Source: an uncultured Bacteroidales bacterium (GTDB taxonomy: Bacteria > Bacteroidota > Bacteroidia > Bacteroidales > ML635J-15). From it: DNA of 64,000 nt. The notes under the pieces were generated by a model. It was given only the letters and a program-made list of their open reading frames with translations, had not been told where the DNA came from and did no database searches. Every line of letters begins with the position of its first letter. Within the stretch, counting starts at the first letter, position 1. Position numbers and translations under genes: made by a program. Below are positions 1-64,000 of this stretch, piece by piece. The stretch spans positions 1 to 64,000 of the forward strand of contig CAJOIT010000012.1 of assembly GCA_905234755.1 (NCBI GenBank). The letters are read 5' to 3'.

Positions 1-1
1 C

Positions 2-49
2 GACGGAGTGACCTATCCTCTCGAGGGCGCACTGCACCTTGTAAGATAA
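2..49 (+). CDS. 3' end of a probable T9SS cargo protein (partial)
   Basis: Only the last 15 codons and a TAA stop are in the window. The peptide ends PLEGALHLVR, which resembles the last strand of gliding-motility-associated (CHU_C, T9SS type B) C-terminal domains. The complete protein at 730-2307 ends in the similar KGTVQLIRR. A strong hairpin terminator follows within 25 bp, supporting a real gene end. The identity is inferred from 15 residues only. Confidence 0.45.
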   Translation, partial: DGVTYPLEGALHLVR

Positions 50-69
50 CAACCAATGTGAACTATACG

Positions 70-99
70 GATGGCTGCAACAATGCAGCCATCTTTTTT
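70..99 (+). terminator. Rho-independent terminator
   Basis: A 10-bp stem (GATGGCTGCA / TGCAGCCATC) with an ACAA loop is followed by a run of six T. It ends the partial gene at the window edge and separates it from the sigma factor gene. Confidence 0.85.
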
Positions 100-196
100 A
101 TTTGTAGTGTGTTGATTTATAGAGGGATAAAAAATATTTAATTTTTTTTGATTTCTCAGGCAACGAAATCGCCTTTTAAATTGTCATATAGGTGTA

Positions 197-730
197 ATGA
201 GCGATAACGAGAAACTGATAAGGCAGTGTCAGCAGAAGTCGCGGAAGGCTTTTGAAGAGCTTTATAAGAAGTTCTCGCCATTCGTTTACGGGATTTGCCT
301 AAGGTATGCAAAGAACAGAGACGAAGCTCAGGACATTCTTCAGGATTGCTTCATAAAGATTATGGACAGGATTGGAGATTTTAGATTTGAAGGTTCTTTT
401 GAAGGTTGGTTGCAGAGGATGGCGGTAAACGAATCGTTGAACTATCTGAGACTTGGCAGAAATTCATTTTCTGATATGGATGAAGAAAATGCTGATGCCG
501 AAGACGAAAGAGCAGATATAGTTTCGGATATGACAGCGAAGGAACTGCTTGATTTGATTTCGAAGCTTCCCGATGGTTACAGGACAATTTTTAACATGTA
601 TGTCATCGAAGGTTATCAGCACAACGAAATTGCAGGAATCCTGAACATTACGGAATCGACAAGTCGCTCGCAACTGAAGAAGGCAAGAGAATATTTGATA
701 GGTTTAATTAGAAACGAAATTAAAATGTGA
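197..730 (+). CDS. ECF-family RNA polymerase sigma factor
   Basis: This 177-aa protein has the layout of an extracytoplasmic-function sigma-70 factor. Region 2 spans about residues 18-85 (FEELYKKFSPFVYGICLRYA, then EAQDILQDCFIKI). A short linker rich in acidic residues follows, and region 4 lies at about 115-170 (LISKLPDGYRTIFNMYVIEG, helix-turn-helix with EIAGILNITESTSRSQLKKA). It would direct core RNA polymerase to a small regulon. The next gene starts inside its stop codon, so the pair is translationally coupled, as sigma/anti-sigma pairs usually are. The neighbour's N-terminus looks like an anti-sigma tail. Confidence 0.93.
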   Translation: MSDNEKLIRQCQQKSRKAFEELYKKFSPFVYGICLRYAKNRDEAQDILQDCFIKIMDRIGDFRFEGSFEGWLQRMAVNESLNYLRLGRNSFSDMDEENADAEDERADIVSDMTAKELLDLISKLPDGYRTIFNMYVIEGYQHNEIAGILNITESTSRSQLKKAREYLIGLIRNEIKM

Positions 731-2307
731 TGAACGAATTTGACAAGATATTTAAGCAGAAGCTGGAAGGCTACACCGAAACGCCACCACCAGAGGTGTT
801 TGAGAATATCAGCAAGCATTTCCCGAAGAGGACTGCTGCCGAATTTTTCTCGGCATATAAGTATCATCTCATTGCAGCTGTTGCGACAATAGGTATTGTA
901 GCAACTATTGCGATTGCATATTTGCCTTCAAATGAGGAAACTACCATTATTACTACTGACAATATACAACCCAAAGATATTACTTCTGATGCATCCGATA
1001 ATTTATCGGCACCTATGGCACTTACCGAATCCGAATCTCACAATCAAAATCCTACTGAACTTACTTTCGAATCAAAGAGTTCAGAACCTACACCTCAATC
1101 CGAAAATAAGGTTGATGCACTTAACTTAAATGACACAACAATATGTGGCAATGAGTTGTTGATACATGGAATTGACATTGCCAAAATAAAAGCATCAGAT
1201 GATTTGGTATTGACAAAGGTGGCATCAGGAGTTAAAATTAGCAGTAAGTCGTATGGTACTCATGCTCTGACATTAACTAATGGCAACAGTGTAAAGATTA
1301 CCTTTGTCGAATCTGAAAAACTTGTAGCATCGGTTGCCAAGACCGACCTGTGCTATGGAGAAAAACTTCTTGTAAACACTTTTGGAGCATCGTCTGTTAA
1401 ATGGAACGACAGTTACTATTCTGTTGCAAAGCTTAATGCAGGCAAGTACGAATTGTCGGGACTGAATACAGGCAAAAACAGCATTGTAATTACTACAGGT
1501 GAGGGCAGATGCGCATCGAATATAATGTTTGATGTGAATGTTGCCAGCAAGTTGAATTATATGGTAAGCACCAAGGCAAACTATTGTTCAGGCAAAAACG
1601 GTGAACTTACAGTAAAGTCTGACAGCAAAATAAATTACTGTAGGATTAATGGCTCGGATATTTCTCGAGACGGAATCTTTACTGGATTGGGTGCAGGCAT
1701 CTATATGGTTGAAATTAACTATGCAAATTCGTGCGTAGCATACGATACAGTGCTTGTGAAGGACAAGACCAACCTCAATGCTTTCTTCGAGAGTACGAAG
1801 GATGCATTCAACGAGAAAGGATACACTTTCCGCAACTATACTCGCCTAGACGATTCTGGAAATACGCAGAATGTTGATTTTGAGTGGTTGGTAAATAGTA
1901 TGGTTGTATCTACGGATTATAATTTTGAATATGAATTCACAGGTAATGGAAAGTATGAAGTGGAACTTGTAGCTCGTTTGGGAGATTGCGAGAGCAGATA
2001 TTCGGAAACGATTTCTGTGACATCGAGTGACTTTAGGATTCCGAATATATTTACACCAAATGGTGATGGAATAGGGGATGAGTTTACAATAAAGTACAAT
2101 GGAACCTTGCTTGACTATGACCTTTCGATATACACAAAGGCAGGGCAGTTGGTTTTCCACAGCCAGCAGATTGACGATTACTGGAATGGAAAGATAAGTG
2201 GTAACAATGATGCATCGGAAGGCGTATATTTCTATGTGATAACTGCTACTGGCGAAAACAACGAGAAACTAAGTCAGAAGGGTACTGTCCAGTTGATAAG
2301 ACGATAA
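730..2307 (+). CDS. Anti-sigma-like membrane protein with T9SS type B (CHU_C) C-terminal domain
   Basis: The ATG at 730 overlaps the sigma factor stop (TGATG); a GTG at 727 is the alternative start. Residues 1-40 (FDKIFKQKLEGYTETPPPEV) resemble the cytoplasmic tail of Bacteroidota anti-sigma factors. One transmembrane helix follows at about residues 43-65. A long extracytoplasmic part ends in a PKD-like segment and a gliding-motility-associated domain (RIPNIFTPNGDGIGDEFTI, ending KGTVQLIRR). Position and N-terminus suggest it regulates the upstream sigma factor. The C-terminal domain is normally a type IX secretion signal, which is hard to reconcile with a membrane anchor. Function is inferred. 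Confidence 0.75.
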   Translation: MNEFDKIFKQKLEGYTETPPPEVFENISKHFPKRTAAEFFSAYKYHLIAAVATIGIVATIAIAYLPSNEETTIITTDNIQPKDITSDASDNLSAPMALTESESHNQNPTELTFESKSSEPTPQSENKVDALNLNDTTICGNELLIHGIDIAKIKASDDLVLTKVASGVKISSKSYGTHALTLTNGNSVKITFVESEKLVASVAKTDLCYGEKLLVNTFGASSVKWNDSYYSVAKLNAGKYELSGLNTGKNSIVITTGEGRCASNIMFDVNVASKLNYMVSTKANYCSGKNGELTVKSDSKINYCRINGSDISRDGIFTGLGAGIYMVEINYANSCVAYDTVLVKDKTNLNAFFESTKDAFNEKGYTFRNYTRLDDSGNTQNVDFEWLVNSMVVSTDYNFEYEFTGNGKYEVELVARLGDCESRYSETISVTSSDFRIPNIFTPNGDGIGDEFTIKYNGTLLDYDLSIYTKAGQLVFHSQQIDDYWNGKISGNNDASEGVYFYVITATGENNEKLSQKGTVQLIRR

Positions 2308-2335
2308 ATTCCGTATTTAGGGAGTGGAGTATATG

Positions 2336-2364
2336 AAAAAGGCAACGCAAAAGCGCTGCCTTTT
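2336..2364. terminator. Bidirectional terminator
   Basis: AAAAAGGCA-CGC / GCG-TGCCTTTT folds into a hairpin with an AAAA loop and has A/T runs on both sides. It lies between convergent genes (rightward 730-2307 and leftward 2389-3687) and can serve both. Confidence 0.75.
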
Positions 2365-2388
2365 CTGTTTTTTGTGGAATACTATTGA

Positions 2389-3687
2389 TTATAAACTCCA
2401 GTATGTCAAATCCTTGATTTTTCCTCTCATCACGCCCTTAACATCAACAAGGATTCCGTTTTCAGCAGAAATACTCTTGAAGTAGTCTTCGGTAAGTTCC
2501 ATGTACGGCTTATGATTAACTGCCAATACAATGGCATCGTATTTACCAGTTGGTTCTTTCGACATGTCAACGCCATATTCCTTCATAACCTCGTCGTGGT
2601 CGGCGTATGCATCAACAACATCGCAGTTTACGCGGAAATATTTCAACTCGTTGATAATGTTGATTATGCGCGAATTTCTAATGTCGGTGACATTCTCCTT
2701 GAAGGTCATACCCATAATGAGAACTCTCGATTTTGTAATTTCCTTGCCAGCATTAATAATCATCTTTACAACCTTGTCGGCGATACGAGTTCCCATGCTG
2801 TCGTTGAGAGCACGACCAGAGTTTATCATGCTAGCGTGGTAGCCGAGCTGTTTTGCCTTGTGAAGCAGATAATACGGGTCAACGCCGATGCAGTGTCCGC
2901 CAACAAGTCCAGGTGAGAATTTCAGGAAGTTCCACTTTGTTCCAGCAGCTTCCAGTACCTCGTAGGTGTTGATTCCCATGATGTCGAATATGATTGACAA
3001 TTCGTTCATGAGTGCAATGTTGATGTCGCGCTGGGTATTTTCGATAATCTTTGCAGCCTCGGCAACTTTTATTGCGCTTGCGCGGTGTACGCCAGCCTTG
3101 ATAATTATTTCGTATACCTTAGCGATGTTTTCTGCAGCTTCGGGGTCACAGCCAGAGGTGATTTTCTTTATCTGAGTGAGCGAATGAGCCTTGTCGCCCG
3201 GGTTAATTCTTTCTGGAGAGAATCCGACCTTGAAATCCTGCATAAACTTCAATCCCGACATCTTTTCGAGAATCGGAACGCAGTCTTCTTCGGTACAACC
3301 AGGATATACTGTTGATTCGTATACTACATAGTCGCCTTTCTTCAAAGCCTTTCCAACCGATTCCGATGCCTTAATAACCGGTGTAAGGTCAGGAAGTTTA
3401 TGCTCGTCGATTGGTGTTGGTACAGCAACGATGAAGAAGTTGCACTGCTTGAGGTCATCGGCATTGGATGTGAATGTGATATTGCATCCATCGAATGCTG
3501 ATTTGTCAAGCTCGTTGCTAGGGTCGATGTGGTTGTTCATCATAGCAACTCTTTCGGGCTTAACATCGAAGCCAACGACATTTATATGTTTTGAAAATTC
3601 AAGAGCAATCGGCAGTCCTACATAACCCAGACCAATAACCGAAAGTTTTGCCTGTTTGTTGATTAATGCTTCGTAAATGTTATTCAT
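2389..3687 (-). CDS. tviB: Nucleotide-sugar dehydrogenase, TviB/WbpO type (UDP-HexNAc 6-dehydrogenase)
   Basis: This 432-aa protein oxidises C6 of a UDP-N-acetylhexosamine to the uronic acid, using two NAD+. The N-terminal Rossmann motif is VIGLGYVGLPIA. The family's NAD-domain signature (VVYESTVYPGCTEEDCVPIL) follows. The catalytic cysteine lies in GLVGGHCIGVDPYYL. Overall wording is closest to VipA/TviB and WbpO rather than to UDP-glucose dehydrogenases. It is the last gene of a leftward block with WlbA/WbpB-like and WlbB/WbpD-like enzymes, so UDP-GlcNAcA for the Wbp pathway is the likely product. Substrate choice (GlcNAc or GalNAc) cannot be read from sequence. Confidence 0.9.
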   Translation of the reverse strand: MNNIYEALINKQAKLSVIGLGYVGLPIALEFSKHINVVGFDVKPERVAMMNNHIDPSNELDKSAFDGCNITFTSNADDLKQCNFFIVAVPTPIDEHKLPDLTPVIKASESVGKALKKGDYVVYESTVYPGCTEEDCVPILEKMSGLKFMQDFKVGFSPERINPGDKAHSLTQIKKITSGCDPEAAENIAKVYEIIIKAGVHRASAIKVAEAAKIIENTQRDINIALMNELSIIFDIMGINTYEVLEAAGTKWNFLKFSPGLVGGHCIGVDPYYLLHKAKQLGYHASMINSGRALNDSMGTRIADKVVKMIINAGKEITKSRVLIMGMTFKENVTDIRNSRIINIINELKYFRVNCDVVDAYADHDEVMKEYGVDMSKEPTGKYDAIVLAVNHKPYMELTEDYFKSISAENGILVDVKGVMRGKIKDLTYWSL

Positions 3688-3707
3688 AAGATTAAATTTT
3701 AGTTACA

Positions 3708-4658
3708 TTATTTGATTTTTGACATAAAAGGATGTTCACAATCCTTCATTGTTGTTATTATTTCTGCGTTTCTGATGTAGTGAACCATTTCGATGCTCGG
3801 TTTTGCGTTTTGAATGCCGAAACCGTTGCCTGCAAGGATATTCTTGTAGCTTTCGGTGTGCAAGTCGGTGAATCCGCCTGTAAATTCAAGTTCATCGCCA
3901 GCAATTTGTATCGAACGGTAAGTTGTCTGACCTTTTGCCTTTATTTCATCTGGCAGGTATTCGCTATCAACGCTTAGGAACCAACGAACGCGAGCTCGTT
4001 CTAATTCTAGATAACCTGATACAACATGGTCGTCGCGGTGATGTACTACCAATTCCTTTTTTGCTCCGAATATGTACTGAAGCATATCGAAGAAATGTAT
4101 GCCGATGTTTGTTGCAAGTCCGCCAGACTTCGACACATCGCCTTTCCACGAATAGTGGAACCACTTTCCGCGTGATGTGATATAAGTTAGGTCAACATCG
4201 TAAACCTTGTTGGGGTCGCCTGCTTCTATTTGCTTTTTTAGGTTGATAATTGCTGGGTGCAGACGAAGTTGCAGAATGTTGTAGATTCTATGTCCTGTTT
4301 CCTTTTCAAGTTCTGCAAGGGCATCAATGTTCCATGGACTTAGAACTAATGGTTTTTCGCAAATTGCATCAGCGCCATTGAGCAATGCCATTCTGATGTG
4401 TGCATCATGCAAGTAATTCGGAGAACAGATGCTGAAAAAATCTATTTTTTCGCCAGAACCATGCTGAGTTTTGTATACATGGCGTTCGAAGCGTTCAGGT
4501 TCGGTAAAGAAGTCAGCTTTGGGAAAATACGAGTCAATGATACCCACACTGTCGTTCTTGTCGAGAGCCACAAGCAGATTGTTGCCTGTTTCCTTGATGG
4601 CTTTCAGGTGGCGCGGAGCAATGTATCCGCCGACTCCTATGATCGCAAAGTTTGTCAT
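3708..4658 (-). CDS. wlbA: WlbA/WbpB-type UDP-N-acetylglucosaminuronate 3-dehydrogenase
   Basis: This Gfo/Idh/MocA oxidoreductase (316 aa) has an N-terminal nucleotide-binding motif (AIIGVGGYIAPRHLKAI) and the EKP catalytic-lysine motif (ADAICEKPLVLSP). The opening closely follows WlbA/WbpB, which oxidises C3 of UDP-GlcNAcA so that an aminotransferase (WbpE/WlbC) can act. Its start overlaps the stop of the upstream acetyltransferase gene by ATGA, so the two are co-translated. No WbpE or WbpI homologue is in the window; both must be elsewhere if the pathway is complete. Confidence 0.86.
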   Translation of the reverse strand: MTNFAIIGVGGYIAPRHLKAIKETGNNLLVALDKNDSVGIIDSYFPKADFFTEPERFERHVYKTQHGSGEKIDFFSICSPNYLHDAHIRMALLNGADAICEKPLVLSPWNIDALAELEKETGHRIYNILQLRLHPAIINLKKQIEAGDPNKVYDVDLTYITSRGKWFHYSWKGDVSKSGGLATNIGIHFFDMLQYIFGAKKELVVHHRDDHVVSGYLELERARVRWFLSVDSEYLPDEIKAKGQTTYRSIQIAGDELEFTGGFTDLHTESYKNILAGNGFGIQNAKPSIEMVHYIRNAEIITTMKDCEHPFMSKIK

Positions 4659-5242
4659 TTTATCCTAGTCACTCTATTATTTTCAAGTTTGTATTGTTGC
4701 CCGCTTTCGGGGCAGGTTGCGATGCCTTCGTTATTGAAATTGAGTTTGCATCCGTATTCGCTGACCCAACCCATCTGTCGTGCAGGATTGCCAACTACGA
4801 GTGCGTAGTCGGGGATATTCTTTGTAACAACAGCACCTGCGCCTATCAATGCGTATCTGCCGATGTTGTGTCCGCAAACGACAGTTGCGTTTGCACCGAT
4901 GCTTGCGCCTTGCATTACCAATGTGCGACGGTAGCTGTCCTTGCGACTTACTGCGCTACGCGGATTTATTACATTAGTAAATACCATTGATGGTCCAAGA
5001 AAAACATCGTCCTCGCAGATTACACCTGTGTAAATGGATACATTGTTCTGGACTTTTACATTTCTACCCAAAATAACATCTGGAGACACTACTACATTTT
5101 GCCCGATATTACAGCATTCACCAATGGTACAATTGGACATTATATGGGAAAAATGCCAAATTTTGGTGCCGTTTCCAATCGTGCAGCCTTCATCAATAAC
5201 TGCGGTATCATGTGCAAAATATTCATCCATACAAAAATGCAA
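4655..5242 (-). CDS. wlbB: WlbB/WbpD-type UDP-aminosugar N-acetyltransferase
   Basis: A left-handed beta-helix acyltransferase (195 aa) made of hexapeptide repeats (IGNGTKIWHFSHIMSNCTIG, then GAVVTKNIPDYALVVGNPAR). The beginning and end match WbpD/WlbB, which acetylates the 3-amino group of UDP-2-acetamido-3-amino-2,3-dideoxyglucuronate. Translation most likely starts at the internal ATG encoding MDEYFAHD, a few codons after the first possible start. It overlaps the next gene by ATGA. In Porphyromonas gingivalis the Wbp pathway feeds A-LPS and the sugar that links T9SS cargo to the surface. Confidence 0.88.
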   Translation of the reverse strand: MHFCMDEYFAHDTAVIDEGCTIGNGTKIWHFSHIMSNCTIGECCNIGQNVVVSPDVILGRNVKVQNNVSIYTGVICEDDVFLGPSMVFTNVINPRSAVSRKDSYRRTLVMQGASIGANATVVCGHNIGRYALIGAGAVVTKNIPDYALVVGNPARQMGWVSEYGCKLNFNNEGIATCPESGQQYKLENNRVTRIK

Positions 5243-5278
5243 AAATAATTTTTTTTTGTTAATAGGTGTATGATTTTT

Positions 5279-5806
5279 TTACTTTGACGAGATTTTTCTT
5301 ATTTTTCCTTTATCTGTGCATAGTTCTGTGAGTTCATGCATTGTTTTTCCGTTTTGCGGATGAACATAATCAGGTTCTATTTCCTGCATTGGCAACAAAA
5401 CGAAAAGTCGCTGACAGATAAGGGGATGCGGAACGATTAGTTTTTCAGTACTAATAATTTCATCGTTGAAAAACAGTATGTCGATGTCCATTGTGCGACC
5501 TTCGTAGCCGTGACCGGAGCGGGTGCGTTTTAGTTCGGCTTCGATTTGTAGTGCGGTAGAAAGTGTTTCTTCGGCAGAAAGAGGAGTGCGTACTTTTGCG
5601 ACAATATTTGTGAAATATTTTGCATGCTTGAATCCCCAAGGTTCCGACAGATATACCGATGAAATCTTATCAACTTTGCCAATTCGTTCGCCAATAAGCT
5701 TGACAGCACTCCTCAGGTTTGCAAGGCGGTCGCCAAGGTTTCCCCCGATGCCAAGGAAAACGATGTTTTCTTTATTCGGTGCAGTTGTTGCAGATGTCGA
5801 TTCCAT
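5279..5806 (-). CDS. folK: 2-amino-4-hydroxy-6-hydroxymethyldihydropteridine pyrophosphokinase
   Basis: This 175-aa HPPK transfers pyrophosphate from ATP to 6-hydroxymethyl-7,8-dihydropterin in folate synthesis. It shows FLGIGGNLGDRLANL near the N-terminus, SVYLSEPWGF, and the signature GRTMDIDILFFND, followed by PHPLICQRLFVLLP. The length is normal. The start lies 35 bp inside the 3' end of the radical SAM gene, so the two are probably co-transcribed. Confidence 0.95.
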   Translation of the reverse strand: MESTSATTAPNKENIVFLGIGGNLGDRLANLRSAVKLIGERIGKVDKISSVYLSEPWGFKHAKYFTNIVAKVRTPLSAEETLSTALQIEAELKRTRSGHGYEGRTMDIDILFFNDEIISTEKLIVPHPLICQRLFVLLPMQEIEPDYVHPQNGKTMHELTELCTDKGKIRKISSK

Positions 5807-6743
5807 TTCGTTGGGTAAAGGCTAGTTTTACAAAATTACGGAATTTCTCAGAGTTGCGTATTTCGGCGAGCTTTTGGCTTGAAATGTTGCCGAATTCGTA
5901 GTCGGCATCCTTGTCGAAACAACATGGAACAACACGACCATCGAAGCAAATTGTTGTGCCAAAAATTAAGCGTTTGCAATGGTTTTCCTGCGATTTTTTC
6001 AGTTTGAATTTCCCATTGCTTATGTTGTAGCGCGAATATTTTTGGTCATTCGGCAAGAATTCGACTTGCGATTCATCGTAAATCTGAGCGGTTTTAAGTG
6101 TAATCTTGTCGATGCGGTACTTTTTCTTCAATTTTTGCAAGTATGGAATTTCATGTTCGTTGTGCGAAAAGACAAGGAATTGCAGTTCAATGCAAGGACG
6201 CTCATTTGCAGGTAGTTGCGACAACTTTTCAAGTCCGTCAAATACATTTTGTACTTTTCCGCCAACTCGGTATTTTGTGTAGGTTTCGTCTGTAAGTCCG
6301 TCAAGCGAAACAATAATGTGGTCGGGACGGGCATTGCGTATGAGGTCGATGTTTTGTGCTAGCAGTTGTCCGTTTGTCGAGAACATTGTGTGTATGCGGT
6401 TCTGACGTGCAAAAGAAATCATCTCGCCAAGTTGCTGGAACATGAGAGGTTCTCCCTGAAAATGCAACATTATGTTGGTGAGTGAATGGCGGTTTTCAAG
6501 GATGAATTTTTTGTATAGTTCCATATCGGCGGTTCCGCGAGGGCGTTTCAGCATTCCTTTTCCCGATGGGCACATTTCGCATGCAAGGTTGCAGATGTTG
6601 GTGGGCTCGTAGTTTGCAAAACTTGGTGGCGGAACTTCCGTGCTGAAATTGCCGTGCTTTGCCTTGCGGTAGAACTTTTGCAGACGAAGGATATTCCAAA
6701 TCTTCGACAACGAGATGTACCGTATATTTTTCAACCTTAGCAT
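5772..6743 (-). CDS. Radical SAM/SPASM protein
   Basis: This 323-aa protein carries the CxxxCxxC cluster motif (CNLACEMC) in an N-terminal radical SAM domain. Further family signatures follow (HFQGEPLMF; FSTNGQLL; IVSLDGLTDETYTKYR). A C-terminal SPASM-like region has cysteines for auxiliary clusters (HCKRLIFGTTICFDGRVVPCCF; GIDICNNC). The substrate is unknown. A -7 box (TAACTTTG on the minus strand, plus coordinates 6748-6755) ends only 4 nt before the ATG, implying a leaderless mRNA. The 3' end overlaps folK. Confidence 0.88.
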   Translation of the reverse strand: MLRLKNIRYISLSKIWNILRLQKFYRKAKHGNFSTEVPPPSFANYEPTNICNLACEMCPSGKGMLKRPRGTADMELYKKFILENRHSLTNIMLHFQGEPLMFQQLGEMISFARQNRIHTMFSTNGQLLAQNIDLIRNARPDHIIVSLDGLTDETYTKYRVGGKVQNVFDGLEKLSQLPANERPCIELQFLVFSHNEHEIPYLQKLKKKYRIDKITLKTAQIYDESQVEFLPNDQKYSRYNISNGKFKLKKSQENHCKRLIFGTTICFDGRVVPCCFDKDADYEFGNISSQKLAEIRNSEKFRNFVKLAFTQRNGIDICNNCTE

Positions 6744-6798
6744 GGTGCAAAGTTACCAAACTTTTTCCTATCTTCACGGCACTAAAAATGTCATTTAG

Positions 6799-7830
6799 AT
6801 GATAACCGAAACTACTGATATAGAAACTGTTGCTATCCATGTTGTGGGCAACAAGGCCGAGGATACTGGCTATGGGTTGTCGAAATCGGCGATAGAGCTT
6901 GACGATGAAATCAAGGAAATCATGATGGATTATTTTCTGTCATCTTTCAAGTCGGGCGAACTGTACAACTTTTACCACGATAGCGAATTGTCGTACAACG
7001 AGGTATGCGACTATGTAGCCAAGATTTTCGATGATAGTTCGCAACTTTTTGAGCAGTCGGTCAACCTTACAAAGCACTTGTACGAAAAGAGTTCGCATCC
7101 TAACATCAAGTCGGGCGAATTTTATGTGGTGCTTTTCCACGACTGCCAGATTGAAGGCGAAAAGGTTGATGCTGTAGGTCTTTTCAAGTCTGAGAATAAA
7201 GATCCGTTCTTGAAAGTTAAGCGCGATGGCGAAAACTTTCGCATTGAGTGCGACCGTGGCATCAATCCGCGAAAGATGGACAAGGGCTGTCTGGTTTTCA
7301 ACTACGAGCGAGAAAACGGATTTGTAGTAAAGGTCATCGACAATACCAACCACACCGAGGCGCATTACTGGACTGATGATTTCCTGCACATCAGGCAGAG
7401 GCAGGACAAGTATTTCAACACCCACAATGTGATGTCGATGTACAAGAACTTTGTCACCAAGGAGTTGCCGCAGCAATTTGAGGTGTCGAAAGCCGACCAG
7501 GCCGATTTGCTCAACCGCTCGGTGAAGTTTTTCAAGGAGAACGAAAACTTTGAGATGCAGAATTTTGAGGATTCGGTGATTCGTCAGCCGGAGGTCATCG
7601 AGCAGTTCAAGAGTTTCAAGGACACATTTTCGCGCGAAAACGATTTCGAGATTCCCGACAGCTTTGATATTTCCGACTCGGCTGTAAAGAAGCAGAGCCG
7701 CGCTTTCAAGAGCGTCATCAAGTTGGACAAGAATTTCCATATTTATGTTCACGGCAACCGCAACCTTATAGAGCAGGGCGAGGACGAAAAAGGAAAGTTC
7801 TACAAGGTTTATTACAAGGAGGAGGAATAA
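6799..7830 (+). CDS. 37-kDa nucleoid-associated protein (YejK/NdpA family)
   Basis: A 343-aa homologue of the nucleoid-associated NA37 family (E. coli YejK). Recognisable segments are FYVVLFHDCQIEGEKVDAVG, FKSENKDPFLKV, GINPRKMDKGCLVFN and a C-terminal FHIYVHGNRNLIEQGEDEKG. These proteins bind DNA or topoisomerase-associated complexes; the Bacteroidota versions are not characterised in detail. It is transcribed divergently from the radical SAM gene and followed by the promoter of yigZ. Confidence 0.88.
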   Translation: MITETTDIETVAIHVVGNKAEDTGYGLSKSAIELDDEIKEIMMDYFLSSFKSGELYNFYHDSELSYNEVCDYVAKIFDDSSQLFEQSVNLTKHLYEKSSHPNIKSGEFYVVLFHDCQIEGEKVDAVGLFKSENKDPFLKVKRDGENFRIECDRGINPRKMDKGCLVFNYERENGFVVKVIDNTNHTEAHYWTDDFLHIRQRQDKYFNTHNVMSMYKNFVTKELPQQFEVSKADQADLLNRSVKFFKENENFEMQNFEDSVIRQPEVIEQFKSFKDTFSRENDFEIPDSFDISDSAVKKQSRAFKSVIKLDKNFHIYVHGNRNLIEQGEDEKGKFYKVYYKEEE

Positions 7831-7840
7831 GCTTTTTTCA

Positions 7841-7848
7841 TAACTTTG
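7841..7848 (+). promoter_or_regulatory. -7 promoter element of the YigZ gene
   Basis: TAACTTTG matches the Bacteroidota -7 consensus TAnnTTTG and lies 17 bp upstream of the TTG start codon. Confidence 0.6.
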
Positions 7849-7865
7849 CACAAAATAAATTTGCT

Positions 7866-8483
7866 TTGCCAGACATTATCGACACATATAAGACCATAAC
7901 ATCTAATTCGGAGGGCTTCTATTCCGAGAAGGGCAGCAAATTCATATCGCTTGCATTTCCAGTGCGCAGTGAGGCTGATGTTAAGGAAAACCTTCAAGTG
8001 GTGAAGAAGAAGTACTTTGATGCCCGTCATCATGTGTATGCGTTTGTGCTTGGCGATAGAGGCGAGACTTTCCGTTGCAGCGATGATGGCGAACCCTCCA
8101 ATAGTTCGGGAATGCCAGTGTTGGGACAGTTGCGCTCGTTTGGACTTACCTATACCATGATTGTGGTTGTGAGATATTTTGGTGGAACAAAGCTGGGAAT
8201 CCCGGGACTTATAAATGCCTACCGTACAGCCGCTGCAGATGCATTGAACAATGCGACAATTGTGGAGGAAACGATAGATGCATCGTATTCGCTGGCGTTT
8301 ACCTACGATGATGTAAATTTTGTTATGAAATGCCTCAAAGATTTCGATGCAAAGATTGTTGCACAATATTTTACAGAGGATTGCCGTTTAGATTTTATGG
8401 TAAAGCTGTCGGCTGAAGCTTCGCTTGTCGAGGCTCTGTCGAAGAATTACAAGGTTGTTATAAACAAAATGGATAATGTATAA
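7866..8483 (+). CDS. yigZ: YigZ/IMPACT family protein
   Basis: A 205-aa UPF0029/IMPACT protein with the core GSKFISLAFPV, YFDARHHVYAF and RCSDDGEPSNSSGMPVLGQL, then VVRYFGGTKLGIPGLINAY. The C-terminal part carries the YigZ-type second domain. The start codon is TTG (encoding MPDIIDTYK); no in-frame ATG precedes the conserved region. Family members affect translation control in eukaryotes; the bacterial role is unsettled. Confidence 0.88.
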   Translation: MPDIIDTYKTITSNSEGFYSEKGSKFISLAFPVRSEADVKENLQVVKKKYFDARHHVYAFVLGDRGETFRCSDDGEPSNSSGMPVLGQLRSFGLTYTMIVVVRYFGGTKLGIPGLINAYRTAAADALNNATIVEETIDASYSLAFTYDDVNFVMKCLKDFDAKIVAQYFTEDCRLDFMVKLSAEASLVEALSKNYKVVINKMDNV

Positions 8484-8533
8484 TTGACAATGAACAATTG
8501 ATAATTAACAATGGACAATTAATAATTGATAAT
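8482..8533. repeat. AT-rich imperfect tandem repeat
   Basis: Several copies of a motif like AACAATTGATAATTAACAAT in both orientations fill the gap before a REP-like hairpin. A related stretch (GTCAATTGTAAATTATTC...) follows the REP hairpin at 13573. This is a common intergenic filler in Bacteroidales. Confidence 0.55.
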
Positions 8534-8535
8534 CT

Positions 8536-8558
8536 GTAGAGGCGCAATGCTTTGCGCC
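8536..8558 (+). repeat. REP-like hairpin with GTAG foot, copy 1
   Basis: GTAG (8536-8539) is followed by the palindrome GGCGCAA-TGCT-TTGCGCC. The loop TGCT and inner stem GCAA/TTGC recur at 13573 and 20138, while the outer stem pairs change but stay complementary. Confidence 0.7.
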
Positions 8559-8585
8559 CGCATAGATATAAAAACAAAAAGGAAA

Positions 8586-9137
8586 ATGGGTAGAAAATTA
8601 TCTCGATTTTTTATTCGCGGGTGGAATGTGGTGGAAGCACCAGAGATGACCAAGGCATTGGTTATCATGGCTCCGCACACCAGCATGATTGATTTCATTC
8701 ATGGCAAACTATATTTTTCGAGTTGTGGCTACAAACCGAAATTCCTGATGAAAGCTGAAATGTTCAAATGGCCGTTGTCGCCAATTTTGCGTGCTTTGGG
8801 AGCAGTTCCTATCGACCGTAGCAAGAAGGTGGGACAGATTCGTCAGGTTGTGGAGGCGTATGAGAATAACGACAACTTCATTCTAGTAATGTGTCCCGAA
8901 GGCACGCGAAAGAAGGTAAAGAACTGGAAGCGCGGTTTCATAAAGATGGCCAAGAACGCCAATGTGCCTGTTTATTGCGGTTTTATTGACTACAAGACAC
9001 ATTCGATGGGCATTAAGTGCGAACTTGACATGTCGGGTGACGACAAGGAGATTATGAACCGTGCGAAAGCGGTTTATGCCGATATGGAAGGTCGTAACAA
9101 AGGTTGTTTTGATGCAAGTCCCGATGATGAAAATTAG
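8586..9137 (+). CDS. 1-acyl-glycerol-3-phosphate acyltransferase family protein (PlsC-like)
   Basis: This 183-aa protein has the HX4D acyltransferase motif (APHTSMIDFIHGK), a FLMKAEMFKWPL segment, GAVPIDRSKK, and the acyl-acceptor motif CPEGTRKKVKNWKRGF. It would acylate lysophosphatidate or a related lipid at the inner membrane. The ATG at 8586 after AAAAGGAAA is chosen because the longer frame from 8526 runs through a REP hairpin. The last codons overlap the start of the next gene, suggesting an operon. Confidence 0.85.
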   Translation: MGRKLSRFFIRGWNVVEAPEMTKALVIMAPHTSMIDFIHGKLYFSSCGYKPKFLMKAEMFKWPLSPILRALGAVPIDRSKKVGQIRQVVEAYENNDNFILVMCPEGTRKKVKNWKRGFIKMAKNANVPVYCGFIDYKTHSMGIKCELDMSGDDKEIMNRAKAVYADMEGRNKGCFDASPDDEN

Positions 9138-9894
9138 TCTGTTGCAATTGGATACGGTGTGGAAGGACAAGCATGCCAACCTTGATGTGATTTCACAAAA
9201 AATAAATGAAAATCAAGGTTCCGACATTTATGTGCTTCCCGAAATGTTTGCCACAGGTTTCTGCAACGAGGTTGACGAACTTGGCGAAACCATATATGGA
9301 CAAACTGTAGATGAAATGAAGTTGTTGGCAGCAAAATACCATTCCGCTGTTTGCGGGTCGCTTATCTTGCGCGATGGTGGAAAATATTACAATTCTTTCC
9401 TTTTTGTAAAACCTGATGGTGAAATCTTGCGTTACGACAAGCGGCACTTGTTCCGTTTTGGTGGCGAAGCCGATATGTTTTCGCAGGGTGAAAATCGCGT
9501 AGTAGTTGAATATAAAGGATATAGGATTTTGTTGCAGGTGTGCTACGACTTGCGTTTTCCGGTGTGGAGCCGCAATCGCAACGACTACGACATGATTTTC
9601 TATGTTGCAAACTGGCCCGACAGTCGCCGTAAAGTTTTTGATACCTTGCTAAAGGCAAGAGCTATTGAAAATCAGGCGTATGTAGTTGGTGTAAATCGCG
9701 TTGGCGATGATGGTATGGGTTTGCACTACGACGGCGGAAGCTGTATAATCGATTTCAAGGGCGAGTATGTTGGACGTTGTCCTGATGGTGAGGAGTTTGT
9801 TCTGACGGAGAAACTTGACATTGATGCGTTGCGCCAGTTCCGAGAAAAATTCCCTGCATGGAGTGATGCCGATGAGTTCTCGCTACAGAGGTAG
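9127..9894 (+). CDS. Carbon-nitrogen hydrolase, omega-amidase type
   Basis: A 255-aa nitrilase-superfamily enzyme with the catalytic triad visible as Glu in VLPEMFATGF, Lys in RYDKRHLFRFGGE and Cys in LLQVCYDLRFPVWSRN. The wording is like YafV/NIT2 omega-amidases, which hydrolyse alpha-ketoglutaramate and similar omega-amides. The start is ATG 9124 or 9127, overlapping the acyltransferase stop by 11-14 bp. The ATG at 9127 (MKISLLQLD) best fits the family N-terminus. Confidence 0.9.
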   Translation: MKISLLQLDTVWKDKHANLDVISQKINENQGSDIYVLPEMFATGFCNEVDELGETIYGQTVDEMKLLAAKYHSAVCGSLILRDGGKYYNSFLFVKPDGEILRYDKRHLFRFGGEADMFSQGENRVVVEYKGYRILLQVCYDLRFPVWSRNRNDYDMIFYVANWPDSRRKVFDTLLKARAIENQAYVVGVNRVGDDGMGLHYDGGSCIIDFKGEYVGRCPDGEEFVLTEKLDIDALRQFREKFPAWSDADEFSLQR

Positions 9895-9948
9895 AAACTT
9901 GCCGAATGAGAAATTTATATTACTTTTGCACTCAAATTTAAATGAACT

Positions 9949-10188
9949 ATGGCACGAATCATATTTTTATTGGTAATATTTGCTCTTATCGTTGTGATTG
10001 TTGTATATGTTGTCAAGGCGATAAAAATGAATAATAGCAAGGAAGAAAAACCTACGCCAATACAGCGCACAAAGGAGCGTACCAACTATTCTGTTGCCGA
10101 TGAACTTCTCAAGTTGCAGAACCTCAAGGAGGAAGGCATTATTACCGAGAAGGAATTCGAGGAGATGAAGAAAAAGTTGATGGAATAA
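9949..10188 (+). CDS. Small membrane protein with SHOCT domain
   Basis: A 79-aa protein: an N-terminal transmembrane helix (residues 3-24, very rich in I/V), a short charged linker, then a C-terminal SHOCT helix pair (ELLKLQNLKEEGIITEKEFEEMKKKLM). SHOCT domains sit at the ends of many membrane proteins and probably mediate oligomerisation. A -7 box TACTTTTG lies at 9921-9928. Confidence 0.85.
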   Translation: MARIIFLLVIFALIVVIVVYVVKAIKMNNSKEEKPTPIQRTKERTNYSVADELLKLQNLKEEGIITEKEFEEMKKKLME

Positions 10189-10271
10189 TACAAACATTTC
10201 AGCTATATCATAATATATTGTTGCATCCATAGCGTGATGCTAATTTTTTGTTGTAACATTCAAATAAAAAA

Positions 10272-12329
10272 ATGGAATTAAGAAATATAGGAATAGCAGC
10301 GCACATCGATGCTGGCAAGACAACGGTATCGGAACGAATACTTTATTTTACTGGTGTAAACCGCAAACTTGGTGAAACTCACGATGGTCAGGCAACGATG
10401 GATTTCATGAAGCAGGAGCAAGAACGTGGTATCACAATCGCATCAGCAGCAATCACCTGCACATGGAACAATCATCAGATAAACCTGATTGACACCCCGG
10501 GACATGTTGACTTTACCGTTGAGGTTGAGCGTTCACTGCGTGTAATCGACGGAATGATAGCGGTTTTCTGTGCTGTTGGTGGCGTTGAGCCGCAGAGCGA
10601 AACCGTGTGGAATCAAGCCGAGCGCTACCGTGTACCGCGCATTGCGTTCGTAAACAAGATGGACCGCACTGGCGCAAACTTTGGCGAGGTTGTCATGCAG
10701 ATGAACAAGTACCTTGATGCTAATGCATTGCCATTGCAAGTGCCTATGGGTTCCGAAGACACCTTTGCCGGTGTAATCGATATCGTGCGCAACATTGCAT
10801 ACACCTTTGCCGATGGCAAGCGCTTCGAGAATCCTATTCCTGCCGAATATGCAGCGCAGGTCGAAGAAGCACGTACCTTCATGATCGAAAAGCTTGCCGA
10901 TGGTGACAACGAAATCATGGAAATGTATTTCGAAGGCAAGGAAATTCCAGAGGAAAAACTGAAAAAGGCAATCCGCGAGCAGACCTTAAAGCTTTTGGTA
11001 ACGCCAGTTTTCTGCGGTGCGGCATACAAGAATATTGGTATCCAGCTTTTGCTTGATGCAGTTGTCGATTATTTGCCATCTCCTATTGATGTCGGCTCGG
11101 TAATCGGCACCGACTTGCACGACAACGAAAAGACTCACAGCCGCAAACCATTTGACAGCGAAAAGTTTTCGGCATTGGCTTTCAAGTTGATAAACGACCC
11201 GTATGTAGGTCAGCAGACTTTCATAAGAATCTTTTCGGGCAAGCTCACAAGCGGAATGTCAGTTTACAACTCATCGAAGCGCAAGCCAGAGAGAATAGGA
11301 CGAATTTTCCGCATCAAGGCCAAGGAACGCCAAGAAATTACCGAAGCAGGTGCTGGCGAAATTGTTGCTTTGGTCGGTATGAAATACACCAAGACTGGCG
11401 ATACCTTGTGCGATCAGGAATTCCCGTTGTACTTGGAATCGATTCATATTCCCGAGCCTGTAATCCAGTTGAAGGTACAGCCGTCAAATCAGAAGGACAA
11501 GGACAAATTGAGCGAAGCTCTTGGTCGTCTGGTAAACGAGGACCCGTCGTTCCATGCAAAGTACAACGAGGAAACCGAGGAAACGGTAATTTCGGGCATG
11601 GGCGAGTTGCATCTTGAAATTATGGTTGACCGCCTAAGAACCGAATTCAAGGTTGATGTTGAGGTTGGCGAACCTGCAGTTGCATTCAGGGAAACCATTA
11701 CCGCGCCTGTGGAGACTATGTACAAGCATGTGAAGCAGACTGGCGGTCACGGTCAGTATGCACATACGATTATGCGTATGGAACCGAATCCGGGCAAGGG
11801 CTACGAATTTGTCGATGTGGTTAAGGGCGGCAATATTCCTGGCGAGTACATTCCGTCGGTTGACAAGGGCGTTTGCAACATTATGGAGCGCGGTATCTTG
11901 TCGGGATTCCCGGTTGTCGATGTCAAGGTAACGCTTCTTGATGGTTCGTACCATCCAGTTGACTCGTCCGACATGGCATTCCAGTTGTGCGCCGAGTTGT
12001 GCTTCAAGAGCGGATTTATGAAGGCAAATCCTATTCTGCTCGAGCCAGTTATGAAGGTGGAGGTCAATACTCCCGACGATTACATTGGTGATGTTGTTGG
12101 AAACCTCAACCGCCGTCGTGGAAAGATAGAAGCGATGAGGCGTTACCGTAAGGGTTCGCAGAAGATTGTCGGACTTGTGCCGCTTATGGAAATGTTCGGC
12201 TATGCAACCCAGTTGCGCAACATAACATCAGGTCGTGCAAACTATTCGATGGAGTTCTACCAGTACATGGAAATGCCGTCGAACATACAGACCGAGGTGC
12301 TGAAGAAGTTGAACGAGAAGAAAGGGTAA
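10272..12329 (+). CDS. fusA: Elongation factor G
   Basis: A 685-aa translational GTPase. G1 is AAHIDAGKTT, switch I includes EQERGITIASAA, G3 is DTPGHVDF and G4 is NKMDRTGANF. Domain IV has GGHGQYAH and domain V is present (LEPVMKVEVNTPDDYIGDV). All GTPase motifs are intact, so it is not the divergent Bacteroides EF-G2 type. It stands alone: no rpsL, rpsG or tuf is adjacent, so it may be a second copy or a relocated gene. Confidence 0.93.
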   Translation: MELRNIGIAAHIDAGKTTVSERILYFTGVNRKLGETHDGQATMDFMKQEQERGITIASAAITCTWNNHQINLIDTPGHVDFTVEVERSLRVIDGMIAVFCAVGGVEPQSETVWNQAERYRVPRIAFVNKMDRTGANFGEVVMQMNKYLDANALPLQVPMGSEDTFAGVIDIVRNIAYTFADGKRFENPIPAEYAAQVEEARTFMIEKLADGDNEIMEMYFEGKEIPEEKLKKAIREQTLKLLVTPVFCGAAYKNIGIQLLLDAVVDYLPSPIDVGSVIGTDLHDNEKTHSRKPFDSEKFSALAFKLINDPYVGQQTFIRIFSGKLTSGMSVYNSSKRKPERIGRIFRIKAKERQEITEAGAGEIVALVGMKYTKTGDTLCDQEFPLYLESIHIPEPVIQLKVQPSNQKDKDKLSEALGRLVNEDPSFHAKYNEETEETVISGMGELHLEIMVDRLRTEFKVDVEVGEPAVAFRETITAPVETMYKHVKQTGGHGQYAHTIMRMEPNPGKGYEFVDVVKGGNIPGEYIPSVDKGVCNIMERGILSGFPVVDVKVTLLDGSYHPVDSSDMAFQLCAELCFKSGFMKANPILLEPVMKVEVNTPDDYIGDVVGNLNRRRGKIEAMRRYRKGSQKIVGLVPLMEMFGYATQLRNITSGRANYSMEFYQYMEMPSNIQTEVLKKLNEKKG

Positions 12330-12689
12330 TTGTTAGGATTGTTGCCATTGGCAACGAATGAATTGGTCTATAGATATATAGCATTTCTTCTCCTTTTTTG
12401 GCGGTGTAAATTTCCGAACTGGCAAATCCCACTCGACAAAAATGCGTATATACGCAAAAATTTCGAATAGGATTTGTTTTCTGCGAATCCAAGAGAAATA
12501 TTTCTTCGGTTTTATACGTTATACCCGACAAAAAATCTAAATTTTATTTAGTATATCAGATAAAATTTTAAGATTTTATTCATTATAAAAGATAAAATAC
12601 TATTTCTATGGCGTAACATAGTTTTATTCCTTTGCCCGTATGTGCGGGAAAATGTGTATTTTTGCAAAAATTTATACATAAAATATTTT
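12330..12689. other. 360-bp AT-rich intergenic stretch
   Basis: No gene is supported. It contains short inverted repeats (TTGCCATTGGCAA near 12341) and poly-A/T tracts (ATTTTATTTAGTATATCAGATAAAATTTT region). A -7 box TATTTTTG at 12657-12664 belongs to the cvfB-like gene. Confidence 0.6.
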
Positions 12690-13529
12690 ATGCTTGAAAT
12701 CTGGAAATCACACGAGTTGAAGGTCGTTGGAACTAATGGCGACAAGTTGTTGTTCGATGCTGCCGAACATGGTACCCTCGAGGTGGAAAACATCGACCTC
12801 GTGAAGACATACGAAGTCGGAGAAACCGAAAGCATTTTCCTGTATATGGGTCCCGACGGCAATGTGCATGGTTGCATGGGCAGTCCGTTTGTCGGAATCG
12901 GCGAGTTCGGATATTTGACTTGTGTGGCAAACACCAAGTACGGTTCGTTCCTTGACTGGGGAATCGAAAAGGATTTGTTCTGTCCGTTCAAGGAGCAGAA
13001 GGTCGATTTGAAGGTTGACGAGGACTATATAGTTTATGTTTATCTCGATGAGGATACCAACCGCGCCGTAGCAAGCACAAAGTACGAAAAGTACATCGAT
13101 GAGAGCCAGCGTCCGCAGGTGGAGGAAAACCAGAAGGTCCACGCAATGGTGGCAAGGCGCACAAGTCTTGGCTACAACTTGATTGTCGAGAACAAATATT
13201 CGGGAATCTTGTATTCCAACGAGGTGTTTACCGAACTGCATTCGGGCGATGAGGTGGATGTGATTGTGAAGAAAGTTCGCGATGACAACAAGTTGGATCT
13301 CCGCATGTTCCGCAACGACCACGAGGATATCGACAATTTTGAAAACAAGATATTAGCCTACCTGAAAAAGCACAAGGGCGAGATGAAAATCTGCGACAAC
13401 AGCAGTCCCGAACTTATATACAAGACCTTTGGCATCTCGAAAAAGAACTTCAAGAAGGCCTTGGGCGCTTTGTACAGGAAAAGATTGGTGGAAATTGGTG
13501 AAAATGGAGTGAAATTAATAAATAATTGA
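12690..13529 (+). CDS. cvfB: S1-like RNA-binding protein, CvfB/YitL family
   Basis: A 279-aa protein of the conserved virulence factor B family: tandem S1-like OB folds (YLTCVANTKYGSFLDWGIEK; HAMVARRTSLGYNLIVENKY; SNEVFTELHSGDEVDVIVKK) and a C-terminal winged helix (YKTFGISKKNFKKALGALYR). The ATG at 12690 is preferred over an upstream in-frame start, because the promoter -7 box TATTTTTG (12657-12664) lies inside the longer frame. Members bind RNA and influence gene expression in Gram-positives. Confidence 0.88.
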   Translation: MLEIWKSHELKVVGTNGDKLLFDAAEHGTLEVENIDLVKTYEVGETESIFLYMGPDGNVHGCMGSPFVGIGEFGYLTCVANTKYGSFLDWGIEKDLFCPFKEQKVDLKVDEDYIVYVYLDEDTNRAVASTKYEKYIDESQRPQVEENQKVHAMVARRTSLGYNLIVENKYSGILYSNEVFTELHSGDEVDVIVKKVRDDNKLDLRMFRNDHEDIDNFENKILAYLKKHKGEMKICDNSSPELIYKTFGISKKNFKKALGALYRKRLVEIGENGVKLINN

Positions 13530-13568
13530 TGATTTACGAAGTACGATTTACGATTGATTTTGTTCATA

Positions 13569-13592
13569 GTAGCATCGCAATGCTTTGCGATG
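13569..13592 (+). repeat. REP-like hairpin with GTAG foot, copy 2
   Basis: GTAG (13569-13572) is directly followed by CATCGCAA-TGCT-TTGCGATG. It has the same loop and inner stem as copies 1 and 3, with compensatory changes in the outer stem. Confidence 0.7.
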
Positions 13593-13638
13593 GCATAGAT
13601 TGTCAATTGTAAATTATTCATTGTTAATTATTAAGATT

Positions 13639-14943
13639 ATGGGAAACATTGTAGCAATAGTAGGAAGACCGAATGTTGGGAAATCGACATTCTTCAACAG
13701 ATTGATAGAACGCCGCGAGGCGATAGTGAACGATGAGAGCGGTGTAACTCGCGATCGCCTTTATGGACATTGCTTCTGGAACGGCAAGACATTCTCCGTT
13801 GTCGATACAGGCGGATATGTTGAAAATTCTAACGATGTGTTCGAACGCGAAATTTCGAAGCAGGTGCTTATCGCTATCGAGGAAGCCGATGCTGTAATGT
13901 TTATGGTTGATGTTGACATGGGCCTGACCGACCTTGATGTTGCCGTTGCCGACATTCTCCGTTCATCCAAGAAGCCAGTTTTCCTAGTGGTGAACAAGGT
14001 TGATTCGAACAAGAAGATTGTCAATAGCTACGAGTTCTACAATCTCGGACTTGGCGAGTTGTATTGCATTTCGGCTATAACCGGCACTGGCACTGGCGAA
14101 TTGCTCGATGCTGTTGTCAAGGCATTGCCCGACAAGCCCAATGTTGAGGAGCTTGACCTTCCGCGCATTACCATTGTCGGTCGTCCGAATGTTGGCAAGT
14201 CGTCTCTTACCAATGTGCTTATAGGCGAGGAGAGGAACATTGTTACCAATGTTGCCGGCACAACGCGCGATTCCATAAACACCCGCTACAACAAGTATGG
14301 ATACGACTTTATGCTTGTCGATACGGCTGGCGTACGCCGCAAGAGCAAGGTTTCCGAAGATTTGGAATTCTACTCGGTTATGCGTTCGATTCGCGCCATC
14401 GAAAATTCCGATGTCTGCCTGCTGATGATTGATGCCGAGCAGGGCTGGGAGTCGCAGGACCAGAACATTCTCAACCTTATCCGCAAGAACAAGAAGGGCA
14501 TCGTCATCCTTGTAAACAAGTGGGACTTAATTGAAAAGGACAGCAACACGCTGAAGGAGTACCGCGAGTTCATACAGGACAGGATTGCTCCGTTCAATGA
14601 TATACCAATACTTTTCATCTCAGCGCTCACAAAGCAACGTATAAGCGATGTGCTTAGCACCGCAATGCAGGTTTACGAAAACCGAATTCAGCGCATACCG
14701 ACAGGCAAACTCAACGAGGTTATGCTCGATGCAATAGAGAATTTCCCGCCACCAGCAACCAAGGGCAAGTACATAAAGATAAAGTATGTAACCCAGTTGC
14801 CAACGCCAACACCTGTTTTTGCATTCTTTGCTAACCTGCCGCAGTACATCAAGGAGCCGTACAAGCGTTTCCTGGAAAACAAGCTCCGCGAAAACTTCAA
14901 TCTTACCGGTGTGCCGATAGTGTTGGTATTCAGGGATAAGTAA
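13639..14943 (+). CDS. der: Ribosome-assembly GTPase Der (EngA)
   Basis: A 434-aa tandem GTPase. The first G domain has GRPNVGKST and the second repeats [19 protein letters not shown] and NKWDL are the two G4 motifs, and a KH-like C-terminal domain follows ([36 protein letters not shown]). It functions in 50S subunit maturation. The start at 13639 ([11 protein letters not shown]) matches the family; the longer frame runs through the REP hairpin and an AT-rich repeat. Confidence 0.96.
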
Positions 14944-14997
14944 TTTCACATTGCATATTTTTATCCACCCAACCGAAAAAATTATTAGTTTTGCGAA

Positions 14998-15756
14998 ATG
15001 ATGAAAAAGGTATTGACGATATTGTTTGCCTTGGTGCTGTTTTCGATGTCGGCATTTGCGCAGATTAAGGACGAGTGCATAAATGTTTGGCAGTGCGAAA
15101 TAAACTATGCATATCAGTTTTCGCTTACCGACATGAGGGCAACCTACGGCAAAAATCCCTCGACAATGGGACTTGGCCTTTCTTTCAAGACAAAGCAAAA
15201 CTTGATTTTCGGATTCGAGGGCAGCTATCTCTGGGGCGGATATACCGACAACGGCGTTTCGATTTTACGCAACATTATGACCCAATCGGGAAACATAATA
15301 AATTCCTACGGTGAATACGGTACGGTTCTTATGACCCAATCCGGTTTTTATGTAGGCGTTAAGACTGGATATGTTATTGCCTTTAGCAAACCCAATCCCA
15401 ATTCGGGTATAGTGCTGAATATTGGTGCAGGTCTTCTTGAACACCATATTCGCATAGAAAACCGTTCGAACAACACTCCGCCAGTGCTAGGCGACTATAA
15501 GAAGGGTTACGATGGTTTGCGAAACGGCATTGCTTTGCGCGGATTTTTGGGTTATCAGTTCCTGAGTAGCAAAAAGTTGGTGAATTTCTATGCCGGTGTG
15601 GAATATACTTTTGCTTGGACAAAATCACGCCGAAACTACGATTTCAACCTGCGTGGCAAGGATAACACCCAGTATCACGATTCTATGATTGGAATACGCG
15701 TGGGCTGGATTTTGCCGGTTTATCGTCATGCACCAGAAGAATACTATTACTATTAG
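14998..15756 (+). CDS. Outer-membrane beta-barrel-like protein
   Basis: A 252-aa protein with a clear signal peptide (MMKKVLTILFALVLFSMSAFA, cleavage before QIKDE). Alternating hydrophobic/aromatic strands follow (MGLGLSFKTKQNLIFGFEGS; SGFYVGVKTGYVIAFS; FYAGVEYTFAWTKSR), ending in a terminal strand (IGIRVGWILPVY). The pattern suggests an eight-stranded barrel. It sits 2 bp before waaA, so it may be co-expressed with envelope lipid genes. No specific family is recognised. Confidence 0.72.
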   Translation: MMKKVLTILFALVLFSMSAFAQIKDECINVWQCEINYAYQFSLTDMRATYGKNPSTMGLGLSFKTKQNLIFGFEGSYLWGGYTDNGVSILRNIMTQSGNIINSYGEYGTVLMTQSGFYVGVKTGYVIAFSKPNPNSGIVLNIGAGLLEHHIRIENRSNNTPPVLGDYKKGYDGLRNGIALRGFLGYQFLSSKKLVNFYAGVEYTFAWTKSRRNYDFNLRGKDNTQYHDSMIGIRVGWILPVYRHAPEEYYYY

Positions 15757-15758
15757 CG

Positions 15759-16985
15759 ATGAAATTCTTCTATTTCCTTTGTATCCGTGCTTATTTTCTT
15801 GCTGTTAGGCTTGCCGCTCCATTCAATCGCAAGGCAAAACTTATGGTGTCGGGACGAAAGGACTGGGAGAAAAATATACAAGCAAAAGTTGAATCTGGAC
15901 AAAAATATGTTTGGTTTCATGCGGCTTCGCTTGGCGAATTCGAGCAAGGCCGTCCGCTGATAGAACGCTATAAGGCTGAAGGGAAGAAAATTGTGCTAAC
16001 TTTTTTCAGTCCAAGCGGTTACGAGGTACGCAAAAACTACGACAAAGCCGACATTGTGTGCTATCTTCCCTTCGACAGCAAGCGTAATGCACGGAAATTC
16101 ATCGACATAATTAATCCAGAATTTGTCGTTTTCGTGAAATACGAGTTTTGGTACTGTTTTATCCGCGAATTGGCAAGACGGAAGATAAACACATATTTGA
16201 TTTCGGGAATTTTCCGCAGCGGACAGATATTTTTCCGTCCGTGGGGAAAGTTCTACCGTAAGGTCCTTACCGATTTTGCATGGATGTTTGTGCAGGATGA
16301 AAATTCCAAAAATCTCCTCGAAGGTGCTGGTGTGAAGAACATTTCGGTTTGCGGTGATACGCGTATTGATCGCGTGTATCAGATTTCGCACGAAAAATAT
16401 GAAAACGAATTCCTTAGCGAATTCGCCAAGTCGGGGAATGTCATCGTTTGCGGTAGCACATGGCCGCCCGACGAGAAGATTATTTCGCAGTATGTAAACT
16501 CGCACGATGGACTGAAAGCTGTGCTTGTGCCCCACGAGATACACGAAGAACATCTTTGTGCAATAGAAAAAATGCTTGATAAGCCGTTTGTGCGCCTTTC
16601 TAAGTGCGAAACAGCAGATGCATCGCAACTTTCGTACATTATCGTAGATTCGATGGGAATGTTGTCGAAGATGTACCGTTATGGAAAACTGGCGTATGTC
16701 GGTGGTGGATTTGGAGTAGGAATACACAATACGCTCGAAGCGGTAGTTTACGGACTGCCAGTGATTTTCGGTCCCAACTATCGCAAGTTTAAGGAAGCGT
16801 TTGACTTGATAGGTTGCGGAGCAGGATTTTCAATTTCATCATACGGAGATTTTGAAAATGTTGTTGAAAAACTTCTTTCCGATGAGGTGAAATATGCCGA
16901 ATCGTGCTCGCAGGCAAATACCTATGTAGAAAAATCGGTTGGAGTTTCCGATTTCATTTACAACAAGATAAAGGAATTGCAATGA
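15759..16985 (+). CDS. waaA: 3-deoxy-D-manno-octulosonic acid (Kdo) transferase
   Basis: A 408-aa GT30 enzyme that adds Kdo to lipid IVA at the inner membrane. Motifs: WFHAASLGEFEQGRPLIE near residue 50, then VVFVKYEFWYCFI, ISGIFRSGQIFFRPWG, FVQDENSKNLL and the C-terminal YVGGGFGVGIHNTLEAVVYG. An N-terminal hydrophobic segment anchors the protein. Its stop overlaps the lnt start (ATGA), so envelope lipid and lipoprotein synthesis are coupled in one operon. Confidence 0.95.
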   Translation: MKFFYFLCIRAYFLAVRLAAPFNRKAKLMVSGRKDWEKNIQAKVESGQKYVWFHAASLGEFEQGRPLIERYKAEGKKIVLTFFSPSGYEVRKNYDKADIVCYLPFDSKRNARKFIDIINPEFVVFVKYEFWYCFIRELARRKINTYLISGIFRSGQIFFRPWGKFYRKVLTDFAWMFVQDENSKNLLEGAGVKNISVCGDTRIDRVYQISHEKYENEFLSEFAKSGNVIVCGSTWPPDEKIISQYVNSHDGLKAVLVPHEIHEEHLCAIEKMLDKPFVRLSKCETADASQLSYIIVDSMGMLSKMYRYGKLAYVGGGFGVGIHNTLEAVVYGLPVIFGPNYRKFKEAFDLIGCGAGFSISSYGDFENVVEKLLSDEVKYAESCSQANTYVEKSVGVSDFIYNKIKELQ

Positions 16986-18628
16986 AAAGGATAAATGTCG
17001 CATTAAGGTTTGGTTTGTGCGTATTGTCGGCACTTTTGCTTAGTGCTGGCTGGTTCAATCTGCACATACAGTGGCTGGTGCTTGTGGGCTTCGTCCCTAT
17101 GCTTATTCTTATGCAGAATATCATTGATGAGAACAGCAAGCACGGCGGAGCAAAGTTTTTCGGCTATTCCTATCTTATGTTTGTCCTTTGGAACCTCGTC
17201 ACAACTTGGTGGGTTTACTTTGCAAGTCCGGCCGGCGTGTTTATGGCAGTGCTTGCATCTTCGTTGCTAATGGCGTTGACGATGAGGATTGTATATGCGT
17301 TGTGGAAGCGCGGTGGCGAAAAGGTTGGGCTTATTGCATTCGTCAGTTGCTATGTGGCATTCGAGTATCTGTTTATGAACAGCGAAATTGCTTGGCCGTG
17401 GCTGGTGATTGGCAATTCGTTTGCCAACGATGTGCTGTTTGTGCAGTGGTACGAAATTACCGGACATCTGGGCGGTTCTACCTGGATATTGATAGTTAAT
17501 GCATTGTTGTACAAAGTATTGTGTCAGGTGCTTGAAAAGCGCAAACCTACATTGCCAATTGTTATTACAACGGCAGTTTTGCTGTTCGTACCAATAATTT
17601 TCTCCGTCATTCGCTATTATACATACACTGAAAAGGAAAATCCGCAGAATATTGTTGTCATTCAGCCGAATATCGATCCGTGGGGCGAAAAGTTTGACGA
17701 GAATACCTTTGGTTCGCAAATTGAAAATATACTTGACATTGCTTCAACTTACGGCAATGCAGAGACCGATTATTTTGTTGCTCCCGAAACTGCTCTTAAC
17801 GGTACAATTCAGGAAGATTTCATGCAGGGAAATTCATCGCTTGTTGCCACGCGCAAGTTTATGAAGGACTATCCGAAAAGCAAGTTCGTTGTCGGTGCTA
17901 CCACATTCAAGGTTTACTACCACAAGAATGGCGACAAGGCCTACGATGGCTCGTCCATTACCGAAACTGCCCGAGAAATAGGCGAAACCGACCACTACGA
18001 CATCTACAATGTCTCGATGCAGGTCGATTCGAGTCCCTATGTGCAGATTTATCGCAAGAGCAAATTGGTTCCAGGGGCGGAGATTCTTCCCTACATCAAG
18101 GTTTTCGGCTTTTTGAGCGACCTCATGACCGACCTTGGCGGAATGAGCGGCAGCCATGGCTGTCAGGAGCATCCGACATCCTTTACAAACGACATTAGCG
18201 AAGTAAAAGTTGGTGTGCCGGTGTGTTATGAATCTGCATTTGGTGAGCATTGTACAGGATTTGTCGAGGATGGTGCGCAGATGATTTTCGTCATTACCAA
18301 CGACGGTTGGTGGCGCGACACTCCGGGTTACCGCCAGCATTGCAGTTTCTCGCGTTTGCGTGCCGTTGAGACGCGCCGTAGCATTGCGCGTAGTGCCAAT
18401 ACAGGCATAAGTTGCATAATCAATCAGCGTGGCGATGTTGTGGAATCGCTTGGATGGTGGCAGCGTGGTGGCATTGCTGCGACTATCAACGCCAACGACA
18501 AGATTACATTTTATGCAAAATATGGCGACTACATTGCTCGCATGTGCGGCGTGGTGGCAGTGATACTGATTCTTATGCAGATAGTTGCAGGTATAAGGGC
18601 AAGGCTGGCCAAGAAGGCGAAGAATTAG
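16982..18628 (+). CDS. lnt: Apolipoprotein N-acyltransferase
   Basis: A 548-aa integral membrane enzyme with several N-terminal transmembrane helices and a periplasmic nitrilase domain. Catalytic residues are seen as Glu in VAPETALNG, Lys in YRKSKLVPGAE and Cys in VPVCYESAFGE. A C-terminal transmembrane helix ends the protein. It adds the third acyl chain to the N-terminal cysteine of lipoproteins. The ATG at 16982 overlaps the waaA stop; the long upstream extension of the frame is inside waaA and is rejected. Confidence 0.94.
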   Translation: MKRINVALRFGLCVLSALLLSAGWFNLHIQWLVLVGFVPMLILMQNIIDENSKHGGAKFFGYSYLMFVLWNLVTTWWVYFASPAGVFMAVLASSLLMALTMRIVYALWKRGGEKVGLIAFVSCYVAFEYLFMNSEIAWPWLVIGNSFANDVLFVQWYEITGHLGGSTWILIVNALLYKVLCQVLEKRKPTLPIVITTAVLLFVPIIFSVIRYYTYTEKENPQNIVVIQPNIDPWGEKFDENTFGSQIENILDIASTYGNAETDYFVAPETALNGTIQEDFMQGNSSLVATRKFMKDYPKSKFVVGATTFKVYYHKNGDKAYDGSSITETAREIGETDHYDIYNVSMQVDSSPYVQIYRKSKLVPGAEILPYIKVFGFLSDLMTDLGGMSGSHGCQEHPTSFTNDISEVKVGVPVCYESAFGEHCTGFVEDGAQMIFVITNDGWWRDTPGYRQHCSFSRLRAVETRRSIARSANTGISCIINQRGDVVESLGWWQRGGIAATINANDKITFYAKYGDYIARMCGVVAVILILMQIVAGIRARLAKKAKN

Positions 18629-18667
18629 TAAAAAAATTACACAAAATATGTGTAAAAAAACTATAAG

Positions 18668-18675
18668 TATATTTG
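18668..18675 (+). promoter_or_regulatory. -7 promoter element of the T9SS cargo gene
   Basis: TATATTTG fits the Bacteroidota -7 consensus and lies 25 bp before the ATG at 18701. Confidence 0.5.
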
Positions 18676-18700
18676 CGGAGAATTTATAATACTTGCAGTT

Positions 18701-20137
18701 ATGAAAAAGAGTGTATTTCTTTCGTTTTTTGTGATAATGTGCGCGGCATCGTTCGCACAAAACTGGTATCCTGCCGGAGCAACATGGACATTCAATTGGC
18801 AAGAACTACATACATATTCTGCACATGGTTATCTCAAATATACTGTTCAAGATGAAGTTTCTGTAATAAATGATACGGTAGCAAAATTAATAACTATTGA
18901 TTATAATAGATACGATGGTACTCATTTGGAAGGAGAGATAGTTTTTGTTCACGAGTCAAATTCGAGGGTTTACTATTGGAACGGCGAGAGGTTCAAGTTA
19001 ATGTATGATTTAAGCCTGAATGTTGGTGATACTCTTGATTTTTATACTCTTGATTGCTTTGGAGACTGCGATTCGGTGTCGCCTTTCATTGTAGATTCTG
19101 TATATATTGAGAATATTGATGGTGTAGATTTGAAAGTGCAGGAATTTTCATGTACGATTTATGGAATTTTTGGTGGTGACATTAACGAAATTTATAGCGA
19201 CCGAATAATAGAAAGGATAGGAAGCGAGAAGCAATTTATCTATTATCCTGAATGTCCGGCAGATGAATTTGCATATACGGGACTTAGGTGCTACAATGAT
19301 GATGAAGTTTCGTACAGAAGTAATATGTGGAATCGTTACGAATGTGACGAGCGAATTGATGAGAGTCCAATCTTCAGCACAAATTGGATATGGAGCACAT
19401 CTGCATTTTCTTCTTTCGACAATAGGCCTTGCGGCAGCTACTACATGAAGTTGGTCGATGAGCATACTTCCAACTTTAAGCTGATGAAGTCAACCGATGA
19501 AAGCCACTCCTACTGGGTTGATGCAGGCTATATGAGATTTTATAACGGTAAGGCGTATTATTTCCGCAATGCTGGTGACGAGCCAGTTCTGCTGTATGAT
19601 TTTACTCTGGAAGAAGGCGATGAGTTTTATGTATATGCGCTTCAAACAAACCTTGTTGTCGATTCGGTTGGAAGTATGACGGTTGGTAACAGGGAAAGAA
19701 AGGTTTTGTATCTTTCGGCAATGGGACAGCAAGTTGTATGGTGCGAAGGAATTGGTTCTCTTAATGGGTTGCTTAATAATTATGGCAACATTGGTCTTAC
19801 TGGTGGTTCAGAAGAGTTGCTTTGTGTACAGCACAATGGAGAAGTTTTGTATAACAATCCGCGCTACGACAAATGCTTTATAAACGCATTATCTATTGAG
19901 GATTATATTGTGCCAATCAGTATTTATCCCAATCCTTCTTCTGGCAAGTTCAATATATCAACCGAAGGCAATGACGGTCGTGCCGACATTTACGATTCGC
20001 TTGGCAGAAAGGTAACTAGCATTGAGAATATTGCCAATGGTGCCGAAATAGACTTGTCGGGACATGGCAAAGGCATTTTCATGGTTGTGTTTTATGCCAA
20101 TGGCAGGTCGTACGAAAAGAAGGTGATTGTAGAATAG
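18701..20137 (+). CDS. Secreted protein with T9SS type A sorting domain
   Basis: A 478-aa protein with a signal peptide (MKKSVFLSFFVIMCAASFA) and a C-terminal Por-type sorting domain (ISIYPNPSSGKFNIS... ADIYDSLGRKV... GKGIFMVVFYANG... KKVIVE). The middle region is beta-rich, with no recognised catalytic motif. The protein should be exported by Sec, then by the type IX secretion system, and either anchored or released. The function of the passenger is unknown. Confidence 0.85.
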   Translation: MKKSVFLSFFVIMCAASFAQNWYPAGATWTFNWQELHTYSAHGYLKYTVQDEVSVINDTVAKLITIDYNRYDGTHLEGEIVFVHESNSRVYYWNGERFKLMYDLSLNVGDTLDFYTLDCFGDCDSVSPFIVDSVYIENIDGVDLKVQEFSCTIYGIFGGDINEIYSDRIIERIGSEKQFIYYPECPADEFAYTGLRCYNDDEVSYRSNMWNRYECDERIDESPIFSTNWIWSTSAFSSFDNRPCGSYYMKLVDEHTSNFKLMKSTDESHSYWVDAGYMRFYNGKAYYFRNAGDEPVLLYDFTLEEGDEFYVYALQTNLVVDSVGSMTVGNRERKVLYLSAMGQQVVWCEGIGSLNGLLNNYGNIGLTGGSEELLCVQHNGEVLYNNPRYDKCFINALSIEDYIVPISIYPNPSSGKFNISTEGNDGRADIYDSLGRKVTSIENIANGAEIDLSGHGKGIFMVVFYANGRSYEKKVIVE

Positions 20138-20157
20138 CGATGCAATGCTTTGCATCG
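20129..20157 (+). repeat. REP-like hairpin with GTAG foot, copy 3
   Basis: GTAG at 20129-20132 precedes the stem CGATGCAA-TGCT-TTGCATCG by five bases. Loop and inner stem match copies 1 and 2. It overlaps the last codons of the T9SS cargo gene. A further small hairpin, AGAGC-GAA-GCTCT, follows at 20189-20201. Confidence 0.65.
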
Positions 20158-20223
20158 TTATTGGTGTTTTTGAAATTCCCGAGACAATAGAGCGAAGCTC
20201 TGTAATCAGCAAGATGGAATTGT

Positions 20224-20655
20224 CTAATATAAGTCACCTGACCCTTGCAACAATTCCGGATCGGAACCATAGCTACTTGCTAAATCCCATGAAATGCGCG
20301 CCCATTCATTATCCTTTGTATTGATGGTATAACGCTCATTTGTATAGTTATATGAGCGATCAGGAGTATTGTATTCAATATAAAAATCCCAAATGCCACG
20401 AGGAACTGAGAAGGTGTAGTAAGTTAGCCCCTTAAATTCAATCATCCCTTTGCAGTCACCCAATATATTTTTCCCTGTATGAGCATCGTAAGTCTCTTTA
20501 ATATATGTTACATAACGCAAAGTGTATCCCGGATGATTAGCATCCTCTACATTAACATAAACATTAGCTTTGCTTGTTGTTTGTTTATTACAAGCGGTGA
20601 AAATAACAACGATAATTGCAATAAATGCTACGAAAAAAAAATGTTTTGCTTTCAT
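20224..20655 (-). CDS. Hypothetical lipoprotein
   Basis: A 143-aa protein with a lipoprotein signal peptide; the lipobox is FTAC with Cys22. The mature part is beta-rich with an aromatic-rich segment (YYTFSVPRGIWDFYIEYNTP) and no recognised family. It probably sits on the outer membrane or the periplasmic face. A minus-strand -7 box (TAACTTTG, plus coordinates 20690-20697) lies about 35 bp upstream. Confidence 0.65.
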   Translation of the reverse strand: MKAKHFFFVAFIAIIVVIFTACNKQTTSKANVYVNVEDANHPGYTLRYVTYIKETYDAHTGKNILGDCKGMIEFKGLTYYTFSVPRGIWDFYIEYNTPDRSYNYTNERYTINTKDNEWARISWDLASSYGSDPELLQGSGDLY

Positions 20656-20980
20656 ATCAAAAATTATTTTTAAGTTAAAAAATATGCTACAAAGTTATTA
20701 CTTTTTCACAAGCAGCATACTAGCTGTGTCGATTAAAATGCCTCGGCAATTCTTAAAATTTTGTTAAAATAAATATGCCTTAGGAATTAGATATTGAAAT
20801 TATGCCATTCTTTTTTGAAAGATTTATATTGATAATTAAGCATTTGTGTGGGAACGGTAAAAATACAGAAAGATTATTGCCACGGGTTGACAGAGTTTAT
20901 TTTATCACCTCTTAAATCTTTTTCTATATTTTCGAGTCTTTATTGCAGATGCATCTGAAACAGAATTAATAATTTAAAAA
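20656..20980. other. AT-rich intergenic region between divergent genes
   Basis: Apart from the minus-strand -7 box at 20690-20697 there is no convincing gene, repeat or RNA fold. The right part presumably holds the promoter of the broken sigma factor gene. Confidence 0.55.
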
Positions 20981-21493
20981 ATGGACAACGAAAACGACAT
21001 CAGAATGAAAGAACTAGCGGAACTGCTGCGATAGGAGCAACCTCGGTTGATGAGGTACGCTTGTTACCGCCTGGGCGACACAGATGATGCGAAGGATGCT
21101 CTGCAAGACACTTGCCATAAACTCTGCGACAAACTCACTGACGAGAAAAGCGATGAGGTTAAAAACTTGCGAAGCTATATCTTCCGCACACTGTCGAATG
21201 TCTGCTTATCGCGGCTATCGCAATCGGGACGGCTAAAAACTATTCCTTTGGATTCTCGCCTCGACATGGCTGACATTCAATATGAAAGCAACGAGGAAGA
21301 CATAAAACGCATAGTAAAACTGCTTGGCGAGATTCCCGAAGAACAAGCCGAAGTCATCCGTCTCAGAATCTATGGCGACAACAGTTTCGCCCAAGTGGCT
21401 GAAATACTTTCAGTCCCTTTGCCTACGGTAAAATCACGCTTCCTTTATGGACTTGAGAAAATCCGCAAGGCGATGAAACAAACCAAAAATTAA
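20981..21493 (+). pseudogene. ECF sigma factor gene interrupted by an in-frame amber codon
   Basis: An ATG at 20981 opens a frame encoding MDNENDIRMKELAELLR, then TAG at 21032-21034, then in the same frame EQPRLMRYACYRLGDTDDAK and the rest of a normal ECF sigma factor (region 2 EDALQDTCHKL-like, region 4 LGEIPEEQAEVIRLRIYGD... PLPTVKSRFLYGLEKIRKAM). Translation could restart at TTG 21047 or ATG 21050, losing only the first helix of region 2. CAG to TAG is the simplest change. The downstream anti-sigma gene is intact. Either a recent null mutation, a re-start, or suppression. Confidence 0.75.
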
Positions 21494-21511
21494 CCACAAA
21501 AATGAACGATT

Positions 21512-22783
21512 ATGAATTGCAATGAATTTAAAGAAAAGGTGGCAGATCTTTTTGATACCACCGTCGACATGCAGATATACGCAGAATGTCACAAGCACAT
21601 GGACGAATGTGCCGAGTGCAAAGCCTATTACGAGGAACTGGCGGAAACATTCAAGGCCTTGCAACCGCAGGAGGTTTCCACAAAACAGCATAAGACTGTC
21701 AACCGTCATCTGGTTTGGCGTTCGATAGCGGCTGTTGCTATATTCCTTTTTGGCGTATTCTTAGGTTGGAACAATTTCTTCTCAACGCCTGCAGTGGCAG
21801 ATGATACACGGGTTATCTATCTTGAACAGGGAATCCGAAGCGTGCAGAATGTAGGCAGTTTCAAAATGTCGGTTTTCGCACGCACTTTGCCAAACGAAAA
21901 CTTTGCCTATTTCGATCCCAAGTCCGATTTTGTGAAAATAGATATCGGGCTTATGCGGCAAAACGATAGCGTTTTTTATCGTGTCGAAAAGCAAGGCGGA
22001 CGCACAATAGTTTGCGATGGCACCTCACAATATATGTGGATTCCCGGTGTGTTATATACAAAAGGCTCACGCTCGGTTAATTTCCTCGAAAACTTTGTCA
22101 ATCTGCTTAGCCCCGAGCGTTTGCTTTCAATGCAGGTGTCAGCCATAGATTTTTCGGAGAAAAATGAAGTTACACGCACCGAAACCGATACCACCATCAT
22201 CGTCACATTCAAGGGAACTGAGAAAAACAGCGACCTGCAGCAATTACTCGAAACTGGCAAGATGGGCAACTGTGAGGTAGAAGTTGAGAATGTCTTTTCA
22301 AGGAGCGACGGTCTGCTGCGTTTTGTCAAGCTTTGGCTTGTGGAAAATGGCAAGAAAACCCTCTTGTTGCACATCGACAACATACAGTACAATGTCATGA
22401 TGAACAGAGCAAGCCTAACACAAATTCCCGATTGTCAATGGGATGATTTTGAACAAACAGCCGAAATATCCGAAATCAGACTTCGTCAGCTGCAAAACGA
22501 GACAGCAGCACAGGCCGCACAGCGCATCATTCAGTCCATCATTGGTGGCAACACAAGCAATGCCAGCGAGGCTTTGGTTTACTACGAAAACTGTCTCTCT
22601 CTACTTATTGCGCAGATGAAAGGTTGCAGGGCGACGAATTTCAAAGAACGCAAAGAAAATAGCTATGCAGGAATCTATGTCTTTTACACTCTTACATTTC
22701 CCGATGGAAAGAGCAAGAAGAGGCATATCGCTGTGAGAAACGACAATAAAAACAAAATTTGGATAGTGGATGGCGGGCTATAA
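21512..22783 (+). CDS. Anti-sigma factor with zinc-finger and LolA-like periplasmic domain
   Basis: A 423-aa protein. Residues 1-50 hold an anti-sigma zinc-binding motif (ECHKHMDECAECKAYYEEL, the HxxxCxxC pattern). A transmembrane helix lies at about residues 70-90 (RSIAAVAIFLFGVFLGW). The periplasmic part resembles the beta-fold outer-membrane lipoprotein carrier-like domain seen in such regulators (SFKMSVFARTLPNENFAYFD; VCDGTSQYMWIP). It starts 18 bp after the sigma gene and should sequester its product at the membrane. It remains intact although its sigma partner carries a stop codon. Confidence 0.82.
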   Translation: MNCNEFKEKVADLFDTTVDMQIYAECHKHMDECAECKAYYEELAETFKALQPQEVSTKQHKTVNRHLVWRSIAAVAIFLFGVFLGWNNFFSTPAVADDTRVIYLEQGIRSVQNVGSFKMSVFARTLPNENFAYFDPKSDFVKIDIGLMRQNDSVFYRVEKQGGRTIVCDGTSQYMWIPGVLYTKGSRSVNFLENFVNLLSPERLLSMQVSAIDFSEKNEVTRTETDTTIIVTFKGTEKNSDLQQLLETGKMGNCEVEVENVFSRSDGLLRFVKLWLVENGKKTLLLHIDNIQYNVMMNRASLTQIPDCQWDDFEQTAEISEIRLRQLQNETAAQAAQRIIQSIIGGNTSNASEALVYYENCLSLLIAQMKGCRATNFKERKENSYAGIYVFYTLTFPDGKSKKRHIAVRNDNKNKIWIVDGGL

Positions 22784-22812
22784 TAGGTACAATAAAAGTT
22801 CTAAAAATTCAA

Positions 22813-22841
22813 GGCACGGCTTTTTGGTCGTGTCTTTTTTT
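22813..22841 (+). terminator. Rho-independent terminator
   Basis: GGCACGGC / GTCGTGTC pairs with two G-U pairs around a TTTTTG loop, followed by T7. It ends the sigma/anti-sigma operon. Confidence 0.8.
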
Positions 22842-22905
22842 GTTTTGTAGTGCAATTTGACATTTCAAAAAATAGTTATAATTTTGTGGAGTAAAAATTA
22901 AATGA

Positions 22906-23721
22906 ATGAACAACGAAGACTTTTGGCATAGCATTTCCTTGATTATCAAAAAAGGTTTCAATGCCGACGGTCTTTTAAAACTGGAGTCGTATGCAGAACA
23001 ATTCATCACACAACGGCTTGTATATAAACGATTTTCATCGGCAGAACAGCATGGCTGCTCAAAGGGAGGTGCTACGCATGTCATTGCATCAATACTCGCG
23101 GGCGCAGAAACTGAAACAGATAGAAATGTTACATCAGATGTCGATGATTTCAAAAGAGAAGTCAAACGCGGAGCGCAGCAAGCAGAATGCATAGAACAAT
23201 GGGCTAGGAAGGTCGGTTGTTGGATAGAACATATTGATGATGTCTTGCCTCGCATGTTGGGGGAGCAGATTGCCGAAGGAGGGGAAGCCAAAGTTTATGA
23301 CCATGGTACAACATTGGTGAAATCAATTGGGCTTGACTATTTTGTCCAGCCTATTTTGGCGCTTGACCGCATCACACTGCATAACACATATTTTCCAGAG
23401 ACGGCACTCACGGTGTTAGGGTTTGGTCGTACCATAAGTGGAGATTTCAAAATTTTGGTAGAGCAGTCATTCATAGAAGGCACACATGTGTCTGACGAAG
23501 AAATTACTGACTATATGCATAAGATGGGCTTTGAACTTCACAATCCTCGCAATTGGACATACGCAACTCCCGACATTTACCTCAGCGATATGCATGATGA
23601 AAACATACTTCGTTCGCCGTCAGGAACAATTTTCGTTGTGGATTGCGATATACGAATCAACACACCAAATCTTCGCTGCGGTGGAGTACGCAAATTGACT
23701 ACTGAAGTTGAGATTCGTTGA
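22906..23721 (+). CDS. Polyvalent-protein-type Ser/Thr/Tyr kinase domain protein
   Basis: A 271-aa protein with a small kinase-like fold. It has a glycine-rich loop (GEQIAEGGEAKVYDHG, residues 119-134), a following lysine (TTLVKSI), a catalytic-loop motif (LSDMHDENILR, residues 227-236) and a metal-binding Asp (IFVVDCD). This matches the kinase domain first described within phage and plasmid polyvalent proteins. Such stand-alone copies are frequent in Bacteroidota mobile regions. The substrate is unknown. It begins about 65 bp after the previous terminator. Confidence 0.7.
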   Translation: MNNEDFWHSISLIIKKGFNADGLLKLESYAEQFITQRLVYKRFSSAEQHGCSKGGATHVIASILAGAETETDRNVTSDVDDFKREVKRGAQQAECIEQWARKVGCWIEHIDDVLPRMLGEQIAEGGEAKVYDHGTTLVKSIGLDYFVQPILALDRITLHNTYFPETALTVLGFGRTISGDFKILVEQSFIEGTHVSDEEITDYMHKMGFELHNPRNWTYATPDIYLSDMHDENILRSPSGTIFVVDCDIRINTPNLRCGGVRKLTTEVEIR

Positions 23722-23797
23722 TTTTGGCGATGTATGAGGAATTACCTGTGCCGAAAAGAAATAATAATCGTAATATTGCACCACAAAATTATCGTGT

Positions 23798-24331
23798 ATG
23801 AAGAAAGTGCTTATTATTTGCGGAAGTCCGCGCAAGGATGGCAACAGCGATATTTTAGCGCAACAGTTTGCCAAGGGTGCCGAAGAGGCAGGTCATAGTG
23901 TTGAAACCATTTATATTCGCGACCTCAAACTTGGATACTGCATCGGTTGCATGAGTTGCATTAAAACCGGCAAATGTTTCCAGCAGGATGATGCCAACAG
24001 CATTCATCACAAGATGCTTAATGCAGATGTGATATGCTTCTCATCGCCAGTGTATTACTATTCGGTTTCGGCTCAGATGAAAACTTTTATCGATCGCATG
24101 AATCCATTGTACGGACGCATGAAGGACAAGGATTTCTATTATATGATAACCGCTGCCGAGGACGACAATGCGCAAATCGGTCGAGCTTTTGATGCAATGG
24201 AAGGTTTTGCCGACTGCTTCGACAATATCCGTCGTTGCGGACGCGTGTATGGCGGTGGTGCTGGCGACAAGGGAACAATCCGCGAAACATCGGCATTTAA
24301 CGAAGCGTACAAAATGGGAAAAAACATTTGA
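23798..24331 (+). CDS. Flavodoxin-like NAD(P)H-dependent FMN reductase
   Basis: A 177-aa protein with the FMN phosphate-binding loop SPRKDGNSDILAQQF, the cysteine-containing segment GCMSCIKTGKC and SSPVYYYSVSAQMKTFIDRM. It should bind FMN and reduce flavin, quinone or nitro substrates, or an Fe-S cluster, using NAD(P)H. Its paralogue at 31262-31754 lost its N-terminus by deletion. The next gene starts 2 bp after the stop, so the two are likely co-expressed. Confidence 0.88.
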   Translation: MKKVLIICGSPRKDGNSDILAQQFAKGAEEAGHSVETIYIRDLKLGYCIGCMSCIKTGKCFQQDDANSIHHKMLNADVICFSSPVYYYSVSAQMKTFIDRMNPLYGRMKDKDFYYMITAAEDDNAQIGRAFDAMEGFADCFDNIRRCGRVYGGGAGDKGTIRETSAFNEAYKMGKNI

Positions 24332-24332
24332 G

Positions 24333-24830
24333 ATGAATTGGACAATTATCATTATAGAAACGGTAGTTCTGACTATCGCGTTCACCGCAATGATACTAAT
24401 TCCGCTGGTGAAGAATCCGGTTTGGTGGATTGCCGACTATCCTGAGGATATTCAAGAAGAGTATTTCAAGACACATGAGCGTATTCCTTCAAAATTCTTC
24501 ACGCCAACAGTACTGCTGAAAAAAGGCATGGCTCTGCTTATTGCATTAGTATTATTGCTTGTAGTGGTTTGGTTGGCAGGTGCTTATAATTTCTGGTCTG
24601 CTTTGGCTGTCGGCTATGGAATGTGGCTGTTTATCGATTGGTACGACTGTTTTTTCTTGGACTGGGTGTTGTTTGCCAACATGAAATCTGTCCGTCTGCC
24701 TGGCACGGAGCACATGAACGAAGCATATCATCAGAAAAAATACCACTTTGTACAGTCTTGTTGGGGCATGCTCATCGGTCTCATTCCATGTCTTGTCGGA
24801 GCAGGTTTGTATGAATGGTTATTTTGTTAA
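24333..24830 (+). CDS. Four-helix membrane protein of unknown function
   Basis: A 165-aa polytopic protein: transmembrane helices at about residues 3-26, 63-84, 86-105 and 138-160, with many tryptophans (NPVWWIADYPEDIQEEYF; LFIDWYDCFFLDWVLF). The ATG at 24333 is chosen because the longer frame lies within the flavodoxin gene. The context suggests a link to the reductase. No family name is assigned. Confidence 0.7.
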   Translation: MNWTIIIIETVVLTIAFTAMILIPLVKNPVWWIADYPEDIQEEYFKTHERIPSKFFTPTVLLKKGMALLIALVLLLVVVWLAGAYNFWSALAVGYGMWLFIDWYDCFFLDWVLFANMKSVRLPGTEHMNEAYHQKKYHFVQSCWGMLIGLIPCLVGAGLYEWLFC

Positions 24831-24874
24831 TTAACAGATACTAGAGTTTTGTAAACCATTTCAAACCTAGAAAC

Positions 24875-24927
24875 AAAAAACGCTGACGTCATGCTGAACT
24901 TGTTTCAGCATCTGGTCCGCGTTTTTT
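24875..24927 (+). terminator. Terminator embedded in a REP-like element
   Basis: The inner hairpin ATGCTGAA-CTTGT-TTCAGCAT (24891-24911) lies inside flanking AAAAAACGC / GCGTTTTTT arms. The inner part (GTCATGCTGAACTTGTTTCA) is a widespread Bacteroidota repeat; here it probably also terminates the upstream pair. Confidence 0.65.
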
Positions 24928-24958
24928 AGAAACGGCGCAGCCATTCAAACATTTTATG

Positions 24959-24966
24959 TATTTTTG
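24959..24966 (+). promoter_or_regulatory. -7 promoter element
   Basis: TATTTTTG, 24 bp before the ATG at 24991. Confidence 0.5.
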
Positions 24967-24990
24967 CCATCGTATTATTCTTGAAAGACT

Positions 24991-25653
24991 ATGAATGGTT
25001 CGTTGCTTGAACTTTTTTCCAAAAACGGTGAACTCGTTCCCAAGGATGTAACGCCTTGGCAGTCCTTTTCTGGCAAAGGGATGAAATTTTGGTTGCAGTC
25101 GTACGACTGGAACGGTTGTGCCAGCGTTTCACATCTCACGATGAGGGCTTTCTTCGGTATGATGAAGATGGATACGCTGATATGTACGCCCTACGCCAAG
25201 GATATGCCGCTTCTTTCTTACGACCTTATTTCCGCACTGTGGAAACGCACCTTGCTGGTGGAGATGTACGACACTTTGGTGGAACCAGTTGACATGTCGG
25301 CAATGTTGGCGGTAAAGGAAAAATATAGTGATCTGAAGGACAAGCAGATGAAACCAGCGTGGTACGATGCTCTTAAACTTCCGCCAACCCTCAGCAAAGT
25401 GGGCGACGAGTCGAGATTGTCGGCCTTGGCGACAGAGATGATTTCATCATATCTGGACATTTTTGCTTCTGCTCGCGATGTTGACCGTTCCGCCAAGACC
25501 GCCAAAAACAGAACATACGTGGATGGTCTCATCAACGATGGCCCAACATTCAGGGTTGTCAGCAAGATGATTGGAGCAGAATCCGCCAAAATACTCTTTC
25601 ATCGCTTCCTTTTTGGAACGGAGTTTCAGAAGCAGTTGTATAAGTATGTGTAA
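24991..25653 (+). CDS. Hypothetical protein with possible ferredoxin-dependent bilin reductase fold
   Basis: A 220-aa soluble protein without a known name. Two blocks echo PcyA-type bilin reductases. MDTLICTPYAKDMPLLSYDL parallels the PcyA strand ending LPLFGCDIV, which places Asp78 at the catalytic Asp105. The C-terminal INDGPTFRVVSKMIGAESAK with FLFG parallels KNDKTRRVLEKAFG...VLFD. The PcyA His88 and Glu76 are not evident. This is a remote-homology reading made by eye; an unrelated alpha/beta protein is possible. It has its own promoter and no pathway neighbours. Confidence 0.45.
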   Translation: MNGSLLELFSKNGELVPKDVTPWQSFSGKGMKFWLQSYDWNGCASVSHLTMRAFFGMMKMDTLICTPYAKDMPLLSYDLISALWKRTLLVEMYDTLVEPVDMSAMLAVKEKYSDLKDKQMKPAWYDALKLPPTLSKVGDESRLSALATEMISSYLDIFASARDVDRSAKTAKNRTYVDGLINDGPTFRVVSKMIGAESAKILFHRFLFGTEFQKQLYKYV

Positions 25654-25663
25654 AATTGAAGTT

Positions 25664-25712
25664 GTGTCGGATTTACTGCTTAGGCAGTAAGCCAAATGTT
25701 ATAATCCGACAC
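25664..25712. repeat. Long imperfect palindrome
   Basis: GTGTCGGATT (25664-25673) pairs with AATCCGACAC (25703-25712), and an inner hairpin TTACTGC-TTAG-GCAGTAA sits between them. There is no T-run, so it looks more like a mobile repeat than a terminator. Confidence 0.6.
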
Positions 25713-25716
25713 GCTT

Positions 25717-25738
25717 GTCTCTCAGCATTTGTAATCCA
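25717..25738 (+). repeat. 22-bp direct repeat, left copy
   Basis: Exactly identical to 27658-27679 (begins GTCTCTCAGCATTTG, ends TAATCCA). The two copies bracket a 1.9-kb block with the Fic gene and two small ORFs. Confidence 0.85.
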
Positions 25739-25883
25739 CATACCGGCTTGTTTAGAGGAAAATCGTCGCAAATTATGCGTTGTTTTGTAATTGTTTTTAA
25801 TGGTTTGACAAATAATTATTATTTTTGTCGCAGAATTTGCAATATAACAAACAAGTTTTTATCGCACTAAGAAAGAATACGTT

Positions 25884-27170
25884 ATGTATATACACGAAAG
25901 AGAAAACTGGACAGACTTCCGTTGGGACGATACACAGGTATCGCTCCTTCAGGAGAAAGTTTTCCGTAAACAAGGTCTGCTATATGGTAGGCTGAGTTCC
26001 CTCGGCTTTGATAGTAAGCTGCGTGCAATGGCAGAGAACCTGACTTATGATGTAGTATATTCTTCAGAGATTGAAGGCATTCAACTGAATGTGGATCAGG
26101 TACGTTCTTCCATCGCCAGAAAGCTTGGTATTGAGAATGTGAAATATAGTGCTCCTTCGCACTATGTTGATTCTGTCGTGGGTGTTATGCTTGAAGCTAT
26201 ACAAAATTATAATCAGCCTCTCAGTAAAGAAAAGTTGTGTGCATGGCAATCTGCTTTCTTCCCTTCAGGTTATAGCGAAGGAAGCCAGATAGAAATAGGT
26301 CAGTACCGTACAAACGAAGAGCATATCGTCAGCGGAATGTTTGGACGTGAGAAAATTCATTATATTGCGCCGTCACCCAACCGTGTAGAAGAAGAGATGC
26401 AAAAGTTCCTTGCCTGGTTTGATGAAGATGAGCCTGTGAGTAGTGCCATCCGTTCTGCTATCGCTCATTTTTGGTTTGTGAGCATCCATCCTTTTGAGGA
26501 TGGCAATGGCCGTTTGGCTCGCATCCTTTCCGACATGCTTCTGGCACGTGGAGAAAAGAGTGAGTTCCGCTTCTACAATGTCTCCTCACAGATTAACAAG
26601 GATAAGAATCGCTATTACGACATCTTGGAGCGGATGCAGCATGGCAATGGTGATATCACGGAATGGCTGGAATGGTATCTGCAGAAACTGGTGAATGCGC
26701 TTGACGAGGCTGACACCATTGTCACTACAATTTTGAACAAGAGCTTCTTCTGGCAGAAAGCTTCCGCTGTACCAATGACGGAGCGGCAAAACCAGATGCT
26801 CAATCTGTTTCTTGACGGCTACGAGGCAAAGATCACATCCAAGACATGGGCTGCTCTGGCTAAGTGCTCAAAAGACACCGCCATACGTGACATACAAGAC
26901 TTGGTTGCGAAAAACATTCTCATAGAGGACATTCCAGGAGCAAAGCGACCAAGTTACTCCATCGTCTATGATGCAGAAGACTTGTCGCAGTTCTTTTCTG
27001 AGGTAAGTATCACCGAGGAAAATGGTATTCCGTATCTCAAAGCGATGTTCAAGGGAAAGAAACCAGTGAGTGAAAGATTATTGAAACTTGATGCTGAACG
27101 ATTTCAGAAAGGAGATCTTCCTTTATCAAATCTGCTTAGCAAGTACTGTTCATATATAGCCTGTAAATAA
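25884..27170 (+). CDS. Fic family protein with DUF4172 N-terminal domain
   Basis: A 428-aa Fic protein that would transfer AMP (or another nucleotide moiety) onto a target hydroxyl. The DUF4172-like N-terminal part covers residues 1-90. The self-inhibitory helix motif [S/T]xxxE[G/N] is at residues 60-65 (SSEIEG), and the active-site motif HPFEDGNGRLAR has the catalytic His202. A C-terminal winged-helix region follows (AALAKCSKDTAIRDIQDLV). An inhibitory glutamate within the same chain makes it a class II Fic protein. A promoter -7 box TATTTTTG lies at 25820-25827. It is bracketed by 22-bp direct repeats. Confidence 0.92.
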   Translation: MYIHERENWTDFRWDDTQVSLLQEKVFRKQGLLYGRLSSLGFDSKLRAMAENLTYDVVYSSEIEGIQLNVDQVRSSIARKLGIENVKYSAPSHYVDSVVGVMLEAIQNYNQPLSKEKLCAWQSAFFPSGYSEGSQIEIGQYRTNEEHIVSGMFGREKIHYIAPSPNRVEEEMQKFLAWFDEDEPVSSAIRSAIAHFWFVSIHPFEDGNGRLARILSDMLLARGEKSEFRFYNVSSQINKDKNRYYDILERMQHGNGDITEWLEWYLQKLVNALDEADTIVTTILNKSFFWQKASAVPMTERQNQMLNLFLDGYEAKITSKTWAALAKCSKDTAIRDIQDLVAKNILIEDIPGAKRPSYSIVYDAEDLSQFFSEVSITEENGIPYLKAMFKGKKPVSERLLKLDAERFQKGDLPLSNLLSKYCSYIACK

Positions 27171-27230
27171 TGACTTGCTTGTTTATCAACAGATAAAATT
27201 GAAGTTAGTTTACGGAATTAAAGTATTAGA

Positions 27231-27376
27231 ATGATAATGGAAACAGAAAGAATACAATACAGTACCAGGGATTCCAAACTCTTCTTTCTGGAAGAGGACT
27301 GCGTGGAATTGTTTGGAGCAAAGGCTGGAAAGGAAATCTTCGCTCGGACGGAAAACCGATATAATGAACTATGCGG
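27231..27376 (+). pseudogene. N-terminal fragment of an ATC-hydrolase-like protein
   Basis: The first ~48 codons (SKLFFLEEDCVELFGAKAGK... TENRYNEL) read like the start of L-2-amino-thiazoline-4-carboxylic acid hydrolase family proteins. The frame then loses all resemblance to a protein and overlaps the membrane protein frame starting at 27364. A deletion or recombination appears to have removed the rest. Family assignment is by recollection of the N-terminal pattern. Confidence 0.45.
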
Positions 27377-27675
27377 TAACTCCGATAGCACTAATTATTG
27401 GGGGACTGTACCTTGTCGAAGACCCGTCGCCATTGCCACTCGTACTGGGAGGTGTGGCAGCAGTCTTTGGACTTATTGTCGGTATTGTAGGTTGGGCAGA
27501 TACTGTGCCGCCTCGCTGGTTTTGGATTAAGAGCCGTGTGGATTTGGCTGGCAGTCGCGTTGTTACAGCTCTCGGCTATGCCGTTCAGTTCTTTTTCATT
27601 CCTCCCTGCATAATAGGACTGATTGAATACTTTGGTGATAGGTCGTTTTATATTGCCGTCTCTCAGCATTTGTAA
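27364..27675 (+). CDS. Small three-helix membrane protein
   Basis: A 103-aa protein from ATG 27364. It has transmembrane segments at about residues 3-16, 26-44 and 66-85 (PLVLGGVAAVFGLIVGIVGW; RVVTALGYAVQFFFIPPCII). It overlaps the preceding gene fragment. The last five residues (VSQHL) and the stop are encoded by the right 22-bp direct repeat, so the true C-terminus may have been replaced. No family is recognised. Confidence 0.55.
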   Translation: MNYAVTPIALIIGGLYLVEDPSPLPLVLGGVAAVFGLIVGIVGWADTVPPRWFWIKSRVDLAGSRVVTALGYAVQFFFIPPCIIGLIEYFGDRSFYIAVSQHL

Positions 27676-27679
27676 TCCA
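27658..27679 (+). repeat. 22-bp direct repeat, right copy
   Basis: Identical to 25717-25738. It overlaps the last codons of the small membrane protein. Confidence 0.85.
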
Positions 27680-27743
27680 TAAAAATCATGCCTAAAATAG
27701 GTTGGATTTTGAAAAAATATTGGTTTTGAATAGCAAATTATTA

Positions 27744-27776
27744 CAGCAGTCGGTAATTCGTCGGCTGCTGGTTTTT
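27744..27776 (+). terminator. Rho-independent terminator
   Basis: CAGCAGTCG / CGGCTGCTG (one G-T pair) with an AT-rich loop, followed by GTTTTT. Confidence 0.7.
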
Positions 27777-27887
27777 ATGATACGACTGAAATTAGCATCT
27801 TTAAACAAATTTTTGCGATTGGGTTAAATGCTTGGACTACGGAATTTTTGAATTTTGTAATTTGCAATTTAGATAATTAAGCAGTTG

Positions 27888-28085
27888 TCACTTATCCCTC
27901 ATCACCTCATCCGCCAGATACCTATCCCCTAATGTATAAAGCATCGTGGAAGGGTCGCGCATAAGTTGATTTGTGCGGGAGCGATAGAACATATCCAATG
28001 CTTCCTCGGGACTGATGCCGAGGTCTTTCTGTATCAGGCTCACTATTCGGCCTATCTTGTTCCACATCAACAAAGGACTTAACAT
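27888..28085 (-). CDS. DUF3791 protein (second copy in the locus)
   Basis: A 65-aa protein (MLSPLLMWNKIGRIVSLIQK, then DLGISPEEALDMFYRSRTNQ and LYTLGDRYLADEVM), typical of DUF3791. The start at 28085 is taken 5 bp after the DUF3990 stop; a longer frame starting at 28133 would overlap that gene. DUF3791 genes are regular partners of DUF3990 genes and are presumed antitoxins. Confidence 0.8.
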   Translation of the reverse strand: MLSPLLMWNKIGRIVSLIQKDLGISPEEALDMFYRSRTNQLMRDPSTMLYTLGDRYLADEVMRDK

Positions 28086-28089
28086 AGCA

Positions 28090-28572
28090 TCATATCTTAT
28101 AGGATTCAACAAAAAGCAAGCACTCATCCACAACCTTCTGGTTGCGAATGCATAACTGGTTATTCGGTCGGTGCTTAGATAGTTCCATTAAGGCCATCTC
28201 CAGTGGCATCAGGTTCGACATATATGCTTCTACAGTGTCTATCACTCTGTCGTTTGCTACACCACCCTCAATAATATCATAATTCTCTCCGATTTTTTCT
28301 CCCCGGCGATTGGCAACAATGAAGGTCAGCCACTCAACATCGTATTTTTCGAACTTCTTATATGAATAGTTTTCTTTGGCGGTCAATACATCAAACTCAT
28401 ATACATTTACGATGCTATCGCCAAGACGGATGCGTTTCATGTGGTCTGCCCACAATTCTGCTTGGCGTTGAAGGTCTGTGATATAGAAACCTTTGCCGAA
28501 ATCAAGTCCTTCACGTCCTTTAGAAACATCAGGGCGTTCGACAATCTCCGTGCCACCATGATACACTTTCAT
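28090..28572 (-). CDS. DUF3990 protein, putative ADP-ribosyltransferase-like toxin
   Basis: A 160-aa protein opening MKVYHGGTEIVERPDVSKGR, then DFGKGFYITDLQRQAELWAD. This Y-H-G...GFY arrangement is the NAD-binding core of ART-like folds, to which DUF3990 has been assigned. It starts 1 bp within the stop of the upstream DUF3791-like gene and is followed by another, giving an antitoxin-toxin-antitoxin order. The toxin role is inferred from family and context. Confidence 0.8.
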   Translation of the reverse strand: MKVYHGGTEIVERPDVSKGREGLDFGKGFYITDLQRQAELWADHMKRIRLGDSIVNVYEFDVLTAKENYSYKKFEKYDVEWLTFIVANRRGEKIGENYDIIEGGVANDRVIDTVEAYMSNLMPLEMALMELSKHRPNNQLCIRNQKVVDECLLFVESYKI

Positions 28573-28853
28573 GCTACCACTCCTTTCTTTGCTTCGCGGC
28601 GATGCAGAGCCTCGAGGACATCCTCGGTGACAATTCGGCGGCTTTGGGTGTGCAATGTATCATAGCACGGGTATATCAACTCTACAAAGAGATTCACGGC
28701 CTTCATGCGCTCATACATCTCCGAGGCGCTGACACCTTCGGCTTCTGCGGCTGATTCAACGCAAGATGCGGCAAAGATATTTCGCAACTCATCGTAATCC
28801 GGAGTCGCTAAACCATTGTCCGACATCAGTCCGTTTAAATTCTCTCTATTCAT
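28569..28853 (-). CDS. DUF3791-like protein, first gene of the DUF3990 operon
   Basis: A 94-aa acidic protein (YDELRNIFAASCVESAAEAE, GVSASEMYERMKAVNLFVEL, LHTQSRRIVTEDVLEALHRR) with the helical make-up of DUF3791. The stop overlaps the DUF3990 start (ATGA). It leads the leftward three-gene operon. Confidence 0.72.
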   Translation of the reverse strand: MNRENLNGLMSDNGLATPDYDELRNIFAASCVESAAEAEGVSASEMYERMKAVNLFVELIYPCYDTLHTQSRRIVTEDVLEALHRREAKKGVVA

Positions 28854-28942
28854 TTTCAGAATGTTTTATGTCGCAAAAATACATTTTCTTTTTGAAATCG
28901 GGAAATATTTTGCAGAAGCACCATGATTTCGTCAAGAATTGC

Positions 28943-29063
28943 TCAAACCATCTCAAACTCTCCAAAGGCTAACAGGCTTGAAGGCTAAAAGCCAACCTTT
29001 AGCTTACGCAAGCAATTTCAAACTATCTCAAACCACATCAAACAACCATAAACCATTTCAAAC
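28943..29063. repeat. 10-bp phased TCAAAC repeats
   Basis: TCAAAC occurs at 28943 and 28953, then at 29018, 29028, 29038 and 29058 with ATAAAC at 29048. Spacing is exactly 10 bp within each group. A two-unit version (GTAAAC, TCAAAC) occurs at 24851-24866. The first group is separated from the second by a GGCTAA/TTAGC-containing stretch. Confidence 0.7.
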
Positions 29064-29096
29064 TTTTATGCACATGCATTGAACTCTAAAAAATAA

Positions 29097-29104
29097 TATC
29101 TTTG
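29097..29104 (+). promoter_or_regulatory. -7 promoter element
   Basis: TATCTTTG, 21 bp before the start of the small membrane protein at 29125. Confidence 0.5.
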
Positions 29105-29124
29105 CAACCAAATTCCACTTTATA

Positions 29125-29325
29125 ATGAAACTGAAGAAACGAAAAATCAAGTATTCTGTAATATTCTTTCTCTGTTGGTTTGCATTTTTAGTCATTTTGG
29201 TTGATGGAGTTCTGAAGTTCCAGACTTTGGTTGATTATTTCGGGTCGTACGCTATTGTAGAAGTTGCGCTAGTGCTGTTGGTCATCCTACCAACATTGGC
29301 AGTTTACATATTTACAAAAGAATGA
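29125..29325 (+). CDS. Small two-helix membrane protein
   Basis: A 66-aa protein with a basic N-terminus (MKLKKRKIKYS) and two transmembrane helices (about residues 11-30 and 40-62). It has a good promoter -7 box and a plausible start, but no recognised family. Confidence 0.6.
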   Translation: MKLKKRKIKYSVIFFLCWFAFLVILVDGVLKFQTLVDYFGSYAIVEVALVLLVILPTLAVYIFTKE

Positions 29326-29464
29326 TGTCCTGTCCGCTCCTGATGAACTAGCTGCTTTTTGATAAACAGGAAACAAATCATCAAAATGATATAATCCGCA
29401 ATGCGCGCAAAAGCCTTGTATGGCGAATTTTTCGCCCATTTTTTGTCATTATCATTTTTATTTC

Positions 29465-29500
29465 TATTTTTGCATTTGTAATAATGCATCATATATGATG
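29465..29500 (+). promoter_or_regulatory. hipBA promoter with palindromic operator
   Basis: The -7 box TATTTTTG (29465-29472) is followed by the perfect 14-bp palindrome CATCATATATGATG (29487-29500) just downstream of the expected transcription start. This is a good candidate HipB autoregulatory site. Confidence 0.6.
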
Positions 29501-29538
29501 TGTTATAAGCAATAATTAGAAAATACGCTTAATATATT

Positions 29539-29850
29539 ATGTATAATACTTACACATTTGATCCTTATCCACTGCAGATAACAATGCAACGATTGGCAGA
29601 GAACCTTCGGGCACGTCGTCTAGAAAGGAAAATCTCCACAAAGAGTCTCTCGGAGATGAGTGGGGTGCCTGCTTCGTCTATACAGCGTTTCGAGCTGAAG
29701 CACTCCATATCGCTTGAGTCGTATGTCAAGCTGGCAAAAGCGTTGGGTTATTCCGAGGAGCTGATGCAACTGCTATCCGAACCAAAATACGACACTATGG
29801 AGGAATTATTGGAAATTAACAAGAACAAAACCAGAAAACGAGGCGTATGA
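29539..29850 (+). CDS. hipB: HipB-type antitoxin, XRE family regulator
   Basis: A 103-aa protein with an HTH_XRE domain at about residues 15-75 (LAENLRARRLERKISTKSLS, then EMSGVPASSIQRFELK). It overlaps hipA by ATGA, the usual arrangement. It should bind and neutralise HipA and repress the operon at the upstream palindrome. Confidence 0.85.
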   Translation: MYNTYTFDPYPLQITMQRLAENLRARRLERKISTKSLSEMSGVPASSIQRFELKHSISLESYVKLAKALGYSEELMQLLSEPKYDTMEELLEINKNKTRKRGV

Positions 29851-30929
29851 TGAAAAACATTCTGAGTGTCGGTGTGATGTATCATGGTCGCAAGGTGGGT
29901 ACTTTGTCGATGGGCAACCGTTCGTGCTGTCAATTTGAGTACGGTCGTGCATGGCTGCACGATGGCTTTTCCATTTCTCCGCTTCACATGCCATTGAAAG
30001 CAGGACTTTTCGCTGCACAATGGCAACCGTTTAATGGTAATTTTGGCATTTTTGAGGATAGCCTCCCTGGTGGTTATGGCGAGTATTTACTACGCAAGGT
30101 CCTGCGGAGCGAAGGCATAGAATACAATGCTTTGACGCCTGTACAGCGTCTTAGTCTTGTCGGTAGCTCTGGTATGGGTGCATTGTGTTATGTTCCCGAG
30201 ACAGTTGTCGGTGGTAGTAAGTCGCAACTTTCGCTTGACGAGATGCAGAAGCTTGCTCTTGATGTGCTGTCCGAAAAGACCGATGAAGGTTCGGACTTGT
30301 TGCTGGCTGGCAGTGGTAATTCGGGAGGAGTACGCCCTAAATGCCTGTATAGTGACAACTCTGGTCATTGGCTTGTAAAATTCCGCCACACCTTCGACCC
30401 TATTGATATAGGGCAACAAGAATATCATTGCAACCAATTGGCAAAACGCGCAGGCATCATTGTGCCAGAATTCAGGCTTATGGAAGGTAAGTATTTCGCC
30501 ACGCGTAGGTTCGACATCGACGAACATGGTGAGCGTCTGCATGTAGCCACTGCAAGCGGACTGCTCAACGAGCCACTTTCGCCCCCAAAGATGGATTACC
30601 ATAGTTTGTTGCAGCTTACTGGGTATCTCACACAGTCGCCCGATGCAGTTGAGCAGCAGTTCCGGCGTATGGTTTTCAACCATTATGTCTGCAACTTTGA
30701 CGACCACGCTCGCAATTTTAGTTTTATTTGTCGTGATGGACGCTGGGAACTTGCGCCTGCCTATGACCTTACCAACGACCAGACACTTGGAGAGCATGCC
30801 ACTACCATCAATTTTAAGGGACTTCCTACCGACGAGGACATGATTACAGTAGGCATTAATACAAAGATGTCATACACTCGTTGCCAGCAGATTATCGAAG
30901 AGATAAAAACTGTTATAACGAAAGATTGA
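29847..30929 (+). CDS. hipA: HipA-type serine/threonine kinase toxin
   Basis: A 360-aa HipA family kinase. An N-terminal HipA_N-like part is FGIFEDSLPGGYGEYLLRKV. The kinase core includes SGNSGGVRPKCLY and LVKFRH for ATP binding, then the catalytic-loop motif FDDHARNFSF and the metal site LAPAYDLTND. E. coli HipA phosphorylates GltX; the target here is unknown. The start is ATG 29847 or 29850, coupled to hipB. Confidence 0.9.
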   Translation: MMKNILSVGVMYHGRKVGTLSMGNRSCCQFEYGRAWLHDGFSISPLHMPLKAGLFAAQWQPFNGNFGIFEDSLPGGYGEYLLRKVLRSEGIEYNALTPVQRLSLVGSSGMGALCYVPETVVGGSKSQLSLDEMQKLALDVLSEKTDEGSDLLLAGSGNSGGVRPKCLYSDNSGHWLVKFRHTFDPIDIGQQEYHCNQLAKRAGIIVPEFRLMEGKYFATRRFDIDEHGERLHVATASGLLNEPLSPPKMDYHSLLQLTGYLTQSPDAVEQQFRRMVFNHYVCNFDDHARNFSFICRDGRWELAPAYDLTNDQTLGEHATTINFKGLPTDEDMITVGINTKMSYTRCQQIIEEIKTVITKD

Positions 30930-30954
30930 CTCAGACTCAAAAATATTTTTAAAA

Positions 30955-31013
30955 ATATCGCTTACGATATAAAAATATATTCATGTATTTGCATCGTGAA
31001 CGATATAAATTTG
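30955..31013 (+). promoter_or_regulatory. Promoter and twin palindromes of the MarR locus
   Basis: Two related inverted repeats, ATATCG-CTTA-CGATAT (30955-30970) and ATCGT-GA-ACGAT (30993-31004), flank a weak -7 element. A second -7 box TAAATTTG (31006-31013) ends 4 nt before the ATG at 31018. The palindromes are candidate operators of the MarR protein whose gene follows. Confidence 0.5.
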
Positions 31014-31017
31014 CGAC

Positions 31018-31275
31018 ATGGCAGACGAGCAATTTAAATTGGAAAACCAACTTTGTTTCCGCCTCTACACAGCGGCGCGACTGACTATGGGAGCTTATCA
31101 TCCGTATCTCGACCCATTGGGCATCACCTATCCGCAGTATCTTGTGCTACTCGTGCTGTGGGAAAAGGACAAGCGCCCCGTATGCGAAATTGGCAAACGT
31201 TTGCTATTGGAGACCAATACTCTCACCCCACTTTTGCAACGTATGGAGAAAGCTGGTTTGGTAACTCGCACGCAA
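31018..31275 (+). pseudogene. MarR family regulator, N-terminal remnant
   Basis: Codons 1-84 encode the dimerisation helices and DNA-recognition helix of an OhrR-like MarR protein (FRLYTAARLTMGAYHPYLDP, YPQYLVLLVLWEKDKRPV, LETNTLTPLLQRMEKAGLVT). At about 31262 the wing and C-terminal helices are replaced by out-of-frame flavodoxin sequence; the frame runs on to 31452 without meaning. A deletion between a marR gene and a neighbouring reductase gene explains this. Confidence 0.75.
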
Positions 31276-31754
31276 TGGCGGAGCAGTTTGCCGAAGGTGC
31301 AAAATCATCTGGGCATCAAGTGGAACTCATCTCGCTCAGAGGCAAGGAAATCAAGTTCTGTGTCGGCTGTCTGTCGTGCCAGAAGACTGGTGCGTGTGTA
31401 TTCAAGGACGATGTTCCTGCAATTATGGACAGTGTGCTTAATGCCGATGTAGTGTGCTGGGCGACACCAATTTACTACTACGAAATGTCGGGACAGATGA
31501 AGACTCTCATCGACCGTATGAACGCAATGTATCCCAAGGACTACCGTTTCCGCGACATTTATCTGCTTACCACGGCTGCCGAGAACGAGGAGTTTGTTCC
31601 AAAGCGTGCCGAAGGCGGCCTGACGGGCTGGATTGACTGCTATGGAAAGTCTGCACTCAAAGGATATGTTTTCTGCGGCGGTGTGAACGACCCGAATGAT
31701 ATTGCAGGGAATGCCAAGCTACAAGAGGCATACGAGATGGGCAAGAAGTGCTAA
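31262..31754 (+). pseudogene. NADPH-dependent FMN reductase lacking its N-terminal strand
   Basis: From codon GGT at about 31260 the frame reads GNSHAMAEQFAEGAKSSGHQ, then FCVGCLSCQKTGACVFKDDV, YYYEMSGQMKTLIDRM and GNAKLQEAYEMGKKC. This is a flavodoxin-like reductase very similar to the intact one at 23798-24331. It lacks the first strand and start of the FMN loop, and has no start of its own in the correct frame near the junction. The break lies in a short shared GGTAACTCGCA stretch. Confidence 0.75.
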
Positions 31755-31778
31755 TTGCTGCAAGATTATTCTGACGGA

Positions 31779-31808
31779 CTTGCAATGTTGTGTATTGCAA
31801 GCCTTTTT
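31779..31808 (+). terminator. Terminator of the MarR/flavodoxin remnant
   Basis: CTTGCAA / TTGCAAG hairpin (31779-31785 with 31795-31801), followed by CCTTTTT. Confidence 0.65.
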
Positions 31809-31823
31809 AGGAACGGAAACAAC

Positions 31824-31853
31824 AAAAAAAGCAACTGTATTGAGCAGTTGCTT
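31824..31853 (-). terminator. Terminator of the leftward DUF4252 operon
   Basis: AAAGCAACTG / CAGTTGCTTT hairpin; read leftward it is followed by T7. Confidence 0.75.
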
Positions 31854-31877
31854 TCGTAAGTAAGTAAATTTAAGGTT

Positions 31878-32330
31878 CTAATTCCCTTTGCCATTAAGCA
31901 TTTCATATACTTCTTTGGATGAGAAATTTCCTGCATAAACGATAATCGAGCTTTCCTCCTTTTCCTGTGTGGCTATTATTAGTTCATGCGGATTGCGTTT
32001 GTCGGTAAAGATAAAAACAACACTTTCGCCACCATCGCGTGCGGTCATGAGTATTTCGTAGTTTTTGTCATTGCTTAAAACTTCTATGTCCTTGTCTATT
32101 TGACTCTTGCCCTTTGCAGTGTTCGAATTGATGATAAGCATTTTTTCTATGCCGCCAAGGTTGCTGCTGAGTTCTGCATCCAAGACTGAGTTTGCTAGGT
32201 TAAACATTGCTTTGTTAATGCAAACATAATCCACATCTTCCATTTTGGCATACTTTTCGAAAATCTTGTTTTGTGCCATTGCTGCAAATGCGCAGGCAAT
32301 AATTGCAATTGTTATTATTAATCGTTTCAT
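31878..32330 (-). CDS. DUF4252 secreted protein
   Basis: A 150-aa protein with a signal peptide (MKRLIITIAIIACAFAAMAQ) and a DUF4252-like mature domain (IFEKYAKMEDVDYVCINKAM; IEKMLIINSNTAKGK; EILMTARDGGESVVFIFTD). DUF4252 proteins regularly follow a sigma/anti-sigma pair in Bacteroidota, as here. The molecular role is unknown; the location should be periplasm or envelope. Confidence 0.85.
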   Translation of the reverse strand: MKRLIITIAIIACAFAAMAQNKIFEKYAKMEDVDYVCINKAMFNLANSVLDAELSSNLGGIEKMLIINSNTAKGKSQIDKDIEVLSNDKNYEILMTARDGGESVVFIFTDKRNPHELIIATQEKEESSIIVYAGNFSSKEVYEMLNGKGN

Positions 32331-32342
32331 ATTCCTTGATTT

Positions 32343-32909
32343 TTAAAGTTTTGACTGATTTTTTATCTTGTTAATTTTTGAATTTGTCTTTTGAATGGCT
32401 TCTTGTGCAGGCTTTTTGCACATTTGTATAGAACGGGATATTATGCTGTTTGCTCTCTCAATCTGCATTGTTGCTTCTTCAACGCTAGTACAGGTGTCGC
32501 GGAATGGCGATTCATTAGATTCTTGATTTTGGAACTGCATTATGCAAACTCCGACTATTGCGATTAAGGACACAGCAGCCGCTATCCGATACCAGATTGT
32601 TTTTGGCGGTTTTTCTTGTCGGAAAACATTGCTTTTAGGTTGTCGTGATGCTGGTTCTGGTTTTTTCTCCGTTTCCGAATCATTGAGATTGCCTACAAAA
32701 GCATTTATTTCCGTCGCAATATCGTCGGGTATATGGGTGTCGGCGATTTCTGACATTGACAGAAACAGTTTACGGTCGGCCTCAAGTTCGACTGGAACAT
32801 CGTCGGAACGGAAAAAGTCCATCAGTTTTTCTTCTTCTTCAGGTGTCGTTTTCCCATCGTAGAAGCGGATGAGTAGTGACTCGATATTTGATTTAGTTTC
32901 CATAGTCAT
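32343..32909 (-). CDS. Anti-sigma-like single-pass membrane protein
   Basis: A 188-aa protein. The cytoplasmic part has the common Bacteroidota anti-sigma opening (IESLLIRFYDGKTTPEEEEK). One transmembrane helix lies at about residues 105-125 (IWYRIAAAVSLIAIVGVCIM) and a short periplasmic tail has cysteines. Its start overlaps the sigma factor stop by ATGA, and the DUF4252 gene follows after 12 bp. Confidence 0.82.
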   Translation of the reverse strand: MTMETKSNIESLLIRFYDGKTTPEEEEKLMDFFRSDDVPVELEADRKLFLSMSEIADTHIPDDIATEINAFVGNLNDSETEKKPEPASRQPKSNVFRQEKPPKTIWYRIAAAVSLIAIVGVCIMQFQNQESNESPFRDTCTSVEEATMQIERANSIISRSIQMCKKPAQEAIQKTNSKINKIKNQSKL

Positions 32910-33388
32910 AATGATTTAAAATTGTCCCTTAATGTTTTTCTTGCCCTAGAAAGCAATGTGTATATATTCTCTCGGCTAAAATGCGTTATATCTTCGATTT
33001 GCTGTATTTCAAGGCCATCTATAGTGCGCAAGCGAAGCACTGTTTGCTGGTCTTTCGGTAGAATACTTATCATTTTCATTACTTCGACCAATGTGCTGCT
33101 GGCATTGATTGAATCTTCTGTTTTGTTGTCTAAAAGTATGTCTGCCAAATCGTTGTTTTCTGTATGTTTGCGTTTCAGTTTGTCGAAGCAGTTGTTGCGA
33201 ACCATTGTCAGCACTAGTGGCAGCGGTGATTTGTCGCGGTCGATGCTGTTTCGTCGCTGCCACAATTCGGCATAAACATCTTGTACGCTGTCCCTTGCCT
33301 CGTCGCTGTTTCGCAATATGTTGTATGCGAGGGCGTACATTCTGCTGCTGAATGGTAAGTACATATTTGAAAACTCTTCGTGTGACAT
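32906..33388 (-). CDS. ECF-family RNA polymerase sigma factor
   Basis: A 160-aa ECF sigma factor: region 2 at about residues 8-75 (RMYALAYNILRNSDEARDSV, then QDVYAELWQRRNSI) and region 4 at about 105-155 (ISILPKDQQTVLRLRTIDGL, EIQQIEDITHFSRENIYTLL). It leads the leftward three-gene operon with its anti-sigma factor and a DUF4252 protein. Confidence 0.92.
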   Translation of the reverse strand: MSHEEFSNMYLPFSSRMYALAYNILRNSDEARDSVQDVYAELWQRRNSIDRDKSPLPLVLTMVRNNCFDKLKRKHTENNDLADILLDNKTEDSINASSTLVEVMKMISILPKDQQTVLRLRTIDGLEIQQIEDITHFSRENIYTLLSRARKTLRDNFKSL

Positions 33389-33575
33389 TTTCTAGTCGTT
33401 CTTAATCATCTTCCGCATGTAATACGATTGAAATCATAAAATCTTACAAAATTATATATTTTTTCCTTGTCTTTGCTAATGACAAAAAAATCAACTTGCT
33501 GTATTGCTTTGATTTACAACTATAAACAAAATCGTATATCAGGCAAAATTTTATATTCGGTCTTAATTTATTTTT

Positions 33576-33583
33576 TACCTTTG
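33576..33583 (+). promoter_or_regulatory. -7 promoter element of the carbonic anhydrase gene
   Basis: TACCTTTG, 28 bp before the ATG at 33612. Confidence 0.55.
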
Positions 33584-33611
33584 TAAGTCGTTACAAACAA
33601 AACCATAATAT

Positions 33612-34157
33612 ATGATAGACCAGATAATCAACTACAATAAGACTTTCGTTGAACAGAAAGGTTACGAGAAATACCTGACGGACAAGTACCCCGACAAGAA
33701 ACTGGCGGTGCTGTCGTGTATGGACACCCGACTGACGGAACTTCTGCCTGCCGCCCTCGGATTGAAGAATGGCGATGCGAAAATCATTAAGAATGCTGGC
33801 GGGCTGGTCATTTCGGCTTTCGATTCTGCTATGCGCAGCCTGATTGTAGCTATCTACGAACTTGGCGTGAATGAGATTATGGTGGTGGCGCACAGTCATT
33901 GTGGGGCTTGCCACATGAGTTACGACCACTTTCACCACGAAATGATTGCCAGAGGCATCACCGACGAGACCCTTGACACCATCCGCAAATGTGGCATCAA
34001 TTTGGACCATTGGCTCGAGGGTTTCAAGGACACGCCAGAATCTGTTCGTAAGACAGTCGAGACCATCAAGACTCATCCGCTTGTGCCGAAGGACATAGTG
34101 GTGCGTGGTTTCATAATTGACTCGGAGACCGGTGCTTTGGATGAAATAAAAATGTAA
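33612..34157 (+). CDS. Beta-class carbonic anhydrase
   Basis: A 181-aa enzyme interconverting CO2 and bicarbonate. Zinc ligands are visible as Cys36 in LSCMDTR and His94/Cys97 in AHSHCGAC; the Asp-Arg dyad (D38, R40) follows the first cysteine. The length is at the small end of the beta class. The EFR1 gene starts 12 bp downstream. Confidence 0.9.
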   Translation: MIDQIINYNKTFVEQKGYEKYLTDKYPDKKLAVLSCMDTRLTELLPAALGLKNGDAKIIKNAGGLVISAFDSAMRSLIVAIYELGVNEIMVVAHSHCGACHMSYDHFHHEMIARGITDETLDTIRKCGINLDHWLEGFKDTPESVRKTVETIKTHPLVPKDIVVRGFIIDSETGALDEIKM

Positions 34158-34169
34158 GATGCTAACAAT

Positions 34170-34925
34170 ATGATACTTTACTTCTCAGGTACAGGCAACA
34201 GCCTGGCAATAGCAAGGCAGATTGCCGAAAAGGTTGGCGACAATATAATGCCGCTGCGCGAGGCGGTTGGCAAGGATTTGACTGGCGAAAAACGCATTGG
34301 TCTTGTTTTTCCTACATATTGGCTCGATGCGCCTATTGCGGTGCGTGATATTGTGCCGCAACTTAATATCAGTCCTTCGTCGTACACCTTTGTTGTCATC
34401 ACCTGCGGGGCGCAGACCAACAATGCGGTGTGGACGGTGCGTCGGATTTTGCGACAGAAGGGCGTAAAGCTTTCCTATTGCAACAAAATCCGCGTTCCCG
34501 ACAGTTCTGCGCTTGCCTTCGGACGAAATCCCAACAGTCAGGTATGGAAGTTTGAGCGTTACGCACCGCGCTTGGAGCAAATATTGAACGATATTGCCGA
34601 CGAAAAGCACGGTTTCCACTATGCAGGATTCGACCCTTTAGGCTGGTTGCTCAATCGTCCGTCCATCGCTGCTAAAACTCAGAACTCGACCCGTCCTGTC
34701 TGCAATACCGACAAATGTGTGGGCTGTGGCATTTGTGCGAAAGTTTGTCCGCAGAAAAACATCACCCTTGCCGACGGCAAAGCCCAACTAGGCGACAATT
34801 GCGCGATGTGTCTGGCCTGCTTGCATTTCTGCCCGCATCAGAGTATGGAAGTCAATGGCAAAGCGACACTAGCCGAACGGCAGTACCATCATCCGGAGGT
34901 TGAGAAGAGGGATATGGTTGTGTAA
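34170..34925 (+). CDS. EFR1 family protein: flavodoxin fused to 2[4Fe-4S] ferredoxin
   Basis: A 251-aa electron carrier. The N-terminal flavodoxin-like domain begins ILYFSGTGNSLAIARQIAEK. The C-terminal bacterial-type ferredoxin has two CxxCxxCxxxC motifs (CVGCGICAKVCPQ and CAMCLACLHFCPH). Such proteins pass electrons in anaerobes; the partner is unknown. It lies 12 bp after the carbonic anhydrase gene. Confidence 0.9.
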   Translation: MILYFSGTGNSLAIARQIAEKVGDNIMPLREAVGKDLTGEKRIGLVFPTYWLDAPIAVRDIVPQLNISPSSYTFVVITCGAQTNNAVWTVRRILRQKGVKLSYCNKIRVPDSSALAFGRNPNSQVWKFERYAPRLEQILNDIADEKHGFHYAGFDPLGWLLNRPSIAAKTQNSTRPVCNTDKCVGCGICAKVCPQKNITLADGKAQLGDNCAMCLACLHFCPHQSMEVNGKATLAERQYHHPEVEKRDMVV

Positions 34926-34995
34926 ATCATGAAATCATTATCATTTTTTCTTACAAATATTTGCAACTTATAGGTTTCGTTTTCCAAAAAAGTAT

Positions 34996-35003
34996 TATTT
35001 TTG
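34996..35003 (+). promoter_or_regulatory. -7 promoter element of the XRE gene
   Basis: TATTTTTG, 40 bp before the ATG at 35044. Confidence 0.45.
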
Positions 35004-35043
35004 TGGTGAAAAAACTTTAGTAATATGACTTGGAGATAGAACC

Positions 35044-35358
35044 ATGACACAGGAAGAAGCAATAAATCGTTTAAGCCGTTACCAGTCGGATACTCCATCG
35101 TCTTGGCGCAAGGAGGAAGAAAAGCGTCTTAAGGCAAAATCCGATGGATGGCTACAGTATTCCCGTAAAATTGCCATAAAATTGGCGATTGCAATGAAGC
35201 AACAGAATCTTTCACGACAAGATGTTGCCGAAAGGATGGGTTGTTCACCGCAGTATGTTTCGCGACTTTTGAAAGGCGAAGAAAACCTATCGCTCGAAAC
35301 AATCTGTAAGTTGGAGAATGCATTGAATATTTCAATATTGCAGTATGAGTTTGCCTAA
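35044..35358 (+). CDS. Solo XRE-family (HigA-like) regulator
   Basis: A 104-aa protein with an HTH_XRE domain at about residues 42-98 (LAIAMKQQNLSRQDVAERMG, CSPQYVSRLLKGEENLSLET). The N-terminal helix (EAINRLSRYQ) resembles HigA-type antitoxins. No toxin gene lies next to it; the upstream gap of 118 bp holds only the promoter. Confidence 0.85.
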   Translation: MTQEEAINRLSRYQSDTPSSWRKEEEKRLKAKSDGWLQYSRKIAIKLAIAMKQQNLSRQDVAERMGCSPQYVSRLLKGEENLSLETICKLENALNISILQYEFA

Positions 35359-35418
35359 ATCTTTTCGGATTTGAAATCAAAATACGGCAAAATACTCTTG
35401 ATTAAAGAATACTAATAC

Positions 35419-36486
35419 ATGGCTCAATGGCACAAAAATAAAATACAACGCGAAAATGGCGAATGGGTTGATGCTCAGTTCCCTGTAATTGTTTCTGCCA
35501 GCCGAAGCACCGACATTCCAGCCTTTTATTCCGACTGGTTTTTCCATCGGCTGAAAGTAGGCTATTCGGCATGGACAAATCCGTTCAATGGCGTGAAAAG
35601 CTATGTGGCATACGGTGACACCCGATTCATTGTCTTCTGGTCGAAAAACCCAGAGCCACTGCTGAAACATCTTGATTATTTGCAGGAGCGGAATATCGGC
35701 TGTTACATTCAATACACTCTGAACGACTATGTTGCGGAAGGTCTGGAACGGGGTGTGCCAGCGCTTGAAAAGCGGATTGAAACATTTCGGCAATTAGTTG
35801 AAAAATTAGGCAAGGGCAGAGTCGTTTGGCGTTTCGACCCGCTGATTCTGACGGATAAGATTTCGATTGACGATTTGCTTTGCAAGGTCGAGAATATCGG
35901 TAACAAATTGGACGGATATACCGAAAAGCTGGTTTTCAGTTTTGCGGACATTGCCTTGTACAAAAAGGTGAAGGCAAATCTTGAGAAAAGCAAGGTCAAT
36001 TATTCCGAATGGACAAAAGAGCAGATGCTTGAGTTTGCTCGGCGGTTGGTCGAATTGAACAAATCGAACAACTGGAACTACACTTTGGCAACCTGTGGCG
36101 AAACCGTTGACCTTGACGGCATATCGCACAACCATTGCATCGACGACAATCTGATGATTCGTTTTGCGTACAATGATAAGGCTCTGATGGATTTCTTAGG
36201 CGTGGAAATCAAGTCCGTTGAAAAAAGTTTGTTTGGTGCGATGCCTATTCCGCCTAACGCCATTATGCTGAATGCCAACCAGTATGCCATAAAGCACAAG
36301 GACAACCGTGACAAAGGTCAGCGTACCGCCTGCGGATGTATGGTGAGCAAGGACATCGGCGAATACAACACCTGTCCGCATTTGTGCGAATATTGCTATG
36401 CAAATGCCAGCAAGGAGGCGGCGGTAAAGAATTACGAGCAAGCGAAATTAACGGATTGGAAATCTGAAACGATAACGGGGAGATGA
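35419..36486 (+). CDS. DUF1848 protein with C-terminal cysteine cluster
   Basis: A 355-aa protein of the DUF1848 family (FPVIVSASRSTDIPAFYSDW; YGDTRFIVFWSKNPEP; WRFDPLILTDKIS). The C-terminal CGCMVSKDIGEYNTCPHLCE with CYANAS carries the CxxxCxxC-like set of cysteines expected for an Fe-S cluster. The family is distantly related to spore photoproduct lyase-like radical SAM proteins. The role is unknown. The last 14 codons are encoded by a short repeat that recurs at 39557-39604. Confidence 0.85.
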   Translation: MAQWHKNKIQRENGEWVDAQFPVIVSASRSTDIPAFYSDWFFHRLKVGYSAWTNPFNGVKSYVAYGDTRFIVFWSKNPEPLLKHLDYLQERNIGCYIQYTLNDYVAEGLERGVPALEKRIETFRQLVEKLGKGRVVWRFDPLILTDKISIDDLLCKVENIGNKLDGYTEKLVFSFADIALYKKVKANLEKSKVNYSEWTKEQMLEFARRLVELNKSNNWNYTLATCGETVDLDGISHNHCIDDNLMIRFAYNDKALMDFLGVEIKSVEKSLFGAMPIPPNAIMLNANQYAIKHKDNRDKGQRTACGCMVSKDIGEYNTCPHLCEYCYANASKEAAVKNYEQAKLTDWKSETITGR

Positions 36487-36488
36487 AA
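36443..36488 (+). repeat. 46-bp dispersed repeat, copy 1
   Basis: GATTGGAAATCTGAAACGAT and flanks (to GGGGAGATGAAAA) match 39557-39604 with about five mismatches. This copy is inside the 3' end of the DUF1848 gene; the other is intergenic. Confidence 0.75.
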
Positions 36489-36523
36489 ATTAATTTTAAC
36501 GCAAAAACAAAAAATAATAGGAT

Positions 36524-37963
36524 ATGACAGACATTAGCATTAAGACAGAACGAGTTTTCAGCATCTTTCATGAACTGAACCAGATACCGCGTCCATCGCA
36601 TCACGAAGAACGGGTGGCTGATTATCTCTGCAAGTTTGCAGAACGAAATCATCTGGAGTACGAACGCGACAAGGAAAATTGTGTCGTGATACGCAAGCCA
36701 GCCACTCCTGGTCACGAACAGGCCGAAACCATCGTGTTGCTGAACCACATGGATATGGTGTGCGTGGGTATGGGCGACCCGCTGAACGATCCCATTGAAG
36801 CTTACGAAGATAACGGATGGATGAAGGCGCGTGGTACATCGTTGGGTGCCGACAATGGTATTGGTCTGTCGATGGCTCTTGCCGTACTCGAGGACGATAG
36901 CATTGTACATCCTGCCCTTGAGGTCATCGCTACGACTAACGAGGAAGACGGGATGTCGGGTGCTTCGCAGTTGAGCAAGGATTTTCTGAAAGGCCGTAAG
37001 GTCATCAACCTAGATTCGGAGGACTACGACACCATCACGACCGGTGCCGCAGGAGCCTGCCTGCAGTTCCATAGCATTCCAATTAGCAGACAGTTGGCTC
37101 CAGAAGGTGCACGCAGTTGGTACCGTATCCGTATGGAGGGCGGACTCGGTGGTCATTCTGGTGTGGACATCAACAAAGGCCGTTGCAGTGCAGTGATTCC
37201 TGCAAAGTCTATCCTAAAAGATATTTGTAAGGAAGAGTGGGTTGATGTTGCCGGTATTGAAATTGGTGAGGCAAATGCTTCAATAGCCTCGAAAGGGGAG
37301 ATAGTGATTTGCATTGCAGATGAGTACTCTGAAATAGTAAGAAAAAGAATCAATACTATCAATCAGCGTTTATTCGGTGAATACCGCAGTAGCGATCCTG
37401 GCATGACATGTGGAATCGAGGAATGCGACAAACAGGATACAATCATTCCAAAGACGGTTATTAATGCCCTCGCAGGCTGTCTTGAGCAACTGCCGCAAGG
37501 CATGGTGAAGATGAGCGAGGCTATGCCTGGCACTGTGGAAACTTCAAACAATATCGGACGAATTGTTGCAGAAAAGGACCGCATTTTTGTTTCGACACAT
37601 ACACGTAGCTTTATCGACAACGATATGGTAGCGCTAAGCAAAGATATAGCAAAGACCTTTGCTGCCGCTGGTGCCAATTCCGAAGTTGTGATGTCTGCTC
37701 CAGCCTGGCAGGAGGACCAGCAGTCGTCATTCTTGCAGCTGGTAAGCAACACATTCCAGGATGTGTTGGGTTGGCGTCCTCGCATGGTAGCCATGCACTT
37801 TGTATTGGAAGCAGGCTTCTTTGTACAGCATTATCCGGGCATCCAGATAGCCAGCATTGGACCTCGAATCGTGGAACCACATTCCACTAGCGAGCGAGTT
37901 GAACTATCTACCATTCACGACATCTGGCAGGTACTGCTCGAATTGTTGAAGCGTTTGGCGTAG
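36524..37963 (+). CDS. pepD: Aminoacyl-histidine dipeptidase (M20 family)
   Basis: A 479-aa zinc dipeptidase. Motifs in order: NQIPRPSHHEERVADYLCKF, metal site LLNHMDMV, GADNGIGLSMALA, TTNEEDGMSGA, INLDSEDYDTITTGAAGA, GGHSGVDINKGR and the C-terminal PRIVEPHSTSERV. It hydrolyses dipeptides such as carnosine-type Xaa-His in the cytosol. The length is normal. Confidence 0.94.
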   Translation: MTDISIKTERVFSIFHELNQIPRPSHHEERVADYLCKFAERNHLEYERDKENCVVIRKPATPGHEQAETIVLLNHMDMVCVGMGDPLNDPIEAYEDNGWMKARGTSLGADNGIGLSMALAVLEDDSIVHPALEVIATTNEEDGMSGASQLSKDFLKGRKVINLDSEDYDTITTGAAGACLQFHSIPISRQLAPEGARSWYRIRMEGGLGGHSGVDINKGRCSAVIPAKSILKDICKEEWVDVAGIEIGEANASIASKGEIVICIADEYSEIVRKRINTINQRLFGEYRSSDPGMTCGIEECDKQDTIIPKTVINALAGCLEQLPQGMVKMSEAMPGTVETSNNIGRIVAEKDRIFVSTHTRSFIDNDMVALSKDIAKTFAAAGANSEVVMSAPAWQEDQQSSFLQLVSNTFQDVLGWRPRMVAMHFVLEAGFFVQHYPGIQIASIGPRIVEPHSTSERVELSTIHDIWQVLLELLKRLA

Positions 37964-37980
37964 TTGTGGTGAAACTAATG

Positions 37981-38048
37981 TTATGATTGCGATTTGTTGG
38001 ATTTGGACGGGGATGTGAGGATATAATAGATTATTTTATTTATTATCA
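37981..38048 (+). repeat. ~68-bp repeat upstream of the BRO-N gene
   Basis: ATGATTGCGATTTGTTGGAT with GGACGGG and an AT-rich tail matches 38969-39037 at about 70% identity. In both places it ends just before a start codon (38074 and 39049). Confidence 0.6.
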
Positions 38049-38073
38049 GTAATTTATTTGTAAAAATAGTATT

Positions 38074-38937
38074 ATGACTAAACAGCAAGCAATTCAACTT
38101 TTTGAAGAAAAAAAAATACGTTCGATATGGGATGACGAGCAGGAAAAATGGTACTTCTCTATTGCTGATGTAGTTGAGGTATTAACAGAAAGTAAGAACC
38201 CAACAGATTACATAAAGAAGATGAAAAAACGTGATCCGCTGCTAGCCAAAGGGTGGGGACAAATTGTCACCCCCCTTTCATTACAGACTATGGGCGGGAA
38301 ACAACGAGTAAATTGTGCAAGTATGGAAGGTATATTCCGTATTATACAGGCAATTCCTTCGCTAAAAGCAGAACCTTTTAAATTATGGATGGCACAGGTT
38401 GCTAGCGACAGAATAGACCAATTGCAGGATCCTGAATTGTCTATTGAACAAGCTATGGTTGATTATAAACGACTTGGTTATTCAGACAATTGGATTAATC
38501 AACGATTGAAATCGATTGAAGTCAGAAAGGAATTGACCGATGAATGGAAACGTCGTGGTGTTGAAGAAGGCTTGCAATTTGCTTCGCTTACTGATATTAT
38601 AACTAAAGCTTGGAGCGGAAAAACAACAAAGGAATACAAGAAATTCAAGAATTTGAAAAAGGAAAATCTTCGCGACAATATGACAAACACAGAATTGGTT
38701 TTAAATATGCTTGCAGAAACCGCAACTACAGATTTGTCAAAGGCACAGAATCCAGAATCGTTCGAAGAAAATATGACTGTGGCAGAAAAGGGTGGTAATG
38801 TTGCAAAGTCGGCGCGAGTGGCTCTTGAAAAAGAACTTGGACATTCAGTAGTTACTTCGTTGAATGCAAAAACATACATAAATCAATTAAATGATAAATC
38901 GGATGACCAGAATATATTGGAAGATGATAATCAATGA
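38074..38937 (+). CDS. BRO-N domain protein (DinD-like)
   Basis: A 287-aa protein. The N-terminal BRO domain spans residues 5-105 (IRSIWDDEQEKWYFSIADVV, EVLTESKNPTDYIKKMKKRD; FRIIQAIPSLKAEPFKLWMA). A C-terminal helical part (LSIEQAMVDYKRLGYSDNWI) resembles phage-type and DinD-like proteins. Possible antirepressor or damage-response factor; typical cargo of mobile regions. A 30-codon ORF overlaps its stop. Confidence 0.82.
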   Translation: MTKQQAIQLFEEKKIRSIWDDEQEKWYFSIADVVEVLTESKNPTDYIKKMKKRDPLLAKGWGQIVTPLSLQTMGGKQRVNCASMEGIFRIIQAIPSLKAEPFKLWMAQVASDRIDQLQDPELSIEQAMVDYKRLGYSDNWINQRLKSIEVRKELTDEWKRRGVEEGLQFASLTDIITKAWSGKTTKEYKKFKNLKKENLRDNMTNTELVLNMLAETATTDLSKAQNPESFEENMTVAEKGGNVAKSARVALEKELGHSVVTSLNAKTYINQLNDKSDDQNILEDDNQ

Positions 38938-39026
38938 TTATTGCAGAACTAAATATTTCTGACATATATCATGATTGTGATTCGGCAGATTTGGACGGGT
39001 TGCTAATAGATATGATAGATATTTAA
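38934..39026 (+). CDS. Micro-ORF overlapping the BRO-N gene stop
   Basis: ATGA overlap with the BRO-N gene; 30 codons encoding MIIAELNISDIYHDCDSADL and DGLLIDMIDI. The relict copy of this repeat at 37981 can be read as YDCDLLDLDGDVRI, preceded by a stop. The conserved DCDxxDLDG string suggests past coding. Expression is unproven. Confidence 0.4.
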   Translation: MIIAELNISDIYHDCDSADLDGLLIDMIDI

Positions 39027-39037
39027 TATATTATAAG
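38969..39037 (+). repeat. ~68-bp repeat upstream of the DUF6155 gene
   Basis: Counterpart of 37981-38048; see there. It overlaps the micro-ORF. Confidence 0.6.
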
Positions 39038-39048
39038 CGAAAAAAGTT

Positions 39049-39558
39049 ATGTCAAAAGCACAATTGAAAAAACATCTTGCTTCGTTGGAAAAATCACAAA
39101 TAATAGAAGTGATAATGGAACTTTACGAAGCTCGCAAAGAGGCTAAAGATTATTTGGAGTTTTATCTGAATCCAAACGAAGATGCGAAGTTGGAATCATT
39201 CAAGAAGATTATTGGTAACGAGTTTTATCCGTCGCGTGGTGAACCAAAGACAAGGTTTAGCGTATGCCGTAAGGCTGTTACGGATTTTATGAAATTGAAG
39301 CCTTCGCCAGATAAAGTGGCAGACCTGATGTTGTTTTACAGCGAGCAAGCCTGTCAGTTTTCGTATGACTATGGCGATATGTGGGAGGCTTTTTATTCCG
39401 CTGCAGAAAACCATTTTGAACGGACTATGAAGTTCCTTGCCGAAAACAATCTTGTTGAAGTGAACAAAAGGCGTATCAAAGCGATATTGAAACTAACTGA
39501 GGTTTGCGGTTGGGGGTTCAGCGATGCAATGTATGACATTTATGCGGAATACGAGTGA
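39049..39558 (+). CDS. DUF6155 family protein
   Basis: A 169-aa all-helical protein (LKKHLASLEKSQIIEVIMEL, YEARKEAKDYLEFYLNPNED; LMLFYSEQACQFSYDYGDMW) typical of DUF6155. No function is known. It has low-GC composition like its BRO-N neighbour. It is followed by the second copy of the 46-bp repeat found in the DUF1848 gene, consistent with insertion of the BRO-N/DUF6155 block by recombination. Confidence 0.8.
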   Translation: MSKAQLKKHLASLEKSQIIEVIMELYEARKEAKDYLEFYLNPNEDAKLESFKKIIGNEFYPSRGEPKTRFSVCRKAVTDFMKLKPSPDKVADLMLFYSEQACQFSYDYGDMWEAFYSAAENHFERTMKFLAENNLVEVNKRRIKAILKLTEVCGWGFSDAMYDIYAEYE

Positions 39559-39604
39559 AAATTAGCAGATTGGAAAGCTGAAACGATAACGTGGAGATGA
39601 AAAA
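39557..39604 (+). repeat. 46-bp dispersed repeat, copy 2
   Basis: GATTGGAAAGCTGAAACGAT and flanks; pairs with 36443-36488. Confidence 0.75.
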
Positions 39605-39662
39605 CTCATCAAAAGAAAGTTTTTTTTTGTTATAATAGAAATACATTCTATATTTGCACCAA

Positions 39663-39910
39663 GTTTAACGATTAAAAATTTTGATGCCTATGGAATAACG
39701 CGTACATTGATACGCACATTTTAGGATAATTTAGGAAAAAGCGGTTTTGCTTTTGTCTTCTACTCAAAAATTTGGCGATTTTTAGTACTATGAAGATATG
39801 GCAGACGGTTGCGCATTTAGCGTGATCTTTTGTTGTAATCTTGTATAGTACGGGTTCAGCCAAATACCTTGAGTAGCGGGATAGCAGAAAGACATCACGC
39901 TATTTTTTTT
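39663..39910 (+). ncRNA. Putative structured RNA A
   Basis: A -7 box TATATTTG lies at 39649-39656, and there is no ORF until 40008. The 3' end folds as TAGCGTGAT (39818-39826) with ATCACGCTA (39894-39902), followed directly by T8. Near the 5' end are a hairpin GCGTA-TACGC and the blocks TTAACGATTAAAAATT (39665) and TGGAATAACGC (39691), both also found in putative RNA B at 59993 and 60107. ATACGCAC (39710-39717) is complementary to GTGCGTAT (39911-39918) just after the T-run, which could allow alternative folding. No known family is recognised. Confidence 0.5.
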
Positions 39911-40007
39911 GTGCGTATTTTCCAAACGACCTTATAAGATGTCAAAAAAACGGAATTTGATGCCCGCCGGAAAAAGGGACACAACATTTAAATTAAATAA
40001 GTTTAAG

Positions 40008-40694
40008 ATGAAGAAGATATTATTCACTGTATTTGCAATGTTATTAATGGTTGTTTTTTGCAATGCACAGAGTTCTGAAATAGAAGATTACAAGGCTTTG
40101 ATAAAGGAACGCAAAGAAATGGCAAAATTAACTAGGGATTTAAGGAACGAAAAATCATCAAAAGATGCCAAAAAAGCTGCAAAAGAAATGGAAAAGGAAG
40201 GATGGAAACCTGCCCCAGGTAGCCTTCCTTTGGATAAGTTGAACGAAAAGGTATGGGAAATGCAGTATGAACTTGATCCACAGACAGGATTTCCAAAATA
40301 TATCATAGCAAGCGGATCTGGAGTCGCAGAAACATACGATGTGGCCAAAACGCATGCTATGGCGAGAGCGAAAACATCGCTTGCTGGTCAAATTGCAACA
40401 GAGTTGGCAGATATATTAGAGGATAAAGTCGCAAATAAGGCTATTTCAGAAAAGGATGCAACATCATTGGCAGAAATAGCTGAAGGCGGTGTACAGAAAA
40501 TCCAGCAAAAATTGGGGAGAATATTAACAATTATGGAAGTTTATAAAGACCATAAGAAAACCAAGGAAGTAAGAGTTACTATTTCATATAATTTTGAAAT
40601 GGCAAAAACTGCAGCAATGGATGCATTACGAGAAGATATGGAATCGCGTAGCGATGAATTAGTCGGTAAAGCTCGTGAGGCTTTAGGTCTTTAA
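40008..40694 (+). CDS. Secreted LPP20-like protein
   Basis: A 228-aa protein with a signal peptide (MKKILFTVFAMLLMVVFCNA). The mature part has a lysine-rich helical stretch (residues 35-65) and an LPP20-like core (ASGSGVAETYDVAKTHAMAR, AKTSLAGQIATELADI). The ATG at 40008 is used because the longer frame from 39909 runs back into the terminator of RNA A. It is the first of three envelope genes ending in a caspase-like protease. Confidence 0.75.
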   Translation: MKKILFTVFAMLLMVVFCNAQSSEIEDYKALIKERKEMAKLTRDLRNEKSSKDAKKAAKEMEKEGWKPAPGSLPLDKLNEKVWEMQYELDPQTGFPKYIIASGSGVAETYDVAKTHAMARAKTSLAGQIATELADILEDKVANKAISEKDATSLAEIAEGGVQKIQQKLGRILTIMEVYKDHKKTKEVRVTISYNFEMAKTAAMDALREDMESRSDELVGKAREALGL

Positions 40695-40714
40695 TAAAAA
40701 ACTATCTATAAACA

Positions 40715-41566
40715 ATGCGCATCTTTTCATTTCTTTTAGTAGTTGTTTTGGGAACTGCGACCTGTTTCGGGCAGAAAAGCGTAAGTGTCTGTGGTGAATA
40801 TAGGTACGTGGCTCCCGAAAACGTTTCTCGCGAACAAGCAAGGAATATTGCAATCGAGCGTGCCCGCAACAAGGCGATGGCAGATGAGTTTGGTACGATA
40901 ATTTCTGAGGTTAATACTTCAATAACAAAGAGTTCTGCAGATGGCTATAATGCGAAAGACGAAACTGTATTTAATACGTATGGTGGAACCGAAAGCAAGG
41001 GATTGTGGCTCAGCGATAATTCTGAACCCGAAATAAGCGAAACTTTTGAGAACGGATTTTTCGTAATAAACGTAAAAGTTTGTGGCAAGGCCAAAGAGTT
41101 TAAGTCTGCCGATTTAGAACTGAATGTTTCATCGCTGTGCAATGGCATTGAAAGTGACAGATTTCGTAGTAAGGACAGGTTTACCGTAAAGTTCAAGACA
41201 CCAGTAAAGGGATATTTGGCTATATTTCTGCTTGATGACAATGATGTCGCCAGTTGTCTGTTGCCTTACGAAAGCGGAGAGGCGGTTGAGGTTAATAACA
41301 AGGAAGAATATGTATTTCTGACCACTTCGGATCCTAATTATCCATGGGGAGAGGAAACCATTCTCGAAACAGAGAAAGAAGTTGAGTATTTCAGGATATA
41401 CTATATATTCTCCAAGAATAGTTTTACTATGCCAATGACTGAAAACGGAGAATATGTTCCTGAATTACAGAGAATAAAATTTGAAAAGTGGTTGTTGAAA
41501 AACAGAATACATGATGAAGACATGCAGGTAATACAGAGAGTTATAGAAGTTAGAAAAGGAAAATAA
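40715..41566 (+). CDS. Secreted DUF4384-like protein
   Basis: A 283-aa protein with a signal peptide (MRIFSFLLVVVLGTATCFG). It has an LPP20-type helix (SREQARNIAIERARNKAMAD) and a C-terminal DUF4384-like domain (DRFTVKFKTPVKGYLAIFLL, DDNDVASCLLPYESGE). DUF4384 commonly accompanies caspase-like peptidases. It lies 20 bp after the LPP20-like gene and 24 bp before the caspase gene. Confidence 0.75.
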   Translation: MRIFSFLLVVVLGTATCFGQKSVSVCGEYRYVAPENVSREQARNIAIERARNKAMADEFGTIISEVNTSITKSSADGYNAKDETVFNTYGGTESKGLWLSDNSEPEISETFENGFFVINVKVCGKAKEFKSADLELNVSSLCNGIESDRFRSKDRFTVKFKTPVKGYLAIFLLDDNDVASCLLPYESGEAVEVNNKEEYVFLTTSDPNYPWGEETILETEKEVEYFRIYYIFSKNSFTMPMTENGEYVPELQRIKFEKWLLKNRIHDEDMQVIQRVIEVRKGK

Positions 41567-41590
41567 GTGATAACAATTAAAATTACAAAA

Positions 41591-42868
41591 ATGGGAAAAA
41601 GATTTATAATTATAACGATTGCTTTGTTTTTAATCGCGATATGTGGCTTCGCACAGGGTGTAGCTACAATTTATATTAGTCGTCCGTTTAAGGGGGCAGG
41701 TTCTATTTCGAAACACAATATAGAAATAAACAACGTTCCCATTGGAGCTATTAGTTCTGGTGGTACTATGGCCATTACAATACCTGCTGGAGATGTTATC
41801 ATAAAGGATTACTACGGGGTAGTTGGCAATCCCGAAACCTTGTGGTCGGCAATTAGTGCAGAAGCTGGGAATGCTTATTATGTAAAAATAAATGAAACAG
41901 CAAAAAAAATGGTTTTAATAAACGATACCCCAGACAAATACAAAAATGCAGCATTATATGATTTTGCAACTTTGGAAAGATTATACAATAAGACACAAGG
42001 TGCAAATCAACAAGTGGCGCAAAACAACAAGCAACAGGTATCTGCACAAACCAGTACGCAACCAGTTACCAATAATAAGTCCCAAATTATTTCAGATGTT
42101 GACAAAAATATTCCACAAAGTAAGACCGTTGCTAATAATACCTATGTTTTGATTATTGCTAACGAGGAATATGAACAACTAGACAATGTAAATTTTGCAA
42201 TGCATGATGGAGAAACTTTCAGGGACTACTGCATAAAGACTTTAGGTGTTCCTGAAAAGCAGGTTAGGTTTTTCCCTAATGCTACGTATGGTAAAATAAC
42301 AAGTGGAGTTGACTGGTTAAAATATGCGCTTAACAATTTCAATGGCAGCAAAGGTATTGTGTATTATTGCGGACATGGTATTCCTGATGAAAAAACAGGT
42401 GAAGCATTTATAATTCCAGTTGATGGAAAGGGTACCAACACAACAACTTGTTATAGCCTAAATACTTTATACACAGTTCTTGCCGAAACAAAAGCAGAAA
42501 GCATAACATACTTTATGGATGCATGCTTTACAGGTGCAAACAAGGAAGGTAGTATGCTTATAGCAGCCCGTGGCGTAGCACGCGAACCTGCTAAATCTAC
42601 AGTCGGAGGAAATGCTATTGTATTCTCGGCATCAAGTGGCGATGAAACTGCAATGACATATCCAGAAAAAGGGCATGGACTATTCACTTACTTCCTACTA
42701 AAGAAACTACAAGAAACAAAAGGAAATGTTAGTTATTCGGAGCTCTCAAACTACATCAATTCGAATGTAAAGAAAGAAGCCTTCTTAATTAACGAAAAGC
42801 CACAGACACCTGTTGTTGCAACAAGTCCTGAAGCACAGGAAAGCTGGAAGGATATGAAGTTGAAATAG
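41591..42868 (+). CDS. Secreted caspase-family (C14) peptidase
   Basis: A 425-aa protein with a signal peptide (MGKRFIIITIALFLIAICGF). An N-terminal DUF2846-like beta domain covers residues 25-110. A Q/N/T-rich linker spans 135-180, and a caspase fold runs from 182 to the end. The catalytic dyad is His262 (IVYYCGHG) and Cys312 (TYFMDACFTGA). The start is the ATG at 41591; the GTG at 41567 is not compatible with a signal peptide. The target is unknown. A terminator follows at 42891. Confidence 0.88.
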   Translation: MGKRFIIITIALFLIAICGFAQGVATIYISRPFKGAGSISKHNIEINNVPIGAISSGGTMAITIPAGDVIIKDYYGVVGNPETLWSAISAEAGNAYYVKINETAKKMVLINDTPDKYKNAALYDFATLERLYNKTQGANQQVAQNNKQQVSAQTSTQPVTNNKSQIISDVDKNIPQSKTVANNTYVLIIANEEYEQLDNVNFAMHDGETFRDYCIKTLGVPEKQVRFFPNATYGKITSGVDWLKYALNNFNGSKGIVYYCGHGIPDEKTGEAFIIPVDGKGTNTTTCYSLNTLYTVLAETKAESITYFMDACFTGANKEGSMLIAARGVAREPAKSTVGGNAIVFSASSGDETAMTYPEKGHGLFTYFLLKKLQETKGNVSYSELSNYINSNVKKEAFLINEKPQTPVVATSPEAQESWKDMKLK

Positions 42869-42890
42869 TAATTTAATAGAAAAAACAAGA

Positions 42891-42928
42891 GCAGTATTCC
42901 CTATTGATCAGGGGAATACTGCTTTTTG
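42891..42928 (+). terminator. Rho-independent terminator
   Basis: GCAGTATTCCC / GGGAATACTGC, an 11-bp stem, followed by TTTTT. It ends the caspase operon. Confidence 0.9.
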
Positions 42929-42996
42929 TGTATATTATGTGTTTACCATTTTTACGGTTATTAGGCATAAGTTTCTTGGCAAATAGTAAAAAATAT

Positions 42997-43004
42997 TACT
43001 TTTG
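42997..43004 (+). promoter_or_regulatory. -7 promoter element of the dipeptidase gene
   Basis: TACTTTTG, 33 bp before the ATG at 43038. Confidence 0.5.
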
Positions 43005-43037
43005 CCACAATAAAATATTGCTCACAAACATTTTCTC

Positions 43038-44738
43038 ATGAAACGAACATTTCTCATTACCCTGATTATAGCCCTGTGCTTCGAGCCACTCCTCGCCTGC
43101 ACCAACCTTATTGTCGGCAAGAAAGCATCAACCGACGGCAGTGTGATGTGTACCTACAACTGCGATGGATTCGGATTCTCGGGTTCGCTGTTTTACAGCC
43201 CTGCCGGACTGCACGACAAGGACGAACTAATCGCCATTCACGGCTGGGGACCGTCGCACGAAGGACAATTTGTGAAGCAGGTGGAATATACCTACAATGT
43301 GGTGGGGCTGATGAACGAAAAGCAGGTCACCATAGTGGAAACCACTTTCGACGGACGCCTTGAGCTTGTCAACAAGGATGGACTGCTCGACTATTTCAGT
43401 CTTATGCGCTTGGCTCTGCAACGCTCATCGACAGCTCGCGAGGCTATCCGTTGCATGGCCGAACTGGTGGACGAATACGGATACAACAGCAGCGGCGAGA
43501 CAATTACCGTCTGCGACCCCAACGAGGCGTGGATTATGGAGATAATTGGCAAGGGCAAAGGCCGCAAGGGTGCTGTGTGGGTGGCTCTGCGAATCCCCGA
43601 CGACTGCATCTGCGCACACGCTAACCTCAGCCGTATCAGGCAGTTCCCACTGGAACAGAAAAAGTCGTACAAGAGCATCAGCAGCAAGAACTTGCAGAAT
43701 ATAAACCGTCCCGAAGTGGAATGCGTTTACGCCTACGATGTAATCTCGCTGGCGCGCGAACTTGGCTTTTTCAGTGGCAACGATGCCGACTTTTCGTTCC
43801 GCGATGCTTATTGTCCTATCGACTTCGAGAATGTGCGCTATGCCGATGCCCGCGTGTGGAGCTTCTTCCGTCACCACTACAGCAAGGACGAAATGGACAA
43901 GTACTTGCCATATATCAATGGCGATTTCGACAAGTGCGACCATCTTCCGCTGTGGATAAAACCCGATGCTCCGCTTTCGCTTCGCGACTTACAAAACGAC
44001 ATGCGCGACCATTTTGAGGGCACTCCGCTCGATATGACCGCCGACATGACCGCTGGTCCGTGGGGAATGCCTATCCGTCCGCTGCCTATGCACTTCAAGG
44101 ACAAGGACAGCATAGCCTATTTCCGCGAGCGTCCGATTGCCACCCAGCAGTCGGGTTTCACAATGACCTGTCAGATGCGCTCGTGGTTGCCCGATGATGT
44201 GGGCGGTGTAACCTGGTTCAACTGCGACGATGCCAATATGGTTGCGTATGTGCCTCTGTATTGCTGTATTACGCAAGTGCCTGATGCTTTCCGTCAGGAG
44301 AACAATCCGCGAAACGAGTTTTCGTTCGAGTCGGCATTCTGGATGAACAACTGGGTGGCAAATATGGTGTATCCGCGCTATTCGATGATGGTTGGCGACT
44401 TGCGCACCGCACAGAAGGAACTAGAGGACTACTACTTTGCCGACCAGGACAGCGTGTTGCTTGCCCTAAAGGGTATGCAGCCAGCCGACCGTCGCAGTTA
44501 CCTCAACCGCAAAAGCATCGAATACACCGACCTAATGATGCAACGCTGGGATAAGTTAGCCAAGTATCTGATTGTTAAGTACAACGACCAGATTATCCGT
44601 CGCACCGACGAGAATGGCAACTTCCTGCGCTGGGGCTACGACACTCCTGGATACGACCAGCAGTTCATCGATGCCATTGGCACTTCGACTGGCGACAGGT
44701 ACAAGTTGGAGAAGGTGATTGAAAGGAGAGAGAGGTAG
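43038..44738 (+). CDS. C69 family dipeptidase
   Basis: A 566-aa Ntn-hydrolase-type peptidase. The signal peptide (MKRTFLITLIIALCFEPLLA) is followed directly by Cys21 (CTNLIVGKKASTDGSVMCTY), the catalytic nucleophile freed by processing. Other landmarks are WIMEIIGKGKGRKGAVWVAL and the C-terminal WGMPIRPLPMHF. It probably digests dipeptides in the periplasm. Remnants of the 3' end of the same gene occur at 53455-53541 and 55660-55690. Confidence 0.92.
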   Translation: MKRTFLITLIIALCFEPLLACTNLIVGKKASTDGSVMCTYNCDGFGFSGSLFYSPAGLHDKDELIAIHGWGPSHEGQFVKQVEYTYNVVGLMNEKQVTIVETTFDGRLELVNKDGLLDYFSLMRLALQRSSTAREAIRCMAELVDEYGYNSSGETITVCDPNEAWIMEIIGKGKGRKGAVWVALRIPDDCICAHANLSRIRQFPLEQKKSYKSISSKNLQNINRPEVECVYAYDVISLARELGFFSGNDADFSFRDAYCPIDFENVRYADARVWSFFRHHYSKDEMDKYLPYINGDFDKCDHLPLWIKPDAPLSLRDLQNDMRDHFEGTPLDMTADMTAGPWGMPIRPLPMHFKDKDSIAYFRERPIATQQSGFTMTCQMRSWLPDDVGGVTWFNCDDANMVAYVPLYCCITQVPDAFRQENNPRNEFSFESAFWMNNWVANMVYPRYSMMVGDLRTAQKELEDYYFADQDSVLLALKGMQPADRRSYLNRKSIEYTDLMMQRWDKLAKYLIVKYNDQIIRRTDENGNFLRWGYDTPGYDQQFIDAIGTSTGDRYKLEKVIERRER

Positions 44739-44743
44739 AAAAT

Positions 44744-45298
44744 TTAGTAACTTTCTATTGCTTCCAGTAGCTTGTAAATCGATGATGATGGATTTGTATT
44801 TTCATTAAGTGCTTTTGCCCGTTTAATGGCAATTTCCTTGTTGTTCCATAAAAACTGTTGCTGAGCATCGTTAATGATAGGTTTCTTGTAATTTTTCCAA
44901 TCAGGATGAGACTTGCATAAGGTAGAATTGCAGTTGTTTGTAGAAATGTATGCCGTTTGTTCCTTACAATGCAGCAAAAACCACAATTCAATGCAAGGAT
45001 CGCTACATAGCCAAATTGCATTGCACGATTTAAGTTTTTCTTTTACCGATGCAACATCCAAATCGTACATAAGAAATGTTGTTATCTGTTCGTGTTGCGA
45101 CAATTTCAGTTCTTTCTGTTGCTTGCTTATTATTTGTTGGGAAATCTGATTACCTTCAGTTTTAGGAACAATTTTAATTGGCGATTTATATTGTCGTCTT
45201 AGGAAATCTATGTAGTTTTCCTCCGTTTCTCCCTCGCAGAAAACAAGAAAGACTCGCTTCATTTTTCTTGGAGCCTTTTTCTCTCTTCCTCTAGCCAT
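44744..45298 (-). CDS. rloB: RloB family protein
   Basis: A 184-aa protein with the RloB signature: a basic N-terminus (MARGREKKAPRKMKRVFLVF), CEGETEENYIDFL, LMYDLDVASVKEKL and SDPCIELWFLLHCKEQ. The E...D-D arrangement recalls TOPRIM-like nucleases. It follows the RloA gene with a 1-bp gap. RloAB pairs are found beside restriction-modification loci and are considered phage-defence modules. Confidence 0.88.
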   Translation of the reverse strand: MARGREKKAPRKMKRVFLVFCEGETEENYIDFLRRQYKSPIKIVPKTEGNQISQQIISKQQKELKLSQHEQITTFLMYDLDVASVKEKLKSCNAIWLCSDPCIELWFLLHCKEQTAYISTNNCNSTLCKSHPDWKNYKKPIINDAQQQFLWNNKEIAIKRAKALNENTNPSSSIYKLLEAIESY

Positions 45299-45299
45299 A

Positions 45300-46538
45300 T
45301 TAGTCCTCCAATAATTTTTTCAAACTTCCTACCGAAGAGCTAACTATCGGTATTGCATCGAAACGACCTTGCTTGTAGCCCTTTTCTGCATCCATATTGT
45401 CACGGAAATCCTTGAAATCGAATAGGGAATACACATCGGTTGAACCATCATCCTTTTTGTTTACAAATAGAATCTGGTCCTTTCTTAAACGGTCGGTGTC
45501 GATAAGGCTTGTATTGTGTGATGTAAATAGGAGTTGCGAATTTGAAGATGCGTGAATAAGGTCAAGAATAAAATCCGCCAAAAAAGTGTGCAGGCTTATA
45601 TCGAATTCGTCAACCATCAAGGTTTTTTTATTTCTCACGACATCAAGCAAACGCAAAAGCATTCCAAACAGTTGCTTTGTTCCGCTCGATTCCTCGGCCA
45701 TCATATCGAATGGGATTTTTGGCGCGAACTTATGATATGTAAAAAATTTAATGACATCAACTTCTTTAAGTTCCGAGGGGGCGGCATTAGTACCAATTGC
45801 AATGTTAAGGCTAAGTTGCTGTACTTTTTCTTTACGGATTTCAATATCGCAAATATCACTGTCGCATACATTTAACGCTTCGAGGACAACTTTCTTGTTC
45901 TTGACAAATAATTCTTCAATGTTGCTGTCGTTTAACTGAACAAGGTCAAGCATAAATGTGTTCAAGAAATACATAAACAGTTTTTGTGCCAGTTCCCTGT
46001 TCATCGAACTTGCCCTACTTAGAAACAAGTTTTTTGAGCTAGTATTGAAAACCACATCATTTGCCCTTGGAATTGCACCTTCAGCAAAAGAGAATTCTTT
46101 GCCTTTGCGTGAATAAATCTTAGCTCTCCTTTTCTTCGGGTAATAGTATAGGCTTTCTTCCAAAATCTCGTTACGGTTAAGAGCAAATGAATATTCGTAT
46201 TCCACATTGTCGCATACAAAATCTACAAGGAAACGGCTGGGTTTCTGATTCCAACCATCAAATTTAAATGGCTGGAAATTAAATATTGTGTTCTCGTTAT
46301 GCAGATGCGATTGGAATATCAAATGGCAACAAAACCTAATAGCTTTTACAATATTAGATTTCCCTGATGCGTTTGGACCGAACAATCCAATGGATTTCAA
46401 CACTTTCTGCCCGTTCCATTCAATAGTATTTTGTTCGAGCAGGCGAGCTTGTTTTGTATTGATATTTCCTGCGCGGAAATCAATCGTTATTTTCTCTTTG
46501 ATTGAAAAGAAATTCTCTAGTTCGATTTTTAGTAGCAT
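45300..46538 (-). CDS. rloA: RloA family AAA ATPase
   Basis: A 412-aa ABC/SMC-type ATPase of the AAA_15 kind: IELENFFSIKEKITIDF, Walker A GPNASGKSNIV, signature region SSGTKQLFGMLLRLL, Walker B KTLMVDEFDISLH and the H-loop LLFTSHNTSLID. The ATG at 46538 is chosen because a -7 box (TATTTTTG on the minus strand, 46566-46573) lies within the longer TTG-initiated frame. It should drive or gate the RloB effector. Confidence 0.88.
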   Translation of the reverse strand: MLLKIELENFFSIKEKITIDFRAGNINTKQARLLEQNTIEWNGQKVLKSIGLFGPNASGKSNIVKAIRFCCHLIFQSHLHNENTIFNFQPFKFDGWNQKPSRFLVDFVCDNVEYEYSFALNRNEILEESLYYYPKKRRAKIYSRKGKEFSFAEGAIPRANDVVFNTSSKNLFLSRASSMNRELAQKLFMYFLNTFMLDLVQLNDSNIEELFVKNKKVVLEALNVCDSDICDIEIRKEKVQQLSLNIAIGTNAAPSELKEVDVIKFFTYHKFAPKIPFDMMAEESSGTKQLFGMLLRLLDVVRNKKTLMVDEFDISLHTFLADFILDLIHASSNSQLLFTSHNTSLIDTDRLRKDQILFVNKKDDGSTDVYSLFDFKDFRDNMDAEKGYKQGRFDAIPIVSSSVGSLKKLLED

Positions 46539-46783
46539 AAAAACCTTGTTGTTGTAAAATTTTTGCAAAAATAGTAACTAAATCCGAATTGGCAAGGATT
46601 TTAATTTATAATTGGAAATAAATTTTTGTTAAGCTAATCCTATTTCCTTTGTCATGATATTCTTCTCCGCTAATATAACACTATTTTTCATTCCGCCTGT
46701 GGCATAGGTTCACATTGGGTTTTGTTTATAGCTCTATATTATAAACATAAATATACACTTTTATTGGATTATCTTCTGTCAAA

Positions 46784-46888
46784 TTAATTTATAGTAACTA
46801 TTTGATCCAAAACCTCTAATCCGTGTGCCGCTAATGTATACGATGTTTTTGTTAGTCTCCATTCCTCGTCTAAATGTACCCATTTATT
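46784..46888 (-). pseudogene. Short gene remnant
   Basis: Thirty-four codons before a TAA read NKWVHLDEEWRLTKTSYTLA and AHGLEVLDQIVTIN, with an in-frame stop just upstream and no start codon. It looks like the C-terminus of a lost gene. The rest of 46539-46912 is AT-rich with no other feature seen. Confidence 0.3.
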
Positions 46889-46912
46889 AATTTAATACCC
46901 AATTTTATGTAC

Positions 46913-47143
46913 TTATTCTAAAGATTTTTCCATTCCAGTCGTCACAGCAACTTTTATTTTATCCAACAATTCATTCATTTTTGATTTCTCTTGCTCATCA
47001 AGGTTTCCCCAATCACACACGATAGTGTTTTCTTGCATTAGTTGTGATAGCATTTCGACATAATCAAAATCATTTAATACGGTTCCTTTTTCAATCTGAA
47101 CTTGAATATCGCCAGATTCTGTCTTTTTAAAATATAGTTTCAT
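46913..47143 (-). CDS. Small acidic protein, third gene of the TrlF-like operon
   Basis: A 76-aa protein (MKLYFKKTESGDIQVQIEKG, QENTIVCDWGNLDEQEKSKM) with an N-terminal beta hairpin and a C-terminal helix. It begins 1 bp after the PHP-ATPase stop, so it is tightly coupled to it. No family is recognised. It may be an accessory or regulatory subunit. Confidence 0.65.
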   Translation of the reverse strand: MKLYFKKTESGDIQVQIEKGTVLNDFDYVEMLSQLMQENTIVCDWGNLDEQEKSKMNELLDKIKVAVTTGMEKSLE

Positions 47144-47144
47144 T

Positions 47145-49469
47145 TTATTCTGTGAATTTCTTTAAGTTGTATTTCTTTACTCTTTTCTTGATAGATGATT
47201 TTCCACCATCGGTAATTGATGCAATTAGATCCAATACTGGTATTCCATCAATCTCCCCTTCTAATGGTGCAGACCTGATACATATTTTCCCTTTGGCATT
47301 CTCGCAATAGATTATTTGTTGAGCATCTCCCATCATTGGGATTGTTGCATTGTGGGAAACTAAAATTATTTGTTTTTTAGTCTTGACTTTCTTTATTGCC
47401 TCTACAAGACCATCATTAATATACTTTGTTGCCAAATTATCTTCTGGTTGGTCAATGATTATTGGGGCAATATCTTTATCATAACCCAAAATAAGGTCTA
47501 ACAAAACCGATGTTTTCCATCCTGCACTTAGATTTTCAAAATCCTTACCATCTTTGGTGATAATTTTATAGATGGTCTTATTTTTTTGAGAAAAATCATC
47601 ATATACATGATTTGAGAAATCATCATAATCTTGAACTTTAGGTCTTTGCTTGCTATAGTTTGATTCAAAAAGGTTACATGGTTGGATATTTCCAAAATCA
47701 TCTATTTTTTTGCCAGTTTTCAGCAAACCATTAAAGACATCTAAAACAGTTGTTCTATCCATCTTAAATTGGTTGCTAATATACAAGTGGTGTTCAGCAG
47801 AAACAATCTCTTTTGTGTCTATACTTACTTGGTAATCTGCAATAGAATCAAGATGCTTTTTGAATTTTCTGTTTAGATAAACATATCGGCTGATATTACT
47901 GATTAATCCATCAAACTCTTGTGTTTTTGTTTGTTCTTCTTGATTCTCAGCTTTTAACTGTGAATCATAATTATCTGATGCTTTTTGGATTACATCAAAT
48001 ACAGAATCTTCTAATTCACTATATTTATATATTATTTGTAATAATTCAATCAACTCGTCAATGTTTTTTGTAGGAACATTGGCGAAAGGATTTCCGTCAA
48101 TAATCTTCTTTATTTCGTTTAATGTAGTGATATGAGTATCTTTTTTCGATTTCGAATAACTAATTTTGTTTCTGATTTCTTCTTTTGGAATAAAAATAGT
48201 AAAAAGGTTCTTTTTAACCGCCGCCATGACCAAAAGATGCCCAATTTGAGGAGTCTTTTTGAATTTGTTTTCTATGTTTTCAATATCTTTTACAGTTTGG
48301 ATCAGCTGTGAAATGTCTTTTTTCAAAGTAATCAAACTGGTTTCAACTAGATTTAACACTTCTCTGTTATCAGGGAAGATACCCTTAACAATATCAATAT
48401 CTTCAATTTTATGCTCATCATCATTTCCGACAACTTTCATAATATAATTCTGGCTCAAATAATGAGGTTGAATATTTGATGGATTAATAATGTTTATTTT
48501 ATCTACATCAAAAGTTTTATAGTCAGAATCTTCGAAACTACAATTTGACAATTTTCGCCAAATAGAGTCAACTAAAAGTGTTTTTCCACTTGAAGAACCG
48601 CCTATTATAACATTTAATCCAGAACTAAAACTAACGTCAACGTCAATCTTGTCGTTTGAATATTTTACTTGCTCAATATACTCTGCCCACGAGTTAGGCT
48701 TTTCATTTTGGTATACCAACCTTGATTTTTCAGATAGAGATAACCGTAACCCTTCAAACGTAGGATTAGCGAACATCCATGTTGGAATAAGAGGTTCAGC
48801 CTTGGAATCTTTTGCCTCGGGATAACGTGCTGGATTATAATTGTCGGAACAAGTAATAAGGTTAATAAATCCACTTATACCTAAACGTTTAAAATATTGA
48901 TCCGTTTCGTCTCTGCCGCTTTCACTCCTTGCTGTAAAGCCGTCAAACTGATTATAATAAATACTTCTTTCCATCATGGAATCAAATCTTCTACCTTCTG
49001 GGATTGCCTTATTGAATGTCGCATGAGTTTGCCCACCATGAGGTAACAAGACAAAATCATGGGAATCAAATTCATTTATTATCATCTCCAATGTGGGAAT
49101 ACTATCATCCTTTTTCTCTACTATTTTATTCGGATATAATTTGTCAAGAATAGTATTTATATTATCAATATTTTCTTCTGTAATATCATCTTTGAAAATC
49201 ATATGACAATGATATGCTTCTGTATTTTTAACATAGTGAATGTGCAATTCTACACCAAGAAGCATGTGAATATCAGCACCACATTTTGACAACGCATCCA
49301 AATACACTTTCTTGTTAATGGTATTATGGTCAGAAAACGAGATTAAGGCATTCTGACCTTGTGCAGATTGCCTTATATTTTTAAACAACGAATCAATATC
49401 ATAATTCAAATTCAAGTTGTTAGGATTCTCGGAAGTATGAATGTGTATGTCTATGTATACGGATTCCAT
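47145..49469 (-). CDS. TrlF-like protein: PHP hydrolase fused to SMC-type ATPase
   Basis: A 774-aa protein. Residues 1-260 form a PHP domain with metal ligands His9/His11 (DIHIHTS), Asp47/His48 (SFSDHNT), LGVELHIH and LLPHGGQTHATF. From about residue 270 an ABC-type ATPase begins (LNVIIGGSSSGKTLLVDSIW, Walker A about 290-297), interrupted by a long coiled coil, then FENLSAGWKTSVLLDL, Walker B PIIIDQPEDNL and IILVSHNATIPMMG. The layout matches TrlF-family ATPases found in defence islands. The nuclease or phosphatase substrate is unknown. Confidence 0.82.
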   Translation of the reverse strand: MESVYIDIHIHTSENPNNLNLNYDIDSLFKNIRQSAQGQNALISFSDHNTINKKVYLDALSKCGADIHMLLGVELHIHYVKNTEAYHCHMIFKDDITEENIDNINTILDKLYPNKIVEKKDDSIPTLEMIINEFDSHDFVLLPHGGQTHATFNKAIPEGRRFDSMMERSIYYNQFDGFTARSESGRDETDQYFKRLGISGFINLITCSDNYNPARYPEAKDSKAEPLIPTWMFANPTFEGLRLSLSEKSRLVYQNEKPNSWAEYIEQVKYSNDKIDVDVSFSSGLNVIIGGSSSGKTLLVDSIWRKLSNCSFEDSDYKTFDVDKINIINPSNIQPHYLSQNYIMKVVGNDDEHKIEDIDIVKGIFPDNREVLNLVETSLITLKKDISQLIQTVKDIENIENKFKKTPQIGHLLVMAAVKKNLFTIFIPKEEIRNKISYSKSKKDTHITTLNEIKKIIDGNPFANVPTKNIDELIELLQIIYKYSELEDSVFDVIQKASDNYDSQLKAENQEEQTKTQEFDGLISNISRYVYLNRKFKKHLDSIADYQVSIDTKEIVSAEHHLYISNQFKMDRTTVLDVFNGLLKTGKKIDDFGNIQPCNLFESNYSKQRPKVQDYDDFSNHVYDDFSQKNKTIYKIITKDGKDFENLSAGWKTSVLLDLILGYDKDIAPIIIDQPEDNLATKYINDGLVEAIKKVKTKKQIILVSHNATIPMMGDAQQIIYCENAKGKICIRSAPLEGEIDGIPVLDLIASITDGGKSSIKKRVKKYNLKKFTE

Positions 49470-49487
49470 AGCCTCTTAGGTTTTAAA

Positions 49488-49643
49488 CTATTTGTAAATC
49501 TGATTATGTGATGAACCTCTTTTTTCTTTCTCATACGCCACTCTTGTTATCCTCATTCCTGAATTCAATACCAGCACTTCTTCGTAATTTAAACCGAAGC
49601 GATGTATGTCAGATTCTAATATGTCGTTCGTTCTCTTTGTCAT
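49488..49643 (-). CDS. 51-aa ORF heading the TrlF-like operon
   Basis: ATG at 49643, 51 codons, TAG. The product is MTKRTNDILESDIHRFGLNY, EEVLVLNSGMRITRVAYEKE, KRGSSHNQIYK, with a normal amino-acid composition. It lies 20 bp after a -7 box (49664-49671) and ends 18 bp before the PHP-ATPase start, as expected for a first gene in the operon. No family is recognised. Confidence 0.6.
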   Translation of the reverse strand: MTKRTNDILESDIHRFGLNYEEVLVLNSGMRITRVAYEKEKRGSSHNQIYK

Positions 49644-49663
49644 AAGAGATATTTATCAAGGGT

Positions 49664-49671
49664 CAAAGATA
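49664..49671 (-). promoter_or_regulatory. -7 promoter element of the TrlF-like operon
   Basis: CAAAGATA on the plus strand reads TATCTTTG leftward, 20 bp before the 51-aa ORF. Confidence 0.55.
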
Positions 49672-49853
49672 CTTCTTTTTTATTATATGTTATGTAAAAT
49701 TGTTGCTTTTGATAAAGTAGTAATAATATTGTAGAAATCCATGACGATTTTTCACTGGTTCATTTTCTTCTTTCAAAATAGTTTCAACTGGTTAAAATTT
49801 GTAACCAGTTCATTTCGATAAAAATTTGCCATTAAGGTTTCTAATATTCAACT

Positions 49854-49963
49854 GAGGCTGTCCAAAAAGTCTTTTTTGTCGTTTCTTTATTCGGATATCT
49901 ATTGGAAGGAATCCACAAATATTGAAATCTCAGATGGTTAATTTTACTTTTTAGACAGCCTCT
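49854..49963. mobile_element. ~110-bp MITE-like element
   Basis: Terminal inverted repeats GAGGCTGTCCAAAAAGT (left) and ACTTTTTAGACAGCCTC (right) differ at one position. The ends resemble those of IS elements common in Bacteroidota. There is no transposase. No clear target duplication is seen. The rest of 49644-49992 is AT-rich and featureless. Confidence 0.7.
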
Positions 49964-49992
49964 AGTTCAATTTACGCCTAATATATATGGTA

Positions 49993-50427
49993 CTATATGC
50001 TTATCCCAAGCCTTTCAATTGCTTCATCCTTAACTTTTTCCAGCTCTTCGACATTATATTCATTTTTCTTGATTCGCTGAAATATGTCATTAGCAATAGC
50101 ATTTTTTTCTGGGTTAAGCGGAAATCTGTCTGGATGACATTTTACCTTTAACTTGTCATATAGTTGCTTAGAATTGAACGCACTATTTATTACATTGCTG
50201 AAATTGACATTGCCTTGTTCTTTTGCTTGTTGTTTCAGCATGTCAAGATTGTCAACTGGCTTTGTTTTTGTTCTTCTATGAACCAACAGTATTACGACTA
50301 ACAGCAAGATTACAGATGTCGAAACAATTGCAATCCATATCCAACTATTAGATTCTGATAATCCAGCCTGTTGAGCGACAACATTCAAACTATCGCTAAT
50401 AACCTTTAATGTATCTGTACTTTCCAT
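49993..50427 (-). CDS. Membrane protein with C-terminal J-domain-like segment
   Basis: A 144-aa protein: one transmembrane helix at about residues 28-49, a linker, then residues 89-144 (LYDKLKVKCHPDRFPLNPEK, NAIANDIFQRIKKNEYNVEE, LEKVKDEAIERLGI). The HPD tripeptide (98-100) between two helices is the hallmark of J-domains. The same segment without HPD occurs twice in each of the proteins encoded at 50852 and 52002. It is the last gene of the leftward cluster. Confidence 0.7.
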   Translation of the reverse strand: MESTDTLKVISDSLNVVAQQAGLSESNSWIWIAIVSTSVILLLVVILLVHRRTKTKPVDNLDMLKQQAKEQGNVNFSNVINSAFNSKQLYDKLKVKCHPDRFPLNPEKNAIANDIFQRIKKNEYNVEELEKVKDEAIERLGISI

Positions 50428-50437
50428 TGCTATATTT

Positions 50438-50839
50438 TTAACTACCTAACATCAAATGTTCCTTTAGTGCCCAACGACAACCATAATTGCCGACATCGCA
50501 ATGCACTTCAAGGGTATCCCATCCAAGTACAACCAACTGACGAACAAGTTGTTCGTTACTTAATATTGCCTGTCCAATAAATACAATATCTTGCTTGCTT
50601 AGCTGTGCTCCGCTCAATACACAAATTCTAAAACCAGAAGCCATCCACCGCGAGAATGAATGTCTATAATCACTACAACCGCGCGAAATGCTTGCCTTTA
50701 GGCACGAAGGTACATACCCAGCGACCCAGGCTTGCTGTGCTGCCATATTAAAGTCTTTTACAAGTTGCAATCTGTCGTTCCTCTCACGGAACCAACTTAG
50801 TATCCTATTCCATAAATTTGCTATCGGCATGGTATTCAA
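50438..50839 (-). CDS. Hypothetical 133-aa cluster protein
   Basis: No known domain. The sequence (IANLWNRILSWFRERNDRLQ, SRGCSDYRHSFSRWMASGFR, LVRQLVVLGWDTLEVHCDVG) has basic/amphipathic helices and a C-terminal beta part. I believe similar proteins accompany J-like membrane proteins in other Bacteroidales, but cannot verify it here. Spacing of 10-12 bp on both sides shows it belongs to the operon. The start may be the second Met (MPIANLW). Confidence 0.6.
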   Translation of the reverse strand: MNTMPIANLWNRILSWFRERNDRLQLVKDFNMAAQQAWVAGYVPSCLKASISRGCSDYRHSFSRWMASGFRICVLSGAQLSKQDIVFIGQAILSNEQLVRQLVVLGWDTLEVHCDVGNYGCRWALKEHLMLGS

Positions 50840-50851
50840 TTATTTATTTTT

Positions 50852-51793
50852 TTAATGTGGGAAAATACATAATCCCAGAATTGCAAAAATTATAGTCCAA
50901 AATATTACTAAAATTATAGTCCAAGTTGTTTTTCTATCATCAGACCTCTTTTCTTCTATTCTTTGAATAACCCTGTTATAATATTGTTCGTTAATCGAAT
51001 CTGCTTGTTTTGTATTATTCAATGCCGCTATTGCTACATTAGTGTCAACAGAAATTCTCCTCGCTATCATTTTTCTTGTATAATAATCTTTTTCTGTAGG
51101 GTCATATTTGAAGGCTTCCCTCAACATTTGTATTGCAGTAAAATAACTAACCCTTAATATTAGTGTGTCAAAAATATCTCTTATGTGGTGTGTTTTTACC
51201 AATTCATCTTTTAGAACAGAACCTGACACATAATTTGAAAGAGCATAATAATCCACTTTTTGTATGTAACCATTTATCTTGCTTAAGATTAAAGCATATT
51301 TTGATTCCAAAATAAATTCCTTGGCATCATTTTCTATTCGTTCCAATTCAATGATATTGTCTGCATTATGTTTTATTCTTGACTCAAAATGTATCGCTTT
51401 ATTTACCATTTCCTCATTGTATGGGTTCTTGAACAAGGACGGATTACAATACTTTGTCAAGTAATTGTACTTTTCTTCAGTAGAAATGGTTATTCCCAAT
51501 TCCACTATTGCCTCATTTCTGATAGAAATCAATTCAGTAGAATTTTTGTCCTGAACTTTTCTTAATTGTCCATAAATTCTATTTGCTTTTGTCGCCATTT
51601 CCTCATCTCCACTAAAATTTGTGAAATCGCATTTGGCTAGTAACTCATCGTACAATGATTTGTATTGGCTTGCAATTGGATTTGGATATTTGGGTTTGCT
51701 TGGCGTAGCTTCCATATCCACAAAATTCGGCTCAACTTCGGAATTGTTTCCTCCGAAATACGCCCAAGGGTTTGTACTTTCGGTATTGCCCAT
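50852..51793 (-). CDS. C-tail-anchored protein with two J-like repeats
   Basis: A 313-aa protein. Repeat A covers about residues 46-101 (SLYDELLAKCDFTNFSGDEE ... ISIRNEAIVELGI) and repeat B about 107-161 (KYNYLTKYCNPSLFKNPYNE ... ERIENDAKEFI). Both align with the HPD-containing segment encoded at 49993. A helical region and a single C-terminal transmembrane helix (about 290-311) follow. The repeats keep the Cys but not HPD, so classical Hsp70 stimulation is doubtful. Paralogue of the 52002-52751 product. Confidence 0.65.
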   Translation of the reverse strand: MGNTESTNPWAYFGGNNSEVEPNFVDMEATPSKPKYPNPIASQYKSLYDELLAKCDFTNFSGDEEMATKANRIYGQLRKVQDKNSTELISIRNEAIVELGITISTEEKYNYLTKYCNPSLFKNPYNEEMVNKAIHFESRIKHNADNIIELERIENDAKEFILESKYALILSKINGYIQKVDYYALSNYVSGSVLKDELVKTHHIRDIFDTLILRVSYFTAIQMLREAFKYDPTEKDYYTRKMIARRISVDTNVAIAALNNTKQADSINEQYYNRVIQRIEEKRSDDRKTTWTIILVIFWTIIFAILGLCIFPH

Positions 51794-51821
51794 CGTTAAA
51801 TTTTTTGAAAATTAATAAATG

Positions 51822-51968
51822 TTAATCCATGTCGTCCCAATCTTTCTTGTTGTTCTTTACTTTGCCTATAATAGCAAAGACCACAGCCGTTAAAATTCCT
51901 ATAAGCAATCCAACAAAAGCAGCTTCGCCACCGCTTGAATACCCTGATAATAGAACTAGTAATATCAT
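51822..51968 (-). CDS. 48-aa single-pass membrane protein
   Basis: ATG at 51968 to TAA: MILLVLLSGYSSGGEAAFVG, LLIGILTAVVFAIIGKVKNN, KKDWDDMD. A glycine-rich hydrophobic helix is followed by a charged tail. It lies between the two paralogous J-like genes with short gaps on either side (28 and 33 bp), so it is probably translated as part of the operon. Confidence 0.6.
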   Translation of the reverse strand: MILLVLLSGYSSGGEAAFVGLLIGILTAVVFAIIGKVKNNKKDWDDMD

Positions 51969-52001
51969 GACTTTTAATTTAATAACAAACAATATTAATC
52001 A

Positions 52002-52751
52002 TTATTTATTCAATCCGACACTAATAACAATCACAATAAAAGCTATGAATATTAATGCAAATGCAATTGTGGCAATTTTATCTTCTTTGTCATTCTTTCT
52101 TAATGACTCCGCTTCTATTTCATTTATTCTTGATTCAATTTCTTCTATTTGATTCTGAATACAGCTGTCAACGCCTAACTTCTTGTTGATATTTGTCGCT
52201 TCACGGCAATGTAGTTTCGCATTGGTGCAATCTCCGTATTCTATTGATTTCTTGCCAAAGTAAACTGAGCGTTTCAAAATAAAAGGCTTTGCTTCTATTT
52301 CAATCTGTTCAAGTTGCCGTATATTGTCAGCATTCTTTTTTACATTGTTTTCAAAATCAATTGCTTGCGCAATCAAGTCTTTGTCGTATGGTTCTTTGTA
52401 TTGTATAGGATTGAAGTATTCCATCAGTGAATTATATTTTTTCTCTGTGGAAATCTTTATGCCAAGTTTGTCGATGGCTTCATCCCTTATTTCTCTAAGC
52501 CTATTTAATGAATCTCCGCCTGCAAATTTTACTTTAGCATATATGTCATTAGCTATTTTTGCTTTTTCTAGATTATCTCTGAAATTTCCAAAGTCACATT
52601 TAGAAAGCAGTTCTTCATATAACGAGGAATATGAATCTGGTATTGGGTTAGGGTATTGTGGCGAGTCTTCATCCATATCCACAAATTTAGGCTCTGCTTC
52701 TGGATTGTTCTCAGGAAACAGATTGCTCCATGGGTTATTTGTTGAGTCCAT
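52002..52751 (-). CDS. C-tail-anchored protein with two J-like repeats (first gene)
   Basis: A 249-aa protein. The N-terminus (NPWSNLFPENNPEAEPKFVD) parallels that of the 50852 paralogue. Repeat A is SLYEELLSKCDFGNFRDNLE ... LREIRDEAIDKLGI and repeat B is KYNSLMEYFNPIQYKEPYDK ... LEQIEIEAKPFIL. A coiled-coil-like region and a C-terminal transmembrane helix (about 225-245) follow. It heads the leftward operon behind a structured leader. Confidence 0.65.
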   Translation of the reverse strand: MDSTNNPWSNLFPENNPEAEPKFVDMDEDSPQYPNPIPDSYSSLYEELLSKCDFGNFRDNLEKAKIANDIYAKVKFAGGDSLNRLREIRDEAIDKLGIKISTEKKYNSLMEYFNPIQYKEPYDKDLIAQAIDFENNVKKNADNIRQLEQIEIEAKPFILKRSVYFGKKSIEYGDCTNAKLHCREATNINKKLGVDSCIQNQIEEIESRINEIEAESLRKNDKEDKIATIAFALIFIAFIVIVISVGLNK

Positions 52752-52818
52752 TTAGGCAAAACACTTTTTCTCCGCAAAACTCCCAATGCGACATTTTTCT
52801 TACTTTAGTTAGGCATAT

Positions 52819-52916
52819 AAAAAAGAAGCGTGGAGTCTGTACTTATTGCCCGCTCCACATACAGAGGCCTTCGCATTGCCCAAACCAGCAAAACGAGCAA
52901 TGCAGAAGTCCACGCC
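52819..52916 (-). ncRNA. Structured leader RNA with three-way junction
   Basis: Read leftward, three stems are visible: GGCGTGGA with TCCACGC (52909-52915 / 52828-52834), GCATTGC with GCAATGC (52897-52903 / 52873-52879), and TCTGTA with TACAGA (52860-52865 / 52836-52841). The closing stem is followed by TTCTTTTTT (52819-52827), like an intrinsic terminator. It lies about 70 nt before the first J-like gene. A candidate minus-strand -7 box (TAATTTTG) is at 53067-53074. Attenuator or small RNA; the family is unknown. Confidence 0.55.
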
Positions 52917-53268
52917 GTATAACGATAATGGAATATCGTGTAACGCAGACATCTACTATTGCTATTGCCTTGACTGGTTTTCAGAAGTTTGCGAAGTTTC
53001 TGTATGTCAAAACAAAGCGTAAGTAAACGCCTATTTCAAATATGTCGTTCCATTGCTGGAACGCTACAAAATTATATTATATCCTGATTTCAGGAAAACT
53101 TTTGTGAATATTTTTTTGAAAGAGAATAAACAAACAGATAAGAAGATAGTTATATATTTTTTAATAGCGGTGTGAAACATCAAGAACATTCAAGCAATGC
53201 TTGTTCCCCATCCATCAGTTTGGTGATCACATCATAGTATAAATCTTAATAAATTTTTATTAATGACA

Positions 53269-53460
53269 AATTCAACCCGTTACAATCCGTAACCGTTTTG
53301 TTGCCATTATCTTCCTATTCCACTTTCAAAACAAATCCGCCTCCCGGTGCCAAATGGATGTCAATTTGCGAGGCTATGTTGGTGAGGCGCTCTACGCGAT
53401 AGTCACTGCCTTTGCGGTGTGCGTTTGCTCCGTCTTTGTATATAACGGCGTTTACACGAC
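53269..53460 (-). pseudogene. 3'-terminal remnant of a GH97 gene
   Basis: The reverse strand encodes VNAVIYKDGANAHRKGSDYR, VERLTNIASQIDIHLAPGGG, FVLKVE and a stop at 53315-53317. This matches the last residues of the intact GH97 protein (56985-58982), and 45 bp of downstream non-coding sequence match too. The rest of the gene is missing; the break at about 53455-53460 joins directly to dipeptidase sequence. Confidence 0.85.
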
Positions 53461-53541
53461 CAGCAGTTTATCGATGCTATTGGCACTTCGACTGACGACA
53501 GGTACAAGTTGAAGAAGGTGATAGAAAGACGGGAGAGGTAG
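53455..53541 (+). pseudogene. 3'-terminal remnant of a C69 dipeptidase gene
   Basis: Encodes DQQFIDAIGTSTDDRYKLKK, VIERRER and TAG, nearly identical to the end of the intact gene at 43038-44738. It is fused head-on to the GH97 remnant within the shared string ACGACCAGCAG. Confidence 0.85.
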
Positions 53542-53550
53542 ATGTAAACT

Positions 53551-53659
53551 ACGTAACACTTTTGGACGAAAGTCTAATCGACATTTGTCCAAATCGTACA
53601 TTTTTAGACCACTTTTGGACGAAAGTCACTATGACATTTCCCCAAATCACATTTTAGGC
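53551..53659 (+). repeat. Tandem 53-bp hairpin repeat, locus 1
   Basis: Two units start at 53557 and 53610 with CACTTTTGGACGAAAGTC. Each ends with a (A/C)CATTT(G/C)(T/C)CCAAATC segment that can pair back on TTTGGAC. A near-identical pair is at 55521-55630, on the other side of the AAA ATPase gene. Confidence 0.8.
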
Positions 53660-53711
53660 TACGAGGTGAACCGTATTGTTACGCACATGCGAAAGCATTT
53701 TTAATTATTGG

Positions 53712-54019
53712 TGTCCGCTAAAAAATAAATTTCGCATTGCAAATTCGTAAATTATTAATCAAGTTATACTAATGGCGAAAAAGGCTCGTCATTTACTTGC
53801 TTCGCTGCGTGAGCTAAAGGTACGGAAGCTAGTCGAAGCCACGATACGGAACGGGGAGCGCTGTGAAGACTGCTATCCGAAATCTCCCACAATATTACCA
53901 ATAAAGGAGATTCCGCATAAGCGAGTTCACACGACACGTTCCTTAGTCGGTTCACTCTGCTTTATTCGCAAGCTTCATGAGCTAAAGGTTGTGGAATGAC
54001 CTATTAATTTTAGCGGACA
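53712..54019. mobile_element. ~308-bp MITE-like element with TGTCCGCTAAAA ends
   Basis: TGTCCGCTAAAA at the left end is the exact reverse complement of TTTTAGCGGACA at the right end. The interior holds an imperfect repeat (GCGTGAGCTAAAGGTACGG; CATGAGCTAAAGGTTGTGG). Open frames inside it (about 63-75 codons on each strand) look like by-products of composition. Confidence 0.7.
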
Positions 54020-54029
54020 ATATTGATTT

Positions 54030-55478
54030 TTAATACTCGTCCTTGAATAAATCGTCAAGAACAACCTGAGACTGTATCATGTTGGAATACATATTTGGCT
54101 GTAGTCCGTTGGTTGTTATGAATGTGTTGTGTAATTTTTCTTTTGCTTTTGTGTGGTGGGCAAAAATGGAATTGCGTTCTTCAATACGTTTGTAATAGTC
54201 GGCTGTTATAACATACGGATGCTTTGAATGTTTTATTTCACAGATGTTTATTATGCTGTCGGCACGATGCAGGAGCAAGTCAATCTGCGCACCTTTCCAT
54301 TCTGTTCCGTCCTTGTCAACTTTAGGCTTGCACATCCAGCTGTAGGCGTTTGTCATAATACCGCTTATCCCAAGTTTGCGCTTTATTTGTTGTATATGGT
54401 GAAAACACACCTGCTCAAAAGCGTATCCAGCCCAACTGTCGTGGGTATGTGCATCAATATTTGTCCAGAAATTAGCATCTTGTCCGCTTCCGTTCATAAC
54501 AAATCGCAGATAGAACAGTGTATATTGGTCAGACAACTGATACATTGCATCTTTGCTCTTCTTGCCGAATGAGTTGTATTTGCGTGCAAAATCGCAGTTG
54601 ACAAGGTTTTCGAGAGCATCAGAAAAATTTCCACTAGCAGCGCCATTGATTTCCTCCTTGATTTCCATCTGTGTCATTCCCTTAAGTTTCCGCGACATAC
54701 ATTCAACTATTCGAGTATATAGCTCTGAATTTTTGTACAGGGAGCGGAAAAGGAAATCGTATTCGCGCCGTAAATCTCCAGTTTCGCTAAAAAAGAGAAT
54801 GTCGATATTTTTTGATAATGGCAAACTTCCATCAAGCATATCCAGATAATATGGTATTCCACCCATAATCATATATGTTTCAAGGATTTGCTCTCTATTC
54901 CAAACAATATTTCTGTTTATGAGGAACTGTTCGGTCTCGTATAATGAAAATGGAGCAAGATATATTGTTCTGTTCGAGCGTCCATAAAGACCGCCCTTGT
55001 CGCCGACAAATTTGTCGAGCATCCAAGTTGTAGCCGAACCGCAGACAATAAGTTTCAACGGAGCAAAAGTAGAACCCCACGAATTCCAAAAGTAGCTGAA
55101 TGCCGAAATGAAATTTGCATTGGGCATATCCATCCAAGGAATCTCGTCGATAAAAACTACAATATGTTCCTTTTTTAATGCTGACAAGTACGACTGGAGA
55201 GCAGAAAACGCCTCAAACCACGACTTAAAGAATGGCTGTGGGGTGTGGCTGTATTGTTGCAGTGCATTGCTGAACAAACTTAGTTGCACAGGTGTCGAAA
55301 CATTGTAGCTTCCTGTAAAGAAGAAGTCAAAGTTGTTGTTGAAGAAACATTTTACAAGGTATGTCTTGCCCACACGCCGTCTGCCATATATTGAAATCAG
55401 TTGTGCTTCTTGCTTGTCGCACAATGTTTTAAGAAGGTTCTGCTCCTTTTCTCTACCGATAATTCTGTACTTGTCCAT
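54030..55478 (-). CDS. AAA-family ATPase with C-terminal nuclease-like domain
   Basis: A 482-aa protein: IIGREKEQNLLKTLCDKQEA, Walker A YGRRRVGKTYLV, Walker B HIVVFIDEIPWMD and sensor KLIVCGSATTWML. A winged-helix part follows (LENLVNCDFARKYNSFGKKS), then a C-terminal DUF234/PD-(D/E)XK-like segment (EWKGAQIDLLLHRADSIINI, CEIKHSK), where the D...EIK pattern suggests a nuclease fold. The family is abundant in Bacteroidota and archaea; biological role unclear. It is bracketed by tandem hairpin repeats. Confidence 0.82.
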   Translation of the reverse strand: MDKYRIIGREKEQNLLKTLCDKQEAQLISIYGRRRVGKTYLVKCFFNNNFDFFFTGSYNVSTPVQLSLFSNALQQYSHTPQPFFKSWFEAFSALQSYLSALKKEHIVVFIDEIPWMDMPNANFISAFSYFWNSWGSTFAPLKLIVCGSATTWMLDKFVGDKGGLYGRSNRTIYLAPFSLYETEQFLINRNIVWNREQILETYMIMGGIPYYLDMLDGSLPLSKNIDILFFSETGDLRREYDFLFRSLYKNSELYTRIVECMSRKLKGMTQMEIKEEINGAASGNFSDALENLVNCDFARKYNSFGKKSKDAMYQLSDQYTLFYLRFVMNGSGQDANFWTNIDAHTHDSWAGYAFEQVCFHHIQQIKRKLGISGIMTNAYSWMCKPKVDKDGTEWKGAQIDLLLHRADSIINICEIKHSKHPYVITADYYKRIEERNSIFAHHTKAKEKLHNTFITTNGLQPNMYSNMIQSQVVLDDLFKDEY

Positions 55479-55520
55479 AACAATAAATTATGCGGCAAAG
55501 ATAAAACATAAAAATGAATC

Positions 55521-55630
55521 ACGCAACACTTTTGGACAGAAGTCTAATCGACATTTGTCCAAATCATATATTTTTAGACCACTTTTGGACAAAAGTCACC
55601 GTGACATTCATCCAAATCTTGTAATTTGGT
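55521..55630 (+). repeat. Tandem hairpin repeat, locus 2
   Basis: Two units start at 55527 and 55580 (CACTTTTGGACAGAAGTC, CACTTTTGGACAAAAGTC), matching locus 1 at about 85-90% in the same orientation. Confidence 0.8.
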
Positions 55631-55659
55631 GTTGGTGTTAATTTGCCTCAAGTTCTTCA

Positions 55660-55690
55660 GAAGGTGATTGAAAGGAGAGAAAGGGAGAGA
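55660..55690 (+). repeat. Second, shorter remnant of the C69 dipeptidase 3' end
   Basis: GAAGGTGATTGAAAGGAGAG matches the last codons (KVIERRER) of the dipeptidase gene. It follows the hairpin repeat, whereas at locus 1 the remnant precedes the repeat. Confidence 0.6.
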
Positions 55691-55713
55691 AAAGGCTTGT
55701 TATTTTCTATTTT

Positions 55714-56778
55714 TCATTCCTCCTGTGATGTTGAGTTTTGTTTATAATCAACTTTTGTGTTAGAAGATGCAGCAATTTCTTCTGCAAAGTTATTGAGCAT
55801 AATACATTCCTCTCGGGTTATGCGTTTTGGGCTATCATTATAAGGCCATGGACTAAGTATTAGCAAATGTCCTGTGGCTACAGCATCAAACAAATTATCA
55901 GATGGCTTATAGTACTCACCCAAACCATTATTGGTAATGTAAATTATAGAATGCTTCTCTTTTAAAAGGATTGTCAATATCTCCTTCTCTTTTGAACTAA
56001 TAAATGGCGACACCATAACTGCGCCATTGCGAGCAGAAACAATACAGCCGTTCATATAATCGCGGAGAGATTTGTCATCTCCTTGCTTCGCAGCATCCAG
56101 CAACACACGATGCACATGTACAGTCTTTCGAAATCCATTCATTAAGATTGCGATATTTCCCACAGCATTGTATTTTCTGCCATTAATTACCACATTGTGC
56201 TGCACGCGAAAGAAATCTGGCCTTAATCGTTTAGTAGCAAGCCGTTGTGGGTTCATCCGTATGTAACGAATCATAGAATTCAGTTGTCCACGATGATAAA
56301 GGGCGCGTATGAAAGGCATTTCTGTAAATATTGGGAACGGATATGGGCTACTGTGATTGGCACGGTCGGATTCTTTGTCAGCAAAGCCCGAATTTAATTC
56401 GGGTGAGTTTGACAAAGAATATTCGCGACCAAGTTTTTTTGCACCTTGCCAAAAACTGCGGACAACCATCTTGATGCTATTTTTCATTTGTCGAGTAACA
56501 TAGATTACTGCATGCAGATGGTCTGGCATAAGACAGAATTGCAGGATTCTAATTTCGGGATAATAGGCTGGTATATGCAGCAGTTCCTCGACTAGGCTGT
56601 TTCCTAGTTTCGTACGCTCAACTTTTGCCTGTGCCGGATTGTTTCCAGGAATGACGAGCGTGCCCAATAATGGCTCTCGTGAAGGAATGGTGAGTGTGAT
56701 ATGATAGATGCCCACGCCCCTCCACACGACATTAGACCCATGCCATTGCCATTTGTTCTGCTCGTTTTCCATTGTCAT
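55714..56778 (-). CDS. REP-associated-type Y1 (HUH) transposase
   Basis: A 354-aa protein with the Y1_Tnp core: RGVGIYHITLTI, the HUH motif LMPDHLHAVIYV, and the tyrosine helix MIRYIRMNPQRLA. A C-terminal extension of about 160 aa (IAILMNGFRKTVHVHRVLLD... VSPFISSKEKEILTILLKEK) is typical of longer Bacteroidota members. It should nick and move single-stranded hairpin DNA. A 49-bp palindrome (56371-56419) sits in frame between the two motifs. No IS605-type ends surround the gene, so a domesticated RAYT is likely. Confidence 0.85.
   Translation of the reverse strand: MTMENEQNKWQWHGSNVVWRGVGIYHITLTIPSREPLLGTLVIPGNNPAQAKVERTKLGNSLVEELLHIPAYYPEIRILQFCLMPDHLHAVIYVTRQMKNSIKMVVRSFWQGAKKLGREYSLSNSPELNSGFADKESDRANHSSPYPFPIFTEMPFIRALYHRGQLNSMIRYIRMNPQRLATKRLRPDFFRVQHNVVINGRKYNAVGNIAILMNGFRKTVHVHRVLLDAAKQGDDKSLRDYMNGCIVSARNGAVMVSPFISSKEKEILTILLKEKHSIIYITNNGLGEYYKPSDNLFDAVATGHLLILSPWPYNDSPKRITREECIMLNNFAEEIAASSNTKVDYKQNSTSQEE
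56371..56419. repeat. Cruciform-forming palindrome inside the Y1 transposase gene
   Basis: The outer arms TTCTTTGTCA / TGACAAAGAA enclose the inner palindrome CCCGAATT-T-AATTCGGG (56387-56403). It encodes SNSPELNSGFADKES in the transposase. Confidence 0.75.
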
Positions 56779-56984
56779 CTAAGTTGCATTTCTTCTCAAT
56801 AACAAAATAAAATATACACAACTCGTTTTCAGTCTATGCGTCAAATCAAGCGAATGTTTACTCTGCAAATTTACGAAAAACACTTACTTGTTTCGTTACA
56901 AACTTATCAACATTCGAAGTATTTTCAGCGGAATAGTAAATTCAACCCGTTACAATCCGTAACCGTTTTGTTGCCATTATCACC

Positions 56985-58982
56985 CTATTCCACTTTCATA
57001 ACAAATCCGCCTCCAGGTGCTAGATGAATGTCAATAGAACCAGTTATGTTGGTGAGGCGTTCTACGCGATAGTCGCTGCCTTTGCGGTGTGCGTTTGCGC
57101 CATCACGATAGAGAATCGCATTGTGTTTGCCGTTAACAATGTTTGATAGGTCGATTTTCAGGTCGCGTTCGGTCCAGTTGGTGATGCCACCCACATACCA
57201 TGTTGAGCCTTTACGGCGAGCTGTAACAATATATTCGCCAACTTCGCCCTGCAGAACGCGCGTTTCGTCCCACACGGTAGGAATGGAAGCAAGGAATCGT
57301 GTATAGTCCGGCTCACGCATGTATTCTGTCGGAGCATCGCAGAGCATTGCAATCGGCTGGTCGAGAACTAGGTAGAGTGCCAACTGGTGGCAACGGGTAC
57401 CTTGGCTCATTGGTTCTGTCCAAACTGGTGCATAGCAATATTTTGCTGCATTACGCATTGCTCCGGGCGTATAGTCCATTGGTCCGCCTGCCTGACGGAT
57501 GAAAGGTATCTGCACATCGTACTTTACCATGTCGAAATCGGTAGGCGACCATTTTAGGTTCTCGAGACCATATACGCCTTCGAAGTTGAGTACATTGGGA
57601 TATGTTCGGTTGATGCCAGCAGGAATGTGGGCACCGTGGAAGTCGAGGAGCAGATGATATTTGGCGCAGAGTTCTGCCGACTGGTAGTAGAACTCGTTGA
57701 TTGCCTGATGGTCGCTGTCCATGAAGTCAACCTTAAACCCTTTGATGCCCATTTCGCTGTAGTGCTTGCAGACATTCTCCATATCGCGCTTAAAAGCATA
57801 ATATCCTGCCCAAAGTATTAGTCCTACGCCACGCTCGTCGGCATATTTCGCAAGCATTGGTAGGTCAATCTCAGGAACTACTTGCAGAAGGTCGGCTTTC
57901 ATGTTTACAGCCCAGCCCTCGTCGAGGATTACATACTCGATGCCATATTGCGAAGCAAAGTCGATGTAGTATTTGTAAGTGTCGTTGTTGATGCCAGCTT
58001 CGAAATCTACACCGCTGATATTCCAGCAGTTCCACCAGTCCCAAGCTACTTTGCCGGGATGTATCCAACTGATGTCATTGAGGCGGCAAGGAGAAGCAAG
58101 CAAGTAGGTCATGTCGTTCATTGCCAAGTCGGTAGCACTGCGAGCAACCATGGCGATACGCCAAGGCATTTCGTCGCCTTTGGAAAGTTGCGCTATATAG
58201 TCTTTGCGAGTCTTGACAATCTCTTGCAGATTGTTGTGTCCGCCTTGCTCTATCTGGTCAGGGCAGGGAGCATGGTCACCACGCAACTGACCAGCAACGC
58301 CTGTGCCTTTTAGATAAAGTCCCGGAAAATGTTCTTGATGGCTTTCGGTAAGGCAAACCTGAACACCATTGTCGGCATGTACAACCAACGGCAGGAATGC
58401 CAGACGGCGCTGGTCAAGTTGCGACAGCGTATCGGTGGTATATATGTTTTCGAACGAATTGAAATATTGTCCGGTAGGATTTTTCTCATCGAAGCCGCGC
58501 ACATACGGCACCGTGGCTTGCCAGTCGGCGGCAAAATTGTATTCTACCAGTTCGGTTTTTACGGTGCAGGCTTGGTCGGTGCGGTAGCGGTAGGCAAATC
58601 CTTCGTTGTAGGCACGGAAATCAACCCATAGGCCGTCCTTTATTTGCAGAGTCAGTTCGTTGTAGAGGTTTCGCATCTCGGCTTGGCGGTAGAATGGTGC
58701 TGGTACCATTTCATCAACAGAACGGCGCGTGATTTTTTTCACTGGCAGACGGTCGGTTGTCGTTGCGCCATATACGCGATTGAGTGTCAAGCGAGAACGC
58801 TTCAAAATCTTCACTCCGTCAAAAGTTATGTCGTAGGACAGTTCGTCGTCGCTTGAGGCTACTATGCTGCTTACAAGTTTGCCGTCGGGTGAGGTGAGGA
58901 TATAGCTTTGTTCCCGTGCTATAGTCTGCAAACCAGCGAGTAGCATAACGAGCACAATACAAATCTTAAGGGTGTTGCACAT
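56985..58982 (-). CDS. Glycoside hydrolase family 97 protein
   Basis: A 665-aa secreted enzyme: signal peptide (residues 1-22), an N-terminal beta-sandwich, a TIM barrel (about 280-570) and a C-terminal beta domain ending APGGGFVMKVE. Barrel landmarks are WDWWNCWNISGVDFEAGINN, YGIEYVILDEGWAV and MGIKGFKVDFMDSDHQAINE. GH97 contains inverting alpha-glucosidases (SusB) and retaining alpha-galactosidases; the KVDFMD aspartate fits the retaining group, but substrate is not settled here. No SusC/D genes are adjacent. The 3' end is duplicated at 53269. Confidence 0.9.
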   Translation of the reverse strand: MCNTLKICIVLVMLLAGLQTIAREQSYILTSPDGKLVSSIVASSDDELSYDITFDGVKILKRSRLTLNRVYGATTTDRLPVKKITRRSVDEMVPAPFYRQAEMRNLYNELTLQIKDGLWVDFRAYNEGFAYRYRTDQACTVKTELVEYNFAADWQATVPYVRGFDEKNPTGQYFNSFENIYTTDTLSQLDQRRLAFLPLVVHADNGVQVCLTESHQEHFPGLYLKGTGVAGQLRGDHAPCPDQIEQGGHNNLQEIVKTRKDYIAQLSKGDEMPWRIAMVARSATDLAMNDMTYLLASPCRLNDISWIHPGKVAWDWWNCWNISGVDFEAGINNDTYKYYIDFASQYGIEYVILDEGWAVNMKADLLQVVPEIDLPMLAKYADERGVGLILWAGYYAFKRDMENVCKHYSEMGIKGFKVDFMDSDHQAINEFYYQSAELCAKYHLLLDFHGAHIPAGINRTYPNVLNFEGVYGLENLKWSPTDFDMVKYDVQIPFIRQAGGPMDYTPGAMRNAAKYCYAPVWTEPMSQGTRCHQLALYLVLDQPIAMLCDAPTEYMREPDYTRFLASIPTVWDETRVLQGEVGEYIVTARRKGSTWYVGGITNWTERDLKIDLSNIVNGKHNAILYRDGANAHRKGSDYRVERLTNITGSIDIHLAPGGGFVMKVE

Positions 58983-58995
58983 GAGTTTATCGGTA

Positions 58996-59664
58996 TTATT
59001 TCAAGAGTTTTCTTATTTGGTTTTCTGATGCATCGGGAAGCAAATTCCGAAGATAGTCCATCATCCTTTTGTACGATTCATCAGGCGAGCGTGGGCATTG
59101 GCAGGCAGGTTTGCCATATAGTAGTTCTGGTGTTGTCAGCAGCGACCAGCCCCAGCCGTATTCGTGTCCGTGCTTGTCGATAGGATACACAAAATCTTCG
59201 GTAACAATGCGGCAAGCCATCTGCAGGCGGGTGACATAACTGTCGAAACGACTGCGCATTTTCGGACCGTCGAAACCGCAAGCCGAACGCAGTTCGCGTG
59301 TAATCATGCTGCCACGGCTGCTCAGAATTGCCAATATTGTTTCTTCGATAGAACCTTCATCTGGGGCGGGGTGCGTACTTCTGCGGTAGTTGCAGAAATC
59401 CGGCCACCATTCGGTGCTTATGAAACCAGCCTTTCCAGCGAAAAACTTCCCATACACGCAGTCGCCTTCCCTTACAATGTCGCCTTTCCATTTCCACAGG
59501 GGCCAGTCCCAGCCGCCATCGGGCAGTTGCACATAGCGGCAGTCGGGGTCAACCAGCGCATTTGCCGAAAAACCATATATTCCGCTCTCAAGCAAAGGCA
59601 GAAAGCCAATCCGCTGAATGGCGTCCATCATTTCGGCACAGTCGTGTATGTTGTAGCGTAACAT
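58996..59664 (-). CDS. AlkZ-related protein
   Basis: A 222-aa protein (RYNIHDCAEMMDAIQRIGFL; LPDGGWDWPLWKWKGDIVRE; YGKFFAGKAGFISTEWWPDF; VTEDFVYPIDKHGHEYGWGW) resembling a Bacteroidota family described as AlkZ-related, after the DNA glycosylase AlkZ. Whether it acts on DNA is untested. The start is put at the ATG encoding MLRYNIHDC. A -7 box (TATCTTTG leftward, 59669-59676) ends 4 nt upstream of it, so the mRNA is probably leaderless and the longer frame from 59739 is not used. Confidence 0.75.
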   Translation of the reverse strand: MLRYNIHDCAEMMDAIQRIGFLPLLESGIYGFSANALVDPDCRYVQLPDGGWDWPLWKWKGDIVREGDCVYGKFFAGKAGFISTEWWPDFCNYRRSTHPAPDEGSIEETILAILSSRGSMITRELRSACGFDGPKMRSRFDSYVTRLQMACRIVTEDFVYPIDKHGHEYGWGWSLLTTPELLYGKPACQCPRSPDESYKRMMDYLRNLLPDASENQIRKLLK

Positions 59665-59804
59665 ATCGCAAAGATAAGACAAAGTTCCAAAAATTCCGAT
59701 TAAAAACTGAAAATCGTGTAAAATTGGAACAAGCCCCACGGCTCTTTCATTTGGACTATTTTATTGTCTATTATACAAATTGTTAGCATTGAACAAATCC
59801 GCTG

Positions 59805-59910
59805 GCTGAGCTTCGCCCCTTGAGCGTCAGTCGAAAGGAAGAAGCCGAGGTACTCGGTGCTTTTCGTTACATTCACATCGCCCCTTCGACTACGCTCAGG
59901 GAGCGAATGG
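59805..59910. repeat. Inverted-repeat REP-like element
   Basis: GAGCTTCGCCCCTTGAGCGT (from 59808) is roughly the reverse complement of CCCTTCGACTACGCTCAGGG AGCGAA (from 59883). The TTCGACTACGCTCAGGG string is a common dispersed repeat in this phylum. Confidence 0.6.
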
Positions 59911-59981
59911 GTACAGAATTTAGTTTAAACAAGCTCAGAAAAAAATCAATAATTAAGGAATAATTCGTATTTTTGCACATG

Positions 59982-60260
59982 TAAAATGTTTATTAACGAT
60001 TTAAAATTATAGGTAAAAATAGAAGGATAAATTATTAAATAACCAAAGCATTAGCTATTATTCTTGTCCGAATCAAAAGCCTGCAAACTGATGATTCAGA
60101 AGTCGTTGGAATAACGCTAATCCACGGGAAAGTTTGTTTTTCCGTTTACTTGCATAAGGTTAATGCTCGCACCGAATATGGTGTGGGCTAATCTAGCAAG
60201 TAAACGGGGTTCTTGCAGGCTCCTCGTGGACAGGATGGAAAGGCTCGCACCTTTCTTTTT
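59982..60260 (+). ncRNA. Putative structured RNA B
   Basis: A -7 box TATTTTTG is at 59968-59975. Stems: TCCACG/CGTGGA (60121 / 60225), CGTTTACTTGC/GCAAGTAAACG (60143-60153 / 60196-60206) and GCTCGCACC/GGTGTGGGC (60165-60173 / 60180-60188). GCCTGCAA (60079) pairs with TTGCAGGC (60213) across the first stem, a pseudoknot. A terminator GAAAGG-CTCGCA-CCTTTC plus T5 ends at 60260. It shares TTAACGATTnAAAATT and TGGAATAACGC with RNA A. The methyltransferase frame could be extended through it but most likely starts downstream. Confidence 0.55.
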
Positions 60261-60312
60261 AGCCAAACTGATGATGAAGATTGATAGTGATGCGAAAAAC
60301 TATCAATCGAAT

Positions 60313-61449
60313 ATGGCAAACGAGAATCTGTCGAAGGCAAAAATCGCCAAAAATGATGAATTTTACACCCAATATGCTGACATTCAAAAGGAAATAAATG
60401 CATATCTGGAATACAATCCCGATGTGTTTAGAGGAAAAACTATTCTGTTGCCTTGCGACGACCCCGAATGGAGCAACTTTACAAAGTTTTTTGCACAGAA
60501 TTTCGAGAATTTTGGCTTGAAAAAACTTATTTCCACATCGTATGCAGTCGAAAGCAAACAAATTAAGCAATGGCAACCTACACTTTTCGAAACCGAAAAT
60601 CCCAACTACGATGCCGACAAAAGCCGCACTAACGGAAAAATCTTCATTCTCGACCACGATACCAACCAGAACGGCAAAATCGACATCGAAGATTTGGAAT
60701 GGCAATACCTTAATGGTGATGGTGATTTTCGTTCCGATGAAGTGAAAAAACTTCGTGACGAAGCCGATATTATCATAACAAACCCACCTTTCTCGCTGTT
60801 TAGGGAATTTTTAGCTTGGATAGTTGAAGCTAAGAAACAATTCGTAATTATTGGAAATCAAAATGCCATTACATATAAAGAAGTTTTTCCTTTGATAAAG
60901 GATAATAAAATTTGGTTAGGCAAAGGATTTACTGGTGGGGCAGGACATTTTATTAGTAATTATACTGATTATGCAACAGCAGGAGACCATAAAGAAGGAA
61001 TGATTAGAGTTTCGGGAGTTGTTTGGTTTACCAATCTTGAACACGGTCGCCGACACCAGCCACTTTCGCTAATGACAATGGAAGACAACATAAAATTCAG
61101 CAAGCACAAGGAAGTGAAAGGCGTCGGTTATCAGAAATATGATAATTATGATGCGATTGAAGTACCTTTTACCGATGCTATTCCAAGCGATTATGATGGT
61201 ATAATGGGCGTACCTATTTCGTTTTTGGATAAATATTGTCCGGAACAGTTTGAGATTTTGGGAATGTGCGAAAATGAAGATTTATACAAATTGAAAACAA
61301 AAAAATACTCATCAGAAGAATGTAAAAATGCGTATTGGTCAAAATTCAATAAAAAAGGGATATATGATCTCAATGCGAGCGGCGTTATTATAGTAGATAA
61401 TCTATATGAAAAAGTTTATCAACGCATTTTAATTCGCAAAAAACAATAA
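60313..61449 (+). CDS. EcoRI-type adenine-specific DNA methyltransferase
   Basis: A 378-aa protein similar to M.EcoRI-family enzymes, which methylate adenine N6. It has NDEFYTQYADIQKEI near residues 14-28, a motif I-like segment (TILLPCDDPEWSNF), motif IV NPPF at about 157-160 (IIITNPPFSLFREFLAW) and FVIIGNQNAITYKEVFPLI. The ATG at 60313 fits family N-termini. The frame opens at 60163, but that part overlaps the terminator of RNA B. The next gene, 12 bp downstream, may encode its nuclease partner. Confidence 0.86.
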   Translation: MANENLSKAKIAKNDEFYTQYADIQKEINAYLEYNPDVFRGKTILLPCDDPEWSNFTKFFAQNFENFGLKKLISTSYAVESKQIKQWQPTLFETENPNYDADKSRTNGKIFILDHDTNQNGKIDIEDLEWQYLNGDGDFRSDEVKKLRDEADIIITNPPFSLFREFLAWIVEAKKQFVIIGNQNAITYKEVFPLIKDNKIWLGKGFTGGAGHFISNYTDYATAGDHKEGMIRVSGVVWFTNLEHGRRHQPLSLMTMEDNIKFSKHKEVKGVGYQKYDNYDAIEVPFTDAIPSDYDGIMGVPISFLDKYCPEQFEILGMCENEDLYKLKTKKYSSEECKNAYWSKFNKKGIYDLNASGVIIVDNLYEKVYQRILIRKKQ

Positions 61450-61461
61450 AACAATCACATT

Positions 61462-62622
61462 ATGCAAACAACATTAAAACAATACACTGTTCGTGAAATC
61501 TGCGAAGGATTTGTGTATAACGAATTTGAAGGCAAAGGTCTGTTTGGCCTTTCGGGAAAGTTGACCATTCAGCCGGAATATCAACGCAACTACATTTATG
61601 CGGATGGCAAACGCGATGTGGCCGTGATAGAATCAATGCTAAAAGGTTATCCGCTGGGTTTGATATATTTCAACAAGGTTTCGGATGAAAAATTGGAAGT
61701 TCTTGATGGTCAACAGCGTATAACAAGTTTTGGTCGTTATGTTACGGGTAAATTTGCAATAAAGGATGCAAATGGTATGGAGCAATATTTTTCTGGTCTT
61801 GCCGAAAATTTGCAACAGAAAATTCTTGATACGCAGATACTTGTTTACGAGTGTGAAGGCGAGGAAAGTGAAATAAAGGAATGGTTCAAGACCATAAATA
61901 TTGCCGGCATTCCGCTAAACGAACAGGAATTGCTAAATGCTGTGTATTCGGGACCGTTTGTCACAAAGGCAAAAGAGGAATTTTCGAACACGCAGAATGC
62001 CAATGTGCAAAAGTGGAGCGCGTATGTTTCGGGAAATGTAAATCGTCAGGATTTCTTGCATACTGCTCTTGAATGGGTTAGCAAAGGCAAAATTGGAGAA
62101 TATATGAGCTCGCATCGCCAAGACAATAACATCAACGAGCTGAAAACATATTTTAATACTGTAATTGACTGGATTTCAGGAGTCTTTAATGATGTTGAAA
62201 GTGAAATGCGCGGTCTGGAATGGGGACGTTTGTACGAAACATATCATAAGAATTCATACAATCCAGCTGCGATTTCTGCTCGTGTACATGAATTATATGC
62301 CGATCCGTATGTAAAAAGCAGAAAAGGTATTTTTGAATATCTTTTAGGTGGCGAAATTGATAAAAAATTGCTTGATGTCCGTGTTTTTGATGAAGCTACC
62401 AAAAAAGCCGTCTATGCAAGACAAACGCAAGAAGCCAATGCCGAAAATAAATCAAATTGTCCGCTTTGTGCATTAGGAAGCGACAATAACAAACTAAGAA
62501 TCTGGAAGCTTGCCGAAATGGATGCCGACCACGTAACAGCATGGAGCAATGGCGGTGCAACAGACATAAATAATTGTCAGATGCTTTGCAAGACACATAA
62601 TAGGGCGAAGGGAAACAAATAA
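61462..62622 (+). CDS. DUF262 protein with C-terminal HNH nuclease domain
   Basis: A 386-aa protein. The N-terminal DUF262/ParB-like domain (residues 8-150) shows [30 protein letters not shown] and [17 protein letters not shown], the DGQQR motif being typical. A helical middle follows. The C-terminal HNH domain has CPLC, then [20 protein letters not shown] and [13 protein letters not shown]. Such proteins include GmrSD-type modification-dependent nucleases. The 12-bp gap to the methyltransferase suggests one operon, with this as the restriction partner; inferred, not shown. Confidence 0.85.
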
Positions 62623-62687
62623 GCTATTCCTACCATCGGGGTTAAGGATTTGTAAATAAGAACATTGTTCAAATACCCCAAAAACAT

Positions 62688-62695
62688 TATCTTTG
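62688..62695 (+). promoter_or_regulatory. -7 promoter element of the YdeI-like gene
   Basis: TATCTTTG, 21 bp before the ATG at 62717. Confidence 0.5.
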
Positions 62696-62716
62696 CTAAA
62701 AATATGCAATTGATTT

Positions 62717-63052
62717 ATGCAAATCACTAATCTGCTGGAATACTCCACCCGTGCCGAATTGCGCCAGTGGTTCATCAACAACCATACGACCGTTAAGGAA
62801 TGTTGGGTTACGACAAATCGCACCAAGGTTCCGCGCACCGATTGTATTCCATACATCGAAGTGGTTGAAGAGGCTCTTTGCTTCGGTTGGATCGACAGTA
62901 CGCTCAAGCGTCTTCCCGACGGCAGATGTGCCCAACGCCTTTCGCCACGTCGCAAAAATAGCCATTGGACGGAGTTGAACAGACAGCGTTGCCAAAGCCT
63001 CATTGCTCGCGGACTTATGACCGACAGCGGTTTGCAAGCGATGCCAAAATAG
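62717..63052 (+). CDS. Short YdeI/OmpD-associated family protein
   Basis: A 111-aa protein with the N-terminal YdeI core (YSTRAELRQWFINNHTTVKE, VVEEALCFGWIDSTLKRLPD, RLSPRRKNSHWTELNRQRCQ, LIARGLMTDSGLQAMP). Full-length members are about 190 aa; the C-terminal domain is absent. A normal stop and similar short forms that I recall in Bacteroidales make a natural short variant as likely as a truncation. Function unknown. Confidence 0.8.
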   Translation: MQITNLLEYSTRAELRQWFINNHTTVKECWVTTNRTKVPRTDCIPYIEVVEEALCFGWIDSTLKRLPDGRCAQRLSPRRKNSHWTELNRQRCQSLIARGLMTDSGLQAMPK

Positions 63053-63066
63053 TAATAGAAAAATAT

Positions 63067-63074
63067 TACTTTTG
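63067..63074 (+). promoter_or_regulatory. -7 promoter element of the flavodoxin lipoprotein gene
   Basis: TACTTTTG, 42 bp before the ATG at 63117. Confidence 0.45.
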
Positions 63075-63116
63075 CATCAAACATTTTTCAAAGCAAAACA
63101 TTAAACAATATTCAAA

Positions 63117-63971
63117 ATGAAAAATTTAAAGCTTATGCTAGTCATTGTAACTGCCGCTGTAACAGTAATTTCGTGCGGCACAAAGAATGAAAACAAAGAA
63201 GAATCAACCGAAAAAGAAGCCCCTAAGGTATTGGTCCTCTACTATTCGCAAACATCTAACACCAAGGCTGTAGCAACCGAAATTGCTACCAAACTCAATG
63301 CCGACATCGAGGAGATTGTTGCTGTAAATCCATACGATGGCGATTTTCAGGCAACAATAGACCGTTGCATTGTTGAGCGCGAACAAGGAACTGTTACAGA
63401 AATCAAACCACTTGCAGCCGACATTGCCAATTACGATGTAATTTTCATAGGTTATCCTGTTTGGTTCGGCACATACGCTCCGCCAGTTGCAACTTTCCTT
63501 GCAAATACCGACTTGAGCGGAAAGAAGATTGTTCCGTTCTGCACATTTGGCAGCGGAGGTTTGGAGTCGAGCGTAAAGGATATGGCAGAAAAGCAATCTA
63601 AGGCTGAAATCCTTACTGGTTATGGCGTACGCGCAGCTCGCTTGGATGCTATGCCAAAGGAAATCGACAACTTCTTGAAGGCAAGCGGTTTTCTCGAAGG
63701 CGAATATGTTAAGTTGGACGAATTTCCCGAACAGCACAATGTAAGCGAAGAGGAAACAGCAATCTTCAATGCTGCCGTTGATGGTTATACGATGCTTCAC
63801 GCAGAGGCAAAGACAGTTGCATCGCGCAATATTCCCAATGGCGTTGAGTATTTGTTTACAGCCATTGACCTTCCTCGCGAGGACAATCCTGATATGCCAG
63901 TTCGTGAAATCAAGGTTTATGTGACTGTTGAAAATGGTACTGCACCCGTTTTCACAAATGTTGTCAGATAA
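63117..63971 (+). CDS. Flavodoxin-domain lipoprotein
   Basis: A 284-aa protein. The lipoprotein signal has Cys20 in TVISCGTKNEN, followed by a short acidic/lysine linker. A flavodoxin fold begins at about residue 38 (VLVLYYSQTSNTKAVATEIA, then IIFIGYPVWFGT-like VIFIGYPVWFGTYAPPVATF and PFCTFGSGGLESSV). A C-terminal extension of about 70 aa follows. FMN binding outside the cytoplasm is implied, unusual for flavodoxins but frequent in Bacteroidota. The redox partner is unknown. Only 29 bp follow it in the window. Confidence 0.85.
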   Translation: MKNLKLMLVIVTAAVTVISCGTKNENKEESTEKEAPKVLVLYYSQTSNTKAVATEIATKLNADIEEIVAVNPYDGDFQATIDRCIVEREQGTVTEIKPLAADIANYDVIFIGYPVWFGTYAPPVATFLANTDLSGKKIVPFCTFGSGGLESSVKDMAEKQSKAEILTGYGVRAARLDAMPKEIDNFLKASGFLEGEYVKLDEFPEQHNVSEEETAIFNAAVDGYTMLHAEAKTVASRNIPNGVEYLFTAIDLPREDNPDMPVREIKVYVTVENGTAPVFTNVVR

Positions 63972-64000
63972 GATAGATTCTTTTGTAAAAAGTGAAGATA

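Follow-up and report, generated by a model that had tools for sequence, protein, structure and literature searches.

RNA A and RNA B, two structured elements in a 64,000-nt stretch of an uncultured Bacteroidales genome (the whole stretch is here referred to as the window), are members of a large and previously uncatalogued RNA family, and we propose that they are probably cis-acting leaders of the attenuator type, in which a terminator and an antiterminator compete for one strand. Comparative sequence analyses support that the two RNAs are structured and related to each other, that they hold a fixed position in front of accessory genes (the cargo), and that this cargo is exchanged beside them. 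The coordinates of the relevant features are listed in Table 1.

Table 1. Features of the RNA A and RNA B loci in the window
Feature	Position(s)	Strand	Basis or remark
RNA A promoter, −7 element TATATTTG	39649-39656	+	Sequence; fits TAnnTTTG
RNA A	39663-39910	+	Extent per original prediction
Block TTAACGATTAAAAATT	39665-39680		In RNA A
Mini-ORF ATGGAATAA (Met-Glu-stop; ATG GAA TAA)	39690-39698	+	RNA A leader
Block TGGAATAACGC	39691-39701 (RNA A) and 60107-60117 (RNA B)		Exact in both
RNA A leader hairpin	39700-39715 (feature 39700-39718)	+	Sequence
RNA A core	39735-39911	+	Extent of covariance model R2
RNA A 5′ hairpin	39737-39754	+	
RNA A P1	39756-39767/39869-39881	+	96.6% paired
RNA A P2	39771-39778/39857-39864	+	98.0% paired
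RNA A variable hairpin	39784-39852	+	
RNA A tail AAAGACATCACGC	39888-39900	+	Complementary to GCGTGATCTTT at 39820-39830
RNA A T8 run	39903-39910	+	
RNA A cargo, whole cluster	40008-44738	+	
RNA A cargo: secreted protein	40008-40694	+	ORF
RNA A cargo: 283-aa protein	40715-41566	+	ORF
RNA A cargo: caspase-domain protein	41567-42868	+	PF00656
RNA A cargo: C69 peptidase	43038-44738	+	PF03577
RNA B promoter, Bacteroidota −7 element TATTTTTG	59968-59975	+	Sequence; fits TAnnTTTG
RNA B	59982-60260	+	Extent per original prediction
Block TTAACGATTTAAAATT	59993-60008		In RNA B
RNA B core	60030-60263	+	Extent of covariance model R1; R1 matches and covariation
RNA B 5′ hairpin, near-invariant AAAGCATTAGC	60045-60055	+	Conservation
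RNA B P1 (9 bp)	60062-60070/60227-60235	+	9/9 pairs with double compensatory changes; 97.9% paired
RNA B P2 (8 bp), AGCCTGCA/TGCAGGCT	60078-60085/60214-60221	+	8/8 double compensatory changes; 98.9% paired
RNA B P3 pseudoknot	60121-60128 with CCTCGTGG 60222-60229	+	87% paired; 19 double-change cells
RNA B variable long hairpin	60142-60207	+	5′ apical arm, 60165-60173; 3′ apical arm, 60180-60188
RNA B long-hairpin stems	60143-60153/60196-60206 (11 bp); 60165-60173/60180-60188 (9 bp)		
RNA B 3′ tail GCTCGCACC	60243-60251	+	T-rich run after it, to 60260
Hairpin GATTGATAG...CTATCAATC before RNA B cargo start codon	60279-60308	+	
RNA B cargo 1: EcoRI-type adenine DNA methyltransferase	60313-61449	+	PF13651, E 8e-124
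RNA B cargo 2: type II restriction endonuclease, GmrSD_N (DUF262) + HNH	61462-62622	+	PF03235, PF01844; PADLOC REase_II

In agreement with the original prediction, the structure of both RNAs is far beyond chance, because their folds compared to 200 dinucleotide shuffles gave z scores of −5.3 (RNA B) and −3.9 (RNA A) and because their homologues carry compensatory changes. For RNA B, covariation was counted on a combined alignment of 98 matches, in which 96.5% of the pair cells were formed, 44 of the 49 pairs had a double compensatory change, 0 of 500 shuffles reached the observed values, and sliding the partners by 1 to 3 columns lowered pairing to 31 to 51%; for both RNAs, the alignments were fitted to the models, kinship among the sequences inflates the shuffle-based controls, and the genomes are metagenome drafts. 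P1 and P2 of RNA B are nested, and P3 is a pseudoknotted stem with a level of pairing that exceeds shuffles as well as slid controls. The predicted stems of 11, 9, ~6, and 8 bp are all present, with the roles of two of them interchanged: the 8-bp stem, described as a pseudoknot, is the nested P2, while the 6-bp stem (60122-60127/60224-60229, ~6 bp) is P3 and is pseudoknotted. The 9-bp P1 had been missed. GCTCGCACC occurs exactly twice in the RNA B of the window, as the 5′ apical arm of the long hairpin and as the tail, and the tail is complementary to the 3′ apical arm. The alignment for RNA A (A4) comprises 112 rows, including 18 antisense matches. RNAalifold's own consensus for RNA A, in which the 5′ hairpin is paired to the 3′ tail, was not retained, and the 5′ hairpin, P1, and P2 were recounted separately; jointly, they had a covariation score of 0.716 versus 0.189 in shuffled alignments. 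The covariance-model search proposed as a check of the original prediction recovered homologues with compensatory changes for B as well as A.

In an Rfam 15 covariance-model scan of the window, no family was found at or above the gathering cutoff, nothing meaningful was detected at the RNA A and RNA B loci at E values up to 10, and at 20 other member loci no Rfam match overlapped the RNA. The families covered included 6S, tmRNA, HEARO, T-box, and SAM riboswitches. ARAGORN identified 0 tRNA or tmRNA genes in the window. These results agree with the earlier statement that no known RNA family was recognized, and neither RNA matched 6S RNA or tmRNA. In the literature that we searched, we found no description of the family.

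A DNA search within the genus identified 11 further B copies in 8 other genomes, of which 1 was marginal. R1, the covariance model for B, was built from ten sequences and gave 37 B matches in 22 of 393 Bacteroidales genomes with at most 5 copies per genome; moreover, a short exact pattern retrieved 80 named B loci, nearly all from gut metagenome assemblies of Bacteroidales and most of them confirmed by R1. R2, the model for A, gave ~155 matches in 75 of the 393 genomes, including a few antisense matches that are explained by the near-palindromic long hairpin. The genus contains homologues of A, among them a paralogue in the genome from which the window comes. This genome has five A copies and one B copy, six in all, whereas two had been noticed originally; the order-wide copy number is in the hundreds. 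Beyond the order, where 395 genomes of the phylum were searched for each family, A had a single match and B a single marginal one. Phage and plasmid records gave no real match to the RNAs, and among 80 viral contigs with the short motif, only two matches were below E 0.001, and the length of just one of these was convincing. We note that a contig from a viral collection (L313; IMGVR_UViG_2820795054_000002, positions 2210-2390, minus strand) has a significant R1 match (E 4e-6); this contig is possibly a prophage edge or misassigned.

Each of the window RNAs is matched weakly by the model of the other family. Elsewhere, R2 recovers the B-model match of L111 at an identical position (E 4e-7), R1 does the same for the A member L167 (E 3e-6), weaker R1 matches with the correct place and strand were found in L154, L047, L164, and L149, and A-like copies are present at two methylase loci (L486 and L478). 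A and B also have a common plan that consists of a 5′ hairpin, P1, P2, a variable long hairpin, a tail complementary to the 3′ strand of this hairpin, and a U-run. Based on these bridging cross-matches and the shared architecture, the sequence data support that A and B form one superfamily. The relatedness of the two RNAs had been predicted, and the covariance models bear it out on grounds other than the short blocks originally offered as proof, which are mostly coincidental. Specifically, the 11-nt and 15-nt blocks, although exact in RNA A and RNA B, were rejected as main proof of relatedness because they are not conserved in homologues; TGGAATAACGC lacks conservation among the RNA B homologues, and its copy in RNA A is part of the start-stop mini-ORF. 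Upstream of the methylase at L484, a T-run following repeats is in neither model's reach and resembles an additional, diverged representative of the superfamily.

As predicted, both RNAs precede accessory modules, i.e., a caspase cluster in the case of A and a methyltransferase/HNH pair in the case of B. The B methylase ORF is readable from 60163, overlapping RNA B, while the starts of homologues place its true start at ~60313. EcoRI-type methylases are the first cargo of B in 50 of 82 cases; the other cargos include further methylases (N6_N4, N6, D12, and MmeI-type), type I-like and type III enzymes, a Tsp45I restriction endonuclease, helicase-HNH proteins, glycosyltransferases, sulfatases, an acyltransferase, an SPFH protein, and, in L090, a GDSL lipase. 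Among the cargos of A are proteins with a T9SS tail, BspA-type LRR proteins, caspases, BACON proteins, and some methylases. Using a simple heuristic, a signal-like N terminus was identified in 57 of 85 first cargos of A versus 8 of 83 of B. Thus, B fronts mostly restriction-modification (R-M) systems and A mostly secreted or surface proteins, and the cargo families point to no common pathway. In the window's own genome, the A copies G000:C3:897342 and C9:145538 front a type III-like methylase and a BspA-LRR T9SS protein, respectively, and G000:C5:92898 and C1:509224 front a purple-acid-phosphatase-like protein and a 420-aa protein, respectively.

The position of the RNAs relative to the cargo is constrained. 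A same-strand ORF lies within 300 nt of 89/89 B copies and 89/94 A copies, with quartiles for the distance to the start codon of 38/40/45 nt and 48/59/81 nt, respectively. In 77 of 89 B copies, compared to 5% of shuffled controls, a hairpin of at least 9 bp precedes the start codon, mostly with a gap of 0 to 4 nt to the ATG. Upstream, the Bacteroidota promoter predicted for each RNA is supported by a −7 element (Table 1). TAnnTTTG was found 40 to 170 nt upstream of 44/84 B copies versus 6/84 in the reversed-sequence control and before 56/94 A copies versus 10/94 in the control; hence, the motif precedes about half of the copies at five to seven times the control frequency. The region from the AlkZ-like gene to RNA B (59740-59930) is rich in inverted repeats (GAGCGTCAGTCGAAAGG/TTCGACTACGCTCAGG), and several sister loci are without them. 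The motif with the start codon of the mini-ORF in the RNA A leader, GCCTATG or a close form (CTTATG), recurs in 26 of 94 A leaders and is followed by a stop within six codons in 26/26, which is unlikely by chance given that the chance for a single ORF is estimated at ~40% from base composition, although the sequences are related. Also, ATACGCACA at 39710-39718 is complementary to TGTGCGTAT at 39910-39918 beyond the T-run, and related A leaders have the same complementarity.

Both RNAs finish in a T-rich run, as originally described; it is the accompanying idea that the RNA clearly ends there that did not hold, since past the T-run conserved sequence goes on up to the start codon of the cargo in both cases. 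A five-T run near the 3′ end is present in 54/89 B copies versus 85/94 A copies, and a standard terminator scan detected no terminator in B; both observations speak against the attenuator reading. Alternatively, A and B could be free-standing, trans-acting small RNAs of ~180 to 280 nt with their own promoter and terminator, in which case the cargo would be expressed by leak-through or from its own promoter. The enrichment of promoter motifs, the U-run that follows a terminator-like tail helix in 85 of the 94 A copies, and a local hairpin that RNAalifold places at the B tail before the T-run (GGAAAGG...CCTTTC) are consistent with this alternative. However, a free RNA would need neither the constant 38 to 45 nt to the B cargo ATG and the conserved hairpin ending there nor, in A, the sequence past the U-run that is complementary to the leader, and at the fabG locus described below the stretch from the upstream terminator to the RNA shows no −7 motif. 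We therefore consider trans-acting small RNAs unlikely; a 5′ leader extending into the mRNA of the cargo is a more likely picture than the two free-standing transcripts of 250 and 280 nt that had been predicted.

The cis-acting leader reading is further based on two competing pairings. In both families, the 3′ strand of the long hairpin is complementary to its own 5′ strand as well as to the tail before the U-run. As judged by duplex energy, replacing a sequence's tail with that of another weakens the pairing in 90/93 A and 80/88 B copies. For B, 96.7% of the cells between tail and 3′ arm are paired, with double changes in 8/9 pairs; the tail helix of A is less conserved, with 80.4% paired and two of five measures not clearly above shuffles. 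Mean energies in A are close (hairpin, −18.7 kcal/mol; tail duplex, −21.8 kcal/mol), and in the RNA A of the window the tail duplex is at −25.4 versus −17.1 kcal/mol for the hairpin. In B, the balance usually favors the long hairpin (−29.1 kcal/mol) over the tail duplex (−23.0 kcal/mol), and for this reason tail pairing in B may need kinetics or an additional factor. The modeled energies leave it unsettled which form would win. Read from the alignments, the two conserved pairings exclude each other and one of them has a U-run behind it, as is characteristic of attenuators, with the tail helix being weaker in A.

With regard to transcription, switching, and signal, we infer the following scenario. 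Transcription would start at the leader's own promoter or reach it by read-through and would then extend into the mRNA of the accessory genes. The RNA would fold into a core, comprising the 5′ hairpin, P1, and P2 and in B also the P3 pseudoknot, alongside the long variable hairpin. The 3′ strand of this hairpin would have two possible partners, its own 5′ strand and the 3′ tail. Tail pairing would generate a terminator-like helix before the U-run, while with the hairpin formed the tail would stay unpaired and RNA polymerase could read into the cargo; in B, the hairpin at the cargo start codon would add translational control. In this way, the leader would be a cargo-independent attenuator for phage-defense and surface genes that remains in place while the cargo is swapped.

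Evidence for such swapping comes from the locus of fabG, a gene for an SDR-family reductase named by eye from its sequence. Six species (G000, G007, G009, G019, G020, and G022) have the upstream region and RNA A in common; in four of them, 5 kb with 91 to 96% identity stops at the 3′ end of the RNA, and in all six compared pairwise, homology stops at −2 to +13 nt from this end with unrelated cargo beyond. The RNA and cargo are absent from this locus in the relatives G021, G023, and G011, and in G000 they are in place of a short stretch just past the fabG terminator. The L144 region of this locus (query 236-314) has a short interspersed repeat with the units GTTGCGAGCAACG and ATTGACAATT, which occurs dozens of times in the genus and adjoins the RNA insertion site. 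At a second locus in two species (L219/L235), ~3.5 kb with 94.7% identity plus the RNA are shared, homology stops 18 nt past the RNA, inside the start-codon hairpin, and the cargo past the junction is a type I-like N6 methylase in one case versus an N6_N4 methylase in the other. In L435/L460, homology continues for ~155 nt, through the signal peptide. The exchange junction as read from these alignments is thus near the RNA and not at one fixed base. For the window B locus, no clean empty site was found in sister species, which have other genes between the same neighbors.

Junctions at the RNA 3′ end with different cargo in six species, the one 18 nt past the RNA in L219/L235, and the three relatives missing both RNA and cargo at the fabG locus would also fit the possibility that a mobile cassette system uses the RNA, or its DNA fold, as a functional component, with a dedicated recombination or retro-mobility mechanism that inserts or swaps the cargo at the 3′ end of the RNA. 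We find this quite improbable: the junction is not fixed and lies ~155 nt further downstream in L435/L460, a repeat of the RNA end was not seen by eye at the far end of the cargo at the fabG locus, there is no reverse transcriptase or recombinase among the adjacent-cargo Pfam matches listed, and ordinary homologous recombination in the shared 5′ module would account for the exchange. Because the junction is not fixed, recombination in this module fits better than a site-specific enzyme.

The methyltransferase/DUF262-HNH pair directly behind RNA B, and the methylases behind most B copies, could indicate that the RNA is a guide or cofactor of these R-M enzymes, i.e., RNA-directed restriction. 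We identified the EcoRI-type methylase in 31 of 267 genomes and scanned 30 methylase loci with R1 and R2; the RNA was found before twelve, and in the remaining roughly 18 of the 30 the upstream sequence is different or too short. Methylases without the RNA argue against an RNA-guided enzyme, as does the presence of the same RNA before unrelated enzymes (MmeI-type, type I-like, and type III enzymes, glycosyltransferases, and sulfatases), making RNA-directed restriction highly improbable. At L475, L476, and L481, which have an EcoRI-type methylase and no RNA, a small HTH-like ORF read by eye is directly upstream, an arrangement known from R-M systems with a controller protein. Based on this analysis, the RNA may take the place of a controller protein at R-M loci.

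If the cis-acting leader reading is true, one RNA superfamily would control a large share of the exchangeable defense and surface genes of gut Bacteroidales, and the safe expression of newly acquired R-M systems without a controller protein would be explained. One switch with many cargos would also provide a handle on the timing of defense and surface variation and would constitute a class of leaders set apart by its exchangeable cargo, not by a pathway. A rather doubtful extension of this idea is that the RNA functions as a "socket," in which one RNA switch at defined chromosomal places would turn on any of the exchangeable defense and surface genes upon a common signal, possibly a disturbance of translation sensed via the start-stop mini-ORF, as in phage infection.

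Among known systems, HEARO/omega-RNAs and the RNAs of retrons and diversity-generating retroelements (DGRs) are similar to A and B in being structured RNAs beside variable genes; they differ in that no IscB, TnpB, or reverse transcriptase is among the cargo families listed here. The Rfam scans gave no HEARO match, no reverse transcriptase family indicative of a retron, DGR, or group II intron is among the first-cargo matches listed, and the cargos are unrelated rather than constantly of one nuclease family as in the omega-RNA type. From the same phylum as A and B, Weinberg et al. (2010; PMC2864571) described structured RNA motifs including Bacteroidales-1, Bacteroides-1, Bacteroides-2, and Flavo-1; the motifs that are in Rfam had no match here, and Bacteroides-2 appears without an Rfam number in the table of that paper. 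Like controller (C) proteins, the A/B RNA sits immediately ahead of R-M genes, which it would regulate; however, C systems are proteins, and at the A/B loci an RNA holds that place. Leader-peptide attenuators are resembled by the 26 of 94 A leaders, including that of window A, with a start and a stop within 6 codons before the hairpin, while the ORF has only 1 to 6 codons, shows no repetition of regulatory codons, and was found in neither B nor most of the A leaders. The closest likeness is to attenuator-type riboswitches and leader RNAs, with which A and B share the 5′ leader position, a large conserved core, invariant unpaired stretches, two conserved mutually exclusive pairings, a tail followed by a U-run, and the proposed read-through into the mRNA. 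Unlike in known attenuators, the terminator-like helix of A/B is a pseudoknot across P1/P2, and there is no matching Rfam model; and whereas known riboswitches keep to one pathway, the A/B leader goes with unrelated cargo.
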